This document shows, one piece after another, positions 1-64,000 of a stretch of DNA of 64,000 nucleotides. The notes below the pieces were generated by a model that was given only the letters and a program-made list of their open reading frames with translations, made no database searches and had not been told where the DNA came from. Both the position numbers and the translations under genes were made by a program. Origin of the DNA: a virus; the IMG/VR virus record IMGVR_UViG_3300020477_000990, positions 1 through 64,000 of that record. One strand, 5' to 3'. Every line of letters begins with the position of its first letter. The stretch's first letter is position 1.

Positions 1-76
1 GGGGGATTAGCTCAGCTGGGAGAGCGCCTGATTTGCATTCAGGAGGTCAGCGGTTCGATCCCGCTATCCTCCACCA
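1..76 (+). tRNA. tRNA-Ala (anticodon TGC)
   Basis: A full cloverleaf can be folded. The acceptor arm GGGGGAT pairs with ATCCTCC (one G-U), the D-arm contains AGCTCAGCTGGGAGAGC, the T-arm carries GGTTCGATCC, and the 3' CCA is encoded at 74-76. The anticodon TGC is at 34-36. It lies directly upstream of the SufS gene, and a second tRNA follows that gene. It begins at the first base of the window, so its promoter is not visible. Confidence 0.95.
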
Positions 77-124
77 ATTTAAATATAAGTTATTCGAAAA
101 ATCAACAAGTTAAATATAATAGTA

Positions 125-1333
125 ATGAAACATATTAGAAAACAATTTCCGATATTTAATAAAAAACTACCTAGTGGAAAGACGCTAGTGTACTTTGATA
201 GTGCTAATTCTTCACAAAAACCACAAAGAGTAATTGATCGAATGAATACGTTTTTAACAGAAGAGTATTCTAGTGTTGGTAGAAGTATACATGAATTGTC
301 TAATAGTGCAACAAAGGCGGTTGAAGATAGTAGACAAGCAGTTGCTAAATTTATTAATGCTAGAGAACCAGATGAAATTGTTTTTACAAAATCAGCCACA
401 GAAGCAATTAATATGATATCAACGTCATATGGTAGAACAATGCAACCAGGTGATGAAATAATTACAACAGAAGTAGAACATCATTCAAATTATATTCCGT
501 GGCATTTACAACGTAAGTTTAATGGAGCAGTTATTAAGTTTCTTAAATTAAATAATGAGCATCAAATTAATATTGATGAGCTAGAATCATTAATTACAGA
601 CCGTACTAAAATAATTGCAATTACACATTTATCAAATACTACAGGGCAAACAATAGACGTTAAACGTGTTTGTGAAATTGCTCATGCAAAAGGTATAGTT
701 GTATCAGTTGATGGAACACAAGGTGCTCCACATATGAAAGTTAATGTACAAGATATTGATTGCGATTTTTATGTAATGAGTGGTCATAAAATGTATGCAC
801 CAAGTGGTATTGGAGTAATGTATGCTAAACGTAAATGGATTGATGAATTAGATCCAGCATTAGGTGGTGGTGGAATGATTACAAATGTTGATCATGATAC
901 TGTTGACTTTGCAGAAGGTTCTAAAAAATGGGAAGCTGGAACGTTAGCAGTAACTGAAATTGTTGGCTTACATGAAGCATTAAATTTTTATGTAGATACA
1001 GGTTTTGATGAAATGGTTAAGCATGAAGAAGAATTAATTAATTATGCTTATGAAAAAATGTCAGAAATAGATGGAATGCAGTTTATTGGAACAAAAAAAC
1101 GTAGTGCTGTTATTTCGTTTAATATTGATGGAATACATCATCAAGATATGGCTATGTTTTTAGATGCTTATGGAATAGCAACTCGTCCAGGGCACCATTG
1201 TACACAAATGCTACATAGACAAATAGGATGGACAGGATCTTGTAGAATATCTACAGGAGTGTACAATACAAAAGAGGAAGTTGATTATTTTCTAACTTGT
1301 TTAAATGAAATTAAAGGCAGGTTTGGCAAATAA
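125..1333 (+). CDS. sufS: SufS-type cysteine desulfurase (PLP aminotransferase class V)
   Basis: The 402-residue protein has the normal length of group II cysteine desulfurases, which take sulfur from cysteine onto an active-site cysteine for Fe-S cluster or thio-modification chemistry. Visible hallmarks are His120 in EVEHHSN, Asp196 in SVDGTQ, the PLP lysine Lys222 in SGHKMYAPSG, and the persulfide cysteine Cys359 in RPGHHC. It looks intact and active. It lies between tRNA-Ala and tRNA-Gly. A TATAAT box at 115-120 is only 4 nt from the ATG, so the transcript may start very near the start codon. No SufE/SufU, SufB, SufC or SufD is seen in the window. An A-type carrier (8363) and a CGFS glutaredoxin (41322) are encoded elsewhere. 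A cysteine desulfurase is unusual phage cargo; a CsdA-like role in tRNA thiolation is an alternative. Confidence 0.93.
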   Translation: MKHIRKQFPIFNKKLPSGKTLVYFDSANSSQKPQRVIDRMNTFLTEEYSSVGRSIHELSNSATKAVEDSRQAVAKFINAREPDEIVFTKSATEAINMISTSYGRTMQPGDEIITTEVEHHSNYIPWHLQRKFNGAVIKFLKLNNEHQINIDELESLITDRTKIIAITHLSNTTGQTIDVKRVCEIAHAKGIVVSVDGTQGAPHMKVNVQDIDCDFYVMSGHKMYAPSGIGVMYAKRKWIDELDPALGGGGMITNVDHDTVDFAEGSKKWEAGTLAVTEIVGLHEALNFYVDTGFDEMVKHEEELINYAYEKMSEIDGMQFIGTKKRSAVISFNIDGIHHQDMAMFLDAYGIATRPGHHCTQMLHRQIGWTGSCRISTGVYNTKEEVDYFLTCLNEIKGRFGK

Positions 1334-1345
1334 ATATTAATATAG

Positions 1346-1420
1346 GCGGGTGTAGCTCAGTGGTAGAGCGTCTCGTTGCCAACGAGAAGGTCATGGGTTC
1401 GAACCCCATTACCCGCTCCA
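1346..1420 (+). tRNA. tRNA-Gly (anticodon GCC)
   Basis: The acceptor arm GCGGGTG pairs with TACCCGC. The D-arm is GTAGCTCAGTGGTAGAGC, the anticodon stem-loop is TCTCG-TTGCCAA-CGAGA with anticodon GCC, and the T-arm has GGGTTCGAACCCC. The discriminator base is T and the 3' CCA is encoded at 1418-1420. A perfect T4-like late promoter box starts 3 nt after the tRNA. Confidence 0.95.
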
Positions 1421-1422
1421 TG

Positions 1423-1430
1423 TATAAATA
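1423..1430 (+). promoter_or_regulatory. T4-like late promoter box TATAAATA
   Basis: The exact T4 late consensus TATAAATA lies 18 nt before the ATG of the methyltransferase at 1449. The leader between them is A-rich and contains AAAGAAAG. Confidence 0.6.
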
Positions 1431-1448
1431 AATAAAAAGAAAGAAAAA

Positions 1449-2105
1449 ATGAAAACAGAAAAAATAGAACAGTTTTTAAAGAAGGTAGAATCAGAAGTTT
1501 ATTCTGAACCAGATTCACCTATGCATACACAAATGATAGATATGGTTGTTAAAGATCTTTTAGAAAATCAATTAAAAGAAACAGATAAACAAATTCGTAT
1601 TTTAGATATAGGTTGTGGCCAAGGATATGCATTAATAAAATTTAAAGAAGCTGGGTTTGAAAACTTGCAAGGAATAACAATGAGCAAAGAAGATGTTGAT
1701 AAAACTATTGAAAGAGGATTTAAATGTGAAAACATGGATCAGTCTTTTATGACATTTGATGATAATAGTTTTGATTTTATGTTTTCAAGACATTGTTTAG
1801 AACATTCACCATTTCCATATTTAACATTAATAGAATATTTTAGAGTGTGCAAACCAAATGGTAGAATTTATATAGAAATGCCTGCCCCTAATAATCATCG
1901 TCCATTAGAAAGAATAGCAAATCATTATTCAATTATGGATACTAAAATGTGGGGTGCATTAATGATGAGAGTAGGTTGGCAAGTTTTAGTTGCTAACCAT
2001 TTTACTATTAAATTAACTGACAACAACAATCCTGATAAACCGTTTGACGAAAAGAATTTAGTTTTCGTTTTACAAAAACCAACCAATGAACAATCAACCA
2101 AATAA
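1449..2105 (+). CDS. Class I SAM-dependent methyltransferase
   Basis: The 218-residue protein has a Rossmann methyltransferase core: motif I ILDIGCGQGYAL near residues 50-60, an acidic strand-2 region, and FDFMFSRHCLEHSPFP (motif IV/post-IV of the Methyltransf_11 type), followed by RVCKPNGRIYIEMP. This layout fits small-molecule, lipid or sugar methylation rather than DNA methylation, because no DPPY/NPPY motif is present. It is the first gene after tRNA-Gly and is preceded by a late-type promoter. The next gene starts 15 nt after its stop. The substrate is unknown. Confidence 0.8.
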   Translation: MKTEKIEQFLKKVESEVYSEPDSPMHTQMIDMVVKDLLENQLKETDKQIRILDIGCGQGYALIKFKEAGFENLQGITMSKEDVDKTIERGFKCENMDQSFMTFDDNSFDFMFSRHCLEHSPFPYLTLIEYFRVCKPNGRIYIEMPAPNNHRPLERIANHYSIMDTKMWGALMMRVGWQVLVANHFTIKLTDNNNPDKPFDEKNLVFVLQKPTNEQSTK

Positions 2106-2120
2106 TAATTGGAGATAATA

Positions 2121-3179
2121 ATGATCAAAATAGATACAATTTCTCAAGAAGGATATGAGAAAGTAATACGTATAACTGAACCAGAAAGTGGATTAAATTG
2201 TGTTATTGCATTATGTGATTATTTAAAAACAAAACACATTGCTTTATGTAGTATTAAAGTAGAAGAATATACATCAGATAATTTGCATTTAGATAGAACA
2301 TTAAGATATGCTAATAGTGTAGCTAAAAAACTATCGTATGCAGGATTACCTTACACTGGTGGTTCAATAACAATCAATAAAAGTTCAATTAAAAGTGAAA
2401 GAGAAGCATTAAACCAATTGTCTACTTTTTTAACAACAAATTTAAAAGATGAGTTAGTAGCCTTTGTAGAATATGGTCTTGAAGAATTAGCATTAGATCA
2501 TTTATGTAAAAATTGTGATAGTGTTATACAAATTGATAGTGATTTGTATTTTAAAGCACAGGCAAAAGGTGCATACTATTCTATACGAGCTTTACAACAA
2601 TTTCAAAGTGGAAATAAAAATTTAAAATATAAACATATTGTAATAGACGGAGTCGGACCATTAGGTTCAGAGTTAGCACAATTACTTGATCGTGCAGGAG
2701 CAAATATTACTGTTTGTGATAATGACGAACAAAATATAAACGATTTATATGCTCATATGCATTTTGGTAAATGTACAGTTGAAGAAGCTCCTTCAGTTCC
2801 AGGTGATGTATATGTTTTATGTAGTAGTCCAGAAAAATTAGATAAGAAGTCTACATATGAAATTAAGTCGTCAAGAATTGTAGGTGTAACTGATGCACAA
2901 TTATCTAGTAACAAAGCAGGATATAATTTACATAGTAAAGATATTATATATGTTCCTGAGTTTGTTGCAGGAGTTGGTGGGTTAGTTGCTATTGCAAAAC
3001 AACAATCAAAAGTTAAAAAAACTTTAGACAAAGAGTTAGATACTATTTTTACTAGAACATTGTCGTTATTAAACCATAGTTCAAAAAATAGAAAGCCACC
3101 ATTTATTGTAGCTGAACAACAAATGACAGATAAATCACCAACTAAACAGGCCAAACAACCAGAAACAATAACAATATGA
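2121..3179 (+). CDS. Degenerate Glu/Leu/Phe/Val dehydrogenase-like protein
   Basis: The 352-residue protein follows the leucine dehydrogenase layout. An N-terminal dimerisation/substrate domain ends in KLSYAGLPYTGGSITI, and a Rossmann domain starts with GVGPLGSELAQLLDRAGA. In active enzymes the aligned segments carry two lysines (TYKNA...GGGK). Here both positions are replaced (LSYAG and TGGS), so oxidative deamination is unlikely. The Rossmann glycines are kept, so it may still bind NAD(P). ATG 2121 is chosen because GGAGA lies just upstream; a longer TTG start at 2109 is less likely. The last 4 bases overlap the next gene (ATGA). Role unknown, perhaps structural or regulatory. Confidence 0.65.
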   Translation: MIKIDTISQEGYEKVIRITEPESGLNCVIALCDYLKTKHIALCSIKVEEYTSDNLHLDRTLRYANSVAKKLSYAGLPYTGGSITINKSSIKSEREALNQLSTFLTTNLKDELVAFVEYGLEELALDHLCKNCDSVIQIDSDLYFKAQAKGAYYSIRALQQFQSGNKNLKYKHIVIDGVGPLGSELAQLLDRAGANITVCDNDEQNINDLYAHMHFGKCTVEEAPSVPGDVYVLCSSPEKLDKKSTYEIKSSRIVGVTDAQLSSNKAGYNLHSKDIIYVPEFVAGVGGLVAIAKQQSKVKKTLDKELDTIFTRTLSLLNHSSKNRKPPFIVAEQQMTDKSPTKQAKQPETITI

Positions 3180-3376
3180 CAGATTTAGTATTAACCAATA
3201 TTCTTTACTCATTGCGAGTATTGTTAGTTGGTGGAATATTAGTTAGAGTGTTTATGTATTTTGGCCAGAAATATAAATTAAAATATGAGCATAATTATTG
3301 GATTTCTGTATTTCTAATGAGTCAAATAACTTTTTGGATAGATTATATCCTATTTTCGCAACTTTTAACTCGATAA
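3176..3376 (+). CDS. Small membrane protein, unknown
   Basis: The 66-residue protein has two hydrophobic segments (about residues 4-28 and 40-60) separated by a charged stretch GQKYKLKYEHNY, so a two-pass inner-membrane protein is likely. It is coupled to the preceding gene by an ATGA overlap and followed by an inverted repeat and a promoter. No family recognised. Confidence 0.6.
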   Translation: MTDLVLTNILYSLRVLLVGGILVRVFMYFGQKYKLKYEHNYWISVFLMSQITFWIDYILFSQLLTR

Positions 3377-3379
3377 AGA

Positions 3380-3407
3380 TTAGTCTTTTTGGTTGACAAA
3401 AGACTAA
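3380..3407 (+). repeat. 10-bp perfect inverted repeat overlapping a -35 box
   Basis: TTAGTCTTTT (3380-3389) is matched by AAAAGACTAA (3398-3407) around an 8-nt loop that holds GGTTGAC. The repeat covers the TTGACA of the next promoter, so it may be an operator, or a terminator hairpin for the upstream operon. Confidence 0.5.
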
Positions 3408-3420
3408 TAGATGTTATATT
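3393..3420 (+). promoter_or_regulatory. Sigma-70-like promoter (TTGACA-N16-TATATT)
   Basis: The -35 TTGACA is at 3393-3398 and the -10 TATATT at 3415-3420. The -10 box ends exactly 6 nt before the ATG at 3427, so transcription should start at or next to the start codon. Confidence 0.65.
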
Positions 3421-3426
3421 AATATT

Positions 3427-3873
3427 ATGACTATGCATTTAGAACGTGGCTTAACCACTCTGAATACAAAGAAGCGAAAGACTAAACCCAAGAAAATTGA
3501 GTATTATATGAAAGGGTTTAAAGAACAAAATAAGTTCTTAAAAAGTAAAGGTTTAGTACAAATGACCATGCAAGAATATATTGATTACAGACGTGGCAAG
3601 TTTAAGTCACCCGTTACTACAAATAGGAGTGTAGTGTCAACGGTTAGCACGTCGGTCTCCAAAACCGAAAGTGAGGGTTCGAATCCTTCCACTTCTGCCA
3701 AACCAGAACCTAAATTGAGTAACAAAATAGGCGGTGGTGCTACAAGAAATTGGCGTGAAGAAAAAGAAAGATTAGAAGTAAGTAGAAAATATTCAATTGT
3801 ACCTGCTTATAATAAAGGACCATATATGGTTGTATCAAAAGACGATTTAAAAACAGCAGGTAGAAAAGTATGA
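3427..3873 (+). CDS. Unknown protein whose reading frame runs through a tRNA-Trp gene
   Basis: This 148-codon open frame has a basic N-terminal part (KKRKTKPKKIEYYMKGFKEQ, then YIDYRRGKFK) and a C-terminal part (NWREEKERLEV...YNKGPYMVVSKDDLK). Both read like protein and are in the same frame. Between them, codons about 67-91 are exactly the tRNA-Trp gene at 3625-3700, translated as a serine- and threonine-rich stretch. The start has no Shine-Dalgarno and lies 6 nt behind a -10 box. It overlaps the lipoprotein gene by 4 nt (ATGA). Either the tRNA inserted in frame into an older gene, or the two halves are relics kept open by chance. Function unknown. Confidence 0.6.
   Translation: MTMHLERGLTTLNTKKRKTKPKKIEYYMKGFKEQNKFLKSKGLVQMTMQEYIDYRRGKFKSPVTTNRSVVSTVSTSVSKTESEGSNPSTSAKPEPKLSNKIGGGATRNWREEKERLEVSRKYSIVPAYNKGPYMVVSKDDLKTAGRKV
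3625..3700 (+). tRNA. tRNA-Trp (anticodon CCA), nested in a coding frame
   Basis: The acceptor arm AGGAGTG pairs with CACTTCT, the discriminator is G, and the CCA is encoded at 3698-3700. The anticodon stem-loop is TCGGT-CTCCAAA-ACCGA with anticodon CCA, and the T-arm contains GGGTTCGAATCC. All helices form. The gene lies wholly inside the 3427-3873 reading frame on the same strand, so maturing the tRNA would cut that mRNA. Confidence 0.9.
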
Positions 3874-4190
3874 TAAGAAATCCTGGAATTTTATTTTTAA
3901 TGTTATTATGGATTACTGCGATTGTATTTTTACAAGGGTGTGCATTCCTTCCAACAACGGCTACAACAACAGCAACAGCATCAGGTTCTTATCAAACATA
4001 TAAAACAATTACTATTGCAAAAACAGGAGTTGATGGAGCACTTGCACTTCAAGATAAAAAAACAACTACTGATCATATTTTAGAAATTGTAACAGGTAAA
4101 GACTGTAAAATTATGAGAGCAGTTAAAGAAGAAAGTTTAACATTTTTCTGTGTTGATACAATACCAGAACATATACAATCTAGAGACTAA
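3870..4190 (+). CDS. Small lipoprotein, unknown
   Basis: The 106-residue protein has a hydrophobic N-terminal signal ending in a lipobox (FLQGC, cysteine about residue 24), followed by a Thr/Ala-rich linker. The mature part holds two cysteines (DCKI and FFCVD) that could form a disulfide. It would be anchored in the host envelope. It overlaps the upstream gene by 4 nt. Its role is unknown. Confidence 0.75.
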   Translation: MIRNPGILFLMLLWITAIVFLQGCAFLPTTATTTATASGSYQTYKTITIAKTGVDGALALQDKKTTTDHILEIVTGKDCKIMRAVKEESLTFFCVDTIPEHIQSRD

Positions 4191-4192
4191 TA

Positions 4193-4381
4193 ATGTACGA
4201 AATTTGGTATATACCTAGAATACAAGATGAATTAGTTGTAGCACGATTTGAAAATGAAGAAGATGCACAATCGGCAATGACAGATTTAAAAGATAAAAGA
4301 CCAAAAGCATTTCCACATCATTATATTTGGAATACAGAAACTAAAACTAAAATCAACTACAAAGGAGAAATAAATGCCTAA
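4193..4381 (+). CDS. Unknown small protein
   Basis: A 62-residue soluble protein (MYEIWYIPRIQDELVVARF...) with mixed charge. It starts 2 nt after the lipoprotein stop and overlaps the next gene by 8 nt, so it is part of the same operon. No motif recognised. Confidence 0.6.
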   Translation: MYEIWYIPRIQDELVVARFENEEDAQSAMTDLKDKRPKAFPHHYIWNTETKTKINYKGEINA

Positions 4382-4706
4382 AACAGATGATCCGTTAGGA
4401 CTATATAAAACTAATCAATATTCTTGGTCAGAAGAACTTGATAGAGAAACTACACTTGGACTTGATTTTCAGTGGTGGTGGAATATGCGTAAGTACAAGA
4501 AAAAAGATATTCCAGCAAAACAATTTAGTGATGTAAAAATTAAACAACGTAATGCAGGTAATTATGGATGGCCTGGACCTGAAAAAACTGTAAAGTATTG
4601 GGTTGAACTTATTAATGGTTATGCAGTAGGTATGCATGAACCAAAACGTGGCAAAGCGGAATTTCCGATGTATGAAATGCCTAAAAAGAAAGAAGAGGTT
4701 GCATAA
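4374..4706 (+). CDS. Unknown protein
   Basis: The 110-residue protein is rich in Trp, Tyr and Lys (DFQWWWNMRKYKKKD). AAGGAG stands 8 nt before its ATG, a clear ribosome site. Its stop overlaps the next ATG (TAATG). No family recognised. Confidence 0.6.
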   Translation: MPKTDDPLGLYKTNQYSWSEELDRETTLGLDFQWWWNMRKYKKKDIPAKQFSDVKIKQRNAGNYGWPGPEKTVKYWVELINGYAVGMHEPKRGKAEFPMYEMPKKKEEVA

Positions 4707-4774
4707 TGGAACCAGCAAGTATAGTATTAGCAATATTTTTAGCCCTGTGGATAGCAGGAACTATTGATGGTTAA
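4706..4774 (+). CDS. Tiny membrane peptide
   Basis: A 22-residue open frame that is almost entirely one hydrophobic helix (SIVLAIFLALWIAGTI). It starts by a TAATG overlap with the preceding stop, and its end overlaps the next gene by 8 nt. Support is positional and compositional only. Confidence 0.4.
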   Translation: MEPASIVLAIFLALWIAGTIDG

Positions 4775-5108
4775 AAAATTAGATATGAAAGCAGTAAAGA
4801 AAGAACTGGATGAAATGTTTGATAATTATAAACCAAATCAAAAAATAAAAAAAGAACCAGAAGTTATAGATTTGGTTGAACAAGTAGCAAGGGCAAATCA
4901 AAAAGAACGTGATGCATTTACTAGAGGATTAGTTGCAAAATGGCCTTTGTTAGCAAAACAAATTATGGATAGCATACAAGTTGAAATTTTTGAAGCACGA
5001 ATTAAAGAAGAGCAAGAAACTTTAGAACGTATTTCAGAAGAAGCACGTAAAGAGGATGAACCTCTAATATTAACAAAAGAAATGGAAGTAGGTAAAAATG
5101 GAAATTAA
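4767..5108 (+). CDS. Unknown acidic/helical protein
   Basis: The 113-residue, strongly charged and predicted mostly helical protein ends in a long Glu/Lys/Arg segment (EARIKEEQETLERISEEARKE) that could be a coiled coil. ATG 4767 is taken rather than the adjacent TTG at 4764. It overlaps the aminopeptidase gene by 11 nt. No function recognised. Confidence 0.6.
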   Translation: MVKKLDMKAVKKELDEMFDNYKPNQKIKKEPEVIDLVEQVARANQKERDAFTRGLVAKWPLLAKQIMDSIQVEIFEARIKEEQETLERISEEARKEDEPLILTKEMEVGKNGN

Positions 5109-6597
5109 ATTTATCGACGATATGGCAGGTAGTGGTGAAAGCAATTGCGAAGTACACTTCTTGTATAAAATTAAAGATGATATACAACTATCACAACCAT
5201 CAGCAATATTAGATGAAGGCACAGATGGATTATTAAGTGAAACATTAAACAATAATAAATTTAAAGGAAAGTTTTTAGATAGTTTCTTTATAACATCAAA
5301 TAATTTGCCTTGCCATGATGCATTGTTTATATGTGTTGGTGATCCTAATGAATTAACAGAAAGCAAAAATGAAAAAATTGGTGGAGCAATTTATAGTAAA
5401 TTGCAAGAACGTGGCACACAAGGAAAAGTATTAATTTTTATTGATGATAAAATGAAAGGTCATCCTGCAACAAATATTGGGTTTGGTATGCAGTTAAAAG
5501 AATATAAGTTTGACAAATATTTTACTAAAAAAGATAAAGAAAAAACAGACTTTGAAGTAGTTGTTTGTCGCGACGGTGTTGCATCTACAACATTAGAAAA
5601 AGAATTTATAGATAAACAAGCAATGGCTGATAGTATTGCCTTTACTAAAGATTTAATTTCTGAACCATCAAATGTATTGTATCCTAAATCATATGCTGAT
5701 AGAGTTAACGATTTAGAAAAATTTGGAATAAAAGTTACAGTATATGGTGAAAAAGAATTAAAAAAAATAGGTGCAGATGCATTATTGGCAGTTGGACAAG
5801 GTAGTGAAAGAGAATCACAAATGGTAGTAATGGAATGGCAAGGTGGTAAAAAATCTGAAAAACCTGTAGCATTTGTTGGTAAAGGAGTTTGCTTTGATAC
5901 TGGTGGGTATTCAATTAAGCCATCTAAAGGTTTAAAAGACATGAAATATGATATGGGTGGATCAGCAGTAGTTGTTGGTACTATGATGAGTATTGCAAAA
6001 CGTAATTTACCTATTAATGCAGTTGGAGTTATTGGATTAGTTGAAAATATGGTGTCTAGTACAGCATATAAGCCAGGTGATGTTATTAATTCTATGAGTG
6101 GGCAAACAATTGAAATTGATAATACAGATGCAGAAGGTAGAGTAGTATTAGCAGATTGTTTATGGTACACACAAGATAAGTTTAAACCAAAAACAATGAT
6201 TAATTTAGCAACATTAACAGGAGCAATATCAATTGCACTTGGTGATCAACTTGCTGGTATATTTTCAAATAATGATGAATTAAGTAATCAATTAATTGAT
6301 GCTGGGCATCAAGTAGATGAAAAAGTTTGGCGTTTACCATGCGATCCAATAGGAGAAAGATATGACAAGTATGTTGATTCAACTATTGCAGATATGCATA
6401 ATGTAGGTAAAGGTGGTGAAGCAAGTTCAACAACAGCGGCACAATTTTTGCAAAGGTTTGTTAATGATACTCCATGGACACATATTGATATAGCTGGAGT
6501 TACTTGGAATGATAAAGGATCTATGACAGCATCTGGTGGTGCAACTGGTTGGGGAGTTAAGCTCTTAAACAAATGGGTAGATAACCTTGATGGTTAA
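5098..6597 (+). CDS. pepA: Leucyl aminopeptidase, M17 family
   Basis: The 499-residue protein matches the full length of cytosol aminopeptidases, which are hexameric two-metal enzymes that trim N-terminal residues; some also bind DNA. The C-terminal catalytic half is intact. It shows GKGVCFDTGG with the metal-binding Lys and Asp, KYDMGGSAVV, the signature NTDAEGRVVLAD (metal Asp/Glu and catalytic Arg), and LATLTGA. The N-terminal domain is diverged. The gene sits in a run of small genes and overlaps both neighbours. A possible role is recycling peptides from host protein breakdown by the phage's own ClpA, or N-terminal trimming after the phage deformylase; both are inference. Confidence 0.93.
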   Translation: MEIKFIDDMAGSGESNCEVHFLYKIKDDIQLSQPSAILDEGTDGLLSETLNNNKFKGKFLDSFFITSNNLPCHDALFICVGDPNELTESKNEKIGGAIYSKLQERGTQGKVLIFIDDKMKGHPATNIGFGMQLKEYKFDKYFTKKDKEKTDFEVVVCRDGVASTTLEKEFIDKQAMADSIAFTKDLISEPSNVLYPKSYADRVNDLEKFGIKVTVYGEKELKKIGADALLAVGQGSERESQMVVMEWQGGKKSEKPVAFVGKGVCFDTGGYSIKPSKGLKDMKYDMGGSAVVVGTMMSIAKRNLPINAVGVIGLVENMVSSTAYKPGDVINSMSGQTIEIDNTDAEGRVVLADCLWYTQDKFKPKTMINLATLTGAISIALGDQLAGIFSNNDELSNQLIDAGHQVDEKVWRLPCDPIGERYDKYVDSTIADMHNVGKGGEASSTTAAQFLQRFVNDTPWTHIDIAGVTWNDKGSMTASGGATGWGVKLLNKWVDNLDG

Positions 6598-6856
6598 GCA
6601 AGAAACAATATCACGTCAAGAGCTTAATGAATTAAAAGAATTAATTCAAGAAGAAGCATTAATAACTAGAAGGACAATAGTGAAAACATCACAAAAAACA
6701 GACCCACAAAGTTTAAGGCGTAAAGTTTCTGAAGTAGAACGAAAACAAAAACAGGAACAATATATGCGTAAAAAATATCCAGCAGTTAATGAAGCATATA
6801 AAAATTATCAAGAAGCATTTAAGTATTATAAAATGATAATGAGAACTGTAAAATAG
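6590..6856 (+). CDS. Unknown basic helical protein, paralogue A
   Basis: The 88-residue highly charged protein is predicted helical and ends with EQYMRKKYPAVNEAYKNYQ. The next gene repeats this pattern, so the two form a tandem duplicate pair. ATG 6590 overlaps the aminopeptidase stop. No known domain seen; the basic surface would suit nucleic-acid binding. Confidence 0.65.
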   Translation: MVKQETISRQELNELKELIQEEALITRRTIVKTSQKTDPQSLRRKVSEVERKQKQEQYMRKKYPAVNEAYKNYQEAFKYYKMIMRTVK

Positions 6857-6859
6857 AGT

Positions 6860-7093
6860 ATGGACAAAGAAAAAGATTTAGCACATGAGTTTGAAAATAT
6901 GAGACAAGAATTAATGAAGCACCACGATACAGAATACGGAAATGAAATAGAAGTTCATTCTTTAAGACGTAAGCTCTTAAAACAAGAGCAAAAAATGAAG
7001 CATGAGCAATATATGAGAAGACGTTATCCGTCAGTAAATGAAGCATATAAGCAGTATCAAATGCTCCTAAAATTAACAAAATCGCATAAGTAA
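6860..7093 (+). CDS. Unknown basic helical protein, paralogue B
   Basis: A 77-residue tandem paralogue of the preceding gene. It shares LRRK, then a KQEQKMKHEQYMRRRYPS segment, then VNEAYKQYQ. It starts 3 nt after its paralogue. Function unknown. Confidence 0.65.
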   Translation: MDKEKDLAHEFENMRQELMKHHDTEYGNEIEVHSLRRKLLKQEQKMKHEQYMRRRYPSVNEAYKQYQMLLKLTKSHK

Positions 7094-7096
7094 ATT

Positions 7097-7131
7097 GATA
7101 AATAAATACTGAAGAGCAGACTTCAGTTTAT
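7097..7131 (+). promoter_or_regulatory. Late-promoter-like box and 7-bp hairpin upstream of Hfq
   Basis: GATAAATAAATA (7097-7108) resembles two overlapping late boxes. It is followed by ACTGAAG (7108-7114) pairing with CTTCAGT (7121-7127) around a 6-nt loop and then TTATTT. The element could give the Hfq mRNA a 5' hairpin or terminate upstream transcription. Confidence 0.45.
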
Positions 7132-7143
7132 TTAGGTATAACT

Positions 7144-7350
7144 ATGAACGAAAATGAAACAAATTTTATAAAAAAATTAATAGACAAAAATGCACAGGTG
7201 ACAATTTTTCTAATTAATGGTGTTAAACTAACTGGAGAAATTACCGCTGTGGATCAAAATACATTAAATTTGAAACGTGAAAAACATACTCAATTGGTAT
7301 ATAAAAACGCGATTTCAACTATAATGCCCCTAGAACCCCTAGAAATTTAA
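7144..7350 (+). CDS. hfq: Hfq-like RNA chaperone
   Basis: The 68-residue Sm-fold protein aligns end to end with the bacterial Hfq core. The Sm1 segment VTIFLINGVKLTGEI matches VSIYLVNGIKLQGQI, and the Sm2 segment QLVYKNAISTIMP matches QMVYKHAISTVVP. The proximal-face YKH signature is YKN here, and the arginine-rich rim patch of E. coli Hfq is replaced by a lysine/aspartate stretch (KKLIDKN). RNA specificity may therefore differ. Hfq normally forms hexamers that match small RNAs with mRNAs. The gene is immediately followed by a late promoter and a probable structured RNA, which suggests a linked RNA-regulatory module (inference). Confidence 0.88.
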   Translation: MNENETNFIKKLIDKNAQVTIFLINGVKLTGEITAVDQNTLNLKREKHTQLVYKNAISTIMPLEPLEI

Positions 7351-7351
7351 T

Positions 7352-7359
7352 TATAAATA
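7352..7359 (+). promoter_or_regulatory. T4-like late promoter box TATAAATA
   Basis: The exact consensus begins 2 nt after the Hfq stop codon. No protein start follows for 280 nt, so this box most likely drives the noncoding region 7370-7580. Confidence 0.65.
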
Positions 7360-7369
7360 CTATTGATAT

Positions 7370-7580
7370 AGATGAGTAAGGAAACTTATGAAGGGACTGG
7401 AAAGGTTTTCCTATTTTAGAGCCCGACTATATAAGGTGTGTCATATCTCGCCTATTGACTGAACATATGGCCGGGTGAATATACCGTTGGGTAACACCAG
7501 AGAATTATTCTAACGGAACCCTGTAGAAGAAGGATATATTTTAGGCCAAAGTATAGCTGGGCATTGCAGGGTTTAGTGAT
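7370..7580 (+). ncRNA. Candidate structured noncoding RNA downstream of hfq
   Basis: This is the longest region without a convincing gene in the window and is visibly less AT-rich than its surroundings. Helices found by eye are: GGAAA/TTTCC near 7399-7411; AGGTG/CGCCT around a 10-nt loop near 7433-7455; CCGTT (about 7486) with AACGG (about 7513), enclosing two small hairpins (GGT-AAC-ACC and AGAAT-T-ATTCT); and AACCCTG with CAGGGTT near 7517 and 7567. A perfect late promoter box lies just upstream and the next gene has its own Shine-Dalgarno at 7626. It does not match tmRNA, RNase P, 6S, SRP RNA or a group I/II intron as far as I can see. The ends are approximate. Confidence 0.6.
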
Positions 7581-7636
7581 TTTAATTGACTTTTTATGAA
7601 AAAAATATTAAAATAAAACATAATAAGGAGAAATAT

Positions 7637-7819
7637 ATGAGTACAACAAATCAACAACTTTTAACTTTATTTGATGAATACAAAGAAAACAATGATAAGT
7701 TTGCAGAAAAAGGTAATAAAGCCGCAGGTACTAGAGCTAGAAAAGCCTTATCTGAAATGACAAAGTTAGCTAAAGTGAGAAGAAAAGAAATCCAAGAAGC
7801 AAAAACTGTAACGGCATAA
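7637..7819 (+). CDS. Histone H1-like (Hc1-type) DNA-binding protein
   Basis: The 60-residue, lysine-rich helical protein contains KFAEKGNKAAGTRARKAL and then KLAKVRRKEIQE. This is the pattern of small bacterial histone H1/Hc1-like proteins, which compact DNA. AAGGAG lies 6 nt before ATG 7637; a longer upstream frame lacks such a site. It follows the putative structured RNA. It could condense phage DNA or bind RNA; the family match is by eye. Confidence 0.7.
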   Translation: MSTTNQQLLTLFDEYKENNDKFAEKGNKAAGTRARKALSEMTKLAKVRRKEIQEAKTVTA

Positions 7820-7823
7820 TTAA

Positions 7824-8366
7824 ATGGAAACTTCGAACGACAAGTACGAAATTATAAGAACGGTGTGGCGTTCTGGTCGCAAGAATGATTTTGGAGATGA
7901 ATTGGTTGTTACACAAGGTAATGTTAATTTAAAGTTAGCATATATTATGGCATGGGAAGTAAATGAAAATAGACCCGAGTGTGTTTGCTGGAATGGCACC
8001 GTAGCATACTTTCCACGTATGTTTTGGTTAGACAGCATTCCAAAAAATTTTATTAAAGTTTATAACCACTCTGAAGAGAAACATTACTTAATTGAAAAGG
8101 ATAAACATTATACTATAAATGAAGATGGCATTTATGTGAAGTATAATAAAGAAGAAGGTACAGATGTGTATCAACCACAATTTATAAATGTAACTAAAAA
8201 CCCATCAGCATTAACACAGGCAATAGAATATGTGCTTTGGTTTAATGAAAATCAACGTCAACTTGACACTTATAATAGGTTATTAAGTACGTCAAAACAA
8301 GCAAGAAAACGTAGAAGAAATAGAGCTTCTAAAACGGTTGAAAAACAGATAAATACTACATTATGA
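7824..8366 (+). CDS. Unknown protein with basic C-terminus
   Basis: The 180-residue soluble protein has a Cys/Trp-rich centre (RPECVCWNGTVAYFPRMFW) and a basic tail (KQARKRRRNRASK) that could bind nucleic acid. It starts 4 nt after the H1-like gene. Its last codons contain a late promoter box for the Fe-S carrier gene, which starts within its stop (ATGA). No family recognised. Confidence 0.65.
   Translation: METSNDKYEIIRTVWRSGRKNDFGDELVVTQGNVNLKLAYIMAWEVNENRPECVCWNGTVAYFPRMFWLDSIPKNFIKVYNHSEEKHYLIEKDKHYTINEDGIYVKYNKEEGTDVYQPQFINVTKNPSALTQAIEYVLWFNENQRQLDTYNRLLSTSKQARKRRRNRASKTVEKQINTTL
8348..8355 (+). promoter_or_regulatory. Late-promoter-like box GATAAATA inside a coding end
   Basis: The box lies within the last codons of the preceding gene and ends 7 nt before the ATG of the A-type carrier gene at 8363. 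It would give a nearly leaderless transcript. Confidence 0.45.
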
Positions 8367-8686
8367 TAACACTTACAGATTCAGCAAAACAACAGATTAT
8401 AGATTTGTGTAAGCAAAATGAAGTAGATGCAGTTAAGCTATCAGTAGAAGGTGGCGGATGTGCAGGCTTTAAGTATGACTGGGGATTTACTAGTAATGAT
8501 AAAATTGCATCAGATGATGAAGTTTTTGAATTAACAGAAGGTAAATTTGTAGTAGATGGTATGAGTGTGATGTATATTGCAGGTACAGAAATAGATTATG
8601 TACGTGAAGTATTTGGTTCACATTTTGAAATTAGAAATCCATCAGCATCATCGTCATGTGGCTGTGGTGAAAGCTTCGGAGTCTAA
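8363..8686 (+). CDS. A-type Fe-S cluster carrier (IscA/SufA/ErpA family)
   Basis: The 107-residue protein has the three conserved cluster-binding cysteines in the correct frame: Cys33 in GGGCAGF, and Cys99 and Cys101 in SSSCGCGESF. The rest follows the HesB/IscA fold (KLSVEGGGCAGFKYDW, FVVDGMSVMYIAGTEIDYV). Such proteins receive Fe-S clusters and hand them to target enzymes. Together with SufS and the CGFS glutaredoxin in this window it forms a partial Fe-S set. A client in the phage could be the radical-SAM QueE. It overlaps the upstream gene by 4 nt. Confidence 0.93.
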   Translation: MITLTDSAKQQIIDLCKQNEVDAVKLSVEGGGCAGFKYDWGFTSNDKIASDDEVFELTEGKFVVDGMSVMYIAGTEIDYVREVFGSHFEIRNPSASSSCGCGESFGV

Positions 8687-8687
8687 T

Positions 8688-8927
8688 ATGTCTGACATTA
8701 AAAATGTTTTTGAACGTCCTGATCTAGATGATGAAAGTTTAGTACAACTAGTTAGAAGTATTCAACAAAAATTGGCTTACATTGAAAAGACAGGTGGTTA
8801 TACATCAGCTCATGAGCAAATGAGAAGACAGTTAGATTTTTTACTAATAGAATTAAATACTCGTCAAAATAAAAAAGAAAGTGATGTAGTATTAAATGAA
8901 AAGCCATTTATAATTGGTGAGGAGTAA
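8688..8927 (+). CDS. Unknown small protein
   Basis: A 79-residue, mostly helical protein (MSDIKNVFERPDLDDESLV...) containing EQMRRQLDFLLIELNTRQNK. ATG 8688 is chosen because it sits 1 nt after the Fe-S carrier stop, while the longer upstream frame would run inside that gene. No motif recognised. Confidence 0.6.
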   Translation: MSDIKNVFERPDLDDESLVQLVRSIQQKLAYIEKTGGYTSAHEQMRRQLDFLLIELNTRQNKKESDVVLNEKPFIIGEE

Positions 8928-8931
8928 CTTT

Positions 8932-9111
8932 ATGTCAATGAATTTAAATGAACAAAAATTAAAAAGAGAATATGAATATTTAAAAGATAAAGTTGAAGAA
9001 GCAGAAAAAGTAAGAGACTTAAGAAGAGGACCTAATAGTTGGAAAAAATTAAGAACACTTAAAAAATTAAAATTAAATATAAAAGATAGGTTAGCACAAT
9101 TAGAAAGATAA
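8932..9111 (+). CDS. Small coiled-coil protein
   Basis: A 59-residue protein that is almost entirely charged helix with heptad-like spacing (LKREYEYLKDKVEEAEKVR). GAGGAG at about 8919-8924 provides the ribosome site for ATG 8932. No family recognised. Confidence 0.6.
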   Translation: MSMNLNEQKLKREYEYLKDKVEEAEKVRDLRRGPNSWKKLRTLKKLKLNIKDRLAQLER

Positions 9112-9112
9112 A

Positions 9113-9532
9113 ATGGGTAAAAAACCAAAGTCGAATACAAAAACGTCATATACATCTAAAGGTGGCCTTGGCGGAAGAGTAGGACGCAAAACCCGTAACA
9201 TGATGAGACGTGCAAGACGTTCAGGTGAATTAACAGATGAATCAGTTATGAGAGGTTGGGTAGCTAGAGAAAAATATTGGAAAGAGTTATCAACAAGACG
9301 TGATCAAAAATCAAAAGATAGATATGCCAAATGGGCAGAGGAAGAAAAAATTAAATTAGAGGCTAGTAAATTACATAGAACATATAAGCCTGCAGGTTGT
9401 ACTTATGGCGCCTGTGTTCAAGCATTGAAAACTAATTATTTGTCACAATTTACAGAAAAGTGGAATAAACAATTAGGCGAAACTTCAGGCGGAAATATAC
9501 ATTATGGAAGACAGCGAAGACGACCTTCATAG
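9113..9532 (+). CDS. Unknown basic protein
   Basis: The 139-residue protein is very rich in Lys/Arg (GGRVGRKTRNMMRRARRSGE...), with two cysteines in GCTYGACVQ. It is likely nucleic-acid bound or a virion DNA-associated protein, but no family was recognised. It starts 1 nt after the preceding stop and overlaps the next gene by 29 nt. Confidence 0.6.
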   Translation: MGKKPKSNTKTSYTSKGGLGGRVGRKTRNMMRRARRSGELTDESVMRGWVAREKYWKELSTRRDQKSKDRYAKWAEEEKIKLEASKLHRTYKPAGCTYGACVQALKTNYLSQFTEKWNKQLGETSGGNIHYGRQRRRPS

Positions 9533-9761
9533 TCAGCCGCGGGAAAGTCTTTCTGAGAAAGTCGTTCTTCCCCCGGCCAAGCTAAAAAAGAGAGTCAATT
9601 ACATTCTCCAAAAATTAATAATTGAGCATTCACCCAAAGAAGTTGTTGATTATCTATTTGACTTTATTAACCAAAATTATAAAGGTGATAAAAGAATAGA
9701 TGTAGCACTTAAAGAATTTTTAGAAAAACAAGAAAACAATAAAGACATTGACAATTCCTAG
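9504..9761 (+). CDS. Unknown small acidic protein
   Basis: An 85-residue protein with an acidic N-terminus (MEDSEDDL) and a helical C-terminus (KEVVDYLFDFINQNYKGDKRIDVALKEFLEK). Codons about 12-25 coincide with a GC-rich hairpin at 9536-9577. A promoter for the next gene begins inside its end. Function unknown. Confidence 0.55.
   Translation: MEDSEDDLHSQPRESLSEKVVLPPAKLKKRVNYILQKLIIEHSPKEVVDYLFDFINQNYKGDKRIDVALKEFLEKQENNKDIDNS
9536..9577 (+). other. GC-rich composite hairpin at a gene junction
   Basis: GCCG-C-GGGAA pairs with TTCCC-C-CGGC (one C/C mismatch). Inside it, CTTTC pairs with GAAAG around a TGA loop. The element stands out from the AT-rich surroundings. It starts 3 nt after the stop at 9532 and lies in the 5' end of the 9504 gene. 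It could be an RNA processing or stability element. Confidence 0.4.
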
Positions 9762-9776
9762 AATTTAATATATAAT
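9748..9776 (+). promoter_or_regulatory. Sigma-70-like promoter (TTGACA-N17-TATAAT)
   Basis: Perfect -35 and -10 hexamers with ideal 17-nt spacing. The -10 ends 9 nt before ATG 9786, so the leader would be very short. Confidence 0.75.
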
Positions 9777-9785
9777 TTGGTTATA

Positions 9786-10325
9786 ATGATTGATACTGGA
9801 AGAATTACAAATATAAATGAATATGGTGAACCGGTTGTTAATTGTAATGACCTAGTTGAATTAATATATCAAGGTAAAACAATAGACAATTTAAAAGTAA
9901 ATGATAAGCGAATTGACTTATATAATACTGTAATTTCTGATTTAAATATTGATTGGCCAGAAATTAAAAAATTATCTAAGATAGATATTTCTGTAAAAGA
10001 TTATGATACTGCTCTACAATCAGATTGGTATATGCCAGATGAATATAAAAAACTTGATGTAGTATCACATATAAAATCATTAGCAAAATCAGATGAAGAG
10101 ATAAAAAGAGTTGACACAGAGCTTGAATTATATGTAAAATATGATTTGTTAAATGTATTAAGATTTTTAGTATATTTAATTAAAATAATGAGAGATAATA
10201 ATATTGTATGGGGAGTTGGAAGAGGATCATCAGTTTCATCATATGTATTATATTTGATAGGAATTCATAAAGTAAATTCTATTAAATATGGCTTAGATAT
10301 AGGTGAATTTTTAAAAGATAAATAA
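9786..10325 (+). CDS. DNA polymerase III alpha-like (family C) fragment
   Basis: The 179-residue protein ends with WGVGRGSSVSSYVLYLIGI and then KYGLDIGEFL. This matches the DnaE palm segment that reads VGPGRGSAAGSLVAYLLGI...KYGLLFERFL. The catalytic aspartates that follow this segment in DnaE (PDIDxD) are absent because the protein stops there, so it cannot polymerise alone. The phage's own polymerase is family B (33389). This stand-alone piece may modulate replication or mimic the host polymerase. ATG 9786 is used; a TTG at 9777 lies within the promoter region. Confidence 0.7.
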   Translation: MIDTGRITNINEYGEPVVNCNDLVELIYQGKTIDNLKVNDKRIDLYNTVISDLNIDWPEIKKLSKIDISVKDYDTALQSDWYMPDEYKKLDVVSHIKSLAKSDEEIKRVDTELELYVKYDLLNVLRFLVYLIKIMRDNNIVWGVGRGSSVSSYVLYLIGIHKVNSIKYGLDIGEFLKDK

Positions 10326-10343
10326 TTATATAGGAGTTTTATT

Positions 10344-10721
10344 ATGGCAACTAGAAGAACAAATCAAGGTCAAACTTTAGATATGGAAGGTCTTGCTTTA
10401 AGAAATGAAAAAGCTGTAGCAGTAGGAAATATGAATACTAATGCTAGAGGCGATAAACTTGATGCAGATGGTAATATAGTTAAAACTAAAACTGAACAAG
10501 CACAGGCTTATTATGCAAATAATCCAAAAGCAGTTGTGAAAACAGTTAGTATTAAAGATGCTATTGATCCAGTTCAAACTAAAAAAATGGAAAGTGCACC
10601 AGTACAAAAAGCAAAACCAAAAGCACCTAAGGCAAAACCAGCACCAGCACAAAAGGTAAAGAAAACTGTTGAAGTTGAATTACCAAATGGTGATATTGAA
10701 CTTAGAGAAATAGAAGAATAA
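10344..10721 (+). CDS. Unknown protein with Ala/Lys/Pro-rich linker
   Basis: The 125-residue protein has a structured N-terminal part (MATRRTNQGQTLDMEGLALRN) and a low-complexity Lys/Pro/Ala segment (KAKPKAPKAKPAPAQK) before an acidic end. AGGAG precedes its start. It starts 18 nt after the polymerase fragment gene and 2 nt before the GroES-like gene. A virion or assembly role is possible but not shown. Confidence 0.6.
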   Translation: MATRRTNQGQTLDMEGLALRNEKAVAVGNMNTNARGDKLDADGNIVKTKTEQAQAYYANNPKAVVKTVSIKDAIDPVQTKKMESAPVQKAKPKAPKAKPAPAQKVKKTVEVELPNGDIELREIEE

Positions 10722-10723
10722 AA

Positions 10724-11104
10724 ATGGCTCACAGAATATATGGGAAAATAATACCCATAAAAGAAAAAATATTGGTAAAACATATTGATAAGGGCGAAAG
10801 AAAAACAGCAGGTGGACTTATTCTACCATCTAGCGATGAAGTTGCAGATGGTGGGTCAGGAGTAAGACCTCGCTGGGCTCAAGTTTATGCAGTTGGTCCG
10901 AAAGTAGATTATTTACATGAAGGCCAATGGGTTTTAATGGATCATGGACGTTGGACAAATTCAATAGAACTTGATGACGGAAACGAAGTTTTTGATTTAA
11001 GGATTTGCGATGCAGACGGAATTCTTGGAGTTCAGGACGAAAAACCTTCAGGAATTGTTTCAGTAGGAATTGAAAATCCTGGCCACGGCCCACACACAAT
11101 TTAA
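10724..11104 (+). CDS. GroES-like co-chaperonin (gp31-type role)
   Basis: The 126-residue protein aligns with the Cpn10 fold. KIIPIKEKILVKHI matches the first beta strands, KTAGGLILPSS matches the mobile loop (KTAGGIVLP), and AQVYAVGPKVDYLHEGQWVLMD matches the last strands of GroES. It carries a longer insertion and C-terminus than GroES. In T4 and relatives, gp31 replaces GroES so that the host GroEL can fold the capsid protein; the same role is likely here. It is followed by the promoter of the clamp loader gene. Confidence 0.82.
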   Translation: MAHRIYGKIIPIKEKILVKHIDKGERKTAGGLILPSSDEVADGGSGVRPRWAQVYAVGPKVDYLHEGQWVLMDHGRWTNSIELDDGNEVFDLRICDADGILGVQDEKPSGIVSVGIENPGHGPHTI

Positions 11105-11108
11105 TCAT

Positions 11109-11137
11109 TTGACAAAACATCATTTATATACTATACT
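11109..11137 (+). promoter_or_regulatory. Sigma-70-like promoter (TTGACA-N17-TATACT)
   Basis: A perfect -35, 17-nt spacer and good -10 lie 47 nt before the clamp loader start. Confidence 0.75.
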
Positions 11138-11184
11138 ATACGTTGTATGCGTAAGCTCTGGAATATATTAATAGGCGGGAAATA

Positions 11185-12111
11185 ATGAAAGAATTATGGG
11201 TAGAAAAGTATAGACCTAAAAAAGTAAAGGAATATGTTTTTCGCGATGAAAAACAGGAACGACAAGTTCAAAGTTGGATTGATTCAAAAGCAATACCTCA
11301 TTTAATGTTTAGTGGTGATCCTGGTACAGGTAAAACTACTTTAGCAAAATTGTTGTTGCATGAACTTGAAGTTGATAGAGGTGATATATTAGAAATAAAT
11401 GCATCTAATGAAAATAGTGTAGATGTAATGCGTGAAAAGATTACAAACTTTTCACAAACAATGCCATTTGGTGATTTTAAATATGTATTGTTAGATGAAG
11501 CAGATTATATTACACCAAACGGACAAGCAATATTGCGTGGACTTATGGAACAGTTTGCGTCAACGTGTAGATTCATATTAACTTGTAATTGGGAAAGAAG
11601 AATTATTCCAGCAATTCATTCAAGATGTCAAGGCTTTCATATAAAACAATTAGATAAAACAATGTTTTCAGTAAGAGCAGGCGAAGTTATGGCAAATGAA
11701 GGTGTTGAGTTTGATATGGATACATTAGACATATATGTTAAAGCAAATTATCCAGATTTAAGAAAATGTATTAATACTTGTCAGATGAATTCACAAACAG
11801 GTAAGTTAGAAAAACCTGAAGATGGTGATCTTACAGAAGGTAATTTAGAAATCACTTATGTAGCAATGTTTCAAAATGGTGACATTGAAAAAGCTAGAAA
11901 ATATATAGTTGAAAATGCAGATCAAAATCAGTATGATAATATATATAGAAAGATGTATGAGAACTTAGAATGGTTCGGAGATACACAAGAAAAACAAAAT
12001 AGAGCATTATTGGCAATTCGTGAAGGACTAGTAAATCACGCAGTTGTAGTAGATCCAGAGATTAATTTAGCGGCAACTATGGTCGAATTAGAAGTAATTC
12101 GAAATAAATAG
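11185..12111 (+). CDS. Clamp loader ATPase subunit (T4 gp44 / RFC-small type)
   Basis: The 308-residue AAA+ protein is close to the length of T4 gp44. It begins with the clamp-loader motif LWVEKYRPKKVKEYVF. Walker A is SGDPGTGKTTLAK, the Walker B/DEAD box is LLDEADYIT, sensor 1 is LTCNW, and the SRC motif is HSRCQGF (arginine finger). It should load the sliding clamp encoded at 37563 for the family B polymerase. The small partner (gp62 type) was not recognised. It has its own strong promoter and the start follows GGCGGG. Confidence 0.95.
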   Translation: MKELWVEKYRPKKVKEYVFRDEKQERQVQSWIDSKAIPHLMFSGDPGTGKTTLAKLLLHELEVDRGDILEINASNENSVDVMREKITNFSQTMPFGDFKYVLLDEADYITPNGQAILRGLMEQFASTCRFILTCNWERRIIPAIHSRCQGFHIKQLDKTMFSVRAGEVMANEGVEFDMDTLDIYVKANYPDLRKCINTCQMNSQTGKLEKPEDGDLTEGNLEITYVAMFQNGDIEKARKYIVENADQNQYDNIYRKMYENLEWFGDTQEKQNRALLAIREGLVNHAVVVDPEINLAATMVELEVIRNK

Positions 12112-12118
12112 TTGTAGT

Positions 12119-12439
12119 ATGAGCAAGAATAAAGGGCACTTCATAGTTTTCCAACATAGTTATATGCCTGCAGAAGGGGCCAATACTTCTATGAAAAATT
12201 TTGGTACTGAAGGAAAATGGAGAGTGCAAGAATATGTTTATTTTGTTGACAAATTAAAAACAAGACATTGGGATTCATCCACAGTTATAGTTGATTATGA
12301 TAATTGGAAAGTGTTAAAAGGCCCCTCAGATGGGGAACCAGTTACAGTTCAAGGTATGTTAGATCATATCCAAAAACATTATCCAAAACAGTTTGCAGAA
12401 TTTATGAATTTAGTTAGAGATGTTAAGCCAAAAAAATAA
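12119..12439 (+). CDS. Unknown protein
   Basis: The 106-residue soluble protein (MSKNKGHFIVFQHSYMPAEG...) starts 7 nt after the clamp loader, so it is co-transcribed. No motif recognised; no gp62-like feature is obvious but this small neighbour position makes that worth testing. Confidence 0.6.
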   Translation: MSKNKGHFIVFQHSYMPAEGANTSMKNFGTEGKWRVQEYVYFVDKLKTRHWDSSTVIVDYDNWKVLKGPSDGEPVTVQGMLDHIQKHYPKQFAEFMNLVRDVKPKK

Positions 12440-12440
12440 C

Positions 12441-12469
12441 TTTACAAAAACAAAAAATCGTTATATAAT
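12441..12469 (+). promoter_or_regulatory. Sigma-70-like promoter (TTTACA-N17-TATAAT)
   Basis: The -10 TATAAT (12464-12469) ends exactly 6 nt before the ATG at 12476, with six adenines between. The transcript is predicted to start at the start codon. Confidence 0.65.
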
Positions 12470-12475
12470 AAAAAA

Positions 12476-13582
12476 ATGAAGATTTGGTTAATAGATTTAG
12501 AATCAGTTGAAACAAGATATACTTGCCAATGGAAGAGCCACGTTCCTACATTATTATTACTACAAGGCTATGAAGTAGAAATAGTTGGTGGTGCAAGAGA
12601 TATACCTCCTGCAACTACACCAGGTGCATTTTTAAACTTTGGTGGAACTAACATTTATAAATCAACGCAAATAGAAAAAGTTGCTAGGGCATTTACTGAA
12701 GGTAGAGTAAGTGCAGGTGATCATTTTATTTTTACTGACGCTTGGCATCCTGGTGTTATACAATTAAAATATATGAGTGAATTATTAGGTATTAAAATTG
12801 TAACACATGGTTTATGGCACGCCGGCAGTTATGATCCAGCAGACTTTTTAGGTAGACTTATTGGTGATGAACCGTGGGTAAGATATGCAGAACAATCTAT
12901 GTTTGAGTGTTTTGATCATAATTATTTTGCAAGTGATTTTCATATTGATATGTTTGGTAAAACTTTTGACAATGCAATGAATCATGTTGGACTTACACCA
13001 CAAGCAAAAAATAAAAAAATTGTACGTACTGGATGGCCAATGGAATATTTAAGTGATACACTTAAACCTTATAATGGAGCAGAAAAAGAAAATATTATTT
13101 TATTTCCACATAGAATTGCACCAGAGAAACAACCTGACATATTTAAAGATTTAGCAACAGCATTACCAGAATATAAATTTATAGTTTGTCAAGAACAACA
13201 ATTATCAAAAGATGAATATCATAAATTATTAGCAAAATCTAAAATGGTGTTTAGTGCTAACTTACAAGAAACATTAGGGATATCACCGTATGAAGGTTTA
13301 CTAGTAGGATCAATGCCACTAGTACCAGATAGATTAAGTTATACAGAAATGTATGATGCAGATTGGAAATATCCGTCAGAGTATACTGAAACATGGGATG
13401 GTTATATAACAAATAAACAAGCATTAGTATCAATTATTAAATCAGATATGGAAAGCTATGTAGATAAACTTCCTAAATTACTTAAATTGGAACAAAATTT
13501 AACTAAAAATTACTTCTCTGCAAATAATCTTTTAAATACTATAAAGGATTATGTAAATGAGGAAGAAAAAGAAAAAGTTTGA
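12476..13582 (+). CDS. Glycosyltransferase, GT4/GT-B-like
   Basis: The 368-residue protein has a two-domain GT-B look. The N-terminal half is acceptor-like (FLNFGGTNIY, ITHGLWHAGSYDP). The C-terminal Rossmann half contains ILFPHRIAPEKQPDIF, then FSANLQETLGISPYEGLLVGSMPLVP; this resembles the donor-sugar site of GT4 enzymes (E-x7-E type: QETLGISPYE). It could glycosylate phage DNA bases, capsid or host glycans. It sits with FolE, a cytidylyltransferase and an FkbM methyltransferase, which favours sugar or nucleotide chemistry. It has no Shine-Dalgarno and may be leaderless. Confidence 0.75.
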   Translation: MKIWLIDLESVETRYTCQWKSHVPTLLLLQGYEVEIVGGARDIPPATTPGAFLNFGGTNIYKSTQIEKVARAFTEGRVSAGDHFIFTDAWHPGVIQLKYMSELLGIKIVTHGLWHAGSYDPADFLGRLIGDEPWVRYAEQSMFECFDHNYFASDFHIDMFGKTFDNAMNHVGLTPQAKNKKIVRTGWPMEYLSDTLKPYNGAEKENIILFPHRIAPEKQPDIFKDLATALPEYKFIVCQEQQLSKDEYHKLLAKSKMVFSANLQETLGISPYEGLLVGSMPLVPDRLSYTEMYDADWKYPSEYTETWDGYITNKQALVSIIKSDMESYVDKLPKLLKLEQNLTKNYFSANNLLNTIKDYVNEEEKEKV

Positions 13583-13859
13583 AGTAGAATTTGATATGGA
13601 AAGTGAAAGTAGGTTACCTGAATATATCTCATGGGAAGAAGAAGAGGTTATGTATGAACTTGCTAAATTTTTTCGTACAAAAATAAAAAATGGCCAATAT
13701 AGAGTAACTATGGCAGAAATAGTAGAAAAGTTTGGACATATTCCTGAACCTCATATGTATAATCAAATATTTGAAATAGCGGAAAGTCTTAATCATCCTG
13801 CATCTGGAATTACCCATAAAGGAAAGTATTATCCTTTAGGAAATTCTACTATACACTAA
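13557..13859 (+). CDS. Unknown small protein
   Basis: A 100-residue protein with a lysine-rich start (MRKKKKKFEVEF) and an acidic, aromatic middle. It overlaps the glycosyltransferase end by 26 nt. No family recognised; the C-terminal part (FEIAESLNHPASGITHKGKYYPLG) resembles a small beta domain. Confidence 0.55.
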   Translation: MRKKKKKFEVEFDMESESRLPEYISWEEEEVMYELAKFFRTKIKNGQYRVTMAEIVEKFGHIPEPHMYNQIFEIAESLNHPASGITHKGKYYPLGNSTIH

Positions 13860-13870
13860 TAAAAAAATAC

Positions 13871-13899
13871 TTGCATTTTAAATCTAAAATTGTTATAAT
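13871..13899 (+). promoter_or_regulatory. Sigma-70-like promoter (TTGCAT-N17-TATAAT)
   Basis: The -35 is imperfect and the -10 perfect, with 17-nt spacing. They lie upstream of folE, whose ATG at 13944 follows CGGGAGAAC. Confidence 0.65.
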
Positions 13900-13943
13900 A
13901 AACTTTATAGGCAACCCACTGCCTTAACATCGGGAGAACATGA

Positions 13944-14618
13944 ATGAGTGTAAGTGAAGATATTAAAAAAAGATTAAAAGAAGCAGGGAAGAGATTTCAT
14001 TGTAATGATAATATATCAGAATATATTAAAGAAGGTGAAATTGCACAAATACAAGAAGAAGTAGAAGAAAAAATGCAAGGAGTTTTGAATAGCCTTGTTA
14101 TTGACACAGCCAACGATCATAACACAAAAGATACAGCAAGGCGTGTAGCTAAAATGTACGTCAACGAAGTTTTTGGTGGTAGGTTTAATCCACCTCCAAG
14201 AGTTACAACTTTTCCAAATATGGGATACAAAAGTTTGTACACTAGTGGGCCAATTTCAATTAAATCAACCTGTGCCCATCATTTTCAAAATATAGTAGGT
14301 AATTGTTGGGTAGGCATTGTACCAAATGGTGAAGTTATTGGTTTGAGTAAGTTTAATCGTATAGTTCATCATATAGCAGAACGTCCACAAATACAAGAAG
14401 AAATGACATCGCAAATTGCAGATGAATTACAGAAGTATGCGAAAACAGAAAATATAGCAGTTGTAGTAAAAGCAGAGCATCATTGCATGACACATAGAGG
14501 TGTTAGGGAACATGAATCTGATATGACCACAGCAATTATGGAAGGCGGTTTTAGAGATAATGAAGCACTTAGACAAGAGTTTTATAATTTAATGCTGAAT
14601 ATGAAGGGTCATGAATAA
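13944..14618 (+). CDS. folE: GTP cyclohydrolase I
   Basis: The 224-residue protein catalyses the first step from GTP to folate, and also to queuosine and other 7-deazaguanines. The zinc and catalytic residues are present: Cys110 and His113 in STCAHHFQ, and His179, His180 and Cys181 in EHHCMTHRG. The helix DTARRVAKMYVNEVFGG is typical of the N-terminal part. With QueE at 18132 and the TGT/DpdA-like protein at 38306 it suggests preQ-type DNA modification. It overlaps the next gene by 8 nt. Confidence 0.96.
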   Translation: MSVSEDIKKRLKEAGKRFHCNDNISEYIKEGEIAQIQEEVEEKMQGVLNSLVIDTANDHNTKDTARRVAKMYVNEVFGGRFNPPPRVTTFPNMGYKSLYTSGPISIKSTCAHHFQNIVGNCWVGIVPNGEVIGLSKFNRIVHHIAERPQIQEEMTSQIADELQKYAKTENIAVVVKAEHHCMTHRGVREHESDMTTAIMEGGFRDNEALRQEFYNLMLNMKGHE

Positions 14619-14883
14619 ATCGAAATATGTTGCAGAACACAAATTGTTTACATTTCAACCAGCCGAAGATTCTGATTATATTGTTTGGGAAGAAATGGAA
14701 ATTGGTAAAAGAGTAACAAAGTATACTGATTGGTTTAAAAGTAATTCAGTAAATCCAAAAAAATATAATTTTAAAAAATATATAAATGAAGGCAATGGAT
14801 TTGAAAGTATTGTTGAAGGTCATGTTACAGTTCAAATCTTTGATAAAAAAATTGATACACTATTTAGGTTAACTTGGTTATGA
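14611..14883 (+). CDS. Unknown small protein
   Basis: A 90-residue, lysine- and aromatic-rich soluble protein (MNKSKYVAEHKLFTFQPAED...) translated in an overlapping chain folE, this gene, then a membrane protein. No motif recognised. Confidence 0.6.
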   Translation: MNKSKYVAEHKLFTFQPAEDSDYIVWEEMEIGKRVTKYTDWFKSNSVNPKKYNFKKYINEGNGFESIVEGHVTVQIFDKKIDTLFRLTWL

Positions 14884-15167
14884 TGCAAAAAGTAAAAAAG
14901 TTGTTTATAGAATCTTATCAAGAAAGCCCATTTTCGTTTTGGTGTGAAACAATTGAAACTATATTATTAGTTGGTGCAAGTGCTGTTTTAACTTTTACTA
15001 TATTAGAACCAGCTACTTGGATATTTGTTCCAATGTATTTGGTTGGGTCAGCATTAGGAATAATTAGTTCAGTTATACGTAAAGCGGCTATGGTAATTTT
15101 TTTATGTAGTTGGTTTACACTTATGAATTTAATTGCTTTAATAGTTTTAATTATGGATGTAATATGA
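14880..15167 (+). CDS. Membrane protein, unknown
   Basis: The 95-residue protein has three hydrophobic stretches (about residues 23-40, 45-65 and 70-93). The start is ATG 14880 or 14883 in an ATGATG overlapping the upstream stop. Its stop overlaps the next ATG. No family recognised. Confidence 0.6.
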   Translation: MMQKVKKLFIESYQESPFSFWCETIETILLVGASAVLTFTILEPATWIFVPMYLVGSALGIISSVIRKAAMVIFLCSWFTLMNLIALIVLIMDVI

Positions 15168-15682
15168 AGGTAGGAATAACATTCTCAACATTTGATTTAT
15201 TTCATTCTGGTCATGTGTTAATGTTAAAAGAAGCAAAAGAAAGTTGTGATCATTTAATTGCGGCTATACAAACAGACCCAACTATTGATAGACCTGGAAC
15301 AAAAAATAAGCCAGTACAGTCTATTGTTGAAAGGCAAATACAAGTTAACGGTTGCAAATACGTTGATTCTATAGTAGTATATGAGAGTGAAAAGGATGTC
15401 GAAGACATTTTAAAAAGTACTAAAATTGATGTTAGGATTTTAGGAATTGAGTATAAGGATAAAGAATTTACAGGCAAAAGTATTTGCAAAGAAAAAGGAA
15501 TAGAATTAGTGTTTAATAGTAGAGATCATGATTGGAGTACTACAGAATTACGTAACAGGATAGGAAATGTTATGCCAAAAAAGTCTGAATCGTCTAGTCC
15601 TGGAAAGACATTTGATGAAAAAATGGATGAAGAATTTAAAGATTTAAGTTTTTTAAAATACAAATATAAAGGGAATGTATGA
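15164..15682 (+). CDS. Cytidylyltransferase-like nucleotidyltransferase (TagD type)
   Basis: The 172-residue protein carries the class I nucleotidyltransferase HxGH motif in FDLFHSGHVLMLKEA and the second signature HDWSTTELRNRI (the ISTTxLR-type motif). These place it in the glycerol-3-phosphate cytidylyltransferase/PCT family, which makes CDP-activated head groups. ATG 15164 is used; the longer upstream frame overlaps the membrane protein. It neighbours FkbM methyltransferase and glycosyltransferase genes. Its substrate cannot be told from sequence. Confidence 0.85.
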   Translation: MKVGITFSTFDLFHSGHVLMLKEAKESCDHLIAAIQTDPTIDRPGTKNKPVQSIVERQIQVNGCKYVDSIVVYESEKDVEDILKSTKIDVRILGIEYKDKEFTGKSICKEKGIELVFNSRDHDWSTTELRNRIGNVMPKKSESSSPGKTFDEKMDEEFKDLSFLKYKYKGNV

Positions 15683-16632
15683 TGTACGCAGAAGAGTTAG
15701 TTAACAATTCAATTGGAAGGCAGTATTGGATTTATAAAGATGATGCTTTTTATCAACAAAGAATTGCAAATGCTGGTCCTTATCAAAAACAAAATTTATT
15801 AAGATTGCGAGAATTAAAACCAAATGCAAGAACTATATTAGACGTAGGTATGAATATTGGTATGAATACAATTGAATATGCCACGTGGGCTAAAAAAGTT
15901 CATGGGTTTGAACCAACTAAACAAACATATAATATGGCATTAAAAAATATAATATTGGCTAAAAAACAATTAAATGAAAATATGATTAAGCCATGGTATT
16001 TAAATGGTACTACAAATTTTAATGGAAAGTTTGGAGGATCTTTAGAAATGATAGGTGAAGTTAGTACATATAATCATGGGTTAGGTGATAAGCCAGGACA
16101 ATTTGAAATATTAATTAAAAAAGATAATGCTGGGCACAATCATATAGAAAATATTAATGTGCCGTTAGCTAATGGAAGAAAACGAAGAAGAACAGTTCAA
16201 CCAGAAAAAGAAATTGTAGAAGTTAAAACTTTAGATTCATATAATTTTGAAGATGTTGATATTATTAAAATTGATACAGAAGGTTATGAGTTTCCAGTAG
16301 TAATGGGTGCAGAGCAAACAATTGTTTCACAACGTCCTATTGTACAATTAGAAATGGTTGATGGGCAACCTGAACGTTTTGGATTTAGTTGTCAACAAAT
16401 ATATGATTGGTTTTTATCAAGAGATTTTGTAATTACATTATCTGATGGTACAGATGTTGGTACTAAATGGGAACATTACACTAAAAAAATGGAAAGATTC
16501 TTTATACATAAAAGTTTATTAAATGACGAATATCTTAAAGAAGTTGCAGTTAAAAGAACTAAAACAATACCTAGTAGTGAAGAAAAAAAATTAAAAGAAC
16601 AAATTGAACCAATAATGTTGGCACCGATATGA
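15679..16632 (+). CDS. FkbM-family methyltransferase
   Basis: The 317-residue protein has the SAM site ILDVGMNIGMNTIEYA with EP following (HGFEPTKQTY), and the FkbM hallmark DIIKIDTEGYEFPVVMGAEQ. FkbM enzymes methylate sugar or polyketide hydroxyls. The gene is in a chain of ATGA overlaps with the cytidylyltransferase before and the phosphoribosyltransferase after. A role in glycan or modified-nucleotide methylation is possible. Confidence 0.85.
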   Translation: MMYAEELVNNSIGRQYWIYKDDAFYQQRIANAGPYQKQNLLRLRELKPNARTILDVGMNIGMNTIEYATWAKKVHGFEPTKQTYNMALKNIILAKKQLNENMIKPWYLNGTTNFNGKFGGSLEMIGEVSTYNHGLGDKPGQFEILIKKDNAGHNHIENINVPLANGRKRRRTVQPEKEIVEVKTLDSYNFEDVDIIKIDTEGYEFPVVMGAEQTIVSQRPIVQLEMVDGQPERFGFSCQQIYDWFLSRDFVITLSDGTDVGTKWEHYTKKMERFFIHKSLLNDEYLKEVAVKRTKTIPSSEEKKLKEQIEPIMLAPI

Positions 16633-17111
16633 AAAAAGAATATTACAATTGGGAAAATATAGAAGATATGATATCTGATGTTGTACAGCAAATTGCTGTA
16701 GATGGAGATAACTTTAAACCAGATTACGTAGTAGGATTAACACGTGGAGGTTTAATACCAGCAACAATGTTAAGTCATTATTATCAAGTGCCAATGCATA
16801 CACTAGAAATTAAATTGCGTGACCATGCAGTTACGCCAGAATCAAATAAATGGATGGCGAAAGATGCAGTTGATGGAAAAAATATTTTAATTGTAGATGA
16901 TATTAATGATACAGGTGATACACTTGCTTGGATTAAACAAGATTGGGGAAAGTCAGGTGAAATAAATTGGCCTGCTAATATTAGATTTGCAGTTTTAGTT
17001 GAAAATGAGCCAAGTAAGTTTGGTGATGTTGATTATGTTTCAAAATTTATTAACAAAAACGAAAATCCTCAATGGATAGTATTTCCATGGGAAGAATGGT
17101 GGGCAATATGA
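16629..17111 (+). CDS. Phosphoribosyltransferase (purine salvage type)
   Basis: The 160-residue type I PRTase-fold protein has DYVVGLTRGGLIPATMLSHYY (the PPi loop region) and the PRPP signature ILIVDDINDTGDTL. It resembles xanthine/hypoxanthine phosphoribosyltransferases and would make a nucleoside monophosphate from a free base and PRPP. It overlaps both neighbours by 4 nt (ATGA). Confidence 0.88.
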   Translation: MKKEYYNWENIEDMISDVVQQIAVDGDNFKPDYVVGLTRGGLIPATMLSHYYQVPMHTLEIKLRDHAVTPESNKWMAKDAVDGKNILIVDDINDTGDTLAWIKQDWGKSGEINWPANIRFAVLVENEPSKFGDVDYVSKFINKNENPQWIVFPWEEWWAI

Positions 17112-17551
17112 ATAAATGGAAAGATGAACCATATCCGTGGCACAATGAACCGGTAAACAGATATCCAGATGAATTTAAAGATAGTGTCTGGGCAAGTGGA
17201 GATAGAAAACCAGTTCATGATGAACCATGCTTTGCAGTATATGAAGATAAGTATCCGGTTAAAAAAGGACACTTGTTATATATTCCAAAAACTAAAGATG
17301 CTCCAGGAATGATTGGGTTATGTTTTCAAGAAGCATATCGAAAAGGAATGGAAATGGTCAATGAAGGAAAAATTACAGGATTTAATTTAGGTATGAACTT
17401 TGGAGAGTCAGCAGGTCAAAGTATTTTTTGGCCTCATGTACATTTTATACCAAGAACAGATGGAGATCAAACAGGTCGACCTAAAGGTGTAAGACGTGCA
17501 TATCCAGATGATCCTTATCAACCTGAAAATATGAAAAAGGAAGTGAAGTAA
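17108..17551 (+). CDS. HIT-family hydrolase
   Basis: The 147-residue protein contains WPHVHFIPR, a variant of the HxHxHxx histidine triad with H-V-H-F, plus the upstream PVKKGHLLYIPK beta segment typical of the fold. HIT enzymes hydrolyse dinucleotide polyphosphates or AMP-conjugates. The first triad histidine is Pro-flanked and the last position is Pro/Arg rather than His, so activity is uncertain. ATG 17108 overlaps the upstream stop. Confidence 0.78.
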   Translation: MNKWKDEPYPWHNEPVNRYPDEFKDSVWASGDRKPVHDEPCFAVYEDKYPVKKGHLLYIPKTKDAPGMIGLCFQEAYRKGMEMVNEGKITGFNLGMNFGESAGQSIFWPHVHFIPRTDGDQTGRPKGVRRAYPDDPYQPENMKKEVK

Positions 17552-17552
17552 T

Positions 17553-18083
17553 ATGAACGTAGTAAATGAAATGTACAGAGATAAAGTACCACAAGTAACA
17601 TTTAAAGTTAGAGAAATGTTAACACCAGGTAAGTATGGTTGGAAAGATAAAACAACTGATGATTTTTTTAAAAATAAAACAGTTGTGCTATTTTCGTTAC
17701 CAGGTGCATTTACACCAACTTGTTCGTCTACTCATTTACCTGGATATGAAGAAAAGTATAAAGAACTTAAAAAATATGCTGATGACGTATATTGTATTAG
17801 TGTAAATGATTCATTTGTTATGAACAGTTGGGCAAAAGAGTTAGATTGTCAAAATGTAAAAATGATTCCAGATGGAAATGGCCATTTTACAAAAAAAATG
17901 GGTATGTTAGTTAATAAAGAACATTTAGGATTTGGCCAAAGAAGTTGGAGATATTCAGCATTAGTTAAAAACGGTGCTATAATGAAAATGTTTGTAGAAC
18001 CTGGAAAAAATGATAAAGGCGAAGATTTTGATCCTCTTGAAGTATCAGATGTAGACACAATGTTGGCCTATCTAAAAGGTTGA
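17553..18083 (+). CDS. Peroxiredoxin (Prx5/AhpC-TSA type)
   Basis: The 176-residue protein has the peroxidatic cysteine motif PGAFTPTCSSTHLPGYEEKY and the following VYCISVNDSFVMNSWAKEL, as in Prx5-type peroxiredoxins. It reduces peroxides with glutaredoxin or thioredoxin; two glutaredoxins are encoded in the same genome. It starts 1 nt after the HIT gene. A promoter for queE begins in its final codons. Confidence 0.93.
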   Translation: MNVVNEMYRDKVPQVTFKVREMLTPGKYGWKDKTTDDFFKNKTVVLFSLPGAFTPTCSSTHLPGYEEKYKELKKYADDVYCISVNDSFVMNSWAKELDCQNVKMIPDGNGHFTKKMGMLVNKEHLGFGQRSWRYSALVKNGAIMKMFVEPGKNDKGEDFDPLEVSDVDTMLAYLKG

Positions 18084-18107
18084 CATATTGCCTAAATACT
18101 ATATAAT
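18080..18107 (+). promoter_or_regulatory. Sigma-70-like promoter (TTGACA-N16-TATAAT)
   Basis: Perfect hexamers with a 16-nt spacer lie upstream of queE (ATG 18132). A second TATAAT at 18114-18119 lies closer to the start, and CTAAATAC at 18091-18098 resembles a late box. Confidence 0.7.
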
Positions 18108-18131
18108 ATGTAGTATAATGGATAATATAGT

Positions 18132-19058
18132 ATGACATTAGCACAGCATGAGTTTGGTAAAACTGTAGAAAAGAAGTTTTATTATTCAGAAATATTTCAC
18201 AGTATTCAAGGTGAAGGACATTATACAGGTGTTCCTACTGCTTGGATAAGATTCTTTTTATGTAATTTACAATGCAATGGATTTGGACAAAAAGATCCAA
18301 CAAATCCAGATACATATGAATTACCATTTGAAGACTTTGATGTATCAAGTGTAGATAAAGTAGAAGATCTTCCAGTATGGGATAAAGGTTGTGATTCGTC
18401 ATATACTTGGGCAAAAAAATTTAAACAATTAATGGGGTATGAAACTCCTACAGTATTAGCAAATAAAATTGTAGATATAATGAAAAATGAAAGTAATCCA
18501 GATGGATTATTTTTACATCCTGTTACAGGACAAAGACAACATTTATGTTTTACAGGTGGTGAACCATTAATGGTATTGGCACAAACAGCGATTGTGGGAA
18601 TTTATCAAGAATTACAAAAGCAAAATAATTTGCCAGGATCAATGACATTTGAAACTAATGGAACACAGAAATTAAGACCACAGTTTATAGATTGGGTAAA
18701 CTCAATTGATACAGAAGTGTTTTTTAGTTGTAGTCCAAAATTATTTACAGTATCAGGTGAAAAGTCTATGAAAGCAATTAAACCTGAAATAGTTGCAGAG
18801 TATAGAAAACTTTCTGATAAAGGACAATTAAAGTTTGTTGTAGGTTCTGAAGATAGAGAATGGGAAGAAATGGAATCAGTAATTAAACAATTTAAAGAAG
18901 CAGGTGTTGACTGGCCTATATGGGTTATGCCAACAGGTGCTAGAGAAGAAGAGCAAATAGAAGGTGCTGGTAAAGTAGCAGAAAAGGCTTTTAAACGAGG
19001 TTATAATGTTGCGGCAAGAGTTCACGTATATTTGTTTGGAAATGCAATAGGTACATAA
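18132..19058 (+). CDS. queE: 7-carboxy-7-deazaguanine synthase (radical SAM QueE) with insertion in the Fe-S motif
   Basis: The 308-residue protein starts like QueE: YSEIFHSIQGEGHYTGVPTAWIRF. The cluster cysteines are Cys44 and Cys48 (LCNLQC), but the third, Cys87 in KGCDSSYTW, is 38 residues further on instead of 2. The residues after it match the normal CDSxFTW of QueE, so an insertion of about 36 residues has entered the cluster loop. CFTGGEPLMV and FETNGT are further QueE markers. It works after FolE in 7-deazaguanine synthesis. Confidence 0.9.
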   Translation: MTLAQHEFGKTVEKKFYYSEIFHSIQGEGHYTGVPTAWIRFFLCNLQCNGFGQKDPTNPDTYELPFEDFDVSSVDKVEDLPVWDKGCDSSYTWAKKFKQLMGYETPTVLANKIVDIMKNESNPDGLFLHPVTGQRQHLCFTGGEPLMVLAQTAIVGIYQELQKQNNLPGSMTFETNGTQKLRPQFIDWVNSIDTEVFFSCSPKLFTVSGEKSMKAIKPEIVAEYRKLSDKGQLKFVVGSEDREWEEMESVIKQFKEAGVDWPIWVMPTGAREEEQIEGAGKVAEKAFKRGYNVAARVHVYLFGNAIGT

Positions 19059-19387
19059 TGAGAAGTTTAAAAGATTTATGGTTTGATGCAGAAGATGTTG
19101 TTAAAAAAATACAGATTAATTTTCCTGGATTTTTTGAAGTAGCAGTTAAAATATTAAAAACAGTAATACTGTTTATTTTATGTTCAGCTATTTTTATGAT
19201 TCTAATTGCAAAAGAATTTATAGTATCAATGTATAAAAAAATTAAATCTAAATTAAAAAAAGATAATGCTGTAGAAGAACTAGATGAATATGTAGATGAA
19301 TATGGAGCAAGAGAAGAAATTGTATTACCTGATAAAGTTGAACCAGGAGAATTAGATAAATTAGATAAAGTAAGGAAGTGGATGTGA
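19058..19387 (+). CDS. Single-pass membrane protein, unknown
   Basis: The 109-residue protein has one strong transmembrane segment (about residues 30-50, VILFILCSAIFMILIAKEF), followed by a basic stretch and a long acidic C-terminal tail. It starts by a TAATG overlap with queE. No family recognised. Confidence 0.6.
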   Translation: MRSLKDLWFDAEDVVKKIQINFPGFFEVAVKILKTVILFILCSAIFMILIAKEFIVSMYKKIKSKLKKDNAVEELDEYVDEYGAREEIVLPDKVEPGELDKLDKVRKWM

Positions 19388-19533
19388 TTGAAGAAGAACT
19401 TAAATTAAGTAAAACACAAAAAGAGTGGATAAAAGAGTTTATAAAAAAACATACAGCAAGAGGTTCACATAGATGGGCATTTTGGTGTGAAGGAATTATA
19501 ATAGGTTTAATAATAGGAACATTAATGTTGTGA
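19384..19533 (+). CDS. Small membrane protein
   Basis: A 49-residue frame starting with GTG inside the previous stop (GTGA). It has a charged N-terminal half and a C-terminal hydrophobic helix (GIIIGLIIGTLML). Its own stop overlaps the next GTG. It is supported by the coupled arrangement. Confidence 0.5.
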   Translation: MIEEELKLSKTQKEWIKEFIKKHTARGSHRWAFWCEGIIIGLIIGTLML

Positions 19534-19970
19534 TAAAAGATTTTTTAAAAAGTCGTGTACGAACTATATATGATAGAGATGGTAAAAAACCATATATGAT
19601 TAGATACTACTTGTTTTTAAAAGATAGAAAATGGTTTCCATTTAACTTTACATTACATAAAATTTGCTTATCAGACGAACCAACATTACATGATCATCCA
19701 TGGCCATGGATGTCAATTATTCTTAAAGGTGGGTATTGGGAATGGACTAGTAAGAAAAATCCAAAATGGAAAGGTCCTGGAAGAATGTCTTTTAGCTCAT
19801 CTAAAAGATTACATAGATTGCAATTAGGAAAAGATGTTTGGAATAATACTATTCCTTGTTGGACATTGTTTTTTATGGGTCCGAAAAGACGTGATTGGGG
19901 ATTTAAAGTTAAAGACAAATGGATTAATAACGAAAAATACTTATCTGATCGTAAAAAAGATGATAGCTAA
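19530..19970 (+). CDS. Cupin-like protein
   Basis: The 146-residue protein contains LHDHPWPWMSIILKGGYWEW, a cupin-type beta-barrel metal motif (HDH...E). It starts with GTG in a GTGA overlap. Small cupins of this type occur in phages with unknown function; a dioxygenase or sugar-binding role is possible. It overlaps the HNH gene by 11 nt. Confidence 0.6.
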   Translation: MIKDFLKSRVRTIYDRDGKKPYMIRYYLFLKDRKWFPFNFTLHKICLSDEPTLHDHPWPWMSIILKGGYWEWTSKKNPKWKGPGRMSFSSSKRLHRLQLGKDVWNNTIPCWTLFFMGPKRRDWGFKVKDKWINNEKYLSDRKKDDS

Positions 19971-20316
19971 ACAAATACCTACTTGTATTAATTATGGTTG
20001 TAATAGATTAGTTACTAAAAGTGGAAAGTATAAACTAAGGCCAGTTTGTTGGAAATGCCACGAATCATCATATGGTGCCAGACAATTAGAAGAAGGTGTA
20101 AAGTTTTTTAAAAAAGAATATTGTGAAAATGTTAATGGATTTTTAGGATATAAATGTACAGCACATATTCCTTATTCAGGAGCATTAGAATTAGATCATA
20201 AAGATGGTAATCAATATAATAATGTAGAGGCCAACATACAAACATTATGTAAAGTGTGTCATTCTTGGAAAAGTAAGCAAAGTAATGATTATAAAAAGAC
20301 TAAAGAAACAATTTGA
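19960..20316 (+). CDS. HNH endonuclease
   Basis: The 118-residue protein has zinc cysteines (CINYGC, CWKCH) and the HNH core LELDHKDGNQYNNVEANIQTLCKVCHSWKS. It could be a free-standing homing-type or packaging-related nuclease. The start ATG 19960 overlaps the cupin gene; the long upstream frame would be a shadow. The next promoter begins in its last codons. Confidence 0.82.
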   Translation: MIAKQIPTCINYGCNRLVTKSGKYKLRPVCWKCHESSYGARQLEEGVKFFKKEYCENVNGFLGYKCTAHIPYSGALELDHKDGNQYNNVEANIQTLCKVCHSWKSKQSNDYKKTKETI

Positions 20317-20341
20317 CAAAATGAATAAATACGTATATAAT
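20313..20341 (+). promoter_or_regulatory. Sigma-70-like promoter (TTGACA-N17-TATAAT)
   Basis: Consensus hexamers with ideal spacing. The expected start near 20348 leads into the replication gene run (unknown proteins, then exonuclease). It also contains AATAAATA, a late-like box. Confidence 0.75.
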
Positions 20342-20378
20342 GAAATATATAGATTATTTAAAACACGTAATAAAATTA

Positions 20379-20513
20379 ATGGCCTATGATAATATTATAT
20401 TGTTTCCTATGGACAAAGTAGTTAATAGTGATATTGAACATTTTGAAAAACAAGTAAAGCCATTAAAAGAAAAGAGTAAGGAAAAAAATGAAAAAGATAA
20501 AGATACCGTTTAA
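20379..20513 (+). CDS. Small unknown protein
   Basis: A 44-residue protein (MAYDNIILFPMDKVVNSDIE..., ending in a run of charged residues). The in-frame ATG at 20340 lies upstream of the predicted transcription start, so 20379 is preferred. It overlaps the next gene by 26 nt. Confidence 0.5.
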   Translation: MAYDNIILFPMDKVVNSDIEHFEKQVKPLKEKSKEKNEKDKDTV

Positions 20514-20907
20514 ATATAATCCAACTAGTTGGTTTTTAAAAGGAAAAGAAAAAGAAATAGCTCAAGCCAAATATGAACTTAAAGGAACTGCACTAGATAA
20601 AAAATTGGCTGACATTGATGAAAAGCCTTTTGTGACTGTACTTAATACACATTTTGATCCAAACAATCCAAAACAAGGATACTTTGAATTAGATTGGAAT
20701 GACTCATTTATTACTATGTTAAACAAAAATGGTTACTCAGGTATAACTGAAGATGAAACTGTTAATAAATGGTTTGATGATTTATGTAAAGGTATTGTTT
20801 TAGAAACAATGGATACAGATGTATTAGACGAGCTAAAGTCACAAAAGAAAGAAGCAGAAAGCATTAAGAAAACTGCATTAGAGGACGGCAAAGTTGAATA
20901 CTCGTGA
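20488..20907 (+). CDS. Unknown protein
   Basis: The 139-residue protein (MKKIKIPFKYNPTSWFLKGK...) contains FVTVLNTHFDPNNPKQGYFELDWND and a charged C-terminus. AAGGAAAAAA precedes its ATG. It is coupled to the exonuclease gene by a 4-nt overlap, which suggests a replication role. Confidence 0.65.
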   Translation: MKKIKIPFKYNPTSWFLKGKEKEIAQAKYELKGTALDKKLADIDEKPFVTVLNTHFDPNNPKQGYFELDWNDSFITMLNKNGYSGITEDETVNKWFDDLCKGIVLETMDTDVLDELKSQKKEAESIKKTALEDGKVEYS

Positions 20908-21896
20908 CATATATTTTAGTTGATACTGCAAATACATTTTTTAGAGCCAGACACGTTTCAGGTAGAGGCACAGACCTTGATACAAAGATTAGTTTAGCAT
21001 TTCATATACTTTTTAATTCACTTAAAAAAGCAAATACTATGTTTTCAGGATCACACGTTGTATTCTGTTTAGAAGGACGTAGTTGGCGTAAAGATGTATA
21101 CGAACCATATAAAAAGAATCGTGCTGTAGTATTAGATAAAAGATCAACCGGCGAAAAAGAAGAAGATGAAGTATGGTGGGAAGCATTTGATGATTTTTGT
21201 ACATACGTAAAAGAAAACACAAATTGTTCAGTCTTGCGTGAATTAACATCAGAAGCAGATGACTTAATTGCGTTATGGACTCAAGCACACCCAAATGATA
21301 AACACGTTATTATATCTTCTGACTCTGATTTTTATCAATTAATTAATAATAACATTTCTTTATATAATGGTGTAGCAAATCAAATTGTTACTGCAAATGG
21401 ATTTTATGATGAAAAAGATAAACCTATTATAGATAAAAAAACAGGGCTAACAAAAATGCCACCTAATCCAGAGTGGATGTTATTTGAAAAATGTATAAGA
21501 GGAGATTCGGCTGATAATGTATTTTCTGCTTATCCAAAAGTACGTAAGACAAAATTAGAAGAAGCATTTAATGATAGATCCAACCAAGGTTTTATGTGGA
21601 ATAATTTAATGTTGCAACGTTGGACAGATCATAATGGTATTGAGCATAGAGTAAAAGAATGCTATGAACGAAATCAAAAGTTAATTGATCTTACTATGCA
21701 ACCAGAAGAAATTAAAACAAAAATTTATAAAGAAATTTATGATGCACAAAATCCAAAACACGTTGAGCAAGTTGGTGTTCGTTTTATGAAATTTTGTGCA
21801 AAATATGGTTTAAATAAGTTATCTGAACAGCCAACTGACCATGCTCAATATTTAAATGCAGGATATCCTCGTGCTACAAGCGAAGCAAATAATTAA
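20904..21896 (+). CDS. RNase H / 5'-3' exonuclease (T4 Rnh-like, FEN superfamily)
   Basis: The 330-residue protein has the flap-nuclease acidic clusters: ILVDTANTFFRARH at the N-terminus, EADDLIALW, and ISSDSDFYQLI, followed by the helix-3-turn region RGDSADNVFSAYPK. T4 Rnh (305 residues) removes RNA primers at lagging-strand ends. It is consistent with the T4-like polymerase and clamp encoded elsewhere. It starts with GTG (GTGA overlap). Confidence 0.88.
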   Translation: MTYILVDTANTFFRARHVSGRGTDLDTKISLAFHILFNSLKKANTMFSGSHVVFCLEGRSWRKDVYEPYKKNRAVVLDKRSTGEKEEDEVWWEAFDDFCTYVKENTNCSVLRELTSEADDLIALWTQAHPNDKHVIISSDSDFYQLINNNISLYNGVANQIVTANGFYDEKDKPIIDKKTGLTKMPPNPEWMLFEKCIRGDSADNVFSAYPKVRKTKLEEAFNDRSNQGFMWNNLMLQRWTDHNGIEHRVKECYERNQKLIDLTMQPEEIKTKIYKEIYDAQNPKHVEQVGVRFMKFCAKYGLNKLSEQPTDHAQYLNAGYPRATSEANN

Positions 21897-22380
21897 AGAT
21901 TCATTTTGGATTTTAGAAAGCAATGAGCAAAAGGTTGGAACTATGAGGAAATCATCTAATACTTGGCAAATCTTATTAGAGCAAAATAAACAAGAATTTC
22001 AAGATTATAATGATGTAATTAACTTTTTAGGTTCAGATCCTTTAATTAAGAAAAAAAATAATATAGAAGAACCAGAAGCAGGAAAGTTTGATGTAAATGG
22101 GTATCCTACAGACATCAAGCCATATAATATTGAAGTACATAATAACTTACCAACCTACACTAAGACGTCAAAATCGCAGGTTAGGCATTGTGCAGGGTAT
22201 TATTGTGTAGAGTTTCCAAAGGGCTGGGTACCCTCTTATAACCCCAAATTACCTACCTTAATTGAGAATGCTATGTCGTTCGCAGGTCCATTTTATTCAG
22301 AAATGGAAATGCAAATCAACATAAATAATAAAAAGCGAGAAAGACGACAAGCATGGCAACAAACAACTACGAAAACGTAA
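21856..22380 (+). CDS. Unknown protein
   Basis: The 174-residue protein overlaps the exonuclease gene by 41 nt if ATG 21856 is used; an in-frame GTG at 21871 is an alternative. It has an N-terminal segment DSFWILESNEQKVGTMRK and a conserved-looking CAGYYCVEFPKGWVPSYNPKL. No family recognised. A DNA-binding replication partner next to Rnh is plausible. Confidence 0.6.
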   Translation: MQDILVLQAKQIIKDSFWILESNEQKVGTMRKSSNTWQILLEQNKQEFQDYNDVINFLGSDPLIKKKNNIEEPEAGKFDVNGYPTDIKPYNIEVHNNLPTYTKTSKSQVRHCAGYYCVEFPKGWVPSYNPKLPTLIENAMSFAGPFYSEMEMQININNKKRERRQAWQQTTTKT

Positions 22381-22580
22381 AGAATTTTTGCAATAGAGTT
22401 ATTAATTTAGAAAAGACTCATAGCACGGAAATTCGTCTAACTCGTGAAGAAGCTGTATCAATTATGTGTGAACTTAATCAATTGTTAATTAACGAATCTG
22501 CAAAAATTAAAGTTCCTGTAAGTAATACACAGAAAATGGTTTCTAGTGTATCTGTAGATGCAGGCACATTTAAGGATTAA
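22353..22580 (+). CDS. Unknown small protein
   Basis: A 75-residue helical protein (MATNNYENVKNFCNRVIN...) overlapping the previous gene by 28 nt. Two nucleotides separate its stop from the protease gene. No motif recognised. Confidence 0.55.
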   Translation: MATNNYENVKNFCNRVINLEKTHSTEIRLTREEAVSIMCELNQLLINESAKIKVPVSNTQKMVSSVSVDAGTFKD

Positions 22581-22582
22581 TA

Positions 22583-23713
22583 ATGAAAAAGTTTTTAACA
22601 GTATTATCTATTATATTTTTACTGACTATTCCAACGAATGTCTCTAGTAATCAAGATGATAATAATCCAAATACATTTGAATACAAAACGTCTATATTCA
22701 GTAGCACAGCGGATATAGTTGACAAAGTAATATCATCAGTAGTTTACATTTATATTGAGCAAAGAGTTGCAACTGAAGAAGGTGACAATGATTTTGGTGG
22801 GCTTATGCCTCCACGTGGAGTTCCAATTACTGGAGTAGGTACAGGATTTTTTATAAACGATCAAGGATATATTGTTACAAATGCACACGTGGTTAAAGGT
22901 GCACAAGATCTTACAATTTATTATTGGTCATCACCATTAGAATTTAATAAAGCACAAATAATAGGTGTTGATGCAATAGCTGACATTGCCGTAATTAAAA
23001 TTGAACCATTGTTACCAACTGATTATGTTGAATGGGGTGATAGTGAAGCAGTAAGATTAGGTGAAGATGTTCTTGCAATTGGTCACGGTATGAGTATGCC
23101 ATGGTCAGTTACTAAAGGAATTATTAGTTATACACACAGACAAAAACCTGGATCTCCAATGATTGTTTACAATCAATCTGATGCTGTTATTAATCAAGGT
23201 AATTCAGGTGGTCCATTGTTTAATATGAATGGAGAAGTTATCGGTGTTAATACTTTATTATTTTCGCAAACTGGTTCATTTTCAGGAGTTGGATTTTCTT
23301 TACCATCAGTTTTAGCAGAACGTTCTGTTAGACATATTATGAATACTGCGGAATATGATAGTGATGGAAATATTACTAAACAAGGATTTGTTACATATCC
23401 AGCAATTGGAATTCATGTAACAACAGTTGAAACTAAAGAAGAACGTCAAGAGTTACTTGATAAAGGAATAAAATCTATAGTTATAATTGACCAAACACCA
23501 GAAGATGGTGCGGCATATGAAGCCGGATTACTAAAAGGTGATATTATAACGTTTGTTGATGGAAATGAAATAATAACTTCACTTGACCTTATAAAGCAAT
23601 TGTGGTATAATGATATAGGTGATACAGTAGATGTAGTAGTAATAAGAAATGATGAAGAACTAACAATACCTGTAACATTAAAAGAGTTTAAATTTGCAAA
23701 AGAAGGAAAATAA
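22583..23713 (+). CDS. Secreted trypsin-like serine protease with PDZ domain (DegP/DegQ family)
   Basis: The 376-residue protein starts with a signal peptide (MKKFLTVLSIIFLLTIPTNVSS). The trypsin-like domain shows the catalytic triad: His in VTNAHVVKG, Asp in ADIAVIKI, and Ser in NQGNSGGPLF. It is followed by one C-terminal PDZ domain (AAYEAGLLKGDIITFVDGNEI). This is the single-PDZ DegS/HtrA layout, and the signal sequence points to the host periplasm. It may remodel or protect the envelope, or process virion proteins. It overlaps the glutaredoxin gene by 1 nt. Confidence 0.92.
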   Translation: MKKFLTVLSIIFLLTIPTNVSSNQDDNNPNTFEYKTSIFSSTADIVDKVISSVVYIYIEQRVATEEGDNDFGGLMPPRGVPITGVGTGFFINDQGYIVTNAHVVKGAQDLTIYYWSSPLEFNKAQIIGVDAIADIAVIKIEPLLPTDYVEWGDSEAVRLGEDVLAIGHGMSMPWSVTKGIISYTHRQKPGSPMIVYNQSDAVINQGNSGGPLFNMNGEVIGVNTLLFSQTGSFSGVGFSLPSVLAERSVRHIMNTAEYDSDGNITKQGFVTYPAIGIHVTTVETKEERQELLDKGIKSIVIIDQTPEDGAAYEAGLLKGDIITFVDGNEIITSLDLIKQLWYNDIGDTVDVVVIRNDEELTIPVTLKEFKFAKEGK

Positions 23714-23949
23714 TGAAAAAAGTAGTTTTATATTCTAAAAATTTATGTGGATATTGCACAATGGCTAAATCATGGTTAAACAATAAAGGTGTACAATATG
23801 AAGAAATTAGTATTGAAGAGCCAGAAATACGCGAAAAGTTCATGAAAGATTATCCACAGCTTCGTCAAATGCCACAAATCTTTGTAGATGGTGAAAATAT
23901 TGGTGGTTATCAGCAATTAATTAAACTAGACGAATCATCATTAAAATAG
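23713..23949 (+). CDS. Glutaredoxin (CGYC)
   Basis: The 78-residue protein has the dithiol active site Cys12-Gly-Tyr-Cys15, the cis-proline segment MPQIFVDG and GGYQQL for glutathione binding. It is a complete class I glutaredoxin, able to reduce ribonucleotide reductase or the phage peroxiredoxin. It is followed directly by a late promoter box. Confidence 0.93.
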   Translation: MKKVVLYSKNLCGYCTMAKSWLNNKGVQYEEISIEEPEIREKFMKDYPQLRQMPQIFVDGENIGGYQQLIKLDESSLK

Positions 23950-23957
23950 TATAAATA
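23950..23957 (+). promoter_or_regulatory. T4-like late promoter box TATAAATA
   Basis: The exact consensus overlaps the end of the glutaredoxin gene and ends 8 nt before ATG 23966. The predicted leader is only a few nucleotides. Confidence 0.6.
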
Positions 23958-23965
23958 CAATTGTT

Positions 23966-24472
23966 ATGGAAGCAAACGATATAGTTAATAATCATTATGC
24001 AATTCACAAAAGCACTAGCCTTTTAGATGCTTTGCTTGAGTTTGAAAAAGCATTAGATGAAATGGGGTTATATACCTATAGAAATTGGGATCAAGGCGAA
24101 ATAGTTGAAGGTCCTAAAATTAGTAGATATTGGATAGAAACAACATTAATGTATCCACGCAATGAGATGCCAGATCCAACAGGTGGACAACGATTATTAG
24201 GCTATGACTGTAAAGTGTCTTATAAAAAAGACAATTACAAATCACCACGCAAAGTAGAATCATATGACGATTATCAACCAGGCACAAGAAAGCCAAAAGT
24301 TGATGACGTTCCAGTTTGGTTAGTTAATATAAAAATGCCTAAGAAATTTTTAGAAAACTTTAATTTAGAATTAGAAGCAGATCAAACAGATCAAACTGCG
24401 GCTGATCAAGAAGCCCAACAACAAGGGCAGGAGGAAGGGTTAAACGATGAAGCTTTACTCACTGATCAATAA
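23966..24472 (+). CDS. Unknown protein, possibly virion-associated
   Basis: The 168-residue acidic protein (MEANDIVNNHYAIHKSTSLLD...) has a Gln/Glu-rich C-terminal tail. It sits behind a late promoter, which suggests a structural or assembly role. It overlaps the next gene by 26 nt. No family recognised. Confidence 0.6.
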   Translation: MEANDIVNNHYAIHKSTSLLDALLEFEKALDEMGLYTYRNWDQGEIVEGPKISRYWIETTLMYPRNEMPDPTGGQRLLGYDCKVSYKKDNYKSPRKVESYDDYQPGTRKPKVDDVPVWLVNIKMPKKFLENFNLELEADQTDQTAADQEAQQQGQEEGLNDEALLTDQ

Positions 24473-24872
24473 AGATAAGTTAGACGAAGGTCTAAGACCA
24501 AATGATTTACAACATTTGATTTTAGATAAAATTAGTCTTGATGAGTTTGAACCAAAAAGTGGTGATTCAAAAGATATATTAGTAATGGGCTTGTATTCAG
24601 TTGATGAAGAGCCTGCAAGAGATTTAAGTAGATTTATTGAACGAGGTTATATTGATGTAATTGATACAGAAGTATCACCTGGACCAGATGAAGATGGAAA
24701 CTATATGGTGTTTGTTGAAATCAATAAAAATAAAGACACAATGAAAAGAGTTTCAGAAATATTAAATGATATTAAGACTATTACATCTATTAATGAATGG
24801 CAATTACATTTTTATCGTGGCGGAGTACGTTCTTTAACTGAAGATATGATCAAACAAGCTATCAGAGGTTAA
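24447..24872 (+). CDS. Unknown protein, possibly virion-associated
   Basis: The 141-residue acidic protein (MKLYSLINKDKLDEGLRPNDL...) with GGAGGAAGGG upstream of its ATG, a strong ribosome site. It contains EDGNYMVFVEINKNKDTMKR and INEWQLHFYRGG. It overlaps the IF-1 start by 1 nt. Function unknown. Confidence 0.6.
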   Translation: MKLYSLINKDKLDEGLRPNDLQHLILDKISLDEFEPKSGDSKDILVMGLYSVDEEPARDLSRFIERGYIDVIDTEVSPGPDEDGNYMVFVEINKNKDTMKRVSEILNDIKTITSINEWQLHFYRGGVRSLTEDMIKQAIRG

Positions 24873-25090
24873 TGACGAAAGATAATATTATAAAAATGAG
24901 TGGTTCGGTGATCTCAGTTTTACCAGCTGGAATGTTTAAAGTAAAATTAGAAAATGGACATGAAATAATGGGGCATTTGAGCGGTAGGATGAGAAAGAAT
25001 CACATTAAAATTTTAGTTGAAGATAAAGTAGATTTAGAAATATCAGCTTATGATGTTACTAAAGGAAGAATAGTATATAGGTACAAATAA
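24872..25090 (+). CDS. infA: Translation initiation factor IF-1
   Basis: The 72-residue protein has exactly the length of bacterial IF-1 and its OB-fold. MSGSVISVLPAGMFKVKLENGHEIMGHLSGRMRKN aligns with IF-1, including the NGHE, SGRMRKN and YDVTKGRIVYRYK blocks. IF-1 binds the ribosomal A site with IF-2 and IF-3 during initiation. A phage copy could favour phage or leaderless mRNAs; this is inference. It is flanked by late-expressed genes and starts inside the preceding stop. Confidence 0.93.
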   Translation: MTKDNIIKMSGSVISVLPAGMFKVKLENGHEIMGHLSGRMRKNHIKILVEDKVDLEISAYDVTKGRIVYRYK

Positions 25091-25091
25091 T

Positions 25092-25385
25092 ATGTGGGAA
25101 TATATTACATCAATGATTAATGCAATGTTCACAGATAGATTGTGGATGTGGACAGCTATTGCAGGTGCAATATTTGGTGCATTGTTTATTGCATATATGC
25201 GTAACACAAGAATTGCTGTTTGGGTTTATGGCAAGTGGGACGCATTAATTGATTTCTTTCGTGATAGATACGGATGGACTTGGCTTAATCAAGACTTAGG
25301 TGCTTGGAGAAAAGTACACCCGCAACTAACAAAAGAAATAGAAGTTATCAAGAGTAGGCTTGATAAACTTGAAAAGAAAAAGTAA
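25092..25385 (+). CDS. Membrane-anchored protein, unknown
   Basis: The 97-residue protein has one transmembrane helix (about residues 17-35, MWTAIAGAIFGALFIAYM), a Trp-rich middle and a charged C-terminal helix ending in KLEKKK. It starts 1 nt after infA. A holin or lysis-accessory role is conceivable given the lipase and spanin-like genes downstream. Confidence 0.6.
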   Translation: MWEYITSMINAMFTDRLWMWTAIAGAIFGALFIAYMRNTRIAVWVYGKWDALIDFFRDRYGWTWLNQDLGAWRKVHPQLTKEIEVIKSRLDKLEKKK

Positions 25386-25395
25386 GGAGATGAAC

Positions 25396-25554
25396 ATGAA
25401 TTATATTACTGAGAGACTAGGCGAAAAAGCATCACATGGTGGACTAGGTTTAGTTGCTGTGGGATTAATTATTTTATTTTTAGGTAGCTGGGTGAATATC
25501 GCGGCTTATGCCGCTATTGCCTTCGGTGCTTATCAATTTTTAACTAGAGGCTAA
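25396..25554 (+). CDS. Small two-helix membrane protein (holin-like?)
   Basis: A 52-residue protein (MNYITERLGEKASHGG...) with two hydrophobic segments, LGLVAVGLIILFLGSW and NIAAYAAIAFGAYQFL. AAGGAG at 25384-25389 fits ATG 25396. Size and topology would suit a holin near the lipase/spanin-like cluster, but there is no sequence proof. Confidence 0.5.
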   Translation: MNYITERLGEKASHGGLGLVAVGLIILFLGSWVNIAAYAAIAFGAYQFLTRG

Positions 25555-25555
25555 T

Positions 25556-26053
25556 ATGAGATTTAGAGAACTAGTTCAGGCAATACAAGAAAGCATGAGT
25601 TTTAATGCAGGTTATCTAGAAAAACGAGATGACGGAAAGCATTGGGTCGGTGTTATAGATTCTGGTGATAGATATGAACCAGATGCTTATAAATCAGATT
25701 GGCCTGCTAACAAAATGCCGAAAATGAATCCGAAATATAAACCTGAGCTAGACCTCTCTCTTGCTAACACAAATATGAGAATGGTAATGGATGAACTTGG
25801 GTATCCAACAAATTTAGAAGACGTTGATCCATTTCCAATTGATGAATTTATTGCAAGAACTACACAATGGTTACAAAAAGCAATTGGAAAACCATCACCA
25901 GAAGAAAAACCACACGTAGATCAAAATCCAGGCGGACCAACAATGATTAGTGGTGGCAAACCAGAGGGTTATTATAACCAAGTAATTAAAGGTATGAACC
26001 ATATTGCTAGGGTTGGTAAGCAGAATGGAGCAACTCATGTCTGGGCCATTTAA
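25556..26053 (+). CDS. Unknown protein, possibly virion-associated
   Basis: The 165-residue soluble protein (MRFRELVQAIQESMSFNAGYLEK...) contains DDGKHWVGVIDSGDRYEPDAY. It overlaps the lipase gene by 17 nt. No family recognised. Confidence 0.6.
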   Translation: MRFRELVQAIQESMSFNAGYLEKRDDGKHWVGVIDSGDRYEPDAYKSDWPANKMPKMNPKYKPELDLSLANTNMRMVMDELGYPTNLEDVDPFPIDEFIARTTQWLQKAIGKPSPEEKPHVDQNPGGPTMISGGKPEGYYNQVIKGMNHIARVGKQNGATHVWAI

Positions 26054-26831
26054 CTTTACGGTTGATAAATTTGATAAAGATACAGCATTATTTTTTGCTA
26101 AATTAAGTAAAGCGGCATACTATTCACAAAAAGCATTTATACATTTTTTAAGACAAGAAGAAATTTCTAAAATTAATTATAAATTTTTAGATCTTGACAG
26201 TAGTCAAGCATACGTACTATGGGATGATGAAAATTTTATAGTTGCATTTAGAGGAACAGAAACATCTGAAGTAAAAGACATCTTATCAGATGCTAAAATT
26301 TGGAAATCACGTGCTTGGGAAGGTGGAAAAGTTCATAGCGGATTTAAAGGTTATGTTGATGAAATTTGGGCAGATATTAAAATGCTTTTCTTTAAGCATG
26401 GTACTAATGAAGAAACTAAAAAAACTAAAAAGGTATATTTTACAGGACATTCATTAGGAGGTGCCGCGGCAACAATTGGAGCGGCAAGGTTAGGAACATT
26501 TTCAACAGGTTGTTTTACTTTTGGGTCACCAAGAGTTGGTAATAGAAAATTTGTTAAGTCAATTTATTGTCCTGTTTGGCGTTTTAGAAATAAAAGAGAT
26601 TTAGTTTCTAGAGTTCCAACAGCATTTTTTGGATATACACACGCAGGTAAGTTTTGCTATATAGATGAAAAAGGTGTATTACGTATAGGTGCTGTTTCAT
26701 TTGCTAGATTATTTAAAGATAGTATTAAAAGTTTGCTTAATTTTACACTAGGTGATGGTTTATTAGATCATTCTATAAGTGATTATTGTAAACATATAAA
26801 TAACTGTGATAAGGTATTAGTAAAAAAATAA
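26037..26831 (+). CDS. Class 3 lipase / alpha-beta hydrolase
   Basis: The 264-residue protein has the lipase nucleophile elbow FTGHSLGGAAA, the oxyanion segment FIVAFRGTET, and DVLSDAKIW-like features (DILSDAK). A catalytic Asp is likely in KRDLVSRVP and a His in the C-terminal region (DHSISDY). This is the Lipase_3 pattern. No signal peptide is seen. It may attack host membrane lipids at lysis or during infection. ATG 26037 is used. It lies just before a spanin-like pair. Confidence 0.85.
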   Translation: MSGPFNFTVDKFDKDTALFFAKLSKAAYYSQKAFIHFLRQEEISKINYKFLDLDSSQAYVLWDDENFIVAFRGTETSEVKDILSDAKIWKSRAWEGGKVHSGFKGYVDEIWADIKMLFFKHGTNEETKKTKKVYFTGHSLGGAAATIGAARLGTFSTGCFTFGSPRVGNRKFVKSIYCPVWRFRNKRDLVSRVPTAFFGYTHAGKFCYIDEKGVLRIGAVSFARLFKDSIKSLLNFTLGDGLLDHSISDYCKHINNCDKVLVKK

Positions 26832-26832
26832 A

Positions 26833-27312
26833 ATGTTCGGTTATATTAGATTAATAATGACAATCGCTTTAATAGGTGGTTTAGCAGGTGCAGGAATGTA
26901 CGTGATGAAATTACGTGCGGATAATGCCATTTTAAAAACAAATCAAATTAAATTAGAGCAAAGCATAGAAGCACAGCACAAAACTATTGAACAGCAAAAG
27001 AAAGATATAAAAGAAATAGTTGCGGCTAATAGAGAAATGAATAAGTTAGTTAATAATTTAAAAGAAGATTTACAAAATTTAGATAAAAGATTTACTAAAA
27101 ATGGAAGAGACATTGGTAAACTTGCAGAGAAAAAACCAAAGTTAATTGAAAAGATTGTTAATAATGCAAGTGAACGTGCAAAACGATGTGTTGAAATAGC
27201 ATCAGGGGCCCCATTAACAGAACAGGAATTAAATGCTACGAAGAAATCAGAAATTAATCCTGAATGTCCTTCAATAGCAAATCCAAATTATGTACCTTAT
27301 GCGGTGGAGTAA
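26833..27312 (+). CDS. Inner-membrane spanin-like (Rz-type) protein
   Basis: The 159-residue protein has an N-terminal transmembrane helix (LIMTIALIGGLAGAGMYVM) followed by a long coiled coil rich in Gln/Glu/Lys, the topology of i-spanins. The next gene encodes a lipoprotein, as expected for the o-spanin partner. The cysteines in RCVEIA and PECPS are near the end. Assignment rests on topology and gene order only. Confidence 0.55.
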   Translation: MFGYIRLIMTIALIGGLAGAGMYVMKLRADNAILKTNQIKLEQSIEAQHKTIEQQKKDIKEIVAANREMNKLVNNLKEDLQNLDKRFTKNGRDIGKLAEKKPKLIEKIVNNASERAKRCVEIASGAPLTEQELNATKKSEINPECPSIANPNYVPYAVE

Positions 27313-27316
27313 CGAT

Positions 27317-27700
27317 ATGGAAAAAATTTTAGCATCAATATTATTAGTGTTATTTTTATCAGGTTGTTCAGCTGGGTTTGGTGAAAAAAGAATTAAATTA
27401 TTTACAGTAGAAGAACCAAGAGCTAAATTAGATTTAGAATCTCCTGCTCCTTTAACATTAGAAGACATTAGATGGATTATTATTACATCTGAAAATGCTG
27501 AAGAAGTATTTAAAAAATTAGAAGCAGAAGGATATGATCCAGTTTTATTTGGCCTAACTGATAAAGAATATGAAATGATTGCCAAAAACTTTGCAAAAAT
27601 TCGTTCGTATCTAAAAGAACAAAACGCAATACTTGAAAAATATAGAGAGTATTACGAAGAAGACAATTCCAAAAAAGAAAATACCAATAAAGCCAAATAA
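27317..27700 (+). CDS. Lipoprotein, outer-membrane spanin-like
   Basis: The 127-residue protein has an N-terminal signal with lipobox FLSGC (Cys about residue 17) and a charged helical C-terminus. It follows the Rz-like gene by 4 nt. ATG 27317 is chosen because the upstream in-frame ATG would remove the signal-peptide geometry. Together they could disrupt the outer membrane at lysis (inference). Confidence 0.6.
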   Translation: MEKILASILLVLFLSGCSAGFGEKRIKLFTVEEPRAKLDLESPAPLTLEDIRWIIITSENAEEVFKKLEAEGYDPVLFGLTDKEYEMIAKNFAKIRSYLKEQNAILEKYREYYEEDNSKKENTNKAK

Positions 27701-27704
27701 TTGC

Positions 27705-27732
27705 TTGACATTCTTTTTAAGTGTTATATAAT
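27705..27732 (+). promoter_or_regulatory. Sigma-70-like promoter (TTGACA-N16-TATAAT)
   Basis: Perfect hexamers. The -10 ends exactly 6 nt before ATG 27739 of dnaJ, so a leaderless transcript is predicted. Confidence 0.7.
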
Positions 27733-27738
27733 ATACAT

Positions 27739-28629
27739 ATGAGCGATTACTATAAAATTCTGGGTGTACAATCAACAGCTTCACAAGATGAAATAAAGAG
27801 GGCTTATAAAAAATTAGCCAGAGAACATCATCCTGATGTTAGTGGTGGAGATGGTAATAAATTTAAAGAAATAAGCGAAGCACATGATACATTAAAAGAT
27901 GCTCAAAAAAGACAGCAATATGATTTGCAACGTAAGTTTGGCGGCCAAGCTGGACAAGATGGATTTAGTTTTTCTACAGGTGACTTTGATGATATAGTAA
28001 TTAATATGAGTGGTGGCAATGGTTTTGAATCTATGTTTGAACAATTTTTTGGTCATCATCATCCAATGGGCAGAGGAAGAAGAACTTACAGGCAAAGACA
28101 AAGCCAACCAATGCGTAATCAAGACATTAGAATTAATTTAACAGTCTCGCTTGAAGACATTTATAAACAAGAAACAAAAGAGTTATTAGTTAAAACGCCA
28201 GATGGATCAAATAAAAGTGTAAAAGTTACAATTCCAGCAACAGCAGATGATGGAACGCAAATTAAATTTAGTGGATTAGGATCGTCAAAGCATAATAATT
28301 TAAGGCCAGGAGATCTTTATGTTGTATTGTCATTATATCCACATCCTAATTATACTAAAAAAGGTTATGATTTGTATACAACAATAGATGTAGATGTATT
28401 TGATGCATTGTTAGGAGTTGAAGTAATTATAAATCATTTTGCTGGAAAAGTAAAATTAAAAGTACCTGCATTGACTGAACCAGATAGTGTTATTAGGCTT
28501 AAAGGTAAAGGAATGCCAACAGCATCTGGTAGTTTTGGTAATTTATATATTAAATTAAATTATATAGTTCCAACTACATTAACTGATGAACAAAAATCAT
28601 TGTTAAATAAATTAAAGGAAAGTAAATAA
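27739..28629 (+). CDS. DnaJ/CbpA-type co-chaperone (class B Hsp40)
   Basis: The 296-residue protein has an N-terminal J-domain (DYYKILGVQSTASQDEIKRAY, HPD in AREHHPDVSGG), a Gly/Phe-rich linker, then two DnaJ C-terminal beta domains (QDIRINLTVSLEDIYKQETKELLVKTP...). The cysteine zinc finger of class A DnaJ is missing, so it resembles CbpA. It stimulates host DnaK. It shares a strong promoter and a 1-nt overlap with the deformylase gene, and ClpA follows: a proteostasis operon. Confidence 0.93.
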   Translation: MSDYYKILGVQSTASQDEIKRAYKKLAREHHPDVSGGDGNKFKEISEAHDTLKDAQKRQQYDLQRKFGGQAGQDGFSFSTGDFDDIVINMSGGNGFESMFEQFFGHHHPMGRGRRTYRQRQSQPMRNQDIRINLTVSLEDIYKQETKELLVKTPDGSNKSVKVTIPATADDGTQIKFSGLGSSKHNNLRPGDLYVVLSLYPHPNYTKKGYDLYTTIDVDVFDALLGVEVIINHFAGKVKLKVPALTEPDSVIRLKGKGMPTASGSFGNLYIKLNYIVPTTLTDEQKSLLNKLKESK

Positions 28630-29126
28630 TGGAATTAGTTTATGCCCCATCAGAAATTTTAAAAACACCCACAATAAATGTTGACGAAGACATGGATAAT
28701 ATAGTACAATATGGTAAACAAATGTACGACTTAATGATGAAGAGTAATGGTGTTGGTTTAGCGGCACCACAGGTAGGAATTAACAAGAGCTTTTTTATAA
28801 TGGGCAGTAGAGAATCATATACAATAATAACAAACCCAAAAATTATAGAATCAAGTAAAGATTTAGTTAAAATGGAAGAAGGATGTTTAAGTTTTCCGGA
28901 TTTATACTTAAAAGTTCTGCGTCCAGATAATGTAACTGTAGAATATGTAAATACTATAGGGAAGAGAGTAACTGAAAAGTTAGAAAGTATGGTTTCTAGA
29001 ATATTTCAACATGAAACAGATCATACTAATGGTATAACTTATGACACTCGAGTTTCTAAACTAGCTTTAGACATTGCTACAAGGAAACGGAATAAACTTT
29101 GGAGAAAACATGGACGAGCAATTTGA
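28629..29126 (+). CDS. def: Peptide deformylase
   Basis: The 165-residue protein has the three metalloprotease motifs: GVGLAAPQVG (41-50), EGCLS (84-88), and HETDH (HExxH type, 128-132). It removes the N-formyl group from new proteins. Phage deformylases are known from marine phages. It sits between dnaJ and clpA; the ClpA start lies 17 nt inside its end. Confidence 0.95.
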   Translation: MELVYAPSEILKTPTINVDEDMDNIVQYGKQMYDLMMKSNGVGLAAPQVGINKSFFIMGSRESYTIITNPKIIESSKDLVKMEEGCLSFPDLYLKVLRPDNVTVEYVNTIGKRVTEKLESMVSRIFQHETDHTNGITYDTRVSKLALDIATRKRNKLWRKHGRAI

Positions 29127-31338
29127 CCCAATAGAACAAGTTCTTGATAGAGCAATGGAATATGCTTCTGAACGTAATCATGAATATGTTGTATTAGAAC
29201 ATTTATTATTATCATTGATGGAAGAGAAAGATATTCAAAACCTAATTAGTGAAATTGGTGGTGAAACTTCTGAAATTATGCACGAGTGTATGGCGTATTT
29301 AGATAATGCACTTGGAGATATCGTAGTTCAAACAGAAGAAGCACCTCGTAAGACATCAGCATTAGAAAGAGTATTTAATAGAGCAGTTACACAGGTTATA
29401 TTTTCAGGTAGAAAAAAACTTGGTATTAAAGATGTGTTTGTTAGTTTATTAAGTGAAAAGCAAAGTTATGCATTATTTTTTTTAAAAAAACATAAAGTAA
29501 GTAGACAGTCAGTTATTGAGCAATTAACTAAAGAAAGATATGGTGAAGAGCCAGGATTACAAGAACGTGGATTTCCAGGACAACCAGGATCAGGTCCACA
29601 AATCAATTTTGAAGATTTTTGTACAGATTTAAATAAAGAAGCAAAAGAAGGTCGTGTTGATGAGTTAATTGGTAGAACAGATGAAGTAGATGATATAGTT
29701 CATATATTAGCAAGGCGTAAAAAGAATAATGTTATTATTTGTGGTGAGCCTGGTGTAGGTAAAACAGCAATTGCTGAAGGACTTGCTAAAAAAATTATTA
29801 ATAAGCAAGTACCAGAAGTACTTAGAAATAGAATTGTTTATAGTTTAGATGTATCATCATTAGTAGCTGGTACTAAATTTAGAGGTGATTTTGAAGAACG
29901 TGCTAAAGTTGTATTAGATGAATTAAAAAAACGTAAAAATACTATTTTGTTTATCGATGAAATTCATCAAATTATGGGTGCAGGTTCGGCAGGACAATCT
30001 AATTTAGATTTTGGTACATTATTAAAACCTATATTAGCAAAAGGTAAATTATTGTGTATTGGTACAACAACATTTGAAGAATATAGAGAAAATTTTGAAA
30101 AAGATCGTGCTTTAATGAGACGTTTCCAAAGATTAGATTTAAACGAGCCTTCAAAAGAAGATACAAAATTAATTTTAAATGGAATTAAAGTTTATTATGA
30201 AAAATTCCATAAAACAAAATATGAACCTGGTACAATTGATTTAGCAGTTGATTTATCTGCTAGATTTATACATAATAAATTTTTACCAGATAAAGCAATT
30301 GATGTAATTGATGCCGCTGGAGCAAAAGCAAGATTATCTGACGCACCATCAGTTACAGTATCAATGATTGAAGAACAAGTTAGTAAAATTTCTAAAGTGC
30401 CTATGGATATTATTAATGAGAAAAAGACTGATAACTATGCTGGATTAGAAGGCAAAGTTAAAACAAAAGTATTTGGGCAAAATGAAGCAATTGAAAAGTT
30501 AGTTGATTCTATAATGATTGCTAAAGCAGGATTAAGACCATACAACAAACCAATTGGATCATACTTGTTTGTAGGTCCAACAGGAGTTGGTAAAACTGAA
30601 GTATGTAGACAACTTGCAGAGTCTTTAGGAATTAAATTATTAAAATATGATATGTCAGAATATCAAGAAAAACATTCTGTATCTAAACTAATTGGTGCTC
30701 CTCCGGGGTATGTAGGTTATGCAGAAGGTTCTATTGGATCAGGACAGTTAATTAATGATGTTGAAGACAATCCAAATTGTGTATTACTATTAGATGAAGT
30801 AGAAAAATCAGCACCAGAAGTATTACAAGTGTTATTACAAGTAATGGATGATGGTAAACTTACTTCGTCAACAGGTAAAATGGTAATGTTTAATAAAGTA
30901 ATTTTATGTTTAACATCTAACCTAGGTGCTGAAGCAAGTGAAAAAGCACCAATGGGTATTGGAGTAACTAGATCTGATAAACAAGATGATTATGTTAAAG
31001 ACTTTTTTGCACCTGAATTTAGAAATAGATTAGATGCAACAATTAAATTTAATAAATTAACAAAAACTGAAATTCTTAAAATTGTTAATAAAGTAAAAGA
31101 TGAAACTAATGTAATGTTAAAAGATAAAAAAGTTGTTATTGATTTAGATGCAAATGCTGTACAATGGGTTTGTGATAAAGGTTACAATCCGGCTATGGGT
31201 GCTAGACCAATGCAACGTATATTTGATCAAAATATTAAAAAGCCACTTGCTAAAGAAATATTATTTGGTAAATTAATTAATGGTGGTAATGTTTTAGTTA
31301 AAATTGTTAATGATAAAGTAGAGTTAGAGATAAAATAA
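29110..31338 (+). CDS. clpA: ClpA-type AAA+ unfoldase
   Basis: The 742-residue protein has an N-terminal Clp-N domain, then two AAA+ modules. The first Walker A is GEPGVGKTA with Walker B ILFIDEIH; the second is GPTGVGKTE with VLLLDEVEK. No middle coiled-coil domain of ClpB is present, so it is ClpA-like (no disaggregase). The ClpP-docking loop that reads IGL in E. coli ClpA appears as IGV (PMGIGVTRSD), so docking to host ClpP is plausible but unproven. No clpP or clpS is seen in the window. It may redirect host proteolysis. ATG 29110 follows TGGAGA. Confidence 0.93.
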   Translation: MDEQFDPIEQVLDRAMEYASERNHEYVVLEHLLLSLMEEKDIQNLISEIGGETSEIMHECMAYLDNALGDIVVQTEEAPRKTSALERVFNRAVTQVIFSGRKKLGIKDVFVSLLSEKQSYALFFLKKHKVSRQSVIEQLTKERYGEEPGLQERGFPGQPGSGPQINFEDFCTDLNKEAKEGRVDELIGRTDEVDDIVHILARRKKNNVIICGEPGVGKTAIAEGLAKKIINKQVPEVLRNRIVYSLDVSSLVAGTKFRGDFEERAKVVLDELKKRKNTILFIDEIHQIMGAGSAGQSNLDFGTLLKPILAKGKLLCIGTTTFEEYRENFEKDRALMRRFQRLDLNEPSKEDTKLILNGIKVYYEKFHKTKYEPGTIDLAVDLSARFIHNKFLPDKAIDVIDAAGAKARLSDAPSVTVSMIEEQVSKISKVPMDIINEKKTDNYAGLEGKVKTKVFGQNEAIEKLVDSIMIAKAGLRPYNKPIGSYLFVGPTGVGKTEVCRQLAESLGIKLLKYDMSEYQEKHSVSKLIGAPPGYVGYAEGSIGSGQLINDVEDNPNCVLLLDEVEKSAPEVLQVLLQVMDDGKLTSSTGKMVMFNKVILCLTSNLGAEASEKAPMGIGVTRSDKQDDYVKDFFAPEFRNRLDATIKFNKLTKTEILKIVNKVKDETNVMLKDKKVVIDLDANAVQWVCDKGYNPAMGARPMQRIFDQNIKKPLAKEILFGKLINGGNVLVKIVNDKVELEIK

Positions 31339-31940
31339 TGCAATTTAAAAATACAACAAAACTATTTTATGGTGAATTTCCATATAAGTTAGTTTTGCAT
31401 CATCAAAATATTGATATTGATAATTGGTATACTCATATGAGAAAAACTTTAGAATGGTTGCGTAATTTACCAAAAGAAAATTATCGTGTAAGGCATATGA
31501 ATAGTATGCAATTATTTTTTAAATCAAGAAAAGATTTAATGCACGTATTAGATAATGATCATAGGTATGCAATTGAAGTGCATGAGCCAATTAATAAAAA
31601 GCATTATGAACATTTAATGGATAATCCTAATTGTATTACAAGAACAACTTTGTTTTGGAACAAATACAAATATAAAATTACATTTGATAATCATAAAAAC
31701 TTTTCACCTGAATGGTTTACTGGATTTTTTCAAGATCGTGAGCCAAGTAGATATAGATATGGATCTTCAATGGCAAAAATGATTAGAACAAAAGGACAAT
31801 ATGAATATTATTGGTGTAATCCAGTTTTATATCTTGCTAATAATGATGATGTAATGTTATGTAAATTAGCAATGAATGATAAAATTTTAAAAATAGAAAC
31901 AGCGATAACATTTGATGAATTTAAGGAGGATAAAAAATGA
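31338..31940 (+). CDS. Unknown protein
   Basis: The 200-residue aromatic- and basic-rich protein (MQFKNTTKLFYGEFPYKLVLHH...) contains NWYTHMRKTLEWLRNLPKENYRVRHM and SPEWFTGFFQDREPSRYRYG. It starts inside the clpA stop (TAATG). No family recognised; a replication role is possible from its position upstream of the polymerase. Confidence 0.6.
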   Translation: MQFKNTTKLFYGEFPYKLVLHHQNIDIDNWYTHMRKTLEWLRNLPKENYRVRHMNSMQLFFKSRKDLMHVLDNDHRYAIEVHEPINKKHYEHLMDNPNCITRTTLFWNKYKYKITFDNHKNFSPEWFTGFFQDREPSRYRYGSSMAKMIRTKGQYEYYWCNPVLYLANNDDVMLCKLAMNDKILKIETAITFDEFKEDKK

Positions 31941-32074
31941 TCTCATTTTGGATATGGCATATTCTAGCGATTTGTACTGTAATAGCAGTATCATTTAGCA
32001 TAGGATATAGTGTAGGTAAAGCAACGAAAAAAGAAAGAAAAATAAAATGGACAAACAACTCGGAGATACGTTAA
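31937..32074 (+). CDS. Small membrane protein
   Basis: A 45-residue protein (MISFWIWHILAICTVIAVSF...) with one strong transmembrane helix and a basic C-terminal tail. AAGGAGGA lies upstream of ATG 31937. It overlaps the previous gene by 4 nt and the next by 28 nt. Confidence 0.6.
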   Translation: MISFWIWHILAICTVIAVSFSIGYSVGKATKKERKIKWTNNSEIR

Positions 32075-32358
32075 TTAAACGTAAAATAGTTTCTGTAGAT
32101 ACTGAAATTGAAGCCTGGTATAAAGCAAATGAATTTGGTGGTGGAACATTTGACCAAAAAGGCTTTTTTACTATAAATGAAATAGAGCAAAAAGACAATG
32201 GAGCAGTATGTTTCCATGCTAGATCTAATATTGATGGCAAATGGTATGATTTTAACTATAGCAATATAATTGCAATCGATGGCATGGAGCCAGAAAAACT
32301 AGCAAATGCGTATGGAATTAAACTTCCAAAGGTAAATAAAAATACTAACAAGAAATAA
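32047..32358 (+). CDS. Unknown protein
   Basis: The 103-residue soluble protein (MDKQLGDTLIKRKIVSVDTE...) has GAVCFHARSNIDGKWYDFNYSNIIAIDGM, suggestive of a small beta-rich domain. No family recognised. Confidence 0.55.
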   Translation: MDKQLGDTLIKRKIVSVDTEIEAWYKANEFGGGTFDQKGFFTINEIEQKDNGAVCFHARSNIDGKWYDFNYSNIIAIDGMEPEKLANAYGIKLPKVNKNTNKK

Positions 32359-32363
32359 GCATT

Positions 32364-33392
32364 ATGAAAAACAATGTAGCTATCATCGGTAATGGTAAAA
32401 TTGGCAGAGTCATCGCCAGTTTATTAAAATCAGAGTATTTCAATGTAACTATAGCAGATCAAGAACCACAAGGCGGAGCAGTATTGCTTGATGCCACAGA
32501 TCAAAAAGCACTTGAACATTTTATACAAGGTAAAGATGTTGTAGTATCAGCGGCACCATATTTTTTAAATAAAAAAATAGCCTTAGTTGCTTCTGAAATG
32601 GGAGTAGCATATTTTGATTTAACAGAAGATATTGATGTAACAAGTTATATTCAAAGTTTAAACACAAAAACATTCATGATGCCACAATGTGGGTTGGCGC
32701 CTGGAGCAGTTAATATTATAGGTTCTAATCTAATAAAAGAATTTGATGAAGTGCATGATGTTCAAATGAGAGTAGGAGCATTACCGCGATATCCATCAAA
32801 CGAAATGAGTTATTATTTAACTTGGTCTACAAATGGTTTAATAAATGAGTATTGTAATTTGTGTGATGCTATAGTAGATGGCCAAAAATTAGAAATTCCA
32901 CCATTAACAGGTGTAGAAAGAATTTATATTGATGGTAGAAAATACGAAGCATTTAATACTTCAGGTGGAGTAGCAACAATGTGTGAAACATTTGATGGCA
33001 AAGTACAAAATTTAAGTTATAAAACTATTAGGTATCCTGGACATAGAGACAGGATGAATTTTTTATTACAAGATTTAGGATTAAAAAGAAATAGAGATAA
33101 AATTGCAGACCTTTTTGATCAACAAGTTCCATATACAACAGAAGATGTCATCGTTATGCTAGTTAAAGTAATTGGAGTAGCTAACGGAAAACTAATCGAA
33201 CGTTCATATCAAAAAAGTATTTTTGGACAAGATGGAATGAGTGCAATTCAGAGGTCGACAGCGTCAGGAGTTTGTGCTATAGTGTTAGCTTATTGTAGAG
33301 ATGAAATAACAGGTGAAGGTTTCATTAAACAAGAAGACATTAATTGGGATACATTTATTAACAACAAATTCGGACAAGTATATAGCAAATGA
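32364..33392 (+). CDS. Saccharopine dehydrogenase-like oxidoreductase
   Basis: The 342-residue protein starts with a Rossmann motif VAIIGNGKIGRVIASLL, followed by VVVSAAPYFLNKKIA and GLAPGAVNIIGSNLI, and TWSTNGLINEYCN. This is the pattern of saccharopine reductase/lysine 6-dehydrogenase-type proteins, which handle lysine-derived amino acids with NAD(P). Substrate is unknown. It overlaps the DNA polymerase gene by 4 nt. With the degenerate dehydrogenase at 2121 it is the second amino-acid-dehydrogenase relative in the window. Confidence 0.78.
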   Translation: MKNNVAIIGNGKIGRVIASLLKSEYFNVTIADQEPQGGAVLLDATDQKALEHFIQGKDVVVSAAPYFLNKKIALVASEMGVAYFDLTEDIDVTSYIQSLNTKTFMMPQCGLAPGAVNIIGSNLIKEFDEVHDVQMRVGALPRYPSNEMSYYLTWSTNGLINEYCNLCDAIVDGQKLEIPPLTGVERIYIDGRKYEAFNTSGGVATMCETFDGKVQNLSYKTIRYPGHRDRMNFLLQDLGLKRNRDKIADLFDQQVPYTTEDVIVMLVKVIGVANGKLIERSYQKSIFGQDGMSAIQRSTASGVCAIVLAYCRDEITGEGFIKQEDINWDTFINNKFGQVYSK

Positions 33393-36109
33393 GTTATGTA
33401 GACGCTTACCTAAATAGAGACAAAGATACTATTAATATTGTTGAAAGAATAGATGGCAAAAGGGTATATAAAAGTTATCCTACTTGCTATAGATTTTATC
33501 ATGACGACAAAGATGGAACATATACATCAATATATGGTAGGTCATTAAGTAAATTTGAAACAGCAAATAGTAGAACATTTCAAAAAGAAAAGAAATTATT
33601 TGATGGGCAAAGGTTATATGAATCAGACCTAAATCCTGTGTTTAGATGTTTAGAAGAAAATTATCTTGATAAAGAAGCACCGGATCTTCATATAGCATTA
33701 TTTGATATTGAGGTTGACTTTGATAAAGATCGTGGATTTGCTAAACCAGATGATCCACATCAACGTATTACAGCAGTTACACTACATTTAAGTTGGTTAG
33801 ATAGTTTAATTACATTATGTCTTGCTCCAAAAGATATGCCTTTTGAAATGGCAGACCAAATTGCTAAAAAGTTTGAGAATACTGTATTGTGTGAAACTGA
33901 ATCACAATTACTAAACACTTTTTTACATTTAATTGAAGATGCTGATATATTGAGTGGTTGGAATAGTGAGGGTTTTGATATTCCATATCTTGTAAACAGA
34001 ACTGAAATGATATTAAGTAAAGATGATGTTAGACGTTTTAGTTTATGGGATTTGTATCCACGTGAAAGAATGTTTACAAAGTTTGGTGTAGAACAGCAAA
34101 CATATGATTTCTTTGGCAGAGTTCATTTAGATTATTTAGAATTATATAGAAAATATACATATCATGAAATGCATAGTTATAGATTAGATGCAATTGGTGA
34201 ATATGAAATTAGTGAAAAGAAAATACCATATGAAGGAACATTAGATCAGTTATATAATGAAGATTTTGAAAAGTTTATTGCATATAACAGACAAGACGTT
34301 GCACTATTGGCAAAACTTAATAAAAAATTAAAGTTCATTGACTTGTCAAATGTACTAGCACACGCAAATACTGTTTTATTGCAGACTACAATGGGTGCAG
34401 TTGCAGTTACAGAACAAGCAATTGTAAATGAAGCACATAAAAGAAATTTAATTATTCCTGATAGAAAATATCGTAAGCCACATTCAACAGATGCGGCAGT
34501 TGGTGCCTATGTAGCAAAACCTAAGAAAGGATTGCATGATTGGATAGGAGCAATTGATATTAATTCACTATATCCAAGTGTTATTAGAAGTTTAAATATG
34601 GGTCCAGAAACTATTATTGGGCAGTTACGACCAACACATACAGAAAAATACATTAATGATAAAATTTATAATGAAAAGAAATCACCAGCAGATGCTTGGG
34701 AAGGATTATTTGGTACATTAGAATATACCGCAGTTACAGAACAAGATAGAGGTACAAATATTATTGTTGATTTTGAAGATGGTACTACCGAAGAAATGAG
34801 TGGTGCTGAATTGTATGCAGTAATATTTCAACAAAATACAGATTGGTGTTTGTCAGCAAATGGTACAATTTTTAATACACAAGAAAAAGCAATTATTCCT
34901 GGATTATTAGAACATTGGTTTGCAGAAAGAAAAGTGTTACAAGGCAAAATGAAAGAAGCAATTGAAAAAGGTGATTCAGATGAAATAGCATTTTGGGATA
35001 AGCGTCAATTAGTTAAAAAGATTAATTTAAATTCATTATATGGTGCAATATTAAATCCAGGTTGTAGGTTTTTTGATCATCGTATTGGGCAATCAGTTAC
35101 ATTAACTGGTAGAACAATTACAAAACACATGGCTTCAATTACAAATGAAATTATAGCAGGTGAATATGATCATAGAGGTAAAGCAATTGTATATGGTGAT
35201 ACAGATTCAGTTTACTTTAGTGCGTACTCAATGGTTAAAGAAGATGTTAAAAGTGGTAGGTTACCATGGGATAAAGAAGCAGTAATAGAATTATATGATA
35301 ATGTAGCAAATGAAGTTAATAAATCATTTCCAGCATTTATGAAAAAAGCAACAAATGTTCCAATTAAAAATGGTGAAATAATTGTTGGTGGTAGAGAAAT
35401 GGTTGCATCAAAAGGATTGTTTATTACAAAGAAAAGATATGCAGTTCTTATATATGATTTAGAAGGACATAGACAAGATGTTGATAATCCAGGTAAACTT
35501 AAAGCAATGGGTCTTGATTTAAAAAGATCTGATACACCTGAGTTTGTACAAAACTTTTTGTCAAAAATTTTAATTGAAATTTTAACAGGCAAAGATAAAA
35601 AAGAAATATTATCCGGCATACAAGAATTTAAAAGAAAGTTTGGTGAAAGACCTGGTTGGGAAAAAGGTACACCAAAACGTGTAAACAATTTAACAAAGTA
35701 TGTTGATGAACTTGAACGTTATAGTAAGCATACAGCGAGAGTAGGATATATTAATGGCAATGGCAATGGTAAACTTAAAAAACCAGCATTACCTGGTCAT
35801 GTAAGAGCAAGTATTAATTGGAATAAAATGCGTGAAGCATATAGAGATTTGTATTCGTTGCCAATTATGGACGGACAAAAAGTTATTGTATGTAAATTAA
35901 AATCAAATCCAATGAATTATACATCAATTGCATATCCAATTGATGAATTAAATATTCCAAAATGGTTTAAAGAATTACCTTTTGATCATGAAGCAATGGA
36001 ACAAGCAATAATTGATCAAAAAGTTAGTAATTTAATGAGTGGGTTAGGATGGGATTTAGAGTCAACTAAAAAGTCAGCAGTATTTGATTCTTTATTTGAA
36101 ATGGTATAA
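33389..36109 (+). CDS. DNA polymerase, family B (T4 gp43-like)
   Basis: The 906-residue protein is about the size of T4 gp43. The 3'-5' exonuclease has IALFDIEVDFD (Exo I) and the Exo II region ILSGWNSEGFDIPYL. Polymerase motif A is IDINSLYPSVI, motif B is KKINLNSLYGA, and motif C is YGDTDSVYF. It should be the replicative polymerase working with the clamp (37563), clamp loader (11185) and Rnh (20904). It is coupled upstream to the saccharopine-dehydrogenase-like gene. Confidence 0.97.
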   Translation: MSYVDAYLNRDKDTINIVERIDGKRVYKSYPTCYRFYHDDKDGTYTSIYGRSLSKFETANSRTFQKEKKLFDGQRLYESDLNPVFRCLEENYLDKEAPDLHIALFDIEVDFDKDRGFAKPDDPHQRITAVTLHLSWLDSLITLCLAPKDMPFEMADQIAKKFENTVLCETESQLLNTFLHLIEDADILSGWNSEGFDIPYLVNRTEMILSKDDVRRFSLWDLYPRERMFTKFGVEQQTYDFFGRVHLDYLELYRKYTYHEMHSYRLDAIGEYEISEKKIPYEGTLDQLYNEDFEKFIAYNRQDVALLAKLNKKLKFIDLSNVLAHANTVLLQTTMGAVAVTEQAIVNEAHKRNLIIPDRKYRKPHSTDAAVGAYVAKPKKGLHDWIGAIDINSLYPSVIRSLNMGPETIIGQLRPTHTEKYINDKIYNEKKSPADAWEGLFGTLEYTAVTEQDRGTNIIVDFEDGTTEEMSGAELYAVIFQQNTDWCLSANGTIFNTQEKAIIPGLLEHWFAERKVLQGKMKEAIEKGDSDEIAFWDKRQLVKKINLNSLYGAILNPGCRFFDHRIGQSVTLTGRTITKHMASITNEIIAGEYDHRGKAIVYGDTDSVYFSAYSMVKEDVKSGRLPWDKEAVIELYDNVANEVNKSFPAFMKKATNVPIKNGEIIVGGREMVASKGLFITKKRYAVLIYDLEGHRQDVDNPGKLKAMGLDLKRSDTPEFVQNFLSKILIEILTGKDKKEILSGIQEFKRKFGERPGWEKGTPKRVNNLTKYVDELERYSKHTARVGYINGNGNGKLKKPALPGHVRASINWNKMREAYRDLYSLPIMDGQKVIVCKLKSNPMNYTSIAYPIDELNIPKWFKELPFDHEAMEQAIIDQKVSNLMSGLGWDLESTKKSAVFDSLFEMV

Positions 36110-36110
36110 A

Positions 36111-36197
36111 ATGATAAGATTAATTCTTTGGATTATGTTATTAGGAACTTGGAGTTTTGTAATATTAGCAAGTGTAAAAGGTGTATCAGGATTATGA
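36111..36197 (+). CDS. Tiny membrane peptide
   Basis: A 28-residue frame that is nearly one transmembrane helix (IRLILWIMLLGTWSFVILA). It starts 1 nt after the polymerase stop and overlaps the next ATG (ATGA). Support is positional and compositional. Confidence 0.4.
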   Translation: MIRLILWIMLLGTWSFVILASVKGVSGL

Positions 36198-36445
36198 AAA
36201 CAGCAATAGTAATAACAATATTATTTTTTATGTTCGTTTTTGGTTTGCCTATGATGGCAATGTTGAATACAGCACATATTATTACTGGCCAAAGTAATGT
36301 AGAACAAGTTTTAAAAGATATAGAGCAGAAAAAACTTAAATTAAAAATGGCTCATGAAAAGCAATTAGCAATAAACATGGAGGCACTTCATAATGGAACT
36401 TATAAACCAAGGCCTTGGAAAGGTTTGCAAATAGATACACAATGA
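36194..36445 (+). CDS. Membrane protein, unknown
   Basis: The 83-residue protein has an N-terminal transmembrane helix (IVITILFFMFVFGLPMMAML) and a charged tail. ATG 36194 is chosen because it overlaps the upstream stop; a longer upstream frame would overlap the tiny peptide. No family recognised. Confidence 0.55.
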   Translation: MKTAIVITILFFMFVFGLPMMAMLNTAHIITGQSNVEQVLKDIEQKKLKLKMAHEKQLAINMEALHNGTYKPRPWKGLQIDTQ

Positions 36446-36705
36446 AAATACTTAGAATTATATTATGGCCTTTTAAGATGTTGTCAAACATATTATCTGC
36501 AAATTACTGGGCAAACAAAATAGCCGATAAAACCAATATGCATGAAAAGGTAAAAGGTAGTAGATTTAATAGATGGCAGAATAGTCTACCTCAACCATAT
36601 AGATTTATATTCAAAACATCTATGTTGATAATATGTATCTACCTTATTGAGATGTATTTTAATCTAGTAGGTATGTCAATGTTGCCATGGAGATGGGATT
36701 GGTAA
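36442..36705 (+). CDS. Membrane protein, unknown
   Basis: The 87-residue protein has a C-terminal transmembrane helix (FKTSMLIICIYLIEMYFNLVG) and an N-terminal amphipathic stretch. It starts and ends in short overlaps with its neighbours. No family recognised. Confidence 0.55.
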   Translation: MKILRIILWPFKMLSNILSANYWANKIADKTNMHEKVKGSRFNRWQNSLPQPYRFIFKTSMLIICIYLIEMYFNLVGMSMLPWRWDW

Positions 36706-37484
36706 TGAAAATAATTGTAACAGGTAGCACAGGATTTATTGGAAAGCATTTAGTTAAAAAATTAAATGAAGATGGCCATGATATTATACAATGGGATAGA
36801 TCACATGGTTGGGATATTGCTGATTTTACAGCAGATAAAGTACAATTTGATGTAGACTTTGTAATACACTTGGCCGCAATAGCAGATGTTAGACGTAGTT
36901 TAAAAGAACCAGAATTATATTGGAAAACTAATGTAGAATATAGTAAAAAGATTTTTGATCTTTGTTATAAAAATAATATTCCAGTTGTATATGCATCAAG
37001 TTCTTGCGTACACGCATGGTGGAAGTCGCCATATGGTACAAGTAAAAAAGCAATGGAGGCAATAGCACATCCAGGGCAAATTGGATTAAGATTTACTACT
37101 GTTTTTGGTGAAGGTGCTAGAGATACTATGCTTATGTCAAGAATACGTAATGGAACAGTTAAGTTTGCTACAGAACATATTAGAGATTTAATTTTTGTAG
37201 AAGATATAGTGTCAGCAATTATGATATTTGTTAATACCGGAACTAAAAATAAAAATACAACGTATGAAGTAGGAACTGGCCAAGGAACAAAAGTATCAGA
37301 TATAGTAAAACACGCAGGATATAATGTTCCTACACAAGAAGGCCAAGATGCAGAAGCTGATGATAATACAGCAAATAATTCAGAGTTAAGAAAATTAGGT
37401 TGGAAGCCAACATTAACAGCAAAAGAGTGGATAGATATTAGGATTGCCGTAGATTATACAAATAGATTAGGTGAACCAAAATAA
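36705..37484 (+). CDS. NAD-dependent epimerase/dehydratase (extended SDR)
   Basis: The 259-residue protein has the nucleotide site TGSTGFIGKHLVKKL, HLAAIADVRRS, and the catalytic YxxxK as YGTSKKAM, with Ser in VYASSSCVH. It resembles sugar-nucleotide epimerases, slightly shorter than GalE (about 338). It may feed the glycosyltransferase at 12476. ATG 36705 overlaps the upstream stop. Confidence 0.88.
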   Translation: MKIIVTGSTGFIGKHLVKKLNEDGHDIIQWDRSHGWDIADFTADKVQFDVDFVIHLAAIADVRRSLKEPELYWKTNVEYSKKIFDLCYKNNIPVVYASSSCVHAWWKSPYGTSKKAMEAIAHPGQIGLRFTTVFGEGARDTMLMSRIRNGTVKFATEHIRDLIFVEDIVSAIMIFVNTGTKNKNTTYEVGTGQGTKVSDIVKHAGYNVPTQEGQDAEADDNTANNSELRKLGWKPTLTAKEWIDIRIAVDYTNRLGEPK

Positions 37485-37497
37485 ATTAAAAAGTGTA

Positions 37498-37526
37498 TTG
37501 ACATCAATAACTAAAAATGCTATTAT
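37498..37526 (+). promoter_or_regulatory. Sigma-70-like promoter (TTGACA-N17-TATTAT)
   Basis: The perfect -35 and ideal spacing drive the sliding clamp gene, whose ATG at 37563 follows GGAGG. Confidence 0.75.
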
Positions 37527-37562
37527 AAAAACAATAAAACAAACGTCGGAGGCGAAATATTT

Positions 37563-38306
37563 ATGTTAAGAGATGTATTATTAGACATTGTGAAGCATAC
37601 TCATTCATTGGGGTTTATTCAAGCAGTTAAAATTGAAAATACCGATGAAGGAACTATGGTTGAAGCAATGGATGAAGAAAGAACAGTTGTTCTAAAAGGT
37701 AAATTGAACAACAAATTAAACGAAGTACCTGGCTTGGTTGGAATGGGTAGACTTGGTGTATTATCAGGTTATTTAAATTACGAAGCATATGGTAAAGAAG
37801 GTGCAAACATTGAAGTTGTAACTGCATCAAGAGATGGTAAAGATGTTGCAGAAGAAATGAAGTTTACATCACCAGGTGGATATACTGCAAATTATAGATT
37901 TATGGTAAGTTCATTAATTGAAGAACAACTTAAAACTATTAAGTTTAAAGGTGTTAGTTGGGATGTTAGTATACAGCCAACAGCACAAAATTTAAAAGAC
38001 CTTTCATACTTCAATGGTATTATGGGTGGGTTTGAACCTACATTTGTTGCAAAAACAGATGGTACTACATTAAAATTTTATATTGGTGATGGTGCTAATG
38101 ATAGAGTTGAAATACCATTTGCTACAAACGTTGAAGGTAAACTTACAAAAGGTTGGGCTTGGCCATTAGCACAGGTATTAAGTATTTTAAAATTAAGTGA
38201 TACTTCAAAGGCTACTATGGGTTTCAGTGATCAAGGAGCAATGCAAATTGAAATTGATTCTGGAATAGGCAAATACGAATATATACTTCCTGCACGGAGC
38301 CAATAG
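37563..38306 (+). CDS. Sliding clamp (T4 gp45-like)
   Basis: The 247-residue protein (T4 gp45 is about 228) has the two-domain PCNA-like layout. It contains VPGLVGMGRLGVLSGYLNYEAYG, KEGANIEVVTASRDG and the end block FSDQGAMQIEIDSGIGKYEYILPAR, as in phage clamps. It tethers the polymerase and, in T4, also activates late transcription. The many TATAAATA boxes in this window fit clamp-dependent late transcription. It has its own strong promoter and overlaps the transglycosylase gene by 1 nt. Confidence 0.9.
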   Translation: MLRDVLLDIVKHTHSLGFIQAVKIENTDEGTMVEAMDEERTVVLKGKLNNKLNEVPGLVGMGRLGVLSGYLNYEAYGKEGANIEVVTASRDGKDVAEEMKFTSPGGYTANYRFMVSSLIEEQLKTIKFKGVSWDVSIQPTAQNLKDLSYFNGIMGGFEPTFVAKTDGTTLKFYIGDGANDRVEIPFATNVEGKLTKGWAWPLAQVLSILKLSDTSKATMGFSDQGAMQIEIDSGIGKYEYILPARSQ

Positions 38307-39829
38307 TGAATAAACCATACGGTGAAGATTTAACTGCAAGTCATAAAGATTATGCTGTCTTCTTACCAGCGGTAAGTGGATTTTATCAAACTTACGTTAG
38401 TAAACAACAGCAAACATTTGGTACAGATAAACAATTTGTTCCAGATGAACGTATTCCAAAAGGTTTTGAACAAGGTATTGAAGGATTAAATTATCTTAAT
38501 AAAGAAAAAGGATATTTTAATTACAAATACGGATTATATTCGGCAGGTCACGCACATCTAGATGTTGACAAGTCAATGGTTCAAGAATCTATGTTTCATA
38601 CAAGAAACAAAAATGATACCATTATAGTTGGTGATTCCGGCGGTTACCAAATTGGTAAAGGAATATTAAAATTTGATTGGCAAAATTTTAAAGGTAAGTC
38701 AGCAAATGATATGCGTACAAAAATCTTGCATTGGTTAGAACTTACAGCAGATTGGTCAATGGTATTAGATATTCCTAGTTGGGCTTGTGATGCCACACAT
38801 AGTCCAAAGACAGGATTAAAATCATATGGTGACTGTATTTCAGGTACAGTACATAATAACGAATTTTTTTTAAAAAATAGATTAGGACAAACGAAGTTTC
38901 TTAATGTGTTGCAAGGCTTTGATGCTCAAACGGCTGACGTTTGGTATGATGCTGTTAAGCATTTTCCATTTGAAGGCTGGGCATTTGGCGGAAACAATAT
39001 GTGTGATATGACTATGGCTCTCCGACGCCTAATTATATTGCGAGATTCTAAATTACTAGATAATAGGGATTGGGTTCACTTCTTAGGTACTAGTAAATTA
39101 GATTGGGCTTGTTTCTTGACGTCCATCCAACGTCAATTGAGAAAACACGTTAATGAGAACCTAACCGTATCTTATGATAGTGCAAGTGCCTTTGTGGCAA
39201 CAGCACATGGTTTGGTTTACACTTCACCAGTTCATACTAATAAGCGATGGTCTTATATTATGGATAAGGCAACAGATAGTAAAGCCTTAAAACTTTCTAC
39301 TATTCCTTTTCCATGGGAGTCGGAAATCGGTAAACGATTGACAATAGGAGACATTTGCTGGTATGGACCTGGTGATTTAAACAAAGTTGGAAAAGAAGGT
39401 AAAACTTCTTGGGATTCATTTGCTTATGCATTAATGATGGGTCATAATGTAAATCAACATATTAAGATTGTACAAAAAGCAAATCAAATAATGGATATTG
39501 AATCAGTAATTCATAAACCAGATTATAGGCATTGGAGAAAAGCAAAACAAAAAGAGACAGCAACAGAATATAGTGATTGGTGTCCTAGAAATGTACTGTA
39601 TTTTAATTCATTTATTGAAGACTTTTTTAAATCAGAAAAACCTATGGAAATGCTAAATGATAATAAAGCATTTTTAGATGACATTAAAGGTGTTAGATGG
39701 ACAGGTAATTCAGGAAATGTGTTTAATGATTTATTTGATGTAGAAACTAAAAGCTCAATGGGTGATGAATTATCTAATCCTAACGATGAGAAGTTAGAGA
39801 AATTAGGGAAAGTTTTAGAAACTATTTAA
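38306..39829 (+). CDS. TGT-fold transglycosylase, DpdA-like (7-deazaguanine insertion into DNA)
   Basis: The 507-residue protein has all four TGT-type landmarks: Asp110 in GDSGGYQ (the nucleophile loop DSGGFQ), Asp155 in SMVLDIPSW, VLQGFD near 201-206 (VQGG position), and GWAFGGNN near 224-231 (GGL position). It is longer than bacterial TGT (about 375), as is common for phage DpdA enzymes that place 7-deazaguanines into DNA. FolE and QueE in the same genome supply precursor steps. The zinc-binding cysteines of TGT are not obvious. Start is GTG 38306 in a TAGTG overlap. tRNA modification is an alternative. Confidence 0.72.
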   Translation: MNKPYGEDLTASHKDYAVFLPAVSGFYQTYVSKQQQTFGTDKQFVPDERIPKGFEQGIEGLNYLNKEKGYFNYKYGLYSAGHAHLDVDKSMVQESMFHTRNKNDTIIVGDSGGYQIGKGILKFDWQNFKGKSANDMRTKILHWLELTADWSMVLDIPSWACDATHSPKTGLKSYGDCISGTVHNNEFFLKNRLGQTKFLNVLQGFDAQTADVWYDAVKHFPFEGWAFGGNNMCDMTMALRRLIILRDSKLLDNRDWVHFLGTSKLDWACFLTSIQRQLRKHVNENLTVSYDSASAFVATAHGLVYTSPVHTNKRWSYIMDKATDSKALKLSTIPFPWESEIGKRLTIGDICWYGPGDLNKVGKEGKTSWDSFAYALMMGHNVNQHIKIVQKANQIMDIESVIHKPDYRHWRKAKQKETATEYSDWCPRNVLYFNSFIEDFFKSEKPMEMLNDNKAFLDDIKGVRWTGNSGNVFNDLFDVETKSSMGDELSNPNDEKLEKLGKVLETI

Positions 39830-40048
39830 ATGAATGAAGATCATATGGCGAAAAGATACACAGCAGAATATATGGCAAACGAATATAGAAACGAAGCGGC
39901 AGACGTAAAATATAAGTATAAAGAATTAAGGAATTTAGTAGTTGAACTAATAGATGCTATTCCAGAAGACAGAATATTGTGGCATCAAGATGTAAATGAC
40001 TTAATAACAAAAGTAAAACAGAAAATGGAGAATGATGATGTCAGATAA
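39830..40048 (+). CDS. Unknown small protein
   Basis: A 72-residue helical charged protein (MNEDHMAKRYTAEYMANEYRN...). It starts directly after the transglycosylase stop and overlaps the MazG gene by 11 nt. No motif recognised. Confidence 0.55.
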   Translation: MNEDHMAKRYTAEYMANEYRNEAADVKYKYKELRNLVVELIDAIPEDRILWHQDVNDLITKVKQKMENDDVR

Positions 40049-40442
40049 TATTGATTTGAAAGAGTATTCTGATTTTGTAGATAAGGTTACAAGTGATGAA
40101 TCAAAAGATAGTGGAGCATTTAGGCAAAGATTAGACGATTTAGGAGATGGTGATATTCCTAGGTTACTTACAGCGTCATTAGGGTTATCAGCTGAATCAG
40201 GTGAGTTTACTGAGATAGTTAAAAAGTTAGTATTTCAAGGTAAGCCATTAACTGATGAAACTAAAGCACATATGGCCAAAGAATTAGGAGATGTAATTTG
40301 GTATTGGATACAAGGGTGTATGGCAATTGGAATTGACCCAAATGAAGTTATTAACACAAATAAAGAGAAGTTAATGGCCAGATATCCGGCCGGAGAGTTT
40401 TCAGCTATAAGAAGTGAAAATAGAAAAGAGGGTGATATCTAG
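40038..40442 (+). CDS. MazG-like nucleotide pyrophosphohydrolase
   Basis: The 134-residue protein has the MazG metal motif: LSAESGEFTEIVKK (ExxE) and KELGDVIWYW (ExxD), followed by RYPAGEFSAIRSENRKEGD, as in marine phage MazG. It hydrolyses NTPs and may alter nucleotide signalling. GGAG stands 7 nt before ATG 40038; earlier ATGs at 40032 and 40035 are alternatives. The next promoter starts 2 nt after its stop. Confidence 0.88.
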   Translation: MSDNIDLKEYSDFVDKVTSDESKDSGAFRQRLDDLGDGDIPRLLTASLGLSAESGEFTEIVKKLVFQGKPLTDETKAHMAKELGDVIWYWIQGCMAIGIDPNEVINTNKEKLMARYPAGEFSAIRSENRKEGDI

Positions 40443-40444
40443 TA

Positions 40445-40472
40445 TTGACATTCTCAGTAATTCTGTTATAAT
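40445..40472 (+). promoter_or_regulatory. Sigma-70-like promoter (TTGACA-N16-TATAAT)
   Basis: Consensus hexamers; the -10 ends exactly 6 nt before ATG 40479, the same geometry as at 3427, 12476 and 27739. Confidence 0.7.
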
Positions 40473-40478
40473 AGTATT

Positions 40479-41000
40479 ATGAAGAGAACATACGATAATA
40501 ATGAACAACGTGATGATGTTTTAACTTTTACTGGAATAGAAGTTGAAAGAACACCATGTTATGGTCTCAAAACATATTTTGTAGTTGGAGTTCCAAGAGA
40601 AGATCCTGTAGTTTTTATTAATAAAGTAATGAAGCAGGAATGTGAACAAATTTATTTTGGTGCAAATCATTCATTAAAAGATTGGAAAGATGATTGGACT
40701 GGTCCAATGACTGCATTAATAAAAGAAAGTCTTAATGCTAAATTTTGGGTTACATTAGATGTTGATGGTACAAAACTACCTCCAATGTTAACTGATTTTT
40801 TAACAAACAAATATTTTAGTGTAACTTATTCAATACAAGTTCCTAATGTTGATAAAATTAATGGTAATATTAATATTAAAATAGATGATGAAGATTTTGA
40901 AGCAACAAATAAAGGTGTTTGGTCAACTACTTTAAGATCAATTAAAGTTAAAAATAATTTTACTCCATGGGATGATTATAAGAAAGATACAGTAATATGA
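40479..41000 (+). CDS. Unknown protein
   Basis: The 173-residue soluble protein contains CYGLKTYFVVGVPREDPVVFINKVMKQE (not a known motif to me) and the striking IYFGANHSLKDWKDDW, then a beta-rich C-terminal half. It has a strong promoter of its own and no Shine-Dalgarno. It overlaps the next gene by 4 nt. Function unknown. Confidence 0.65.
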   Translation: MKRTYDNNEQRDDVLTFTGIEVERTPCYGLKTYFVVGVPREDPVVFINKVMKQECEQIYFGANHSLKDWKDDWTGPMTALIKESLNAKFWVTLDVDGTKLPPMLTDFLTNKYFSVTYSIQVPNVDKINGNINIKIDDEDFEATNKGVWSTTLRSIKVKNNFTPWDDYKKDTVI

Positions 41001-41185
41001 AAAAAGTATCTATAACATTAGAAGTGGGAGACAAAATAGATTTAGGTCGTTTTAGAAATGTACGAGCTGAAATAATTGATATTAAAAAAGACCAATATGG
41101 ACAGCCTGTAATTGTAACAAGTAAAGGCGATAAAAAAGCATTAACATTTAGGTTAGTTAAATTAGATAATGACAAAAAGAGCTAA
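40997..41185 (+). CDS. Unknown small beta protein
   Basis: A 62-residue protein (MKKVSITLEVGDKIDLGRFRN...) with alternating beta-like pattern. Its FRNVRAEIIDI segment resembles FRNMRAGRITF in the 41669 gene, so the two may be distant paralogues. Overlaps neighbours at both ends. Confidence 0.55.
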   Translation: MKKVSITLEVGDKIDLGRFRNVRAEIIDIKKDQYGQPVIVTSKGDKKALTFRLVKLDNDKKS

Positions 41186-41321
41186 AATAAAGAAAAAAGA
41201 TTATCAAGATTATTATGATGTAATTGTTACAGATCAATGTCCACCAGAAGATATTGCATATTGGTTTAGTGATTTAAAATTTTTAGAATGGTTTAGAAAA
41301 CAAAAGGATAGAAAAGAATAA
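41169..41321 (+). CDS. Unknown small protein
   Basis: A 50-residue protein (MTKRAKIKKKDYQDYYDVIV...) with an aromatic C-terminus (AYWFSDLKFLEWFRKQK). It overlaps the previous gene by 17 nt and abuts the glutaredoxin start. Support is position only. Confidence 0.5.
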   Translation: MTKRAKIKKKDYQDYYDVIVTDQCPPEDIAYWFSDLKFLEWFRKQKDRKE

Positions 41322-41672
41322 ATGGACAGTAAAATAAAAGAACAAATTAAAAGTAATATTGATAATAATGATGTTTTTCTTTTTATGAAAGGAACACCTG
41401 ACGCACCACAATGTGGATTTTCAGGAATGGTGTGTGGAGTATTGAAAAAATTTAATGTGACATTTAATCATTGTAATGTTTTAGAAAATAATGATATTAG
41501 AGAAGGAATAAAAGAATATAGTGATTGGCCAACAATACCTCAGTTATATATAAAAGGAGAGTTTGTAGGTGGAGCAGATATTGTTAGAGAAATGGTTCAA
41601 TCTAGTGAGTTAATTGATTTGCTTAATTCAAAAGAAATTAAAAATAATTATACAAAGGAGAATGTAAAATGA
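41322..41672 (+). CDS. Monothiol glutaredoxin (CGFS, Grx4/GrxD type)
   Basis: The 116-residue protein has FMKGTPDAPQCGFS with the active cysteine Cys31, then the glutathione-binding block WPTIPQLYIKGEFVGGADIVREM. CGFS glutaredoxins bind [2Fe-2S] with glutathione and deliver clusters to A-type carriers and target proteins. With SufS and the A-type carrier this gives three steps of Fe-S traffic in one phage window. Confidence 0.95.
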   Translation: MDSKIKEQIKSNIDNNDVFLFMKGTPDAPQCGFSGMVCGVLKKFNVTFNHCNVLENNDIREGIKEYSDWPTIPQLYIKGEFVGGADIVREMVQSSELIDLLNSKEIKNNYTKENVK

Positions 41673-41878
41673 AAAACTTTTTTCTTAATGTATGGTATTT
41701 TTTTGTTGGTGTGCCAATAGATTTAACTTATTGGTTTAATGGACAAGAAGTTAATGTAAAAGTTCGTAACTTTAGAAATATGAGAGCTGGACGTATAACT
41801 TTTAAAAATATTGATACAGGAAAAATAGAAACAATAAGCTCACCAGATTTAAAATATAAAATTGTAAAGGAGGACTAA
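41669..41878 (+). CDS. Unknown small protein
   Basis: A 69-residue protein with an aromatic/hydrophobic N-terminal stretch (FFLNVWYFFVGVPIDLTYWF) that may touch the membrane, followed by a beta-like half similar to the 40997 product. It overlaps neighbours by 4 and 1 nt. Confidence 0.55.
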   Translation: MKNFFLNVWYFFVGVPIDLTYWFNGQEVNVKVRNFRNMRAGRITFKNIDTGKIETISSPDLKYKIVKED

Positions 41879-42336
41879 TGGCACAAAAAAGAATGATATG
41901 GGTAACATTTCGCAAAGAAGGTATTCACAAATATCCTGCGGCATTAGATGATCCTAAATTAGCAACAGGTAAAGATGATGATGTTAGTTTTTTAGGATAT
42001 CCACATAGGCATATATTTCATTTTAAAGTTGCTATTGAAGTGTTTCATGATGATAGAGATATTGAATTTATACAATTCAAAAGATGGCTTGAAGCATTAT
42101 ATCAAGGAACATTAGAATTAAATTATAAGTCTTGTGAAATGATTGCAGATGATTTGTATGCACAGATTAAACAAAAATATCCAAAAAGAGATGTTAACAT
42201 AGAAGTTTCAGAAGATGGAGAAAATGGAGCATCAATTTCATATCCAAAAGCTGAAAGTGTAAAAACAAAATATAAAACTTATTCTGAAATGGAAGAAGAC
42301 TTTGCTGATGAGTATTCAGCACAAAATACATTGTAA
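41878..42336 (+). CDS. Unknown protein; possible QueD/PTPS-like fold
   Basis: The 152-residue protein contains YPHRHIFHFKVAIEVFH, a His-rich strand that loosely resembles the HGHNY metal site of 6-carboxytetrahydropterin synthase. SCEMIADDLYAQIKQKYP is followed by VNIEVSEDGENGASISY, resembling the QueD end (VEVSET...). This is a weak, by-eye similarity. If correct, it would supply the step between FolE and QueE. Otherwise it is an unknown phage protein. GGAGG lies just upstream of its ATG. Confidence 0.45.
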   Translation: MAQKRMIWVTFRKEGIHKYPAALDDPKLATGKDDDVSFLGYPHRHIFHFKVAIEVFHDDRDIEFIQFKRWLEALYQGTLELNYKSCEMIADDLYAQIKQKYPKRDVNIEVSEDGENGASISYPKAESVKTKYKTYSEMEEDFADEYSAQNTL

Positions 42337-42348
42337 AAGGAGAGGACA

Positions 42349-42801
42349 ATGAAATTAACTGAAAATTTTACACTAGCAGAATTGTGTAAAAGTCAAACGG
42401 CTTTAAGAAAAGGTATTGACAACTTACCAAATGATCCAAATGTTGTTACAAAATTACAAACAATTGCTGAAAAAATATTACAACCAGTTAGAGATAAATT
42501 TGGTCCAACGGTAATTAATTCAGGTTATAGATGTAAAAAATTGAATACAGCTATTGGTGGTTCTAAAAAATCACAACATTGTTTTGGAGAAGCGGCAGAT
42601 ATAGAAGTTCCAACATTAAGCAATAGAGATTTAGCCGAATGGATTAAAAATAATTTAGATTTCGACCAACTAATATTGGAATTTTATAATGGAAAAGATC
42701 CACGTAGCGGTTGGGTTCATGTGTCATTTAAGTCTGATGGTAATAATCGTAAGCAATGCCTAACAATTAATAAACAAGGTACTTTTAACGGTTTTGTTTA
42801 G
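42349..42801 (+). CDS. Peptidase M15 (D-Ala-D-Ala carboxypeptidase-like endolysin)
   Basis: The 150-residue protein has the zinc-binding pattern INSGYRCKKLN...SQHCFGEAADIEVP (His and Asp ligands) and GWVHVSF (second His). These are small M15A peptidases that cut peptidoglycan peptides and serve as endolysins or tail lysins. There is no signal peptide. It follows AAAGGAGAGG and is the last gene before the late structural block. Confidence 0.9.
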   Translation: MKLTENFTLAELCKSQTALRKGIDNLPNDPNVVTKLQTIAEKILQPVRDKFGPTVINSGYRCKKLNTAIGGSKKSQHCFGEAADIEVPTLSNRDLAEWIKNNLDFDQLILEFYNGKDPRSGWVHVSFKSDGNNRKQCLTINKQGTFNGFV

Positions 42802-42838
42802 AATTCTATATATTATTACATAATATAGGCCTCTTTAG

Positions 42839-42846
42839 CATAAATA
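42839..42846 (+). promoter_or_regulatory. Late-promoter-like box CATAAATA
   Basis: This box lies 73 nt upstream of ATG 42920 in a 118-nt intergenic gap and starts the late structural block. Confidence 0.5.
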
Positions 42847-42919
42847 AAAGTGTAAAACTTAATGATTCGGAGAATTGGGCCGGATTGTTATTTTAATAAA
42901 TTTTATAGGAGAACATACC

Positions 42920-43222
42920 ATGGCATTAGGTATTGGAAATCCTAACACGGCACCTTCAGCAGGTCAAAATATTGCTGGTTCATTGAGCCACTTTACTCTT
43001 GCTGACGGTAATACAGACTGTTCAACAGCGGCTAACTTAAAAAACCTAGTTGAAGTTATTCAAATGATTTCAACTACAGTTGTTATCGGTGCAGTTGCGG
43101 CAGGTGGCTTTAGATTTGCAGTTGAAAACAACGGCACTACAGCGGCACAAATGCAGGCACATATCAGAGCAAACGGCTTGTCTGGTTTCTCAGATTTAAC
43201 AATTGCTGATTTTGATTACTAA
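42920..43222 (+). CDS. Small virion or fibre-associated protein
   Basis: The 100-residue protein (MALGIGNPNTAPSAGQNIAG...) is rich in Ala/Gly/Thr/Asn and lacks cysteine-rich or enzyme motifs, like small decoration or fibre proteins. The start ATG 42920 follows TAGGAGAAC. It stands alone between a late promoter and a strong terminator, so it is probably made in large amount. Function inferred from context. Confidence 0.6.
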   Translation: MALGIGNPNTAPSAGQNIAGSLSHFTLADGNTDCSTAANLKNLVEVIQMISTTVVIGAVAAGGFRFAVENNGTTAAQMQAHIRANGLSGFSDLTIADFDY

Positions 43223-43258
43223 TCTGTAATCCGTAATAGGAATATAAAACAAATATAT

Positions 43259-43290
43259 AAAGGGCGGGCCTTAAAATCCGCCCTTTTTTT
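43259..43290 (+). terminator. Intrinsic terminator
   Basis: AAAGGGCGG pairs with CCGCCCTTT around a 10-nt loop and is followed by a run of seven T. It closes the single-gene unit 42920-43222. Confidence 0.9.
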
Positions 43291-43316
43291 ATGACTATAC
43301 AAATATATAATAAAAC

Positions 43317-43324
43317 AATAAATA
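43317..43324 (+). promoter_or_regulatory. Late-promoter-like box AATAAATA
   Basis: The box lies 57 nt before ATG 43382 of the subtilase gene, directly after the terminator. A short GGCGTCTAATTCC segment follows. Confidence 0.45.
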
Positions 43325-43381
43325 CTAGCATATAATGGCGTCTAATTCCTATTTTAAGCGTCATATAAAAGGATTTATAGC

Positions 43382-45292
43382 ATGAGAGCACTCATAGTAC
43401 CAAATACAGACGTCATATCAAAAGAAGCTCTAATTACAGAGCTAGAAACAGAAGGCCAAGGTGATATTTCACGTTCTGTAACTATTGTAGATAGAGATAC
43501 TCCAGAAATTATTTGGGTTGAATTAGATTCAAGAGATGAATTTGATATATTATTAAATTCACCAAAAGTGGCCGGTGCTAATAGTGATGCATATGAAGAC
43601 AGTTTAAAATTTGATCCTCAAGGTTCAGCAACAATTAATCCACAAAAAACACATTTAATAAGTGATGCATATCATAATTGGGGATTAGCACAAATGACTC
43701 AAGATGGTACAACACTTGCAACAACATTTTCATGGCAGAATGATGGTGCAAATGTTGATGTAGTTATTATGGATACAGGTATTACAGTAGGACATCCTGA
43801 ATTTAATGATTTAGCAACAAATACATCATCAAGAATTAATCAAGTTAATTTTGGTGGTACACAAGGAGCAAGTTTTTATACTGACCCAGATGGACATGGT
43901 ACACACGTTGCAGGTATAATGGCAGGAAGAACACAAGGTTGGGCCAGAGATGCAACTATACATTCATTTACATCTAACATTGGTGGATTGACACATGGAT
44001 ATAATATTTCACAAATGGGATTGCTAACTTCTTGGCATACAGCAAAATCAAATAATAAACCAACGGTAGTTAATATGAGTTGGGGAACGTCAACTTGGTA
44101 TCCACCAAATCATCCTAGCCATACTATTACTATTTTAGATTGGGATCCAAATGCAATTCCAGATAGTCAATATCATATGACACGTTCGTCAAGTTATGAT
44201 ACGTTAGTAAGAAATATGGTTAATGCAGGAATTGTTGTAGTATGTTCAGCAGGTAATGATAGTGAAAGGATTTATGCAACAAGTGAAACTGGAGCAAATG
44301 AGTGGAATTCAGGTTATTGGTATTTCTTTGATTCGGGTAACGATGTAGGTTATGGTGGTGGTACAAAAATGTATATGCAAGATGCATCAGCACATGATCC
44401 AAATGTTCATGGTACGGGATCTAGATCAGGTATACCTGGAGCACCTCCAGGTGGTAGTTATAATAACACAATTTATTTTCAAGCAACAAATAATGGACAA
44501 TCTCCTAGTAATGCTTGGTTACAAGATGGAACGTCTACAAGACATGATATTGCTGTAATGTCTCATAATATGTATTTGTCTAAATCTAGTTTTTCAAATT
44601 ATGGAACGCCATTAAGAGTATGGGCACCAGGAACATATATTATGAGTGCATATATTAATTCAGGATCTGCGGTTCAAATAGGTGCAACAGGATATTATGT
44701 TAACAAGTTAAGTGGAACGTCAATGGCATCTCCACAAGTTGCAGGATTAATTGCTTGTTATCTTGATAGAGATGCAACAACTTATGCTGGAATAACAACA
44801 AAAGCAAATCAAGAATCTGCAATAGCATTTATAGAAAATGATGGTGATATTGATGATGGTGTTGGTGATTGGGGAAGTGCTCCACCAAATAGAAATAGAG
44901 CATATCAACCTTATCAAGAATATAATTATACGTGGAATGTTGGTCATGGTGTAGGTGGAACGTATTCAATTGGTACAGAAGATGAAAATGATCCTTTAAG
45001 TTATCAATTAAATGCAACAATTAGAAATAAAGCATCTGAGCAATTACATACAGCAACATTTTCAATACAATCTGGTTCTTTACCAGATGGTATTACTTTT
45101 AATAATTCAACAGGTACAATTACAGGATCGCCTAGTGCTACATCAGGTGGGCAAACATATACCTTTGTTGTTAGAGCAGATAATGGTTTTGAATATATGG
45201 ATAAAAGTTATTCTTTAACAATTAGTGATGATGTTGCTAATTATACTATTAGTGGCGGAGTAATAATAGGCGGCGGAGTGTCAATAGGATAA
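43382..45292 (+). CDS. Subtilisin-like serine protease (S8) with Ig-like C-terminal domain
   Basis: The 636-residue protein has the subtilase triad: Asp131 in VVIMDTGITVGHPEF, His172 in PDGHGTHVAGIMAG, and Ser near residue 450 in SGTSMASPQVAGL. The N-terminal 80 residues look like an I9-type pro-region. The last 120 residues (LPDGITFNNSTGTITGSPSA...) match a putative Ig/cadherin-like domain found in phage fibre proteins. It has no signal peptide. In this structural block it is probably virion-borne, to open host surface proteins or process fibres. Confidence 0.9.
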   Translation: MRALIVPNTDVISKEALITELETEGQGDISRSVTIVDRDTPEIIWVELDSRDEFDILLNSPKVAGANSDAYEDSLKFDPQGSATINPQKTHLISDAYHNWGLAQMTQDGTTLATTFSWQNDGANVDVVIMDTGITVGHPEFNDLATNTSSRINQVNFGGTQGASFYTDPDGHGTHVAGIMAGRTQGWARDATIHSFTSNIGGLTHGYNISQMGLLTSWHTAKSNNKPTVVNMSWGTSTWYPPNHPSHTITILDWDPNAIPDSQYHMTRSSSYDTLVRNMVNAGIVVVCSAGNDSERIYATSETGANEWNSGYWYFFDSGNDVGYGGGTKMYMQDASAHDPNVHGTGSRSGIPGAPPGGSYNNTIYFQATNNGQSPSNAWLQDGTSTRHDIAVMSHNMYLSKSSFSNYGTPLRVWAPGTYIMSAYINSGSAVQIGATGYYVNKLSGTSMASPQVAGLIACYLDRDATTYAGITTKANQESAIAFIENDGDIDDGVGDWGSAPPNRNRAYQPYQEYNYTWNVGHGVGGTYSIGTEDENDPLSYQLNATIRNKASEQLHTATFSIQSGSLPDGITFNNSTGTITGSPSATSGGQTYTFVVRADNGFEYMDKSYSLTISDDVANYTISGGVIIGGGVSIG

Positions 45293-45295
45293 ATA
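45289..45295 (+). promoter_or_regulatory. Late-promoter-like box ATAAATA, 5 nt from ATG
   Basis: The box overlaps the subtilase stop codon and ends 5 nt before ATG 45301. With T4 spacing the transcript would start at the start codon. Confidence 0.5.
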
Positions 45296-45300
45296 CTTTT

Positions 45301-45672
45301 ATGTCAAGAACTAGTGTACAAATGTTGTCAAAAGATACCGCTGGAGCTTCAATTACATTACCTTTTTCAGGTGCAAGTGTAACAAGTTCAAATGTTCCAG
45401 CTGATTCCTATTATGGATTTTCAGACGGTTTACATACTGTAGGCATCACTTTAGATGGTTTTACAGGCTCTATTGCGATTGAAGGCACGTTAGCTAAGAC
45501 TCCTGGAGCAAATGATTGGTTTAGAATATCATTAGGCGGGCAAAATGCAGTTCCATTTACTACACATACAGGTACTACTGCATATACATTTACTGGTAAT
45601 TATTTGTATATACGAGCATTGGTATTTGGTAGATCTGCAGGTTCAGTAACGTCATTTCTTTTAAACCACTAA
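45301..45672 (+). CDS. Unknown fibre-associated protein
   Basis: The 123-residue protein is rich in Ser/Thr/Gly/Ala (MSRTSVQMLSKDTAGASITL...) and predicted all beta, with no cysteine. Located between the protease and the main fibre gene, it is likely a virion component such as a fibre-attachment or decoration protein. Its start has no Shine-Dalgarno. Confidence 0.6.
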   Translation: MSRTSVQMLSKDTAGASITLPFSGASVTSSNVPADSYYGFSDGLHTVGITLDGFTGSIAIEGTLAKTPGANDWFRISLGGQNAVPFTTHTGTTAYTFTGNYLYIRALVFGRSAGSVTSFLLNH

Positions 45673-45685
45673 AATTACTTCCAGA

Positions 45686-45693
45686 AATAAATA
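45686..45693 (+). promoter_or_regulatory. Late-promoter-like box AATAAATA
   Basis: The box follows TTCCAGA and lies 39 nt before the fibre ATG at 45733, which is preceded by AAAGGGATTG. A similar TTCCAG-box element precedes the 53295 gene. Confidence 0.5.
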
Positions 45694-45732
45694 CATATAA
45701 TACATATATTGTATAAAAGGGATTGATAAAAT

Positions 45733-48700
45733 ATGGCTGATAACACGGGTTCAAATTTAGGTACAGGACACATAGTCTTTAGTTCAAAAGTAGGTAATGA
45801 TCTACAATTTAAAACACTAGTAGGTGGTACTAATATAACATTGGCAAATACTGCCTCAGAAATAACTATTACTGCATCAAATGATACTACTGCTTTAAAT
45901 ATAGGTACAGGATCAGGTATATTTACTAGTAAAGCAGGCGATAATATACAGTTTAAATCGCTTATAGCAAATGCGGCATCTGGTATTAGTTTAACTTCAA
46001 ATGCAGATGATTTAACTTTTCAATTAGTTTCAGCAAATGTAGATGCTGGTAAATTAGGTGGTGTAGCGGCATCAGACTTTTTACAAAAATCAAATAACTT
46101 ATCTGGATTGACAAATCTAGCAACAGCAAGATCAAATTTATCAGTATATTCAAAAGCAGAAGTAGATGGCTTTGCAGTCAAAAATAATGCTAATGTATTA
46201 CCATCAGCAGACAATACATGGTCTCTAGGAGATAACTCAAATAGATGGGCGGCAATCTACGCAAATAGATTTTACGGAATGGCAACTACAGCAGGTAGTA
46301 TGGCATCACTTAATGATATTACTGATGTTGATACTTCTGGTGCAGTTAACAATTCAGTATTAAAATGGAATTCATCAACATCACAATGGGAAATTGGTGT
46401 TGACTCAGGTGGAGGCGGTGGATCGTCTAGCTTCGTTGGTTTATCAGATACACCTGGAAACTTTACAGGTGACGCAAACAAATATGTAAGAGTTAATGCA
46501 GGAGAAACTGCATTAGAATTTGTAGATGGTGTTGCAACAGAGGCTTATGTAACAACACAGGTTAATAATTTAATTGACTCGGCACCTGGAGCATTAGATA
46601 CATTAAACGAATTAGCGGCGGCGTTAGGTGATGATGCAAACTTCTCAACAACAATAACAAATTCAATTGCAACAAAACTAGCAACAGCAGATTTTAACAA
46701 TACATTTGATACAAGATTTGGAAATAAAAATATTAGTGACTTATCAAACGTACACACAGCGGCACCAACAGATGGACAAGTACTTTCTTGGGATAATGGA
46801 AATTCAAGATGGGCACCATCAAATGTAGGTTCAGGAGATATTACAAGAGTTAATATTACAGCAGGAACAGGGTTAAGTGGTACACAAGATACAACATCAG
46901 GTGATCATACACAAACACTTGCAGTTGATGTTGGTACAAGTGCAGGCAAAATTGTACAACTAGATGGTTCAGCTAAATTACCAGCAGTAGATGGTTCGGC
47001 ACTTACAAACTTGCCGGCGGCTTATACTAATGCAAGTGTAGATGCACATTTAAATCAATCAAATCCAACTTCAGGATTTGTATTAAGTTGGAATGGATCA
47101 GATTATGCTTGGGTTACTAATGCAGGTTATACTGATACAGATTTTGATAATAGATTAGCTACTAAATCAACAACAAATTTAACAGAAGGCACAAATCTTT
47201 ATTATACAGATGCTAGAGTAAACGCAAGAGTTGGAGCATTAGGTTCAGCAAACTGGGATACAGCATTTGGTTGGGGTGACCACTCGAGTGCAGGTTACTT
47301 ATCATCAGTTGCGTTGAATAATTTAACAGATGTTAATACGGCAGGCGTCGCAAATGGAAAAATTTTAAAATACAATGGTACTTCTTGGGTAGTTGCAGAT
47401 GACACAGGTGGTCCTGCAGATACAGATGCGTTAGGAGAAGGTTCAACTAACCTTTACTTTACTAATGCAAGAGCAGATGCACGTATTAGTGCGGCAACAT
47501 TTACTACATTATCAGATGTAGATGCTGTAGTAGCCGGTGATAATGGAAAAATTTTATATTATGATCACGGTACAACTTCATTTAAATGGAAAGTTGATGC
47601 AGGTGGTCCAGCAGACACAGATGCTTTAGCAGAAGGTTCAACTAATTTATACTTTACTAATGCAAGAGTAGATACACACTTAAACCAAAGTAATCCAACA
47701 AGTGGATATGTTCTTTCTTGGAACGGTTCAGATTATGTTTGGGTAGCAAATGGTACACCTGGTGCTATTACAGATATTGTTAATGACGCAACTCCACAAT
47801 TAGGTGGAACATTAGATGCAAACGGTAATACAATTGACATGGGTACAAATGTATTAACAGATGTAAATCTTGGACAATTTATAACAGCACACGGTTGGGG
47901 AGATCATAGTGGTGCTGGATATTTAACAAGTACTGGTGTAATAAGTTCACACACAGATGTACACAATGCGGCGGCAACAGATGGGCAAGTATTAAAATGG
48001 GATAATGCGAATTCAAGATGGGCACCTGCAAACGATACAGATACAGTTTATAGTTCATTTAACTCAGACTTTGATACAAGATTAACAGCAAAAGACACAG
48101 GTGATTTAAGTGAAGGATCTAACTTATACTTTACTAATGCAAGAGCAGATGCACGTATAGGTGCGGCAAGTATTAATGCATTATCAGATGTAGATACATC
48201 TGGTGCGGCAAATGGTAAAATTTTAAAACATAATGGAACAAGTTGGGTAGTAGCAGATGACACAGATACTGATACAGGGATATTAAATGTTGTAGAAGAT
48301 ACAACACCACAACTAGGTGGAAATTTAGATGTACAAACTAACACAATTAAATCAAGTGATAATGTACAATTAGGTGAAGGTGTTAGTGCAACAGGTATTA
48401 CTGGAACACTTGCAACTAGAGTAAGTGGATTTGGTGCATACTTTGGATTTACTTCAGACAACTCAAAAAGACATTATAATAATGTTTGGCAATCTAAACA
48501 AACATTATCTACAAATGTAGATACAGGAAATAAAAAGCAAGGTTGGCTTATAGATTCAGTTTTAGAATTAGATGGTAATACACACGGTGCTAATGATACT
48601 GCTGATGTTTCAAAATTATTTGGTGACTATAGTTATACAAGTCTTAAATCAAGTAGTGGAAATACAAGTGCTAATGGTGTAGTTGGTCATTCATTCTCGG

Positions 48701-51270
48701 CAGAAGTTACAGATGCTTCAACTAATACTGTTAATACATCACACATTATTGGTATTAAGGCTAGAGCAGGAAACTTTAAAGCAGGAAGTACTGCCACTAA
48801 CGCATATGGTTTATATGTTGACACATCAAAAGATGGTGCGGCAACTATAACAAATAGATATTCAATTTACGCACCACAGTCAAGTGATAAGGCATACTTT
48901 GCAGGTCAAGTACAAATAGGTGCATTTACAATACCAAATACAGATGGTACTAATGGACAATTTTTAAAAACAGATGGTGCTGGAAACCTTACATGGACAT
49001 CAATAACACAAGAAAATTTAGCAGATAATGATACAGATGATTTAAGTGAAGGTTCTTCTAACTTATACTTTACTAATGCAAGAGCAGATGCACGTATTGG
49101 AGCATCAAGTTTAAGTGATATATCAAATGTACACACAGCGGCTCCAACAGATGGTCAAGTACTTAAATGGGATAACGGAAATAGTAGATGGGCACCAGCG
49201 GCAGACACAGATACAGTTTATACTTCATTTAACTCAGACTTTGATACAAGATTAGCGGCAAAAGATACAGGTGATTTAAGTGAAGGAAGTAATTTATATT
49301 ACACAGATGCAAGAGCTGATGCAAGAATTACAAACGCATTAATTGATGAAGACAATATGGCTTCAGATAGTGCTACAAAATTACCATCACAACAATCAGT
49401 TAAGGCATACGTTGATTCACAAGTAGCAAGTGAAAATGAATTAAGCGAAATGAATGATGTAACTTTATCAGGTTTAGCATCAAGTCAATTCTTACAATAC
49501 AATGGTACTGCTTGGGTGAATGTAAGTAGTTCAGCAGTTCCGGCAGGCTCAGATACAGAAGTTCAATTTAATGATGGTGGTGGTTTTGCTGGTGATTCAG
49601 ACTTTACATATAATAAAACAACAAATAAAATTACAGTTGGATCAGTTACAACAACAGGTGCTTCACCGTCTATTTCATCTTCAGGTGCTTTAGGAATTTC
49701 AACTACAGCATCAAACAGCGATATTACAATTACACCACATGGTACTGGTGACATTGTACTTGATAGTCAAAAATGGCCACAGGCAGATGGTCCAGCAGGT
49801 TCATATTTAAAAACAGATGGTGCTAGTCAGTTAAGTTGGGACTTGTTAGATACAGATGATGTAGGTGAAGGCGGAAGATTATATTATACAACTGCAAGAG
49901 TTGATCAAAGAATTACAGGACAATGGTTAGTTGATGAAGATAATATGGCATCAGATAGTGATACTAAAATTCCTTCTCAACAATCAGTTAAAGCATACGT
50001 AGACGCACAGATTTTAACAAAAGATAATACAGATGAAATTGCAGAAGGTTCAACTAATCTTTATTATACAGATGCAAGAGCACAGGCAGTTTCAATTAAT
50101 AATTTAGTAGAAGATACTACTCCACAGTTAGGCGGTACACTTGATGCCAACAGTAATACAATTGACATGGGTACAAATATTATTACTGATGCAAAAGTTG
50201 GTAATTGGGATACAGCACATGGTTGGGGTGACCACTCAAGTGCAGGTTACTTAACATCAATTAGTGCAAATTCAATTAATGATACACACATTGATTGGGG
50301 AACAGGTGCTAATCAAGTATCATCAGCTGATGTTCCAGAACAAACAAATTTATATTACACAGATGCAAGAGCTGATGCAAGAATTGGAGCGGCAAGTATT
50401 AATGCATTATCAGATGTTAATACATCAGGTGCGGCAAATGGCAAGATATTAAAACACAATGGTACTGATTGGGTAGTAGCAGATGACTCAGGTGGTCCTG
50501 CAGATACAGATGCATTATCAGAAGGTTCAAGTAACTTATACTTTACTAATGCAAGAGCAGATGCACGTATAGCCGCGGCAACGTTTACTACACTATCAGA
50601 CGTAGATGCTGTAGTAGCCGGTGATGATGGTAAGATATTATACTACGATCATTCATCAACTTCATTTAAATGGAAAGCAGATGCAGGTGGTCCAGCAGAT
50701 ACTGATGCATTGTCAGAAGGTTCAAGTAACTTATACTTTACAAACGCAAGAGCTGATGCACGTATTGGAGCGGCGGATATAGCTGACTTAAACAATGTAC
50801 ACACAGCGGCGGCAACAGATGGACAAGTACTTACTTGGGATAATGGAAATTCAAGATGGGCACCAGCTGATGCAGGTGGTGGTGGAACAACCACAGTAGA
50901 AAGATTTAAAATTAACTATGCAACAAATGGTAACTTACAAAGTATTACAGATATAACATCTGGAATATCAGGAGTAAACATTGATTCAGCGGCAGGTGGT
51001 GATATTACAATTACATTTACAGGATACAGTTATCCACCAGCAGGTATATTATACTTTGGTTACAAATATGCATCAAATGAATATGATATTATGCCTTGGA
51101 ACAAAGACGTTACATTAAGAAAAGTACCAGGCGGTGGATCATCAGGATCTCCAACAGCATTTGGATCAATATCAACAATTTCAATTAAAGCGGCTGAAGG
51201 TGATACTGGAGCTTCAAGATCATTTGGTACAGTTACTCATGCATGGATACAATTGGTAATGGGAGGCTAG
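45733..51270 (+). CDS. Very long repetitive tail fibre protein
   Basis: The 1845-residue protein is made mostly of degenerate repeats. The unit motif, a Y(F/Y)T(N/D/T)AR box, occurs 11 times, usually preceded by LSEGS-N. It alternates with NGKILKHNGTSWVVADD-type, DGQVLKWDNGNSRWAP-type and GWGDHS-type blocks. The N-terminus (MADNTGSNLGTGHIVFSS...) may attach to the tail. The C-terminus ends in a Gly-rich, beta-like domain (SYPPAGILYFGYK...). This repeat style is known from tail fibres of marine T4-like phages. The internal repeats make it prone to recombination, which could vary host range. Confidence 0.92.
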   Translation: MADNTGSNLGTGHIVFSSKVGNDLQFKTLVGGTNITLANTASEITITASNDTTALNIGTGSGIFTSKAGDNIQFKSLIANAASGISLTSNADDLTFQLVSANVDAGKLGGVAASDFLQKSNNLSGLTNLATARSNLSVYSKAEVDGFAVKNNANVLPSADNTWSLGDNSNRWAAIYANRFYGMATTAGSMASLNDITDVDTSGAVNNSVLKWNSSTSQWEIGVDSGGGGGSSSFVGLSDTPGNFTGDANKYVRVNAGETALEFVDGVATEAYVTTQVNNLIDSAPGALDTLNELAAALGDDANFSTTITNSIATKLATADFNNTFDTRFGNKNISDLSNVHTAAPTDGQVLSWDNGNSRWAPSNVGSGDITRVNITAGTGLSGTQDTTSGDHTQTLAVDVGTSAGKIVQLDGSAKLPAVDGSALTNLPAAYTNASVDAHLNQSNPTSGFVLSWNGSDYAWVTNAGYTDTDFDNRLATKSTTNLTEGTNLYYTDARVNARVGALGSANWDTAFGWGDHSSAGYLSSVALNNLTDVNTAGVANGKILKYNGTSWVVADDTGGPADTDALGEGSTNLYFTNARADARISAATFTTLSDVDAVVAGDNGKILYYDHGTTSFKWKVDAGGPADTDALAEGSTNLYFTNARVDTHLNQSNPTSGYVLSWNGSDYVWVANGTPGAITDIVNDATPQLGGTLDANGNTIDMGTNVLTDVNLGQFITAHGWGDHSGAGYLTSTGVISSHTDVHNAAATDGQVLKWDNANSRWAPANDTDTVYSSFNSDFDTRLTAKDTGDLSEGSNLYFTNARADARIGAASINALSDVDTSGAANGKILKHNGTSWVVADDTDTDTGILNVVEDTTPQLGGNLDVQTNTIKSSDNVQLGEGVSATGITGTLATRVSGFGAYFGFTSDNSKRHYNNVWQSKQTLSTNVDTGNKKQGWLIDSVLELDGNTHGANDTADVSKLFGDYSYTSLKSSSGNTSANGVVGHSFSAEVTDASTNTVNTSHIIGIKARAGNFKAGSTATNAYGLYVDTSKDGAATITNRYSIYAPQSSDKAYFAGQVQIGAFTIPNTDGTNGQFLKTDGAGNLTWTSITQENLADNDTDDLSEGSSNLYFTNARADARIGASSLSDISNVHTAAPTDGQVLKWDNGNSRWAPAADTDTVYTSFNSDFDTRLAAKDTGDLSEGSNLYYTDARADARITNALIDEDNMASDSATKLPSQQSVKAYVDSQVASENELSEMNDVTLSGLASSQFLQYNGTAWVNVSSSAVPAGSDTEVQFNDGGGFAGDSDFTYNKTTNKITVGSVTTTGASPSISSSGALGISTTASNSDITITPHGTGDIVLDSQKWPQADGPAGSYLKTDGASQLSWDLLDTDDVGEGGRLYYTTARVDQRITGQWLVDEDNMASDSDTKIPSQQSVKAYVDAQILTKDNTDEIAEGSTNLYYTDARAQAVSINNLVEDTTPQLGGTLDANSNTIDMGTNIITDAKVGNWDTAHGWGDHSSAGYLTSISANSINDTHIDWGTGANQVSSADVPEQTNLYYTDARADARIGAASINALSDVNTSGAANGKILKHNGTDWVVADDSGGPADTDALSEGSSNLYFTNARADARIAAATFTTLSDVDAVVAGDDGKILYYDHSSTSFKWKADAGGPADTDALSEGSSNLYFTNARADARIGAADIADLNNVHTAAATDGQVLTWDNGNSRWAPADAGGGGTTTVERFKINYATNGNLQSITDITSGISGVNIDSAAGGDITITFTGYSYPPAGILYFGYKYASNEYDIMPWNKDVTLRKVPGGGSSGSPTAFGSISTISIKAAEGDTGASRSFGTVTHAWIQLVMGG
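47190..50860 (+). repeat. Degenerate long repeats inside the fibre gene
   Basis: At DNA level the blocks coding for LYFTNARADARI and for NGKILKHNGTSWVVADD recur many times with long near-identical stretches (for example near 48130, 49070, 50530 and 50740). These direct repeats lie in one frame and are separated by variable linkers. Confidence 0.8.
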
Positions 51271-51273
51271 TAG

Positions 51274-53250
51274 ATGGCCTACAAAACTAATTATATTGAT
51301 GTTAATAAACCAGCAAAAGTTTTAAGTTTAAACATTACATCAATTGCAAACAAAACACAATGGCCACATAATGATGGACAAGGTGATAAATGGTGGTCGA
51401 GTGGTTCAAATCCAAAATATTATCAATGGACAGTTCAAGGAACAGTAACAGCACAGAATCATGGTTCTCACTTAACAAGAAAAGATTTTCAATATAATGG
51501 ATTAGATATACAAGTAGGTGATTGGATTGCAGGTGCATCAACAGGATTATGTTGTAGAATTGTTTCTATATCAGCAAAAGCAACAGGTAGTTTTACCTGT
51601 ATTGTAGAAGATTGGTTAAGATATAATACATTTAGATCATCTTCAGGTTCTGGTATATTTGCTACAGGTACAGCGGTTTGTTTTCAATTAAATGAAAACG
51701 GACACCCTATGATAGATCCAGTACCAGCATCTATTACTTCTGGAACGTTTTATCAAAATATTAACTCAAGATTTCAATATTTAAATCCACAAATGCACTA
51801 TGTATTAGATCAAACAGCACATGGTTTTGCGGCAGGAGATGTTATATCAATTACAGGTTCAGGCTTTGCTAAAACAACAGGTGCAACAGCAAGTAAAACA
51901 ATTGGTACAGTAACTAATCCAGGACCAGGCCCAAATCAATTTATGTTAAGACCAAATACAAGAATTATTGATTTCAATCCTGCTATACCAGGATCAGTAG
52001 GTGATTTTATTTACACAGACAATAGTACAGCAGGTGGTTTAACAACTACTTCAACATCAGGTAAGATACAGTTTTTAAAAATAGCAGATGCTATTGCTTC
52101 ATCAGTTACAGGATCACAAGTAGACCCAACAACTACAGCAAGTGATGTTTTAGAAATTAATGAAATAGCGGTTACATTTACTGGTGGTAATTTGACACAA
52201 ACAATAACAGACATTAATGGTGGTACAGGAACGCATGGGGTTTCAGCATCAAGTTCACCTTCACCAACTACAGCAACCACGGCAGTAGAAAGTTTAGCTT
52301 ATGGACTAGTTGGTGTTTATCCAAATGGACAAATTACTATTAATGGTACTAATGTAACATTTACAACTACAACGGCTGGACAAGCGGCATATGGTATTGC
52401 AGTTGGTATTGCAGATGATATTATTGCAGATGTTAACGCGGCATCTCCAACAAATATTACAGCAAGTAAGTCAGGATCAAATGTTATATTAACAGAATCA
52501 CAAGGTAATGCAATTACAATTGTAAATGTACAAAATGATGGACAAGGTAATCCAGTAGCAGGTCCAAGTTCAGGTACAGGATGGGAATTGTCAACAAGTG
52601 CATCATCAGGTGCTTATATAAAATTAACAAGATCAGATGGTGGAGAAATTTTATTAGATGAAACAACTGGAACACCATTAAACGATTTAGGATTATTTTC
52701 CGTACATAATGGAAGACCACCGTTAGCAGTAACAGTAGAACAAGGTATTGTTGCAGGTGGCGGCGGAACAACTGTTGTAAATGATATAGCGGCAAGAAAT
52801 GCTTTATCTCCTTCAGTTGGAGATATGGTCTATGTAATTGATTCAGGTAATAGTGAGTATGCTTTCTATGTTTATAGTGGCGGTACTTGGAAATTACTTG
52901 CAGATGAAGATTCAGCAAATACAGATGCTAATACACTTTCAGCAACTATAACACAGGCAGGCGGCTCAGGTACAACAGCAATTGGAACAGTATCAGATGG
53001 TTCAAGAATAACATTAATTAGTGTAGAAGTTACAGTAGCATTTGACGATGCACCAACATTAACAATTGGTGACGCAAGTGATAATGATAGACTTGTTACT
53101 AATAATGAAATAGATTTAGGATCTGTAGGAACCTATGCAATACAGCCTGCTTATCAATACTCTACAGGTTCAGATGCGACTATAAATGCGTATTTTAATG
53201 TTGCAAGTGCAACAACAGGATCGGCTAAAATACTAGTTAGTTATATGTAA
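51274..53250 (+). CDS. Fibre-associated structural protein
   Basis: The 658-residue Gly/Thr/Ser/Ala-rich protein starts 3 nt after the fibre stop. The N-terminal 150 residues form a conserved-looking domain (QWPHNDGQGDKWWSSGSNPKYYQW, DWIAGASTGLCCRIVSI). The middle is beta-repeat like. A VNDIAARNALSPSVGDMVYV block followed by YAFYVYSGGTWKLLAD is typical of phage fibre tips. The C-terminal 100 residues are a jelly-roll-like segment. It is likely a tail-fibre partner or receptor-binding tip. Confidence 0.75.
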   Translation: MAYKTNYIDVNKPAKVLSLNITSIANKTQWPHNDGQGDKWWSSGSNPKYYQWTVQGTVTAQNHGSHLTRKDFQYNGLDIQVGDWIAGASTGLCCRIVSISAKATGSFTCIVEDWLRYNTFRSSSGSGIFATGTAVCFQLNENGHPMIDPVPASITSGTFYQNINSRFQYLNPQMHYVLDQTAHGFAAGDVISITGSGFAKTTGATASKTIGTVTNPGPGPNQFMLRPNTRIIDFNPAIPGSVGDFIYTDNSTAGGLTTTSTSGKIQFLKIADAIASSVTGSQVDPTTTASDVLEINEIAVTFTGGNLTQTITDINGGTGTHGVSASSSPSPTTATTAVESLAYGLVGVYPNGQITINGTNVTFTTTTAGQAAYGIAVGIADDIIADVNAASPTNITASKSGSNVILTESQGNAITIVNVQNDGQGNPVAGPSSGTGWELSTSASSGAYIKLTRSDGGEILLDETTGTPLNDLGLFSVHNGRPPLAVTVEQGIVAGGGGTTVVNDIAARNALSPSVGDMVYVIDSGNSEYAFYVYSGGTWKLLADEDSANTDANTLSATITQAGGSGTTAIGTVSDGSRITLISVEVTVAFDDAPTLTIGDASDNDRLVTNNEIDLGSVGTYAIQPAYQYSTGSDATINAYFNVASATTGSAKILVSYM

Positions 53251-53265
53251 TTTTAACCAATTCCA

Positions 53266-53273
53266 GATAAATA
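53266..53273 (+). promoter_or_regulatory. Late-promoter-like box GATAAATA
   Basis: It follows TTCCA and lies 21 nt upstream of ATG 53295, which has GGAG at a normal distance. Confidence 0.5.
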
Positions 53274-53294
53274 TGTGTATAGAATGGAGTTATA

Positions 53295-53597
53295 ATGAGT
53301 AGACCAAAACCAGATATTTTATTAGAATTTACGAATCCAAAGAACTATAAGAGTGAACAGGTTCTTAAGGCCGAGGCAATCTATGCGGTTTTCTTTAAAG
53401 ATGCTCCAATCAATTTACGTTCATTAAATACTTTAGTGAACTACCCCGGACCTAAGTACAAAAAAGTCTCCTTTTCAAATTCAGGACACGCAATTAACCT
53501 TGCGGAAAAATTAAATTCATTATTCAAATGTGATGATTTTTCAGTCCACGTTTTAACAGCAGGAAAGAAACTTAATGTACAAGGACAACCAAAGTAA
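53295..53597 (+). CDS. Unknown protein
   Basis: A 100-residue protein (MSRPKPDILLEFTNPKNYKSEQV...) with a positively charged beta/alpha mix. It overlaps the next gene by 23 nt. Position behind a late promoter suggests virion assembly. No family recognised. Confidence 0.6.
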   Translation: MSRPKPDILLEFTNPKNYKSEQVLKAEAIYAVFFKDAPINLRSLNTLVNYPGPKYKKVSFSNSGHAINLAEKLNSLFKCDDFSVHVLTAGKKLNVQGQPK

Positions 53598-53964
53598 AAA
53601 AATCATTTTAGATTATTTAAAAAGTAAGAATGTGTCAGATGCACAGATGTTTACTATGTTTGTGAGTCGTATTGGCAAAGATTCTTTTGAGCAATCATTA
53701 AGATTAACAAAAATGGGTGTACAGGTATTAGAAGAACACTTTCCTTCTTATGTAATTAAAATTAAACAGCCTTTTACAGTTAAAGCAATTCATATACATA
53801 ATTTAGAACGTGAAATGCTATTACCTTATTATATAGATAATAAAAAAATTGTAGTTTTTAATGAAAAAGATGCAGTAGATCTAAAGTTAATTGACGGTGA
53901 TGTTGAGCTTTGGTCCAGAAATTTCAGCATAAACAACCAAGATTATTCTCCTAAATTTGACTAA
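53575..53964 (+). CDS. Unknown protein
   Basis: The 129-residue protein (MYKDNQSKKIILDYLKSKNVSD...) has an alpha/beta layout. The gene ends 9 nt before a terminator hairpin and is the last gene before the MoxR promoter. No motif recognised. Confidence 0.6.
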   Translation: MYKDNQSKKIILDYLKSKNVSDAQMFTMFVSRIGKDSFEQSLRLTKMGVQVLEEHFPSYVIKIKQPFTVKAIHIHNLEREMLLPYYIDNKKIVVFNEKDAVDLKLIDGDVELWSRNFSINNQDYSPKFD

Positions 53965-53973
53965 AAGAGGATA

Positions 53974-53998
53974 AGTCATTGAAATCATTGGCTTTTTT
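53974..53998 (+). terminator. Terminator hairpin, copy 1 of a duplicated cassette
   Basis: AGTCA pairs with TGGCT (one G-U) with a partly paired TTGAAATCAT loop, followed by six T. The same hairpin recurs at 57507-57531, and both are followed by the same promoter type. Confidence 0.65.
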
Positions 53999-54024
53999 CT
54001 GGCCATTTTTCTGACAAATAATGG

Positions 54025-54052
54025 TTGACAGATTTCTATATGATGCTATTAT
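54025..54052 (+). promoter_or_regulatory. Sigma-70-like promoter, cassette copy 1 (TTGACA-N16-TATTAT)
   Basis: The region ATAATGGTTGACAGA...CTATATGATGCTAT is nearly identical to the one at 57547. It drives the MoxR gene 34 nt downstream. Confidence 0.75.
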
Positions 54053-54086
54053 ATAATTATAAACAAAAAAGCAGAAAGAGGCTAAA

Positions 54087-55178
54087 ATGGTGAAAACAAA
54101 TACAACAGAAACTAGAACAGTTAGACCAAGCGATGTTAAAGCAGAAGTTCTAGCCTGTATAGATGCAAAGAGACCTGTAATGTTATGGGGTCCTCCAGGC
54201 ATTGGAAAATCAGAAATTATTAATGAAATAGGACAAGACTTAAATCGTAATGTTATTGATTTAAGATTGTTATTATTGGAACCAACAGATTTACGTGGTA
54301 TTCCATATTTTAATTCGAAAGCGAATAAAATGGATTGGGCACCACCAGTAGATCTTCCAAGTGATCCTAAAGATAATTCAATATTATTTTTAGACGAAAT
54401 AAATGCCGCACCACAATCAGTACAGGCCGCGGCGTATCAATTAGTTCTTAATAGAAGAATTGGTACTTATAAATTACCAGATGGAGTATCAATTGTAGCG
54501 GCTGGTAATAGAGAAAGTGATAGAGGTGTTACTTATAGAATGCCTTCACCACTTGCTAACAGAATGTTACATATTGAGATGGCTGTTAATTTTGAAGATT
54601 GGCAGGATTGGGCAACCAAAAATGAAATCCATGCTGATGTAGTTGGATATTTAACATTTGCTAAAAATGATTTATATGACTTTGATCCTAGAAGTTCATC
54701 TAGAGCATTTGCAACACCAAGAAGTTGGTCGTTTGTAAGTGATATGCTAGAAACTGGAAAACTTGAAGGTTCAAGATTAACTGATATTATCACAGGGTCA
54801 GTTGGTGAAGGTCTTGCAGTAAAATTTATAGCACATAGAGATGTTGCTGGTAAATTACCTAACCCATCTGATATTTTAAGTGGTAAAGTTAAAAAACTTG
54901 ATACTAAAGAAGTTAGTGCTATGTATTCATTAATTACTTCATTATGTTATGAATTAAAAGATGAATGTGAAAAGGCTCAAAAATCTAAAAAGATGGCTGG
55001 GTGGCATAAAATGGCAGATAACTTTTTGCAGTATATGATGGATAATTTTGAAACTGAAATGGTAGTGCTAGGGGCAAGAATTGCTCTTAAAAATCATCAA
55101 CTACCGTTTAGTCCTAAAGAGCTAAAGAGCTTTAAGGACTTTTATAAGAGATATGGTAAGTTAATCGTTGACGTTTAA
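54087..55178 (+). CDS. MoxR/CbbQ-type AAA+ ATPase
   Basis: The 363-residue protein has Walker A LWGPPGIGKSE (residues about 34-43), Walker B ILFLDEINAAP, the sensor region VAAGNRESD, and EVKLPDGVS-type strands (IGTYKLPDGVS). MoxR ATPases work with VWA-domain proteins in assembly or stress systems. A VWA protein with a metallopeptidase-like domain is encoded 2.4 kb downstream (57605) under a copy of the same promoter. Such MoxR-VWA pairs are known in bacteria and marine phages, but the phage role is unclear. Confidence 0.9.
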   Translation: MVKTNTTETRTVRPSDVKAEVLACIDAKRPVMLWGPPGIGKSEIINEIGQDLNRNVIDLRLLLLEPTDLRGIPYFNSKANKMDWAPPVDLPSDPKDNSILFLDEINAAPQSVQAAAYQLVLNRRIGTYKLPDGVSIVAAGNRESDRGVTYRMPSPLANRMLHIEMAVNFEDWQDWATKNEIHADVVGYLTFAKNDLYDFDPRSSSRAFATPRSWSFVSDMLETGKLEGSRLTDIITGSVGEGLAVKFIAHRDVAGKLPNPSDILSGKVKKLDTKEVSAMYSLITSLCYELKDECEKAQKSKKMAGWHKMADNFLQYMMDNFETEMVVLGARIALKNHQLPFSPKELKSFKDFYKRYGKLIVDV

Positions 55179-55180
55179 TT

Positions 55181-55251
55181 TATCATTATATGGGGACTAG
55201 GTCTACCTCTCTCTGCTCTTTCGGAAGACCGGTCCCCGCCAAATTATGATA
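55181..55251 (+). ncRNA. Strong hairpin with tRNA-like CCA end
   Basis: GGGGAC (55192-55197) pairs with GTCCCC (55232-55237), and GGTCT pairs with AGACC inside it. Outer TATCAT/ATGATA flanks can extend the stem. The stem ends in GCCA (55238-55241), like a tRNA 3' end with discriminator G. No D or T arm or anticodon is present, so it is not a tRNA; it has no T run, so it is not a classical terminator. It separates moxR from the following small genes. Confidence 0.5.
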
Positions 55252-55261
55252 AGTATTGTAT

Positions 55262-55651
55262 ATGGACAAAGTGCTAATATTAATAAAATTAATTTCGTTA
55301 TTATATCCTAAGAAAAATTGGGATAAGAATTCTCATTTTATTTTTACACATCAAGATAGAAAATTAATGAAAGAGTATTTAAAGTCAGCAAAGAAAATGG
55401 GACTTCATAAAATATTAAGAGAAGTGAATTTAATAGATCATGATTTTTTATCTTATGAAAAAGGTGAAGTATATCATTTATATATTGGTCCTAAATATAT
55501 TTGGGATCATGATTATAAAATGCTTTGGAAACCCCATGAAGATAAAGGCATTTGGAAAATAGAAAAAATATTTAATGAAAAAATTTCTCATGTACCTAAA
55601 GTAATGGGACAAAAAATATTAGGTAATTATTCATCGAAAGGTAAGGAATGA
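55262..55651 (+). CDS. Unknown protein
   Basis: The 129-residue protein is Lys/His/Trp-rich (MDKVLILIKLISLLYPKKNWDKN...). ATG 55262 is preferred to an upstream TTG. No motif recognised. It begins a run of seven small overlapping genes between MoxR and VWA. Confidence 0.55.
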   Translation: MDKVLILIKLISLLYPKKNWDKNSHFIFTHQDRKLMKEYLKSAKKMGLHKILREVNLIDHDFLSYEKGEVYHLYIGPKYIWDHDYKMLWKPHEDKGIWKIEKIFNEKISHVPKVMGQKILGNYSSKGKE

Positions 55652-55836
55652 AAATAACATTTTTAGATAAAAAATATGCAACAATGAGATATGAAAAACT
55701 TTTATCTAATTGTGATAAAGCATTATTAGAAGCAGAAGATCAATGGGCTATTACTTATTGGACTAATGTAAAAGAAAAATTAAGAAAAAATATGTCTAAA
55801 TTAGGTTTATTAAAAGGAAGTAAAATAGTTAACTAA
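55648..55836 (+). CDS. Unknown small protein
   Basis: A 62-residue helical charged protein (MKITFLDKKYATMRYEKLLSNC...). It overlaps the upstream gene by 4 nt and abuts the zinc-finger gene. No motif recognised. Confidence 0.5.
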   Translation: MKITFLDKKYATMRYEKLLSNCDKALLEAEDQWAITYWTNVKEKLRKNMSKLGLLKGSKIVN

Positions 55837-56109
55837 ATGGAACAACAATTTAATAACAAAGTATATCCAATTTATAAAAACGATATAGGTGTAAAAGAAA
55901 TACAGATAGGAGTAAAAAGTTTTATGTGTATGGGATGTTCACCACCAGATGATCACCCACACGTCTTTTTAACTATGGGAAATGATGAGTCATTAAATTG
56001 TATCTATTGCAATACAAAATATGTATATGATCATACACTAACATTTAGATATACTAATCCACCTGAGTGCTATGCAGGTGATAATATAATAGGTGAAAAA
56101 AATGAGTAA
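55837..56109 (+). CDS. Small zinc-finger protein (zf-CHCC/NDUFS6-like)
   Basis: The 90-residue protein contains FMCMGCSPPDDHPHVFLTMG followed by LNCIYCNTKYVYD. This is the CHCC pattern (Cys, His, Cys, Cys) seen in the zinc-binding C-terminus of NDUFS6-like proteins. The matching segment in that family reads HPxVFL...CPYCGTxY. It probably binds zinc; its partner is unknown. Confidence 0.7.
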   Translation: MEQQFNNKVYPIYKNDIGVKEIQIGVKSFMCMGCSPPDDHPHVFLTMGNDESLNCIYCNTKYVYDHTLTFRYTNPPECYAGDNIIGEKNE

Positions 56110-56401
56110 AGAAGAACTTTCAGTTTTGAAAAATCATAAGAGAAAGTTTTTAGGAATGCCAGCGGTTTGTGAAAATTATTTTGGTAAAAAGTATAAACAC
56201 AATGTTCATTTTCCTACAAAGAATGTAGCTGAAAATATAGGTAACTGGCTTGAAACAGGACCACAGGGTAAATGGGGTTGGTATTATGAAGCCCATAAAA
56301 CTGATATGGAAATGATGTATGATGAACCAGTTAGAAAAGAACACGTGGTATTATCATTTGAAAATGGAGAAGATGCTTTAATATGCCAAATGAAAAAGTA
56401 G
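56102..56401 (+). CDS. Unknown protein
   Basis: A 99-residue soluble protein (MSKEELSVLKNHKRKFLGMPAV...). ATG 56102 is used because the upstream in-frame codons overlap the zinc-finger gene. No family recognised. Confidence 0.55.
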   Translation: MSKEELSVLKNHKRKFLGMPAVCENYFGKKYKHNVHFPTKNVAENIGNWLETGPQGKWGWYYEAHKTDMEMMYDEPVRKEHVVLSFENGEDALICQMKK

Positions 56402-56763
56402 AAATAGAAGAATATAAAGTTAAAAAAAATAAATCTACTTATCGTAAAAAGAGTAATGAAGAATTAAAACAATTGGCTATTGAATGTTATCGAGGATCAG
56501 TATTTACAAGTTACCAAATACATCAGCAAGATATGAATATGTTGCAATCAATTTTTATGCCATTAGCATTTATGAACCCAGCACAATTAAAAGATACATA
56601 TAAAGATAAGCCTCATATGTATTATTCACACGAGAAAGATGCATTTCCAACTGGAATAAATGGATATGGCTGTTATGGATCTGTAGCATATCTTAATAAA
56701 GAAGATGGAGATCGTTTTAGAAAATACTATAATGCAATAGAAGAAAAACTAGAAAAATTATAA
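56383..56763 (+). CDS. Unknown protein
   Basis: The 126-residue protein (MPNEKVEIEEYKVKKNKSTY...) contains NGYGCYGSVAYLNKEDGDRF. It overlaps its neighbours by 19 and 1 nt. No family recognised. Confidence 0.55.
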   Translation: MPNEKVEIEEYKVKKNKSTYRKKSNEELKQLAIECYRGSVFTSYQIHQQDMNMLQSIFMPLAFMNPAQLKDTYKDKPHMYYSHEKDAFPTGINGYGCYGSVAYLNKEDGDRFRKYYNAIEEKLEKL

Positions 56764-57002
56764 TGCAAATATCATCACACGAATTTATGGAATTAGATCA
56801 AGATTATTATGTGATAGATATACATACAGTTTTTGAATCAAAAGAAGATAAATTAATAGAAGATGTATTAAAAAAACACACAACAGGTTGGTATTATAAA
56901 GCAGGATCATTTTTTGCATTTGAAAAAGCAAAAGATAGAGATATTGTAAAAGGTGCATTGGCTTGGGATAAGTTAACAAAGAGTTTTAAAAAAGATGAGT
57001 AA
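56763..57002 (+). CDS. Unknown small protein
   Basis: A 79-residue protein (MQISSHEFMELDQDYYVIDI...) starting in a TAATG overlap. No motif recognised. Confidence 0.55.
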   Translation: MQISSHEFMELDQDYYVIDIHTVFESKEDKLIEDVLKKHTTGWYYKAGSFFAFEKAKDRDIVKGALAWDKLTKSFKKDE

Positions 57003-57177
57003 TGTATATTACAAGGTTACAGTCACTAAAAACGATATGGAATGTACTTTATATTGGTGGGAAAAAACATATAAAAAGTTAATGGAATCAGTTGACTTAT
57101 TGTATAAATGTGCTAAAGTAGATGCAGTAGAATTAGAAATGGTTACAAAGGAAGAATATGATGAAAATTTTGTATAA
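56995..57177 (+). CDS. Unknown small protein
   Basis: A 60-residue protein (MSNVYYKVTVTKNDMECTLY...) overlapping the previous gene by 8 nt. No motif recognised. Confidence 0.5.
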   Translation: MSNVYYKVTVTKNDMECTLYWWEKTYKKLMESVDLLYKCAKVDAVELEMVTKEEYDENFV

Positions 57178-57186
57178 GGAAATATT

Positions 57187-57507
57187 ATGACAGTAAAAAA
57201 GACAATAAAAGATGTGGTAGAAGAACAGGTCACACTCGCCATACAAGATAAGAAAAAACTAATTAAAAAGGTAACACCATTACATGATAGGTCATGGTAT
57301 GTTAAATGGGTATCCTCTTTTATTATAATAATAGCAATGGCACTTACAGCTCTAGATTGGCATCCGTACAATTTGTTTTTTCATTTAGTTGGTGTAACAG
57401 GATGGGGAATTGTTGGATATCTATGGCACGATAGAGCATTAATGTTATTAAATGGAATAGCCGTTGGTATATTTACGGCCGGAATTATCGGATTTTATAC
57501 AGGGTAA
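57187..57507 (+). CDS. Membrane protein, unknown
   Basis: The 106-residue protein has a charged N-terminal third and three transmembrane segments (about residues 37-53, 58-77 and 82-104). Its stop codon lies within the second terminator-promoter cassette. No family recognised. Confidence 0.6.
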   Translation: MTVKKTIKDVVEEQVTLAIQDKKKLIKKVTPLHDRSWYVKWVSSFIIIIAMALTALDWHPYNLFFHLVGVTGWGIVGYLWHDRALMLLNGIAVGIFTAGIIGFYTG

Positions 57508-57531
57508 GTCATTGAAATCATTGGCTTTTTT
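57507..57531 (+). terminator. Terminator hairpin, copy 2 of a duplicated cassette
   Basis: The hairpin is identical in its 20 stem-loop bases to 53974-53993 and is followed by T6. It begins at the last base of the upstream stop codon. Confidence 0.65.
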
Positions 57532-57546
57532 CTGATCAGATAATGG

Positions 57547-57574
57547 TTGACAGAATTCTATATGATGCTATACT
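57547..57574 (+). promoter_or_regulatory. Sigma-70-like promoter, cassette copy 2 (TTGACA-N16-TATACT)
   Basis: It is nearly identical to 54025-54052, including the CTATATGATGCTAT spacer end. It drives the VWA gene 30 nt downstream. Confidence 0.75.
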
Positions 57575-57604
57575 ATATATATAATTAGAAAAAGGAAGAG
57601 CTAG

Positions 57605-58855
57605 ATGACTTTTAAAACAACAACAAAATCAAAGATTAATAAGAAGCCAAAAATAGTGGCACAAACAGATGATGAAATTCGTGAAAGAATTGTACAAAGT
57701 AGAGTAAGACTTCTTTTAAAACATCCATTCTTTGGTAATCTAGCAACAAGATTGAAACTTAAAAACGCAGATGATTTTTGTCCTACCGCGGCAACTGATG
57801 GTAGACATTTTTATTATAATAGAGAATTTATTACTCCGTTAACACCTGAAGAATTAGACTTTCTTGTAGGCCATGAAGTGATGCATTGTGTTTATGATCA
57901 TATGGAAAGAAGAGAAGGAAGAAATCCTCAAATTTGGAATATGGCAACGGACTATGTGATAAATGGTCAGCTTGTTCGTGAAGGTCTTGGTAAAATGCCA
58001 AAACAAGGATTGCACGATTCAAAATATTATGATAAAAATTCAGATGAAGTATATCAAGATTTAGAGAAAAATGCAGTAGAAATTAAAGTTACTTTAGATA
58101 TGCATATGGATGGTGAAGGTCAACAAGGTAAAGGTGATCAACAAAATCCTGGAGACAAAGATGGTGAAGGTAAAGAAAAAATGCCAGTTATGTCTAAAGA
58201 AGAAAAAGAAAAATTAAAAGACGAAGTTAAAAATGCAGTATTACAAGCGGCACAGGCGGCAGGTGCTGGTAATGTTCCAAAAGGTGTTGAAAGACTTATT
58301 AAAAATATTACAGAACCTAAAATGGATTGGCGTTCGTTATTAGATCAGCATATTACATCAGTTGTAAAATCAGACTATTCATTTATGAGACCTTCAAGAA
58401 AAGGTTGGTCAGTAGATGCAGTATTACCTGGATTACAACCAGAACCAGCAGTAGATGTATGTGTTGCAATTGATACTTCAGGTTCTATTAGTGATAAGCA
58501 GTTGCAAACATTTTTAGCTGAAGTAAAAGGTATTATGGATTCATTCCAAGATTATAAAATACATATATGGAGTTTTGATACAGATGTTCATAATCCAGAA
58601 GTGTTTACACCAGATAAAGATATTACAGATTATAAGCCTGGTGGCTTTGGTGGTACAGAATTTACTGCCAATTGGGAATGGATGAAAGAAGAAGGTATAC
58701 AGCCTAAAAAATTAATTGTATTTACAGATGGTTATCCTTGGGGTTCATGGGGTGATGAAAACTATTGTGATACACTTTGGGTAATTCATTCTAATCACGA
58801 TAAAGATTTAGAAGCACCTTTTGGTGTAACTTGTCATTATGATGAGGTTGCTTAA
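57605..58855 (+). CDS. VWA-domain protein with N-terminal metallopeptidase-like domain (DUF2201 type)
   Basis: The 416-residue protein has a zinc-protease-like helix FLVGHEVMHCVYDHM with HEVMH at 90-94 (HExxH), an acidic/Gly linker at about 165-195, and a VWA domain with the MIDAS DTSGS at 290-294. This fits the DUF2201_N plus VWA-like architecture. It is the expected partner for the MoxR ATPase at 54087, sharing its promoter cassette. Possible roles are remodelling of a protein complex or regulated proteolysis during infection; none is proven. Confidence 0.88.
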   Translation: MTFKTTTKSKINKKPKIVAQTDDEIRERIVQSRVRLLLKHPFFGNLATRLKLKNADDFCPTAATDGRHFYYNREFITPLTPEELDFLVGHEVMHCVYDHMERREGRNPQIWNMATDYVINGQLVREGLGKMPKQGLHDSKYYDKNSDEVYQDLEKNAVEIKVTLDMHMDGEGQQGKGDQQNPGDKDGEGKEKMPVMSKEEKEKLKDEVKNAVLQAAQAAGAGNVPKGVERLIKNITEPKMDWRSLLDQHITSVVKSDYSFMRPSRKGWSVDAVLPGLQPEPAVDVCVAIDTSGSISDKQLQTFLAEVKGIMDSFQDYKIHIWSFDTDVHNPEVFTPDKDITDYKPGGFGGTEFTANWEWMKEEGIQPKKLIVFTDGYPWGSWGDENYCDTLWVIHSNHDKDLEAPFGVTCHYDEVA

Positions 58856-58983
58856 TGCTTTGGTTTTTATTATTTCTTTTACTATCAATTTATGCATTTG
58901 GATTTAAAAATGTTTTAAGGGTTAGTTTACTAACCTTTGCTATGCTATTTGTATTAGTTGTTTTTCTTGGAGTTATGGCATAA
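58855..58983 (+). CDS. Small membrane protein
   Basis: A 42-residue protein (MLWFLLFLLLSIYAFGF...) of two hydrophobic stretches, starting in a TAATG overlap with the VWA gene. Its end converges on the minus-strand gene with 30 nt overlap. Confidence 0.5.
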   Translation: MLWFLLFLLLSIYAFGFKNVLRVSLLTFAMLFVLVVFLGVMA

Positions 58984-59178
58984 CCTATCATCTAGGTGCT
59001 CACTAATTTTTTTAACTAGTTTAGAACTAGTATTTTCAAATATAAAAGGAAAGAAGGCATGAATAAATGTCATCATGCATAAAAGTAAAAATTTTATGCT
59101 ATATGATAATGAATGTATCATATGAGTGAAGTATGATTCACCGACACTATTAGGATGTTTCATAAATAGGTTTTTCAT
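58954..59178 (-). CDS. DUF6356-like small membrane protein
   Basis: The 74-residue protein has MKHPNSVGESYFTHMIHSL, one hydrophobic helix (FLLLCMMTFIHAFFPFIF) and ENTSSKLVKKISEHLDDR. This matches the pattern of a small alphaproteobacterial family (DUF6356, sometimes labelled capsule-related). The match is by eye. The ATG may be 59178 or, in frame, 59163. It lies 4 nt after the upstream minus-strand gene, so the two form a unit. Confidence 0.65.
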   Translation of the reverse strand: MKNLFMKHPNSVGESYFTHMIHSLSYSIKFLLLCMMTFIHAFFPFIFENTSSKLVKKISEHLDDRLCHNSKKNN

Positions 59179-59182
59179 TTTA

Positions 59183-59707
59183 CTACTCTATATTAGAATA
59201 GTCTACTGTAGAAGTATAATCGCGACACATTTGAGATTTTTCAAGTAGACCTTTAACAACATTAGCTATCATGGCAGGGTTTTCTTTGCCTTGTGCTAAC
59301 ACTAAACCTATAGACTGTTGAGTCTGGACCTGGTTACGTCTCATTTGTTCTATTAATCCTGGTAAAGGAAAATTGTAATCTTTTATTAATTTTTTAATAA
59401 CCATTTGAGATTTACTTTCAAACATTTGCCTTTGTGCTTTAATATTTGCAAGTAGTTCTTGCATACGTTGTAAATATTCTGTTGGGTAGCCTAAATTTGA
59501 ACCTACACCATAATTAACAGCCACTAACATCATTAAGTTATCATGGATTGCTCCACAGACAGTATATTCTCTAAAGTCACTTGCTATTGCTTGATATGTT
59601 GCATCGTTTGTATAGTCATGATTTTCATCTGGGTAAGTAACTGCTTGAACTGATGTTGTTAAACAGAATAGTATTACAAAAATAAAACCGACAATGCTCT
59701 TTCTCAT
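59183..59707 (-). CDS. Exported protein, unknown
   Basis: The 174-residue protein has a clear signal peptide (FIFVILFCLTTSVQA, cleavage near VQA-VT). The mature part is helical with two cysteines (VCGAIHDN, MCRDY) that could form a disulfide in the periplasm. It is one of only two minus-strand genes in the window. It is divergent from the HNH gene, with 78 nt between. No family recognised. Confidence 0.75.
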   Translation of the reverse strand: MRKSIVGFIFVILFCLTTSVQAVTYPDENHDYTNDATYQAIASDFREYTVCGAIHDNLMMLVAVNYGVGSNLGYPTEYLQRMQELLANIKAQRQMFESKSQMVIKKLIKDYNFPLPGLIEQMRRNQVQTQQSIGLVLAQGKENPAMIANVVKGLLEKSQMCRDYTSTVDYSNIE

Positions 59708-59769
59708 AATAATATTTAACTATATATTTTTCTATAATAACATACTGGTTAACTTGTAGTTTAGTTTAA

Positions 59770-59777
59770 GATAAATA
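59770..59777 (+). promoter_or_regulatory. Late-promoter-like box GATAAATA
   Basis: The box ends 8 nt before ATG 59786. It would give a leader of only a few bases for the HNH gene. Confidence 0.5.
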
Positions 59778-59785
59778 TTTTTGAA

Positions 59786-60322
59786 ATGAGTTCCACCTTA
59801 ATATTAAATTCAACTGGTTCCCCTTTAAGTTTACTTCCTATTAGTGCGGTTAATTGGCATTTATCAATTAAATTACTTGTTTTAGATAAGTTTAAGGTAT
59901 TAGATGAATATGAAGATTGGATTATCCACAGCCCATCAATGGAAATGAAAGTTCCAGCGGTAATGATAGCAAAAAGATATTTAAATTTAACAAGATATCC
60001 AAAGTTTTCGCGGGGTAATGTATATCTAAGAGATTTATTCACTTGTCAGTATTGTGGTTGTGAGCATGGCTGGAATGATTTAACATTAGATCATGTACTT
60101 CCAAGAGCAAAAGGAGGCAGGTCAGCTTGGGAAAACATTGTGACTGCCTGTCATGATTGTAATGTATCAAAAGGTGATGATAAGTTATCTCCAATGAAAG
60201 ATCCATATAAGCCACATTATTGGGAATTGGCCAATAAAAGAGCCAGGTATCCTGTTAAAGTTGGCCATCATAGTTGGGTAAAATATCTAAAATGGAATGA
60301 AAATCTTATTAATGTTGCATAA
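59786..60322 (+). CDS. HNH endonuclease
   Basis: The 178-residue protein has FTCQYCGCEHGWNDLTLDHVLPRAKGG followed by ENIVTACHDCNVSKGD. The C-x2-C pairs and the H-N-H residues of the nuclease core are complete. Such HNH proteins are common in T4-like marine phages, as free-standing or packaging nucleases. The N-terminal 80 residues are a separate helical region. Confidence 0.88.
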   Translation: MSSTLILNSTGSPLSLLPISAVNWHLSIKLLVLDKFKVLDEYEDWIIHSPSMEMKVPAVMIAKRYLNLTRYPKFSRGNVYLRDLFTCQYCGCEHGWNDLTLDHVLPRAKGGRSAWENIVTACHDCNVSKGDDKLSPMKDPYKPHYWELANKRARYPVKVGHHSWVKYLKWNENLINVA

Positions 60323-60330
60323 AATAAAGG

Positions 60331-60360
60331 TTGACAATAAATATTAAAGTATACTATAAT
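60331..60360 (+). promoter_or_regulatory. Sigma-70-like promoter (TTGACA-N18-TATAAT)
   Basis: Consensus hexamers lie upstream of ATG 60383, which has AAGGAG at 60369-60374. Confidence 0.7.
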
Positions 60361-60382
60361 AGAACAATAAGGAGTAAAAAAT

Positions 60383-60718
60383 ATGGCCGATACTCAAGAA
60401 GTAAAAAAACAAGAAGCAGTAGCACCTAGCCCAGATCAGGCAGTTGCTCCTCAATTAACAATTGCAGACTTAACACAATTGTTGAATATAATTGATGCCG
60501 CTTCTTCAAGAGGAGCCTTCAGAGCCAATGAACTTACTAACGTTGGTAGTGTAGTTGATAAACTTTCTAAGTTTTTACAATACGTTACAGACCAACAAAA
60601 AGCAGAAGCTGAAGCGAAAGCTAAAGCAGAAGGCGGATCAGTTGACGCAGGAACCGTAAGTGGTACTGATGCATCAGCTGGAAGTGGTTCAGGTGAATCT
60701 GAAGCTTCGAAAAAATAA
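60383..60718 (+). CDS. Unknown protein with acidic/Ala-rich tail
   Basis: The 111-residue protein has a helical core (LTIADLTQLLNIIDAASSRGAFRANELTNVGSVVDKLSKFL) and a low-complexity Ala/Ser/Gly/Glu C-terminus. It resembles abundant small phage proteins, but no family was recognised. Confidence 0.6.
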   Translation: MADTQEVKKQEAVAPSPDQAVAPQLTIADLTQLLNIIDAASSRGAFRANELTNVGSVVDKLSKFLQYVTDQQKAEAEAKAKAEGGSVDAGTVSGTDASAGSGSGESEASKK

Positions 60719-60750
60719 ATGAATAATAATTGCAATTAAGGAGAAACATC

Positions 60751-61377
60751 ATGACTGACATGATTAAACATACAGGTAGGATAGACTCAACTAACAGACG
60801 TGTTATTGTTGTATTTCCACAAATTCCTGAAGATCAAGAAAATTGTCTTGTAGTTGATGTTGATTCATTACCAGAGAAATATCACGATGGTTTAATGAAA
60901 ATAGTTGAATCAGCAGAATCGCAAGAATCAAATCAGTTGTATGAAGTATTAGGAAGAAATTTATTTTGGGATGGTAAAAATTGTTTGTCAACTTTGCACG
61001 AACAAGGTTTTTTAAGACGTGTTCCTGTTAATACAGTTACATTATTACCAAGACCAGATCAGTCTCTTCCATTAAAAGACTTTAATGCATACCAAAGTAT
61101 GGTAGCTGAAACAAAAACAACACCAGCAGAACCTACTGATGCTCAAACTACACGAGCTGGGGATATTACAAATCCAGCAGATGAAACTGACAGCGAAGGT
61201 ATAGCAAGAAATCTTTTAGTGCAGGCAGAATTACTTGAAAATGAAGCACGTCAAAAACGTGCAGAAGCAGAACAAGTGTCACCTGGTATACAGGTTAAAT
61301 TAGGTAAAGTTACTACCGTTGTTACAAAACGTGGTAGAGGAAGACCTAAAAAAGCCGAAGCTACAACGACTGCGTAA
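60751..61377 (+). CDS. Unknown protein with C-terminal AT-hook-like motif
   Basis: The 208-residue protein has a structured N-terminal half (HTGRIDSTNRRVIVVFPQIPEDQENC...) and a helical linker. The C-terminus holds KRGRGRPKKAE, an AT-hook-like DNA minor-groove binder. AAGGAG fits ATG 60751. It may bind the AT-rich phage DNA. Confidence 0.65.
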   Translation: MTDMIKHTGRIDSTNRRVIVVFPQIPEDQENCLVVDVDSLPEKYHDGLMKIVESAESQESNQLYEVLGRNLFWDGKNCLSTLHEQGFLRRVPVNTVTLLPRPDQSLPLKDFNAYQSMVAETKTTPAEPTDAQTTRAGDITNPADETDSEGIARNLLVQAELLENEARQKRAEAEQVSPGIQVKLGKVTTVVTKRGRGRPKKAEATTTA

Positions 61378-61393
61378 TTAATAATTATTAATT

Positions 61394-61439
61394 AATCTGC
61401 CTATGTTTTATGATAAATATTACGTAGGCAGATTTTTTT
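61394..61439 (+). terminator. 12-bp terminator with a late box in its loop
   Basis: AATCTGCCTATG pairs with CGTAGGCAGATT (one G-U), followed by a T7 run. The loop carries ATAAATA at 61413-61419, a late promoter-like box. The T run directly precedes ATG 61440. Confidence 0.85.
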
Positions 61440-61790
61440 ATGACAGAAGAGCAAAATTCAAATAGAAAATTTTTACCATCTAAAGAATCGGGAGATCACG
61501 ATCATGCGGAATTTAATAAAATAATGCATGAAATTGCTCCAAAAGAAATTCCAGCTAAATTTGTTGATATGATTAAAATTATCCGTAAAGATGGAACTGT
61601 TACTAATATGACAAGAGATGATATTGTTAATACTGTTCCTCTTGCAGGTCCAGTTGATTGGGAAAGCATAGCTGGTAATTATCATGATATCCGCGATATG
61701 GAAATTTATATAGATATGGATGCCTTAGAATATACAGTTCATAAAAATGTTCATCGAATGCTTGGTAAATTCTTTAAAAAAAGCAATTAA
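61440..61790 (+). CDS. Unknown acidic protein
   Basis: The 116-residue protein (MTEEQNSNRKFLPSKESGDHDHAE...) contains IIRKDGTVTNMTRDDIVNTVPLAGPVDW. It begins right after a terminator T run with no Shine-Dalgarno. Its transcript probably starts within the terminator, from the late-like box. No family recognised. Confidence 0.6.
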   Translation: MTEEQNSNRKFLPSKESGDHDHAEFNKIMHEIAPKEIPAKFVDMIKIIRKDGTVTNMTRDDIVNTVPLAGPVDWESIAGNYHDIRDMEIYIDMDALEYTVHKNVHRMLGKFFKKSN

Positions 61791-61821
61791 TTGACAATCT
61801 TATTAAAATATGTTATAAATA
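61791..61821 (+). promoter_or_regulatory. Composite promoter (TTGACA-N17-TATAAATA)
   Basis: A perfect -35 TTGACA at 61791-61796 is spaced 17 nt from TATAAATA (61814-61821). The second box is at once a sigma-70-like -10 (TATAAA) and a perfect T4-like late box. Confidence 0.65.
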
Positions 61822-61866
61822 CTAATACAAATTACCGTATTAAACAATAGGGGTTGGGGTAATATT

Positions 61867-62418
61867 ATGATAAAAACTATTTTAGCATTTCTTTATATTT
61901 CAGGCATTCTTGCCTTGGGAAGATTAATTCCACATCCACCAAACTTAACACCAATATTAGCCGCGGCTATTTTCGCTCCATACATTATTAATGATCGTTG
62001 GACAGCAATTGCAATTCCTTTAATGGCGATGTTTATTGCAGATTTAGTTATAGGGTTTCATCCATATATGTTATGGGTCTATGGTGCAATAGGTTTATCA
62101 ACTTTAATTAGTAAATGGTCAATGCAATTTAATAAAAAGTATATTCAATTAGGAGCAATGACAATAGTATCTTCTGTATTATTTTTTATAATAACAAATT
62201 TTGCAGTATGGACTATGTGGGATTACTATCCAAAAACATTAGATGGTTTAATAATGTGTTATACAATGGCAATACCATTTTTTCAAAATACATTATTAGG
62301 AACTATAATATATACAGCTCTAATGGCATCTTTAACTGTAGCATTAACTCGACCTTTTGAAAATACCTATGTACTGGTAATAAGCAAAGGAAGAGATTAT
62401 GTTAACAAACATTTTTAA
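61867..62418 (+). CDS. DUF6580-like membrane protein (putative transporter)
   Basis: The 183-residue protein has five to six hydrophobic helices. The start LGRLIPHPPNLTPILAAAIFAPYI and then FIADLVIGFHPYMLWVYG are typical of DUF6580 proteins (R-x2-PHPPNxTP, DLVxGFH), which resemble ECF-type vitamin transport components. It lies directly upstream of the TonB receptor gene and overlaps it by 20 nt, which suggests they work together in uptake. Family identification is by eye. ATTACC (61831) can pair with GGTAAT (61858), which would cover the GGGG ribosome-site region. Confidence 0.72.
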   Translation: MIKTILAFLYISGILALGRLIPHPPNLTPILAAAIFAPYIINDRWTAIAIPLMAMFIADLVIGFHPYMLWVYGAIGLSTLISKWSMQFNKKYIQLGAMTIVSSVLFFIITNFAVWTMWDYYPKTLDGLIMCYTMAIPFFQNTLLGTIIYTALMASLTVALTRPFENTYVLVISKGRDYVNKHF

Positions 62419-64000
62419 GTTAATAATAATATTTTTTATTTTTTTAGGAACAGCAAAAGCAAACGAATGCTATTGGGAAGAAATGAAAGACGAAACAATC
62501 GTTTGTGATTCGTTAGTTATTAATATACCAATATTTTTTACACAAACACCTTCACATAGAAGTAATGAAATACATAATAACGAATACATATTTCCAGACA
62601 ACGAAAGTATTCTAACAGATGCATTAAATGATGTAGCAAATTTTAATGCAGTACGTTCTGGATCAAAAGGACAACAAACATCGTTGTTTACTAGAGGAAC
62701 AAATTCAAATCATACATTAGTAACAATAAACGGATCAGCAATTACAGATCACTCAACAACTAATGGAGCAACAGATCTTAACAATGTAAATATAAATTTT
62801 GCAGATGGTATACATTTGTATACAGGTCCTATGAGTACTATATATGGACCTAATGCAATAGGTGGTGTAGTTGATATTAAAACAAGTGATGTTAAAGAAA
62901 ATGAAGTAGTAGTTACTTATGGATCTAACAATACCAAACAAACACATATTACAATTAGTGAAGGACTTACAAACTTTGGAATAAATTTTGAAGAATCAGA
63001 TGGTATATCAGTTTATCCAAAAGGTGATGAAAAAGATGGATACAACATACTTGGATTTAACTTTGGGCATTTAACAAAAATTGATAATACAGAAATTAAA
63101 ATAACAGGAATAACAAATAATACAGAATCAGATTTAGATGCCTCGGGTGCAGATGATTTAGACTATACAGCAGATACTAAATTCCATTTTGGACAAATAC
63201 AAACGTCTACAGAATTTGATGATGGAATTCTTAAATCAGTTTTAGATGCTACCTATTGGGATAGAGAATATGTAAATGGAACTGAACTTGATGAATATGA
63301 TTCTTCAGCTATACATTCAGCAACTGATTGGATAACACACACAGACAAAGTATCAACTAAAACTGGAATAGATACTGTTTGGTATAGTGCAGAATTTAAC
63401 AACAGAGGATCTTATAATTCTTCTGTAGATAAAGAAGCAAATACAACTGGAATATATCATAACTTTGATTATGTAACTGATTTAGATATAGTAGTGTCAG
63501 GTGGTTTACGTTATGATTATAATTCAATAGTAGAAGGGCAATCAACATACAGGGTTGGTACAGCATACAAAGGACTTTACTTTAGTAGGTCAACAGGGTA
63601 TAGAGCACCAACACTATATGAATTATATGGTGCAGACAATTACGGGTATAGTGGTAATGAAAATTTAAAAGCAGAAACTTCTGTAACAAATGAAGTAGGA
63701 TATAAATTTGGTAACCAAACGGTAAATGGTAATATTAGTGTTTACTCTACAAAAATAGAAGATATGATTACATACGGAAATTCTACTTATAGTAATGACA
63801 GTAATGGTACGTCAACAATGAAAGGTGGAGATATAAAACTTAACTACTACAAAGGAAATTATGGTTTTCATAATAGTATAGCATTTACGTCAGCACAAGA
63901 CTCAACTGATAATTGGTTAAAAAGAAGACCACATACGATTATCAATTCATCAGTTAGTTATTATAAAGATGATTTTTATATTTCTCCAAGTATAAATTAT
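62399..64000 (+). CDS. TonB-dependent outer-membrane receptor (BtuB-like), incomplete
   Basis: The open frame runs 534 codons to the window edge. It starts with a signal peptide (FKLIIIFFIFLGTAKA). A plug domain follows (SLFTRGTNSNHTLVTINGSAI, then YTGPMSTIYGPNAIGGVVDI), and then beta-barrel strands, including RSTGYRAPTLYELYG, a well-known block of BtuB/TonB receptors. ATG 62399 follows GGAAGAG and overlaps the DUF6580 gene. A TonB box is not clear (LVINIP). Such receptors import vitamin B12, haem or siderophores with host TonB. One in a phage genome is unexpected. Confidence 0.9.
   Translation, partial: MLTNIFKLIIIFFIFLGTAKANECYWEEMKDETIVCDSLVINIPIFFTQTPSHRSNEIHNNEYIFPDNESILTDALNDVANFNAVRSGSKGQQTSLFTRGTNSNHTLVTINGSAITDHSTTNGATDLNNVNINFADGIHLYTGPMSTIYGPNAIGGVVDIKTSDVKENEVVVTYGSNNTKQTHITISEGLTNFGINFEESDGISVYPKGDEKDGYNILGFNFGHLTKIDNTEIKITGITNNTESDLDASGADDLDYTADTKFHFGQIQTSTEFDDGILKSVLDATYWDREYVNGTELDEYDSSAIHSATDWITHTDKVSTKTGIDTVWYSAEFNNRGSYNSSVDKEANTTGIYHNFDYVTDLDIVVSGGLRYDYNSIVEGQSTYRVGTAYKGLYFSRSTGYRAPTLYELYGADNYGYSGNENLKAETSVTNEVGYKFGNQTVNGNISVYSTKIEDMITYGNSTYSNDSNGTSTMKGGDIKLNYYKGNYGFHNSIAFTSAQDSTDNWLKRRPHTIINSSVSYYKDDFYISPSINY

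Follow-up and report, generated by a model that had tools for sequence, protein, structure and literature searches.

A phage gene family with tRNA genes nested in frame within a linker predicted to be disordered

Can one stretch of DNA, on a single strand and in a single reading frame, be both a complete tRNA gene and part of a gene for a protein? The question arises from a locus in bases 1-64000 (hereafter, the window) of a 328,149-bp virus record (G000), for which the initial annotation described a complete tRNA-Trp lying in frame inside an open reading frame, with protein-like sequence on either side. The source phage is a giant marine T4-like virus of bacteria. Its record meets the criteria for T4-like jumbo phages, namely a Gp23-type major capsid protein (PF07068 match, 322 bits) and a genome larger than 200 kb, and the capsid protein is nearest to those of the jumbo T4-like phages PA5oct, CBB and Vibrio 2.275.O, at 65-69% identity. 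Because an identical tRNA-Ala is borne at both termini, the record looks terminally redundant. It encodes 15 distinct tRNAs, and the nested copy is its single tRNA-Trp. Genes of metabolic character lie near the locus (window 125-1333, 2109-3179 and 8363-8683), encoding a class-V aminotransferase (SufS-like), a dehydrogenase-like protein and an Fe-S biosynthesis (HesB-like) protein.

The tRNA itself leaves little room for doubt. ARAGORN and Rfam both call it (RF00005, 60.0 bits against a gathering score of 29), the 3' CCA is genomically encoded, as the initial annotation had stated, and the host ORF remains open throughout (Table 1). It satisfies the sequence criterion for a functional tRNA gene, a cloverleaf above the curated score together with an anticodon, as well as that for a nested tRNA, a whole tRNA within an ORF on the same strand with an open frame. 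Starting at codon phase 0, it codes for residues 67-92 of the protein, or 25-26 codons of linker, which would include the peptides SVVSTVSTSVSK and TESEGSNPSTSAKPEPK; both other sense frames across it contain TAG. The further claim that such an open frame is unlikely by chance did not survive: sense frames are open at a rate of 30% in a background set of 149 distinct tRNAs from outside the gene, so one such frame is weak evidence. What lifts the nesting far above chance, on the comparative evidence set out below, is homology on both sides of the tRNA combined with open frames across the family.

Table 1. Positions of the features in the window and of tandem nested tRNAs at other loci of the family.
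Feature	Position	Strand	Basis or remark
Promoter-like site TTGACA-16-TATATT	3393-3420	+	Consensus scan, 11/12 matches; not by itself evidence of function
Host ORF, 148 aa, ATG 3427, TGA 3871-3873	3427-3873	+	ORF list, homology, purifying selection
N-terminal part, 66 codons	3427-3624	+	Alignments, AF2; predicted helical region at residues 24-55
tRNA-Trp, 76 nt	3625-3700	+	ARAGORN, Rfam, covariation; in-frame translation RSVVSTVSTSVSKTESEGSNPSTSAK
Anticodon CCA	3659-3661	+	ARAGORN; anticodon at tRNA position 35
C-terminal part, 56 codons	3703-3870	+	Conserved in tRNA-bearing and tRNA-less homologues
Conserved tail KYSIVPAYNKGPYMVVSKDDLKTAGRKV	3787-3870	+	Alignments of homologues with and without tRNA
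Next ORF, lipoprotein-like, 106 aa	3870-4190	+	Sequence, ORF list; same neighbour in L001
Tandem tRNAs (Glu+Ala, Arg+Pro types)	L307:1738-1898, L327:1244-1404, L335:318-478		
Tandem tRNAs (Glu+Ala, Arg+Pro types)	L243:3953-4112, L296:5947-6106	minus	

The host protein satisfies the criterion of the AYNKG-tail family (C-tail AYNKG(P/A/G)xxV...G), as judged from alignments and a weak C-terminal match to phrog_4593 (E 5e-4). As to its function, nothing informative was returned by Pfam, NCBIfam, PHROGs, PDB sequences or Foldseek against BFVD. The N-terminal part is rich in Lys/Arg, and the stop codon of the ORF is overlapped by the ATG of the next one (ATGA). In the AF2 model, whose mean pLDDT is 63, block means reach 86-94 over residues 21-60, and the sole listed stretch with pLDDT below 50 comprises residues 66-104. 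The tRNA is thus predicted to occupy a disordered linker between a helical N-terminal part and the conserved C-terminal tail, and because of this predicted disorder an in-frame tRNA should be tolerated there.

For comparison we took the best 80 of 404 related stretches in IMG/VR. Homologues without the tRNA combine the same N-terminal part and the same C-terminal tail (YSIVPAYNKGPYMVV...TAGRKV) in a single ORF that is about as long, and in many of them an RETPxYPS-type linker stands at the place of the window's tRNA. Homology was found for both flanks, in agreement with the protein-like character first ascribed to them, and the separate alignment of the two parts that had been proposed as a check gave a clear answer: since tRNA-less homologues keep both halves in one ORF, the suggested refutation, that the halves would prove to be two unrelated ORFs, fails. 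To judge from pS of 0.52-0.92 against pN of 0.10-0.38, both protein flanks are under purifying selection.

An in-frame tRNA-Trp at this site is also present in L003, L004, L011 and L012, the last being identical to L011 over this region. A common gene order unites L003, L005, L006, L009, L010 and L011, of which only L003 and L011 have the tRNA; L001, L002 and L007 share neighbouring genes with the window and have none. When the linker is left out of tree building, the window's clade needs at least 4 changes to account for its four tRNA-bearing rows. In these four (the window, L003, L004 and L011), all 84 stem cells are paired, six pairs are changed on both sides, and no common start codon is found between tRNA and tail. 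Comparison of the window, L003 and L004 gives a pS of 0-0.05 and 90-97% identity for the tRNA segment, whereas the flanks are near synonymous saturation. This contrast fits either an old tRNA under selection at the RNA level or a tRNA spread by recombination; the recent insertion suggested at first is not demonstrated by it. The tRNA of L011 differs from the other three and is, by inspection, identical at 73/75 positions to a freestanding tRNA-Trp of other marine phages, so it probably arrived separately.

One 75-nt freestanding tRNA-Trp is identical over its full length in L141, L142, L144, L147, L148 and L149, occurs in several gene contexts and in one case adjoins a capsid gene; its distribution suggests that it is a mobile tRNA gene of marine phages. 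Nothing closely matching the nested tRNA-Trp turned up in the one Pelagibacter MAG examined. A G3:U70 acceptor pair is common to the four nested tRNA-Trp of the clade and to the free tRNA of the L142 type. Elsewhere this pair is the main alanine identity element; whether charging is affected here is unknown.

The frames were then considered across the whole family in a scan of IMG/VR that imposed no frame condition, searching for the T-arm GTTCRANYC 81-141 nt before AYNKG codons, so that its reach is set by a single T-arm consensus and a single tail motif. The tRNAs were called by ARAGORN, with Rfam applied to a subset. Among the matches listed, a tRNA lies upstream at 96 of the 114 sites with the tail in frame, and the tail ORF is open through the tRNA(s) in every one of these 96 members and closed in 0. 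This rules out the reading of the host gene as a chance ORF, as far as the listed matches go. The 96 comprise Ala (21), Trp (21), Asp (15), Thr (11), Pro (11), Glu (8) and Arg (4), together with the tandem types Glu+Ala (3) and Arg+Pro (2); tandem pairs within one family ORF thus occur at five of the listed loci, with the two tRNAs 5 or 8 nt apart. Pooling all loci gives at least 80 distinct nested tRNAs of at least seven isotypes (Trp, Ala, Pro, Asp, Glu, Thr, Arg) and five lengths (74-78 nt), all encoding CCA. Among the listed matches of the pooled loci, the used frame is open in 80/80 distinct tRNAs, compared to 37/160 for the other sense frames. Over 20 tRNA clusters (80% identity) the random-frame probability is 10^-6.5, although the clusters may not be independent insertions.

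At least 30 open codons on both sides were found for 1 of the 149 tRNAs outside the gene. This contrast is biased, the source loci of the 149 having been selected for this gene or tRNA, and it provides no genome-wide rate. Of 83 distinct ORFs, just 1 offers, between tRNA and tail, an in-frame start preceded by an SD-like sequence. When members are labelled by the presence of any tRNA, a 174-row tree requires at least 11 changes, 5 of them forced by well-supported branches, on an alignment of only 89 columns. These comparisons indicate that the same linker repeatedly received tRNAs of seven isotypes, sometimes in tandem. The trait looked rare at first because earlier scans used the tail YNKGPYM, which was too narrow and yielded only four other contigs among the matches listed; the relaxed AYNKG showed it to be common. 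With the narrower pattern, GTDB genomes gave no nested case and two tRNA-less family members.

Do the nested tRNAs also evolve as tRNAs? In a sample covering all seven isotypes, Rfam scores range from 45 to 73 bits, and stems grouped by isotype and length are 94-100% paired, with compensatory changes. Pairing lies above the shuffled mean in 9/9 groups and above every shuffle in 7/9; the two groups in which shuffles reach the observed value, Arg and Trp of 76 nt, have low variation. Comparison thus supports two statements about the same nucleotides, namely that the tRNA shows the evolutionary behaviour of a tRNA, with its fold intact, compensatory changes and CCA encoded, and that the protein, with two-sided homology, purifying selection and open frames in 96/96 listed members, has evolved across it as a single protein. 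The selection on nesting that the initial annotation had suspected is supported.

Outside metagenomes, the arrangement is found in the cultured OM43 phage Melnitz (host H5P1), whose homologue contains a nested tRNA-Trp, here of 74 nt, just as the window does; all other tRNA-bearing members come from metagenomic contigs. According to the Melnitz paper, the phage has four tRNAs, genes 59, 125, 147 and 153 (PMC9004378). In GenBank MZ577097, tags 59, 147 and 153 are tRNA features and tag 125 is absent; CDS 124 (MZ577097.1:68376-68819) spans the tRNA-Trp gene 125, and so does L084:3905-4348. In the Melnitz protein (QZI94853.1), the tRNA-coded stretch includes CYGSTSDSKPLGR and GSIPCSPAIR. Melnitz-like phages of OM43 share with the window the gene family and the in-frame tRNA-Trp, with gene 125 inside 124; in the passages found, the tRNA-Trp is treated only as a tRNA without close matches, with no remark on nesting (PMC9004378). 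Relatives of the Melnitz gene in IMG/VR comprise many nested tRNA-Trp variants, one tRNA-Pro and several members without a tRNA.

The isolates HTVC008M, Mosig and T5-like phages have proteins with the same conserved C-terminal tail (phrog_4593/AYNKG-tail proteins) and differ in having no tRNA inside them. In the T5-like Demerecviridae, these members of about 92-94 aa, again without a tRNA, adjoin RNase H (for example, L348:1315-1599) and offer a possible laboratory model for the protein. In Enterococcus phage EfsWh-1 (L161:752-1027), an annotated CDS spans a tRNA-Trp; this is probably an annotation artefact, because the tRNA is followed by an ATG with GGAGG ahead of it.

Taken together, we read the window gene as one of dual use, in which a transcript is either translated or processed to tRNA-Trp, and place the probability of this reading at roughly 0.85; neither output has been shown, as there are no RNA or protein data. 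The same DNA, strand and frame would provide a complete tRNA-Trp and 25-26 codons of disordered linker. A transcript taking the first route would be translated, its tRNA sequence being read as a Ser/Gly/Ala-rich spacer; on the second route it would fold, and cleavage by the host's RNase P and 3' nucleases would release a mature tRNA and destroy the mRNA. Each transcript could undergo one or the other and not both, and the competition between mRNA and tRNA outputs is a logical inference from this. Excision would leave a nonstop 5' fragment, from which trans-translation via the phage tmRNA may clear ribosomes. The choice of the linker would be explained by its tolerance of nearly every in-frame peptide and by its position within a gene that is transcribed, which would spare a nested tRNA both a promoter of its own and additional genome length.

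Two candidate companions of nesting were considered and dropped. With its -10 box ending 6 nt before the ATG at 3427, the promoter-like site would produce an mRNA without a leader. In L001, L002 and L004 comparable sites lie directly against the ATG, in L003 and L011 they do not, and a tie between promoter and nesting is unsupported, as the ATG-abutting site does not track the tRNA in the window's clade. An alpha-type tmRNA is encoded in the record (G000:C1:94937-95228, 131.6 bits) and also in Melnitz, HTVC008M and Mosig, while it was not seen in several partial records. Given its presence in HTVC008M and Mosig, which have no nested tRNA, it is unsupported as a mark of nesting, and any specific link between the two would be conjecture that we do not claim.

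Several other explanations have to be weighed against dual use. An assembly error or chimera would come to mind because most members are metagenomic, yet many independent contigs carry different tRNAs and the cultured Melnitz isolate genomes exclude it, leaving this practically without a chance. Hardly more credible is that the N- and C-terminal parts are separate genes, the latter started after the tRNA and the frame between them being open by accident. The GGAGG-preceded ATG of EfsWh-1 is the kind of start this would demand, but the frame is open in all 96 listed members, tRNA-less homologues form one ORF, and such a start is present in only one of the 83 distinct ORFs. A dead remnant, such as an integration site or a failed insertion, is likewise very improbable. 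It is true that tRNA genes are common integration sites; against this stand the complete fold, the compensatory changes and the CCA encoded in 80/80 distinct nested tRNAs, with evidence on integrases not included in this assessment.

The remaining two explanations concern the use made of the nested sequence. The tRNA-like element might act as a switch within the mRNA, recognized by RNase P or by a synthetase and lowering expression of the host gene and of the genes downstream, with the free tRNA unused in translation. An RNase P cut would indeed sever a compact operon, in which the next ORF overlaps the stop codon, and Mukai proposed repression of SelB by a nested tRNA-Sec (PMC8124441); a cleavage target, however, would need none of the intact anticodons, CCA ends and full cloverleaves seen in seven isotypes, and the nested copy is the only tRNA-Trp of a complete-looking record. 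We consider this switch unlikely. A much stronger contender, which we rate somewhat short of an even chance, is that nesting reflects genome packing only: tRNAs land widely and survive in a harmless linker, both products are used, and nothing is regulated by the nesting. The predicted disorder exactly at the tRNA site, the variety of isotypes, lengths (74-78 nt) and frames accepted, and the near-identical tRNA-Trp freestanding in other marine phages all speak for it, whereas it sits less well with recurrence in one gene family and with the scarcity of long open flanks on both sides of other tRNAs (1/149, a figure biased by the choice of loci). Packing alone is compatible with dual use and contradicts only regulation.

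Going beyond dual use, one may picture the family as a dock for interchangeable tRNAs, in which the choice between translation and processing sets the timing of protein and tRNA production in the course of infection and the N-terminal part possibly acts on the transcript. This remains a speculative and rather doubtful extension. Even without it, one viral gene family nests tRNAs repeatedly, with seven isotypes, in an isolate and in metagenomes, and represents a natural experiment on how a single RNA may serve as codons and as tRNA. Through nesting, large phages could add tRNAs while lengthening the genome hardly at all, and the family lends itself to tests of whether RNase P and the ribosome compete. 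It also exposes a gap in annotation, as records may retain the CDS alone or the tRNA alone, Melnitz being an example.

In the literature searched, which left most subscription journals and bioRxiv preprints out of scope, we found no published report of this phage family and one published precedent for a tRNA nested in a bacterial ORF. This closest precedent is selC (tRNA-Sec) within selB of Alphaproteobacteria (Mukai 2021, PMC8124441). In animals, a tRNA-Lys is reported to lie fully inside the coding region of mitochondrial cox1 of Armadillidium vulgare, likewise in direct orientation (Doublet 2015, as cited in PMC8124441), the difference being the compact genome of an animal mitochondrion. 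The selB/selC pair resembles the phage locus in that a whole same-strand tRNA inside an ORF is translated in frame, the stop codon overlaps the next start, and alternative mRNA or tRNA outputs are proposed on bioinformatic evidence only (PMC8124441). In selB, however, the tRNA lies at the 3' end and extends its own elongation factor C-terminally, is always tRNA-Sec and resides in cellular genomes (PMC8124441). The window departs from that pattern, with an internal tRNA-Trp in an unrelated gene. The phage family is set apart by tRNAs that sit internally between two conserved parts, belong to seven isotypes, occur as tandem pairs and have been gained or lost repeatedly.

Follow-up and report, generated by a model that had tools for sequence, protein, structure and literature searches.

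Phage mRNA leaders that carry a structured operator are a known general kind of control element, Hfq-dependent small RNAs form a known class in bacteria, and T7 has intergenic hairpins that are processed by RNase III. The roles of phage-encoded Hfq and of phage histone-like proteins are little understood. The chlamydial small RNA IhtA is described as repressing translation of the Hc1 protein HctA, and it is trans-encoded, away from its target hctA (PMC3469542). Hc1-type proteins (PF07432), whose function is unknown, are reported from another group of jumbo phages, the ‘moraphages’, in a paper whose main text makes no mention of Hfq (PMC12619734). As judged from titles and the opening lines of abstracts, the papers searched give no account of a phage-encoded Hfq with a small RNA in jumbo phages, and nothing was found that links the TATAAATA late promoter with a phage noncoding RNA.

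The locus described here lies in a window of 64,000 nucleotides, bases 1–64000 of a 328-kb virus record. The closest DNA polymerases among the phage records searched are those of jumbo phages, for example Sinorhizobium phage Phosso (51%) and Agrobacterium phage Atu_ph07 (46%). Its central element is a 69-nt hairpin upstream of an Hc1-like gene. Like phage operator leaders, the hairpin is positioned near a phage gene's ribosome-binding site and is kept in both sequence and shape; unlike the known examples, it has no Rfam match and is flanked by hfq on one side and an Hc1-like gene on the other. It shares an adjacent Hfq gene and a structured 3′ hairpin with Hfq-dependent bacterial small RNAs, but its group has no common U-tail terminator. 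The tie to an Hc1-type histone-like gene recalls IhtA as described, a likeness in the type of gene, and in contrast to the trans-encoded IhtA the RNA is directly upstream of the Hc1-like gene. The irregular two-stem form, size and gene-boundary location resemble those of the T7 RNase III signals, from which the hairpin differs in that each phage has a single strong copy. Judged by Rfam and literature searches, it is a new RNA family, but its kind, a leader element or small RNA of a phage, is a known one. A covarying RNA fixed between hfq and Hc1 in a group of jumbo phages offers a concrete handle on post-transcriptional control. The features of the region, with related loci designated L201 to L207, are:

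7144–7350, + strand: phage hfq, 68 aa (Pfam PF17209, E 3.6e-19; PDB Hfq chains by phmmer, best E 2.9e-12)
7352–7359, + strand: TATAAATA, a late-promoter-like box directly behind the hfq stop codon
7365–7510, + strand: variable 5′ part of the leader, 146 nt, its start placed by reference to the box; lacks both conservation and a significant fold
7511–7579, + strand: conserved 3′ hairpin module, 69 nt, imperfect (z −3.04, covariation, model R1)
7513–7526, + strand: basal helix P1, 5′ arm (from the fold of the window hairpin)
7564–7577, + strand: basal helix P1, 3′ arm (from fold and covariation)
7586–7614, + strand: sigma-70-like TTGACT-17-TAAAAT behind the hairpin, 10/12 matches, also in L201 by eye; from a promoter scan whose sites are no commoner than in shuffles
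7637–7819, + strand: histone-H1-like (Hc1) gene, 60 aa (Pfam PF07432, E 4.1e-18)
7824–8366, + strand: 180-aa protein that stays adjacent to Hc1 across the group, by gene order in relatives
L201:2827–2895, L202:2786–2850, L203:2781–2845 (same in L204) and L205:2827–2894: hairpins of the relatives, towards the 3′ end of the leader

By these domain and chain matches the Hfq assignment of the 7144–7350 product is sound. The 180-aa protein has no match in Pfam or PHROGs. The gene-free interval between hfq and the Hc1-like gene spans 286 nt (7351–7636). The other large gaps in the mechanical ORF call contain ORFs on inspection, one of which extends past the window end, and this interval therefore remains the longest gene-free stretch of the window. 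The sequence-only reading had singled it out as such, and it had also placed a perfect TATAAATA box right after the Hfq stop codon; both observations hold, with hfq ending at 7350 and the box at 7352–7359. Within 7360–7540 there is no ORF of at least 30 aa.

The stretch as a whole is not unusually stable. The fold of 7360–7600 has z −1.18, with 21 of 200 shuffles equally stable, and that of the leader 7365–7636 has z −1.79 (7/200); neither is significant. Several helices, including a three-way junction, had been proposed for the region, but the 5′ part that would hold the junction (7365–7510) does not fold beyond chance (z −0.82, 41/200 shuffles equally stable), and the relatives' leaders hold no convincing counterpart. 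The junction is accordingly unsupported. The 5′ leader parts appear different in every lineage; that of L201 (L201:2708–2826) folds well, with z −3.93, and its hairpins do not resemble those found in the window.

The 3′ hairpin is the part of the stretch that stands out, with only 1 of 200 shuffles of 7511–7579 equally stable. At its base, two pairs lie under a G–A mismatch and an 11-pair stem lies above it; a 5/5 internal loop separates this lower part from an upper stem of 2 and then 8 pairs, which is closed by a loop of 5 nt. In P1, G7515 is mismatched with A7575 and G7516 forms a wobble pair with U7574, and this GG/UA step is present in all five distinct hairpin sequences (window, L201, L202, L203 and L205). 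Across these five, z ranges from −2.4 to −4.1 and the + strand folds better than the − strand in every case. Because the G–U wobble is invariant and the − strand fold is weaker in 5/5, an RNA of the + strand is indicated. A search of the window against Rfam 15 at gathering score returned only three tRNAs, none of them in the hfq–Hc1 interval. The permissive search of the window region gave one match (E 6, below gathering score), and the best matches of the L202, L201 and L205 leaders were likewise all below gathering scores, in agreement with the earlier statement that the region matches no common RNA family. An intrinsic terminator was considered and dropped because the arms enclose ~40 nt and no U-run after the hairpin is common to the five leaders (by eye); a terminator scan of the window leader listed none. 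A pseudoknot (AGUGG/CCACU) was noted on visual inspection of L202 and L203 but dropped, since the same inspection showed nothing equivalent in the window, L201 or L205.

Direct DNA comparison yielded no relatives. A direct search of phage records matched 83, the 40 matches listed being short, low-scoring pieces only (E 0.02–1); the L202 and L205 leaders gave no match in the same kind of search, and window DNA shared only short chance-level pieces with 48 relatives. Homologues were therefore sought through proteins and gene order, with the DNA polymerase (best 80 of 542 related stretches), the aminopeptidase encoded upstream of hfq, Hfq and the 180-aa protein. Single-protein scans of viral contigs with Hfq and the 180-aa protein gave nothing, nor did a search of genome contigs with an alignment of the 180-aa protein. 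Pfam Hfq is present in 4 of the 48 related records, and a further Hfq search supplied a fifth. Left out of the counts are L204/G049, whose hairpin is identical to that of L203/G009, and L206 and L207, which have Hfq matches in other gene contexts.

The order hfq, leader, Hc1, 180-aa protein is found in all six group records with this Hfq, the window included, and in each of them the hairpin occupies the same position ahead of Hc1. The relatives have 162–249 nt of non-coding sequence between hfq and the Hc1-like gene. The distance from the hairpin end to the Hc1 start is 57 nt in the window, 61 nt in L201, 28 nt in L202, 37 nt in L203 and 19 nt in L205, so that in the last three little sequence is left between the hairpin and the Hc1-like ribosome-binding site. 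Of 19 records searched with model R1, six give the hairpin, once each, and these are exactly the records with this Hfq; the only other matches listed for R1 have E 0.45 (G000) and E 0.75 (G016). Four records that have an Hc1-like gene without this Hfq (G013, G016, G019 and G026) have ~25–31 nt before Hc1 and no hairpin by R1, and none was found among the best 80 of at least 496 other phage Hc1 loci. A DNA pattern built on the L202/L203 hairpin matched nine stretches in viral contigs: three are the known loci, and in the other six the similarity does not extend into the hairpin. The held-out model R2 (rows L202, L203 and L205) misses the window and L201 copies, even with filters off. With R3 (four rows, no window) the window copy is the best match, at E 0.004, but the rows of R3 were aligned by means of R1, a model that itself contains the window; over the whole record R3 lists only another place, at E 0.72.

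The helix is maintained by compensatory changes, over four to five lineages only. With the arms aligned on the GG/UA step, 93.8% of 65 cells in the 13 P1 pairs are paired, and two-sided changes occur in 10 of the 13. None of 500 shuffles reaches the covariation score of this arm-joined alignment, which was made by hand and is biased towards structure, and slid versions score far lower. A plain MAFFT alignment of whole hairpins gives 97.5% pairing over eight central pairs, with two-sided changes in 5/8; again no shuffle of 500 reaches the covariation score, but 78 reach the number of pair types. RNAalifold on the plain alignment returns the full hairpin, with 19 pairs, 11 of which have two-sided changes. 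The earlier claim of a structured RNA is thus upheld by covariation for the 3′ 69 nt and is unsupported for the 5′ part, including the junction. A strict motif, defined after seeing the data as GG opposite UA with seven Watson–Crick pairs above and two below, 53–61 nt apart, is present in all five leaders and in 4, 8, 1, 0 and 1 of 20,000 shuffles of each; it occurs once more in the window, at 11718–11773 within the ORF 11185–12111. The hairpin covaries at a conserved position on the + strand, in one copy per phage.

Constraint on the hairpin exceeds that on the flanking genes in one phage pair, L202 and L203. Their hairpins are identical at 60 of 66 positions (91%), compared with 72% for hfq and 71% for Hc1, and the remaining leader reaches 58% in its 5′ part and 55% in the 3′ spacer. 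Between the window and L201 the hairpin identity is 63%, below that of hfq (71%) and Hc1 (85%). By eye, L201 bridges the two groups, having ACGGAACCC and GGGUUUAGUGA in common with the window and the loop UUGCU in common with L202 and L203.

T4-type phages use a box of the TATAAATA kind for late promoters, and late motifs are also present in cyanophages. The window has five copies of TATAAATA, all on the + strand, compared with 18 expected from shuffles over both strands, which makes the box rarer than chance. Four of the five lie between genes, and in each case the ORF called next has the same orientation; the fifth is ~36 nt before an ORF end. The copy behind hfq is a putative late promoter. 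At the same place L201 has TATAAATA, L202 and L203 have CTAAATA, and L205 has AATAAATA, which overlaps the hfq stop codon. Since TAAATA itself occurs at 11 of 73 ORF ends, the boxes of L202, L203 and L205 are weak promoter evidence. The sigma-70-like match behind the hairpin may be a second promoter of the Hc1-like gene, and from such a site an Hc1 mRNA lacking the hairpin could arise in the window and L201.

We favour, tentatively, the interpretation of 7511–7579 as a cis-acting recognition hairpin in the 5′ leader of a late Hc1-like mRNA. The shape of the hairpin is kept while its letters change, and it therefore probably serves as a functional control element within the histone-like gene's leader. 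A late transcript would start at the TATAAATA box behind hfq and run into the Hc1-like gene, with its 3′ 69 nt folding as an imperfect hairpin that closely precedes the Hc1 ribosome-binding site; both this co-transcription and the regulation are inferred. A protein would read the helix, with its fixed G–A/G–U step, and the loops in cis, and the protein-bound hairpin would control translation or stability of the mRNA for the histone-like protein. The obvious candidate partners are the neighbouring phage Hfq, whose partnership with the hairpin is possible, and the Hc1-like protein itself. The five leaders do not share a buried ribosome-binding site: the mean probability that the Shine–Dalgarno sequence is paired is 0.60, 0.34, 0.03, 0.59 and 0.16. 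A simple switch at this site therefore seems less likely than a protein that recognizes the hairpin or a nuclease that cuts it. Several observations run against the leader interpretation: the promoter-like sequence that follows the hairpin in the window and in L201, the low window/L201 hairpin identity relative to the flanking genes, and the failure of R2 on these same two copies.

The promoter-like site behind the hairpin would suit a discrete late small RNA of ~215–225 nt that ends at or just after the hairpin and pairs with host or phage mRNAs via the phage Hfq, as would the adjacent hfq gene, the box directly behind it and the restriction of the hairpin to records with this Hfq. We consider such an RNA unlikely: its 5′ part shows neither conservation nor a significant fold, and a cis-acting leader is preferred over a discrete Hfq-bound RNA because only 19–37 nt separate the hairpin from the Hc1 start in three of the five leaders (L202, L203 and L205), which leaves little space for a separate Hc1 promoter, and because no U-run terminator is common to the lineages. 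It is rather improbable that the phage Hfq and the adjacent late structured RNA together set the level of the Hc1-like protein, and perhaps of other targets, as a counterpart to the chlamydial RNA control of Hc1. Cutting of the hairpin by host RNase III, which would part the hfq-side transcript from the Hc1 mRNA, is also improbable. The shape is that of a T7-type RNase III signal (an imperfect hairpin of ~60 nt with an internal loop at a gene boundary), and its ~60–70 nt, its lower and upper stem and its position just 5′ of the ribosome-binding site would suit processing; no RNase III domain was found in the six phage records, so a host enzyme would be needed. A recurring processing signal is rejected, there being one strong copy per phage and no set, and the fixed GG/UA step and the L202/L203 loop conservation would seem to exceed the needs of a cleavage site.

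Hairpins arisen by chance in AT-rich spacers that change fast, or an inverted repeat acting as DNA, would accord with the small number of lineages (four to five), a motif defined after looking and the failure of the held-out model R2. They are nevertheless very unlikely, given the strict motif in five of five leaders against 0–8 of 20,000 shuffles each, the two-sided changes in the helix, the invariant G–U wobble and the weaker − strand fold throughout. A small protein or leader peptide is hardly credible: a 24-codon ORF with an SD-like AAGGA is present at 7388–7462, inside the variable 5′ part, but it is outside the conserved hairpin, and a similar ORF is absent by eye from the relatives' leaders.

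Several other genes of the window are of separate interest. Upstream of hfq, 5098–6597 encodes a full-length M17 leucine aminopeptidase (Pfam E 6.5e-120) with relatives on four IMG/VR contigs and no PHROGs match. A class-V aminotransferase at 125–1333 (Pfam Aminotran_5, E 1.2e-131), which by eye resembles a cysteine desulfurase, and an IscA-type Fe–S protein at 8363–8686 (Pfam Fe-S_biosyn, E 5.8e-18) possibly form a phage Fe–S assembly set. The 182-aa protein of 9777–10325 corresponds to only a short piece of a bacterial DNA polymerase III alpha domain and has relatives in 57 phage records; a separate 906-aa DNA polymerase is encoded in the genome at 33389–36109. At the far end, 62399–64000 (+ strand, continuing past the window end) matches a TonB-dependent receptor (plug, E 1.9e-15; beta-barrel, E 5.4e-21), to our knowledge an unusual kind of outer-membrane gene for a phage genome, and is directly preceded by a DUF6580 membrane protein at 61867–62418 (E 7.6e-44).

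Follow-up and report, generated by a model that had tools for sequence, protein, structure and literature searches.

In several uncultivated giant-phage groups, a 3′ hairpin complementary to the moxR start region suggests that moxR limits its own translation

Main finding

In five clades of phages, the 3′ end of moxR is complementary to the start region of the same gene; the sequence differs from clade to clade, and the complementarity tracks changes in the leader. This pattern, which spans several groups of uncultivated giant phages, suggests that moxR limits its own translation. In the window (the whole 64 000 nt stretch of viral DNA analysed), moxR and a downstream VWA gene are moreover preceded by repeated, conserved hairpin–promoter blocks (Table 1). 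We consider that the two observations are probably best explained together in two layers: terminator–promoter units, and translational self-repression of moxR by 5′–3′ pairing.

Table 1. Features of the moxR–VWA region of the window
Feature	Position	Strand	Remarks
Hairpin with T tract ahead of moxR, putative intrinsic terminator	53973–54001	+	Exact copy of 57506–57534
Overlapping second terminator-like stem	53989–54005	+	TGGC..GCCA + TTTTT
Promoter TTGACA-16-TATTAT	54025–54052	+	TG before −10
moxR leader/ribosome-binding segment complementary to 3′ hairpin loop	54063–54082	+	−17.4 kcal/mol
moxR, MoxR-type AAA+ ATPase, 363 aa	54087–55178	+	phrog_1297 (6e-103); Pfam AAA, AAA_3, AAA_5
Hairpin after moxR stop	55192–55237	+	No T tract behind; single copy in record at ≤3 mismatches
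Pyrimidine-rich loop ACCUCUCUCUGCUCUUUCGG, antisense to moxR leader	55205–55224	+	
Eight small ORFs between moxR and VWA	55256–57507	+	zf-CHCC at 55837, DUF6552 at 57187
Hairpin and T tract, second copy	57506–57534	+	
Second promoter TTGACA-16-TATACT	57547–57574	+	
VWA leader segment, second-best partner of moxR 3′ loop among 19 leaders	57593–57609	+	−14.7 kcal/mol
VWA gene, DUF2201_N metallopeptidase and VWA-like DUF2201, 416 aa	57605–58855	+	phrog_1314

Two hairpin–promoter blocks in the window

The original prediction of two near-identical blocks, 3.5 kb apart, in front of moxR (54087) and the VWA/metallopeptidase gene (57605) holds: they share an exact 29 nt hairpin/T-tract, and their promoter cores differ at one of 25 nt. 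Within the window, AAGTCATTGAAATCATTGGCTTTTTTCTG is present exactly twice (53973 and 57506; expectation 0), and TTGACAGAWTTCTATATGATGCTAT has its sole two matches at ≤3 mismatches at 54025 and 57547 (expectation 0). The block is a 71 nt direct repeat with 77% identity when aligned without gaps; another alignment places an 11 nt gap mid-block. Both promoters are of the extended −10 type, with TATTAT or TATACT following ..TGC at 16 nt from TTGACA, and match the σ70-type (host-type) consensus at 11 of 12 positions, with 16 nt spacing and the TG present; the −10 is thus not the TATGAT within the quoted string. The upstream hairpin is modest in the window (−5.9 kcal/mol, z of about −2), and we infer that transcription may terminate at its two copies, at 53973 and 57506. 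The TAA that opens the second copy doubles as stop codon for the upstream ORF 57187–57507.

AAA_3 and AAA_5 are both above the Pfam cut-off in the moxR product. The VWA protein, encoded 2.4 kb downstream of moxR, matches PF13203 (1e-45) and PF09967 (1.5e-21), and no convincing family was found for the remaining small ORFs between the two genes. Group 2.2 jumbo phages encode a MoxR–vWA chaperone pair in which VWA is fused to an N-terminal metallopeptidase, with a proposed role in virion assembly (PMC7824862). The window has the same two proteins close together; the accessible part of that account deals with the proteins, not with promoters or RNA.

The promoter class is found genome-wide

The promoter core occurs in six copies at ≤3 mismatches in the 328 kb record, where the blocks are thus not unique, and a loosened pattern finds nine forward copies genome-wide at the same tolerance. 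The hairpin has three copies in the record at ≤3 mismatches, the third of which, at 129785, is weaker and has its own AATAATGGTTGACA. A PHROG search with the genes behind six other promoter or cassette copies, plus four window ORFs, gave no functional theme, and the exact hairpin motif had no match in viral_contigs.

Copies of the promoter core precede both moxR and VWA in all three close relatives (3/3), so that the counter-case named beforehand, related phages with one cassette only, is not what is found. As for the upstream terminator, its hairpin folds poorly in L014; a stricter rule scores it in none of L014–L016, and a looser rule picks it up in L014 ahead of moxR and in L015 ahead of both genes; in L016, it is absent before VWA. 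When the two cassettes of four genomes are re-paired, values as low as observed arise in 2/24 re-pairings for the hairpin and 4/24 for the promoter, which is at most suggestive of concerted evolution.

A σ70-type promoter is found in 45/51 moxR clusters and in 38/46 VWA clusters whose gap is 20 nt or more, compared with 26/1020 shuffled leaders; where moxR and VWA abut or overlap, none of five clusters has a promoter before VWA. With the window clade excluded, promoter spacers share 6.52 of 16 positions with the genome's own other promoters versus 5.14 across genomes (p = 9e-5), and the moxR–VWA pair shares 6.83 versus the same 6.52 (p = 0.64). As judged by these matches, the likeness of the two spacers in other lineages is a genome-wide ‘dialect’, and pair-specific co-regulation through the promoter is rejected outside the window clade, the pair being no more alike than the genome's other promoters. 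Of the original proposal, the data support that each gene has its own strong σ70-type promoter, but neither a coordination specific to the pair nor an equal dose. Since the promoter class is genome-wide and the pair is not specially alike, the block is best read as a PeSL-like unit of promoter and putative terminator rather than a pair-specific switch.

PeSL cassettes of T4-like phages were reportedly described by Arbiol in 2010 and by Comeau in 2014. According to the accessible part of one account, they join an early host-type promoter to a stem-loop and occur in several copies per genome (PMC4503421). The window block likewise combines a host-type promoter with a stem-loop, the former in nine copies and the latter in three; it differs in its stem-loop, which reaches −5.9 kcal/mol in the window and is weak or absent in the window's relatives. 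Module shuffling is ascribed to PeSL cassettes; across the clusters studied here, the moxR–VWA interval varies between −1 nt and about 4.7 kb. In the proposed first layer, the terminator-like hairpin and the σ70 extended −10 promoter would make moxR and VWA separate transcription units, and the block would represent a phage promoter that is specific to the lineage, present in many copies and of the PeSL kind.

The moxR 3′ end matches the moxR leader

The loop–leader match of moxR in the window contains one mismatch; the strict perfect-match rule ranks it 4/19 and scores it ‘none’, and it is only by duplex energy that it ranks as high as 1/19, or 2/96 in another ranking. Rfam matches at gathering score were limited to three tRNAs, so that a known RNA family was rejected for the 3′ hairpin. 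When viral contigs were scanned with the 15 nt loop alone, 119 stretches came up and were regarded mostly as chance.

To be counted in the survey, a gene's own leader (−30..+6) had to match its own 85 nt 3′ flank perfectly over 8 bp or more, with a score of at least 21. This was found for moxR in 17/51 clusters of a first set and in 39/48 of a second set, and was absent in the other 34/51 and 9/48. The second set was collected once the rule had been laid down, and 48 of its 50 clusters could be evaluated. VWA showed it in 0/45 clusters and other genes in 8/1424 cases (3/713 and 5/711). The 56 moxR matches all overlap −12..−1, with 36 of them ending right at the AUG. In the second set, the own leader was strictly the best partner for moxR in 32/48 clusters (3.3 expected) and for other genes in 38/724 (46.3 expected); among isolated phages, the own moxR leader ranked first in 0/10. 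The promoter search separately yielded a further clade-A moxR that fits the rule, L045, with a MoxR 69% identical, a different stem, the same CCCTCTCTCTGCT loop and a 9 bp leader match; this moxR lies near a contig end, and no VWA gene was detected on its record. The match in L027 may be due to chance, and clade-B MoxR as a query returned only the two known contigs.

The match recurs in five clades, each with a different sequence. Leaders score on average 19.5–24.4 with 3′ flanks of their own clade and 12.1–15 with those of other clades. Within clade D, taken without selection, own pairing reaches 22.8 versus 20.3 after re-pairing (0/5000 permutations, in tests that ignore relatedness). Compensatory changes affect 5/13 stem base pairs in clade D and 3/15 in clade A, and the clade C loop TGAGAGTC is invariant in 8/8, the mean column identity being 62%. 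Part of the clade D 3′ element is also paired within its own hairpin.

In the second layer, the moxR transcript would end in a hairpin with a loop antisense to its own ribosome-binding site. We infer that this loop may pair with the moxR leader, within one molecule or between molecules, and that the pairing, by covering the Shine–Dalgarno/start region, would limit MoxR synthesis. Simple equal dosing of the two proteins, as first proposed, is disfavoured because the self-complementary 3′ element is an extra borne by moxR and absent from VWA.

Comparison with known self-pairing mRNAs

In hok mRNA, the 3′ end pairs with the 5′ region of the same molecule and delays translation, within a toxin–antitoxin system that includes an antisense RNA. 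The 3′ end of the phage moxR mRNA is similarly complementary to its own 5′ region, whereas no antisense RNA of the toxin–antitoxin kind was seen at phage moxR. In the icaR mRNA of Staphylococcus aureus, a UCCCC motif in the long 3′-UTR pairs with the Shine–Dalgarno region of the same mRNA, with repression and RNase III cleavage proven experimentally; in the accessible part of their account, the authors termed this 5′–3′ pairing a singular bacterial example at the time and their model reminiscent of hok (PMC3868564). The phage moxR 3′ motif is likewise complementary to its own Shine–Dalgarno region, with one mismatch in the window; as far as the accessible text allows comparison, it differs from icaR in its hairpin loop right after the stop, its five sequence versions and in being known from sequence comparison. 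A literature search for UTR pairing in phage moxR found nothing among the papers listed, which is no proof of absence.

Alternative explanations

Clade A, with its purine-rich leader and pyrimidine-rich loop, invites chance matches, and the window match has its mismatch. We may thus wonder whether only the terminator–promoter layer is real, purine-rich ribosome-binding sites meeting pyrimidine-rich loops by accident. This is quite unlikely: it is already disfavoured by the scarcity of matches in other genes of the same loci (8/1424) and in VWA (0/45), the letters paired in clade C (GACUCUCAC with GUGAGAGUC) and in clade D (GAACACAGCCC with GGGCUGUGUUC) are not those of a Shine–Dalgarno sequence, and the rule is upheld in the second set and in L045. 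We also consider it quite unlikely that, with no net repression, the pairing joins the mRNA ends for protection or holds translation back as long as the mRNA is unfinished. Joining is an expected effect of pairing both ends, and circularisation is discussed in the accessible part of the icaR account (PMC3868564), yet all 56 matches overlap −12..−1 and so lie over the very region of the start, which points to translation initiation.

The 3′ hairpin could also be released or read as a trans-acting small RNA that, in clade A, acts on the VWA leader as well and couples both proteins. Indeed, the VWA leader takes second place among the partners of the loop in 4/4 clade-A genomes, and the moxR and VWA leaders share similar GAGAGA-type sites in L014–L016. 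We nevertheless hold this to be unlikely, as in the ten clade B and C genomes the rank of the VWA leader spans 2 to 17 and is mostly low, and the clade-A ranking may be one event because the four genomes are closely related. We give similarly little weight to a wider proposal in which a fast-evolving self-antisense device would set the MoxR dose in several uncultivated jumbo-phage lineages and the loop of the window lineage would also read the VWA leader, because both genes carry copies of one promoter–leader cassette, so that control at the RNA level would set the two doses jointly.

Significance

Translational self-repression of moxR on top of terminator–promoter units thus remains our preferred reading. 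On the comparisons made here, the duplicated promoter blocks are members of an ordinary phage-promoter family. Comparative sequence analysis points to the same logic as in icaR in phage genes, spelled differently in each of five clades and tracking changes of the start region. The natural covariation across moxR clades provides a guide for mutants, and a small reporter could test the proposed control. The finding also hints at a way in which jumbo phages could keep the level of one component of an AAA–VWA machine low.

Duplicated blocks in front of moxR and the VWA gene

The two near-identical blocks in front of moxR and the VWA gene are real: the hairpin/T-tract is the same in both copies and is followed by AATGG and then by TTGACAGAWTTCTATATGATGCTAT (at 54025 and 57547), and shuffled sequence gave no match for either element. 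The promoter consists of TTGACA, 16 nt and then TATTAT or TATACT, with TG preceding the −10 element. Eight small ORFs separate moxR from the VWA gene.

Features of the moxR–VWA region and neighbouring ORFs
Feature	Position	Remarks
ORF, 1845 aa	45733–51270	many internal repeats of about 30–300 nt
Hairpin/T-tract, 29 nt	53973 and 57506	both copies identical
MoxR-type ATPase	54087–55178	behind first block
G+C-rich hairpin 3′ of moxR stop	55192–55237	no T tract; −22.3 kcal/mol for 65 nt, z −2.9
moxR–VWA interval	55256–57507	
DUF2201_N metallopeptidase domain + VWA-like domain protein	57605–58855	behind second block
ORF, 178 aa	59786–60322	one gene beyond VWA

‘HNH endonuclease’ is a common label among relatives of the VWA/metallopeptidase protein (phrog_1314 and database records). 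Pfam found DUF2201_N and a VWA-like domain in the window's protein, and no HNH domain; the label is probably a spread annotation error. The 178-aa ORF has the look of a real HNH-type endonuclease, presumably, going by its Cys/His pattern. The repeat-rich 1845-aa ORF likely encodes a tail-fibre-like or virion protein.

The blocks are not unique to the moxR–VWA pair within the virus record (328,149 bases, of which the window covers 1–64000). The full record contains six forward and no reversed copies of the promoter core (≤3 mismatches); a loosened pattern has nine forward and one reverse (reversed control 0), and TTGACA-N15–18-TATNAT has 26 forward and two reverse, compared with seven and one in the control. 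A third hairpin copy with three mismatches lies at 129785, followed once more by AATAATGGTTGACA, and at 186010 a different hairpin with a T tract stands ahead of the same promoter.

Conservation in related phages

In close relatives on three contigs (L014–L016; MoxR 89–90% and VWA 83–85% identical to those of the window), the promoter precedes both genes in all three cases. A similar T-tract stretch is recognisable before both genes in L014 and L015, and none before VWA in L016. A stricter terminator rule found nothing at either place in the three relatives; a looser rule picked out one in L014, ahead of moxR, and one ahead of each gene in L015, and the L014 hairpin copies fold no better than shuffles. 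The promoter is thus the conserved part of the predicted cassette, whereas the terminator is likely present only in the window.

A first set of 31 VWA loci, 80 of 109 MoxR loci and the window yielded 91 loci with both genes complete, forming 51 clusters at 90% moxR DNA identity. A consensus-like promoter lies within 130 nt of moxR in 45 of these 51 clusters. VWA has its own promoter in 38 of the 46 clusters with a gap of at least 20 nt, and in none of the five where the genes abut or overlap; the rate for shuffled leaders was 26/1020. Terminator-like hairpins precede VWA in 23/51 clusters and moxR in 4/51 (shuffles, 61/1020). The spacing between the genes is −1 nt at its shortest and about 4 kb at its longest in this first set, and reaches about 4.7 kb among relatives. 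Across loci L014–L368 the interval is a frequent gene-insertion site; in PA5oct it holds a putative homing-endonuclease gene.

The original prediction was that the duplicated blocks coordinate the expression of the pair. Promoter spacers of moxR and VWA are indeed more alike within a genome than when re-paired (7.79/16 versus 5.33/16; 0/20000 permutations), also without the window clade (6.86 versus 5.20; 2/20000). Other promoters of the same loci are, however, likewise similar (6.3 versus 5.16 across genomes, p = 0.0007), and where another promoter was available (28/33 genomes) the pair did not significantly exceed it, either overall (7.93 versus 6.3, p = 0.17) or without the window clade (6.83 versus 6.52, p = 0.64). 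The likeness is therefore a genome-wide promoter dialect, which agrees with cassette copying or a shared reader; it does not single out moxR and VWA, and coordination by pair-specific promoters was not borne out. In L229, L245 and L282, genome-specific spacers behind TTGACA, such as ATAAATCCAATT or CAAATTG, recur at several genes per contig.

A hairpin loop antisense to the moxR leader

The hairpin that follows moxR is present as a single copy in the record (≤3 mismatches). In relatives its stem varies while the loop CCTCTCTCTGCTCTT is kept, and this loop is antisense to the moxR leader. Within the window, the moxR leader ranks second of 96 ORF leaders as partner of the core loop and first of 19 as partner of the full loop. 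Clades A, B and C (MoxR groups with different loop and leader sequences; the window is in clade A) were represented by 14 genomes, picked after earlier inspection of results; in every one the own moxR leader came first by energy, among 13 to 25 leaders. In all four clade-A genomes, the VWA leader comes second among the loop's partners. In some clade-C genomes (L238, L257 and L237), the VWA promoter region includes GACTCTCAC, a sequence that complements the loop of the hairpin just upstream.

A first control took the hairpin loops (≥8 nt) located downstream of every gene: the own leader came first for moxR in 9/19 cases (1.1 expected), for VWA in 1/20 (1.2 expected) and for other genes in 16/293 (18.0 expected). 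A second control used the longest perfect match, with no folding. Here, the own leader was strictly best in 20/51 clusters for moxR (3.5 expected), 3/45 for VWA (2.9 expected) and 25/713 for others (43.9 expected), and clades D (L269, L271) and E (L208, L229) were also brought out. A score of at least 21, i.e. a perfect match of at least 8 bp between the own leader (−30 to +6) and the own 85-nt 3′ flank, was reached by moxR in 17/51 clusters, VWA in 0/45 and others in 3/713; the window fails this strict rule by one mismatch.

The clade-D lineage (L289–L368) is very common in viral contigs, one query returning 513 relatives. A second set, built from 80 of these, gave 50 clusters, 48 of them evaluable; because a clade-D MoxR served as the query, it is chiefly a test of clade D, and some of it had been sampled before: at least four loci (L289–L292) lie on contigs already retrieved for the first set. 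The own leader was strictly best for moxR in 32/48 clusters (3.3 expected) and for other genes in 38/724 (46.3 expected), with scores of at least 21 in 39/48 and 5/711, respectively. Own pairing scored 22.79 versus 20.31 when re-paired (0/5000 permutations; 2/5000 for nine clusters at 82% identity). L045, a locus found via the promoter pattern and not via a MoxR search, encodes a MoxR 69% identical to that of the window; its leader reads AGAGAGAGG, and its hairpin, GGGGAGGUC..GACCUCCCC, encloses CCCUCUCUCUGCU.

On a quick MoxR tree of 99 rows, in which long branches touching clade B carry a warning, the feature needs 11 changes, compared with 32.4 in shuffles, and at least seven are forced by starred branches. 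It is absent in ten isolated phages tested, among them PA5oct, RaK2, S-TIM5 and G.

Two proposed layers of control

The MoxR and VWA protein pair has been described previously in jumbo phages (PMC7824862). We take the terminator–promoter units, the transcriptional layer, as an ordinary use resembling the PeSL cassettes (promoter–terminator stem-loops) of T4-like phages. The second layer, judging from sequence, is likely translational self-control, in which the 3′ and 5′ ends of the moxR RNA would pair and the pairing would repress translation. It resembles icaR of S. aureus, for which translational self-control through pairing of the mRNA ends has been demonstrated (PMC3868564), whereas for moxR the pairing is predicted. 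In clade A, the match between the loop and the VWA leader would revive the idea of moxR–VWA coordination at the RNA level, but it may represent a single event among close relatives.
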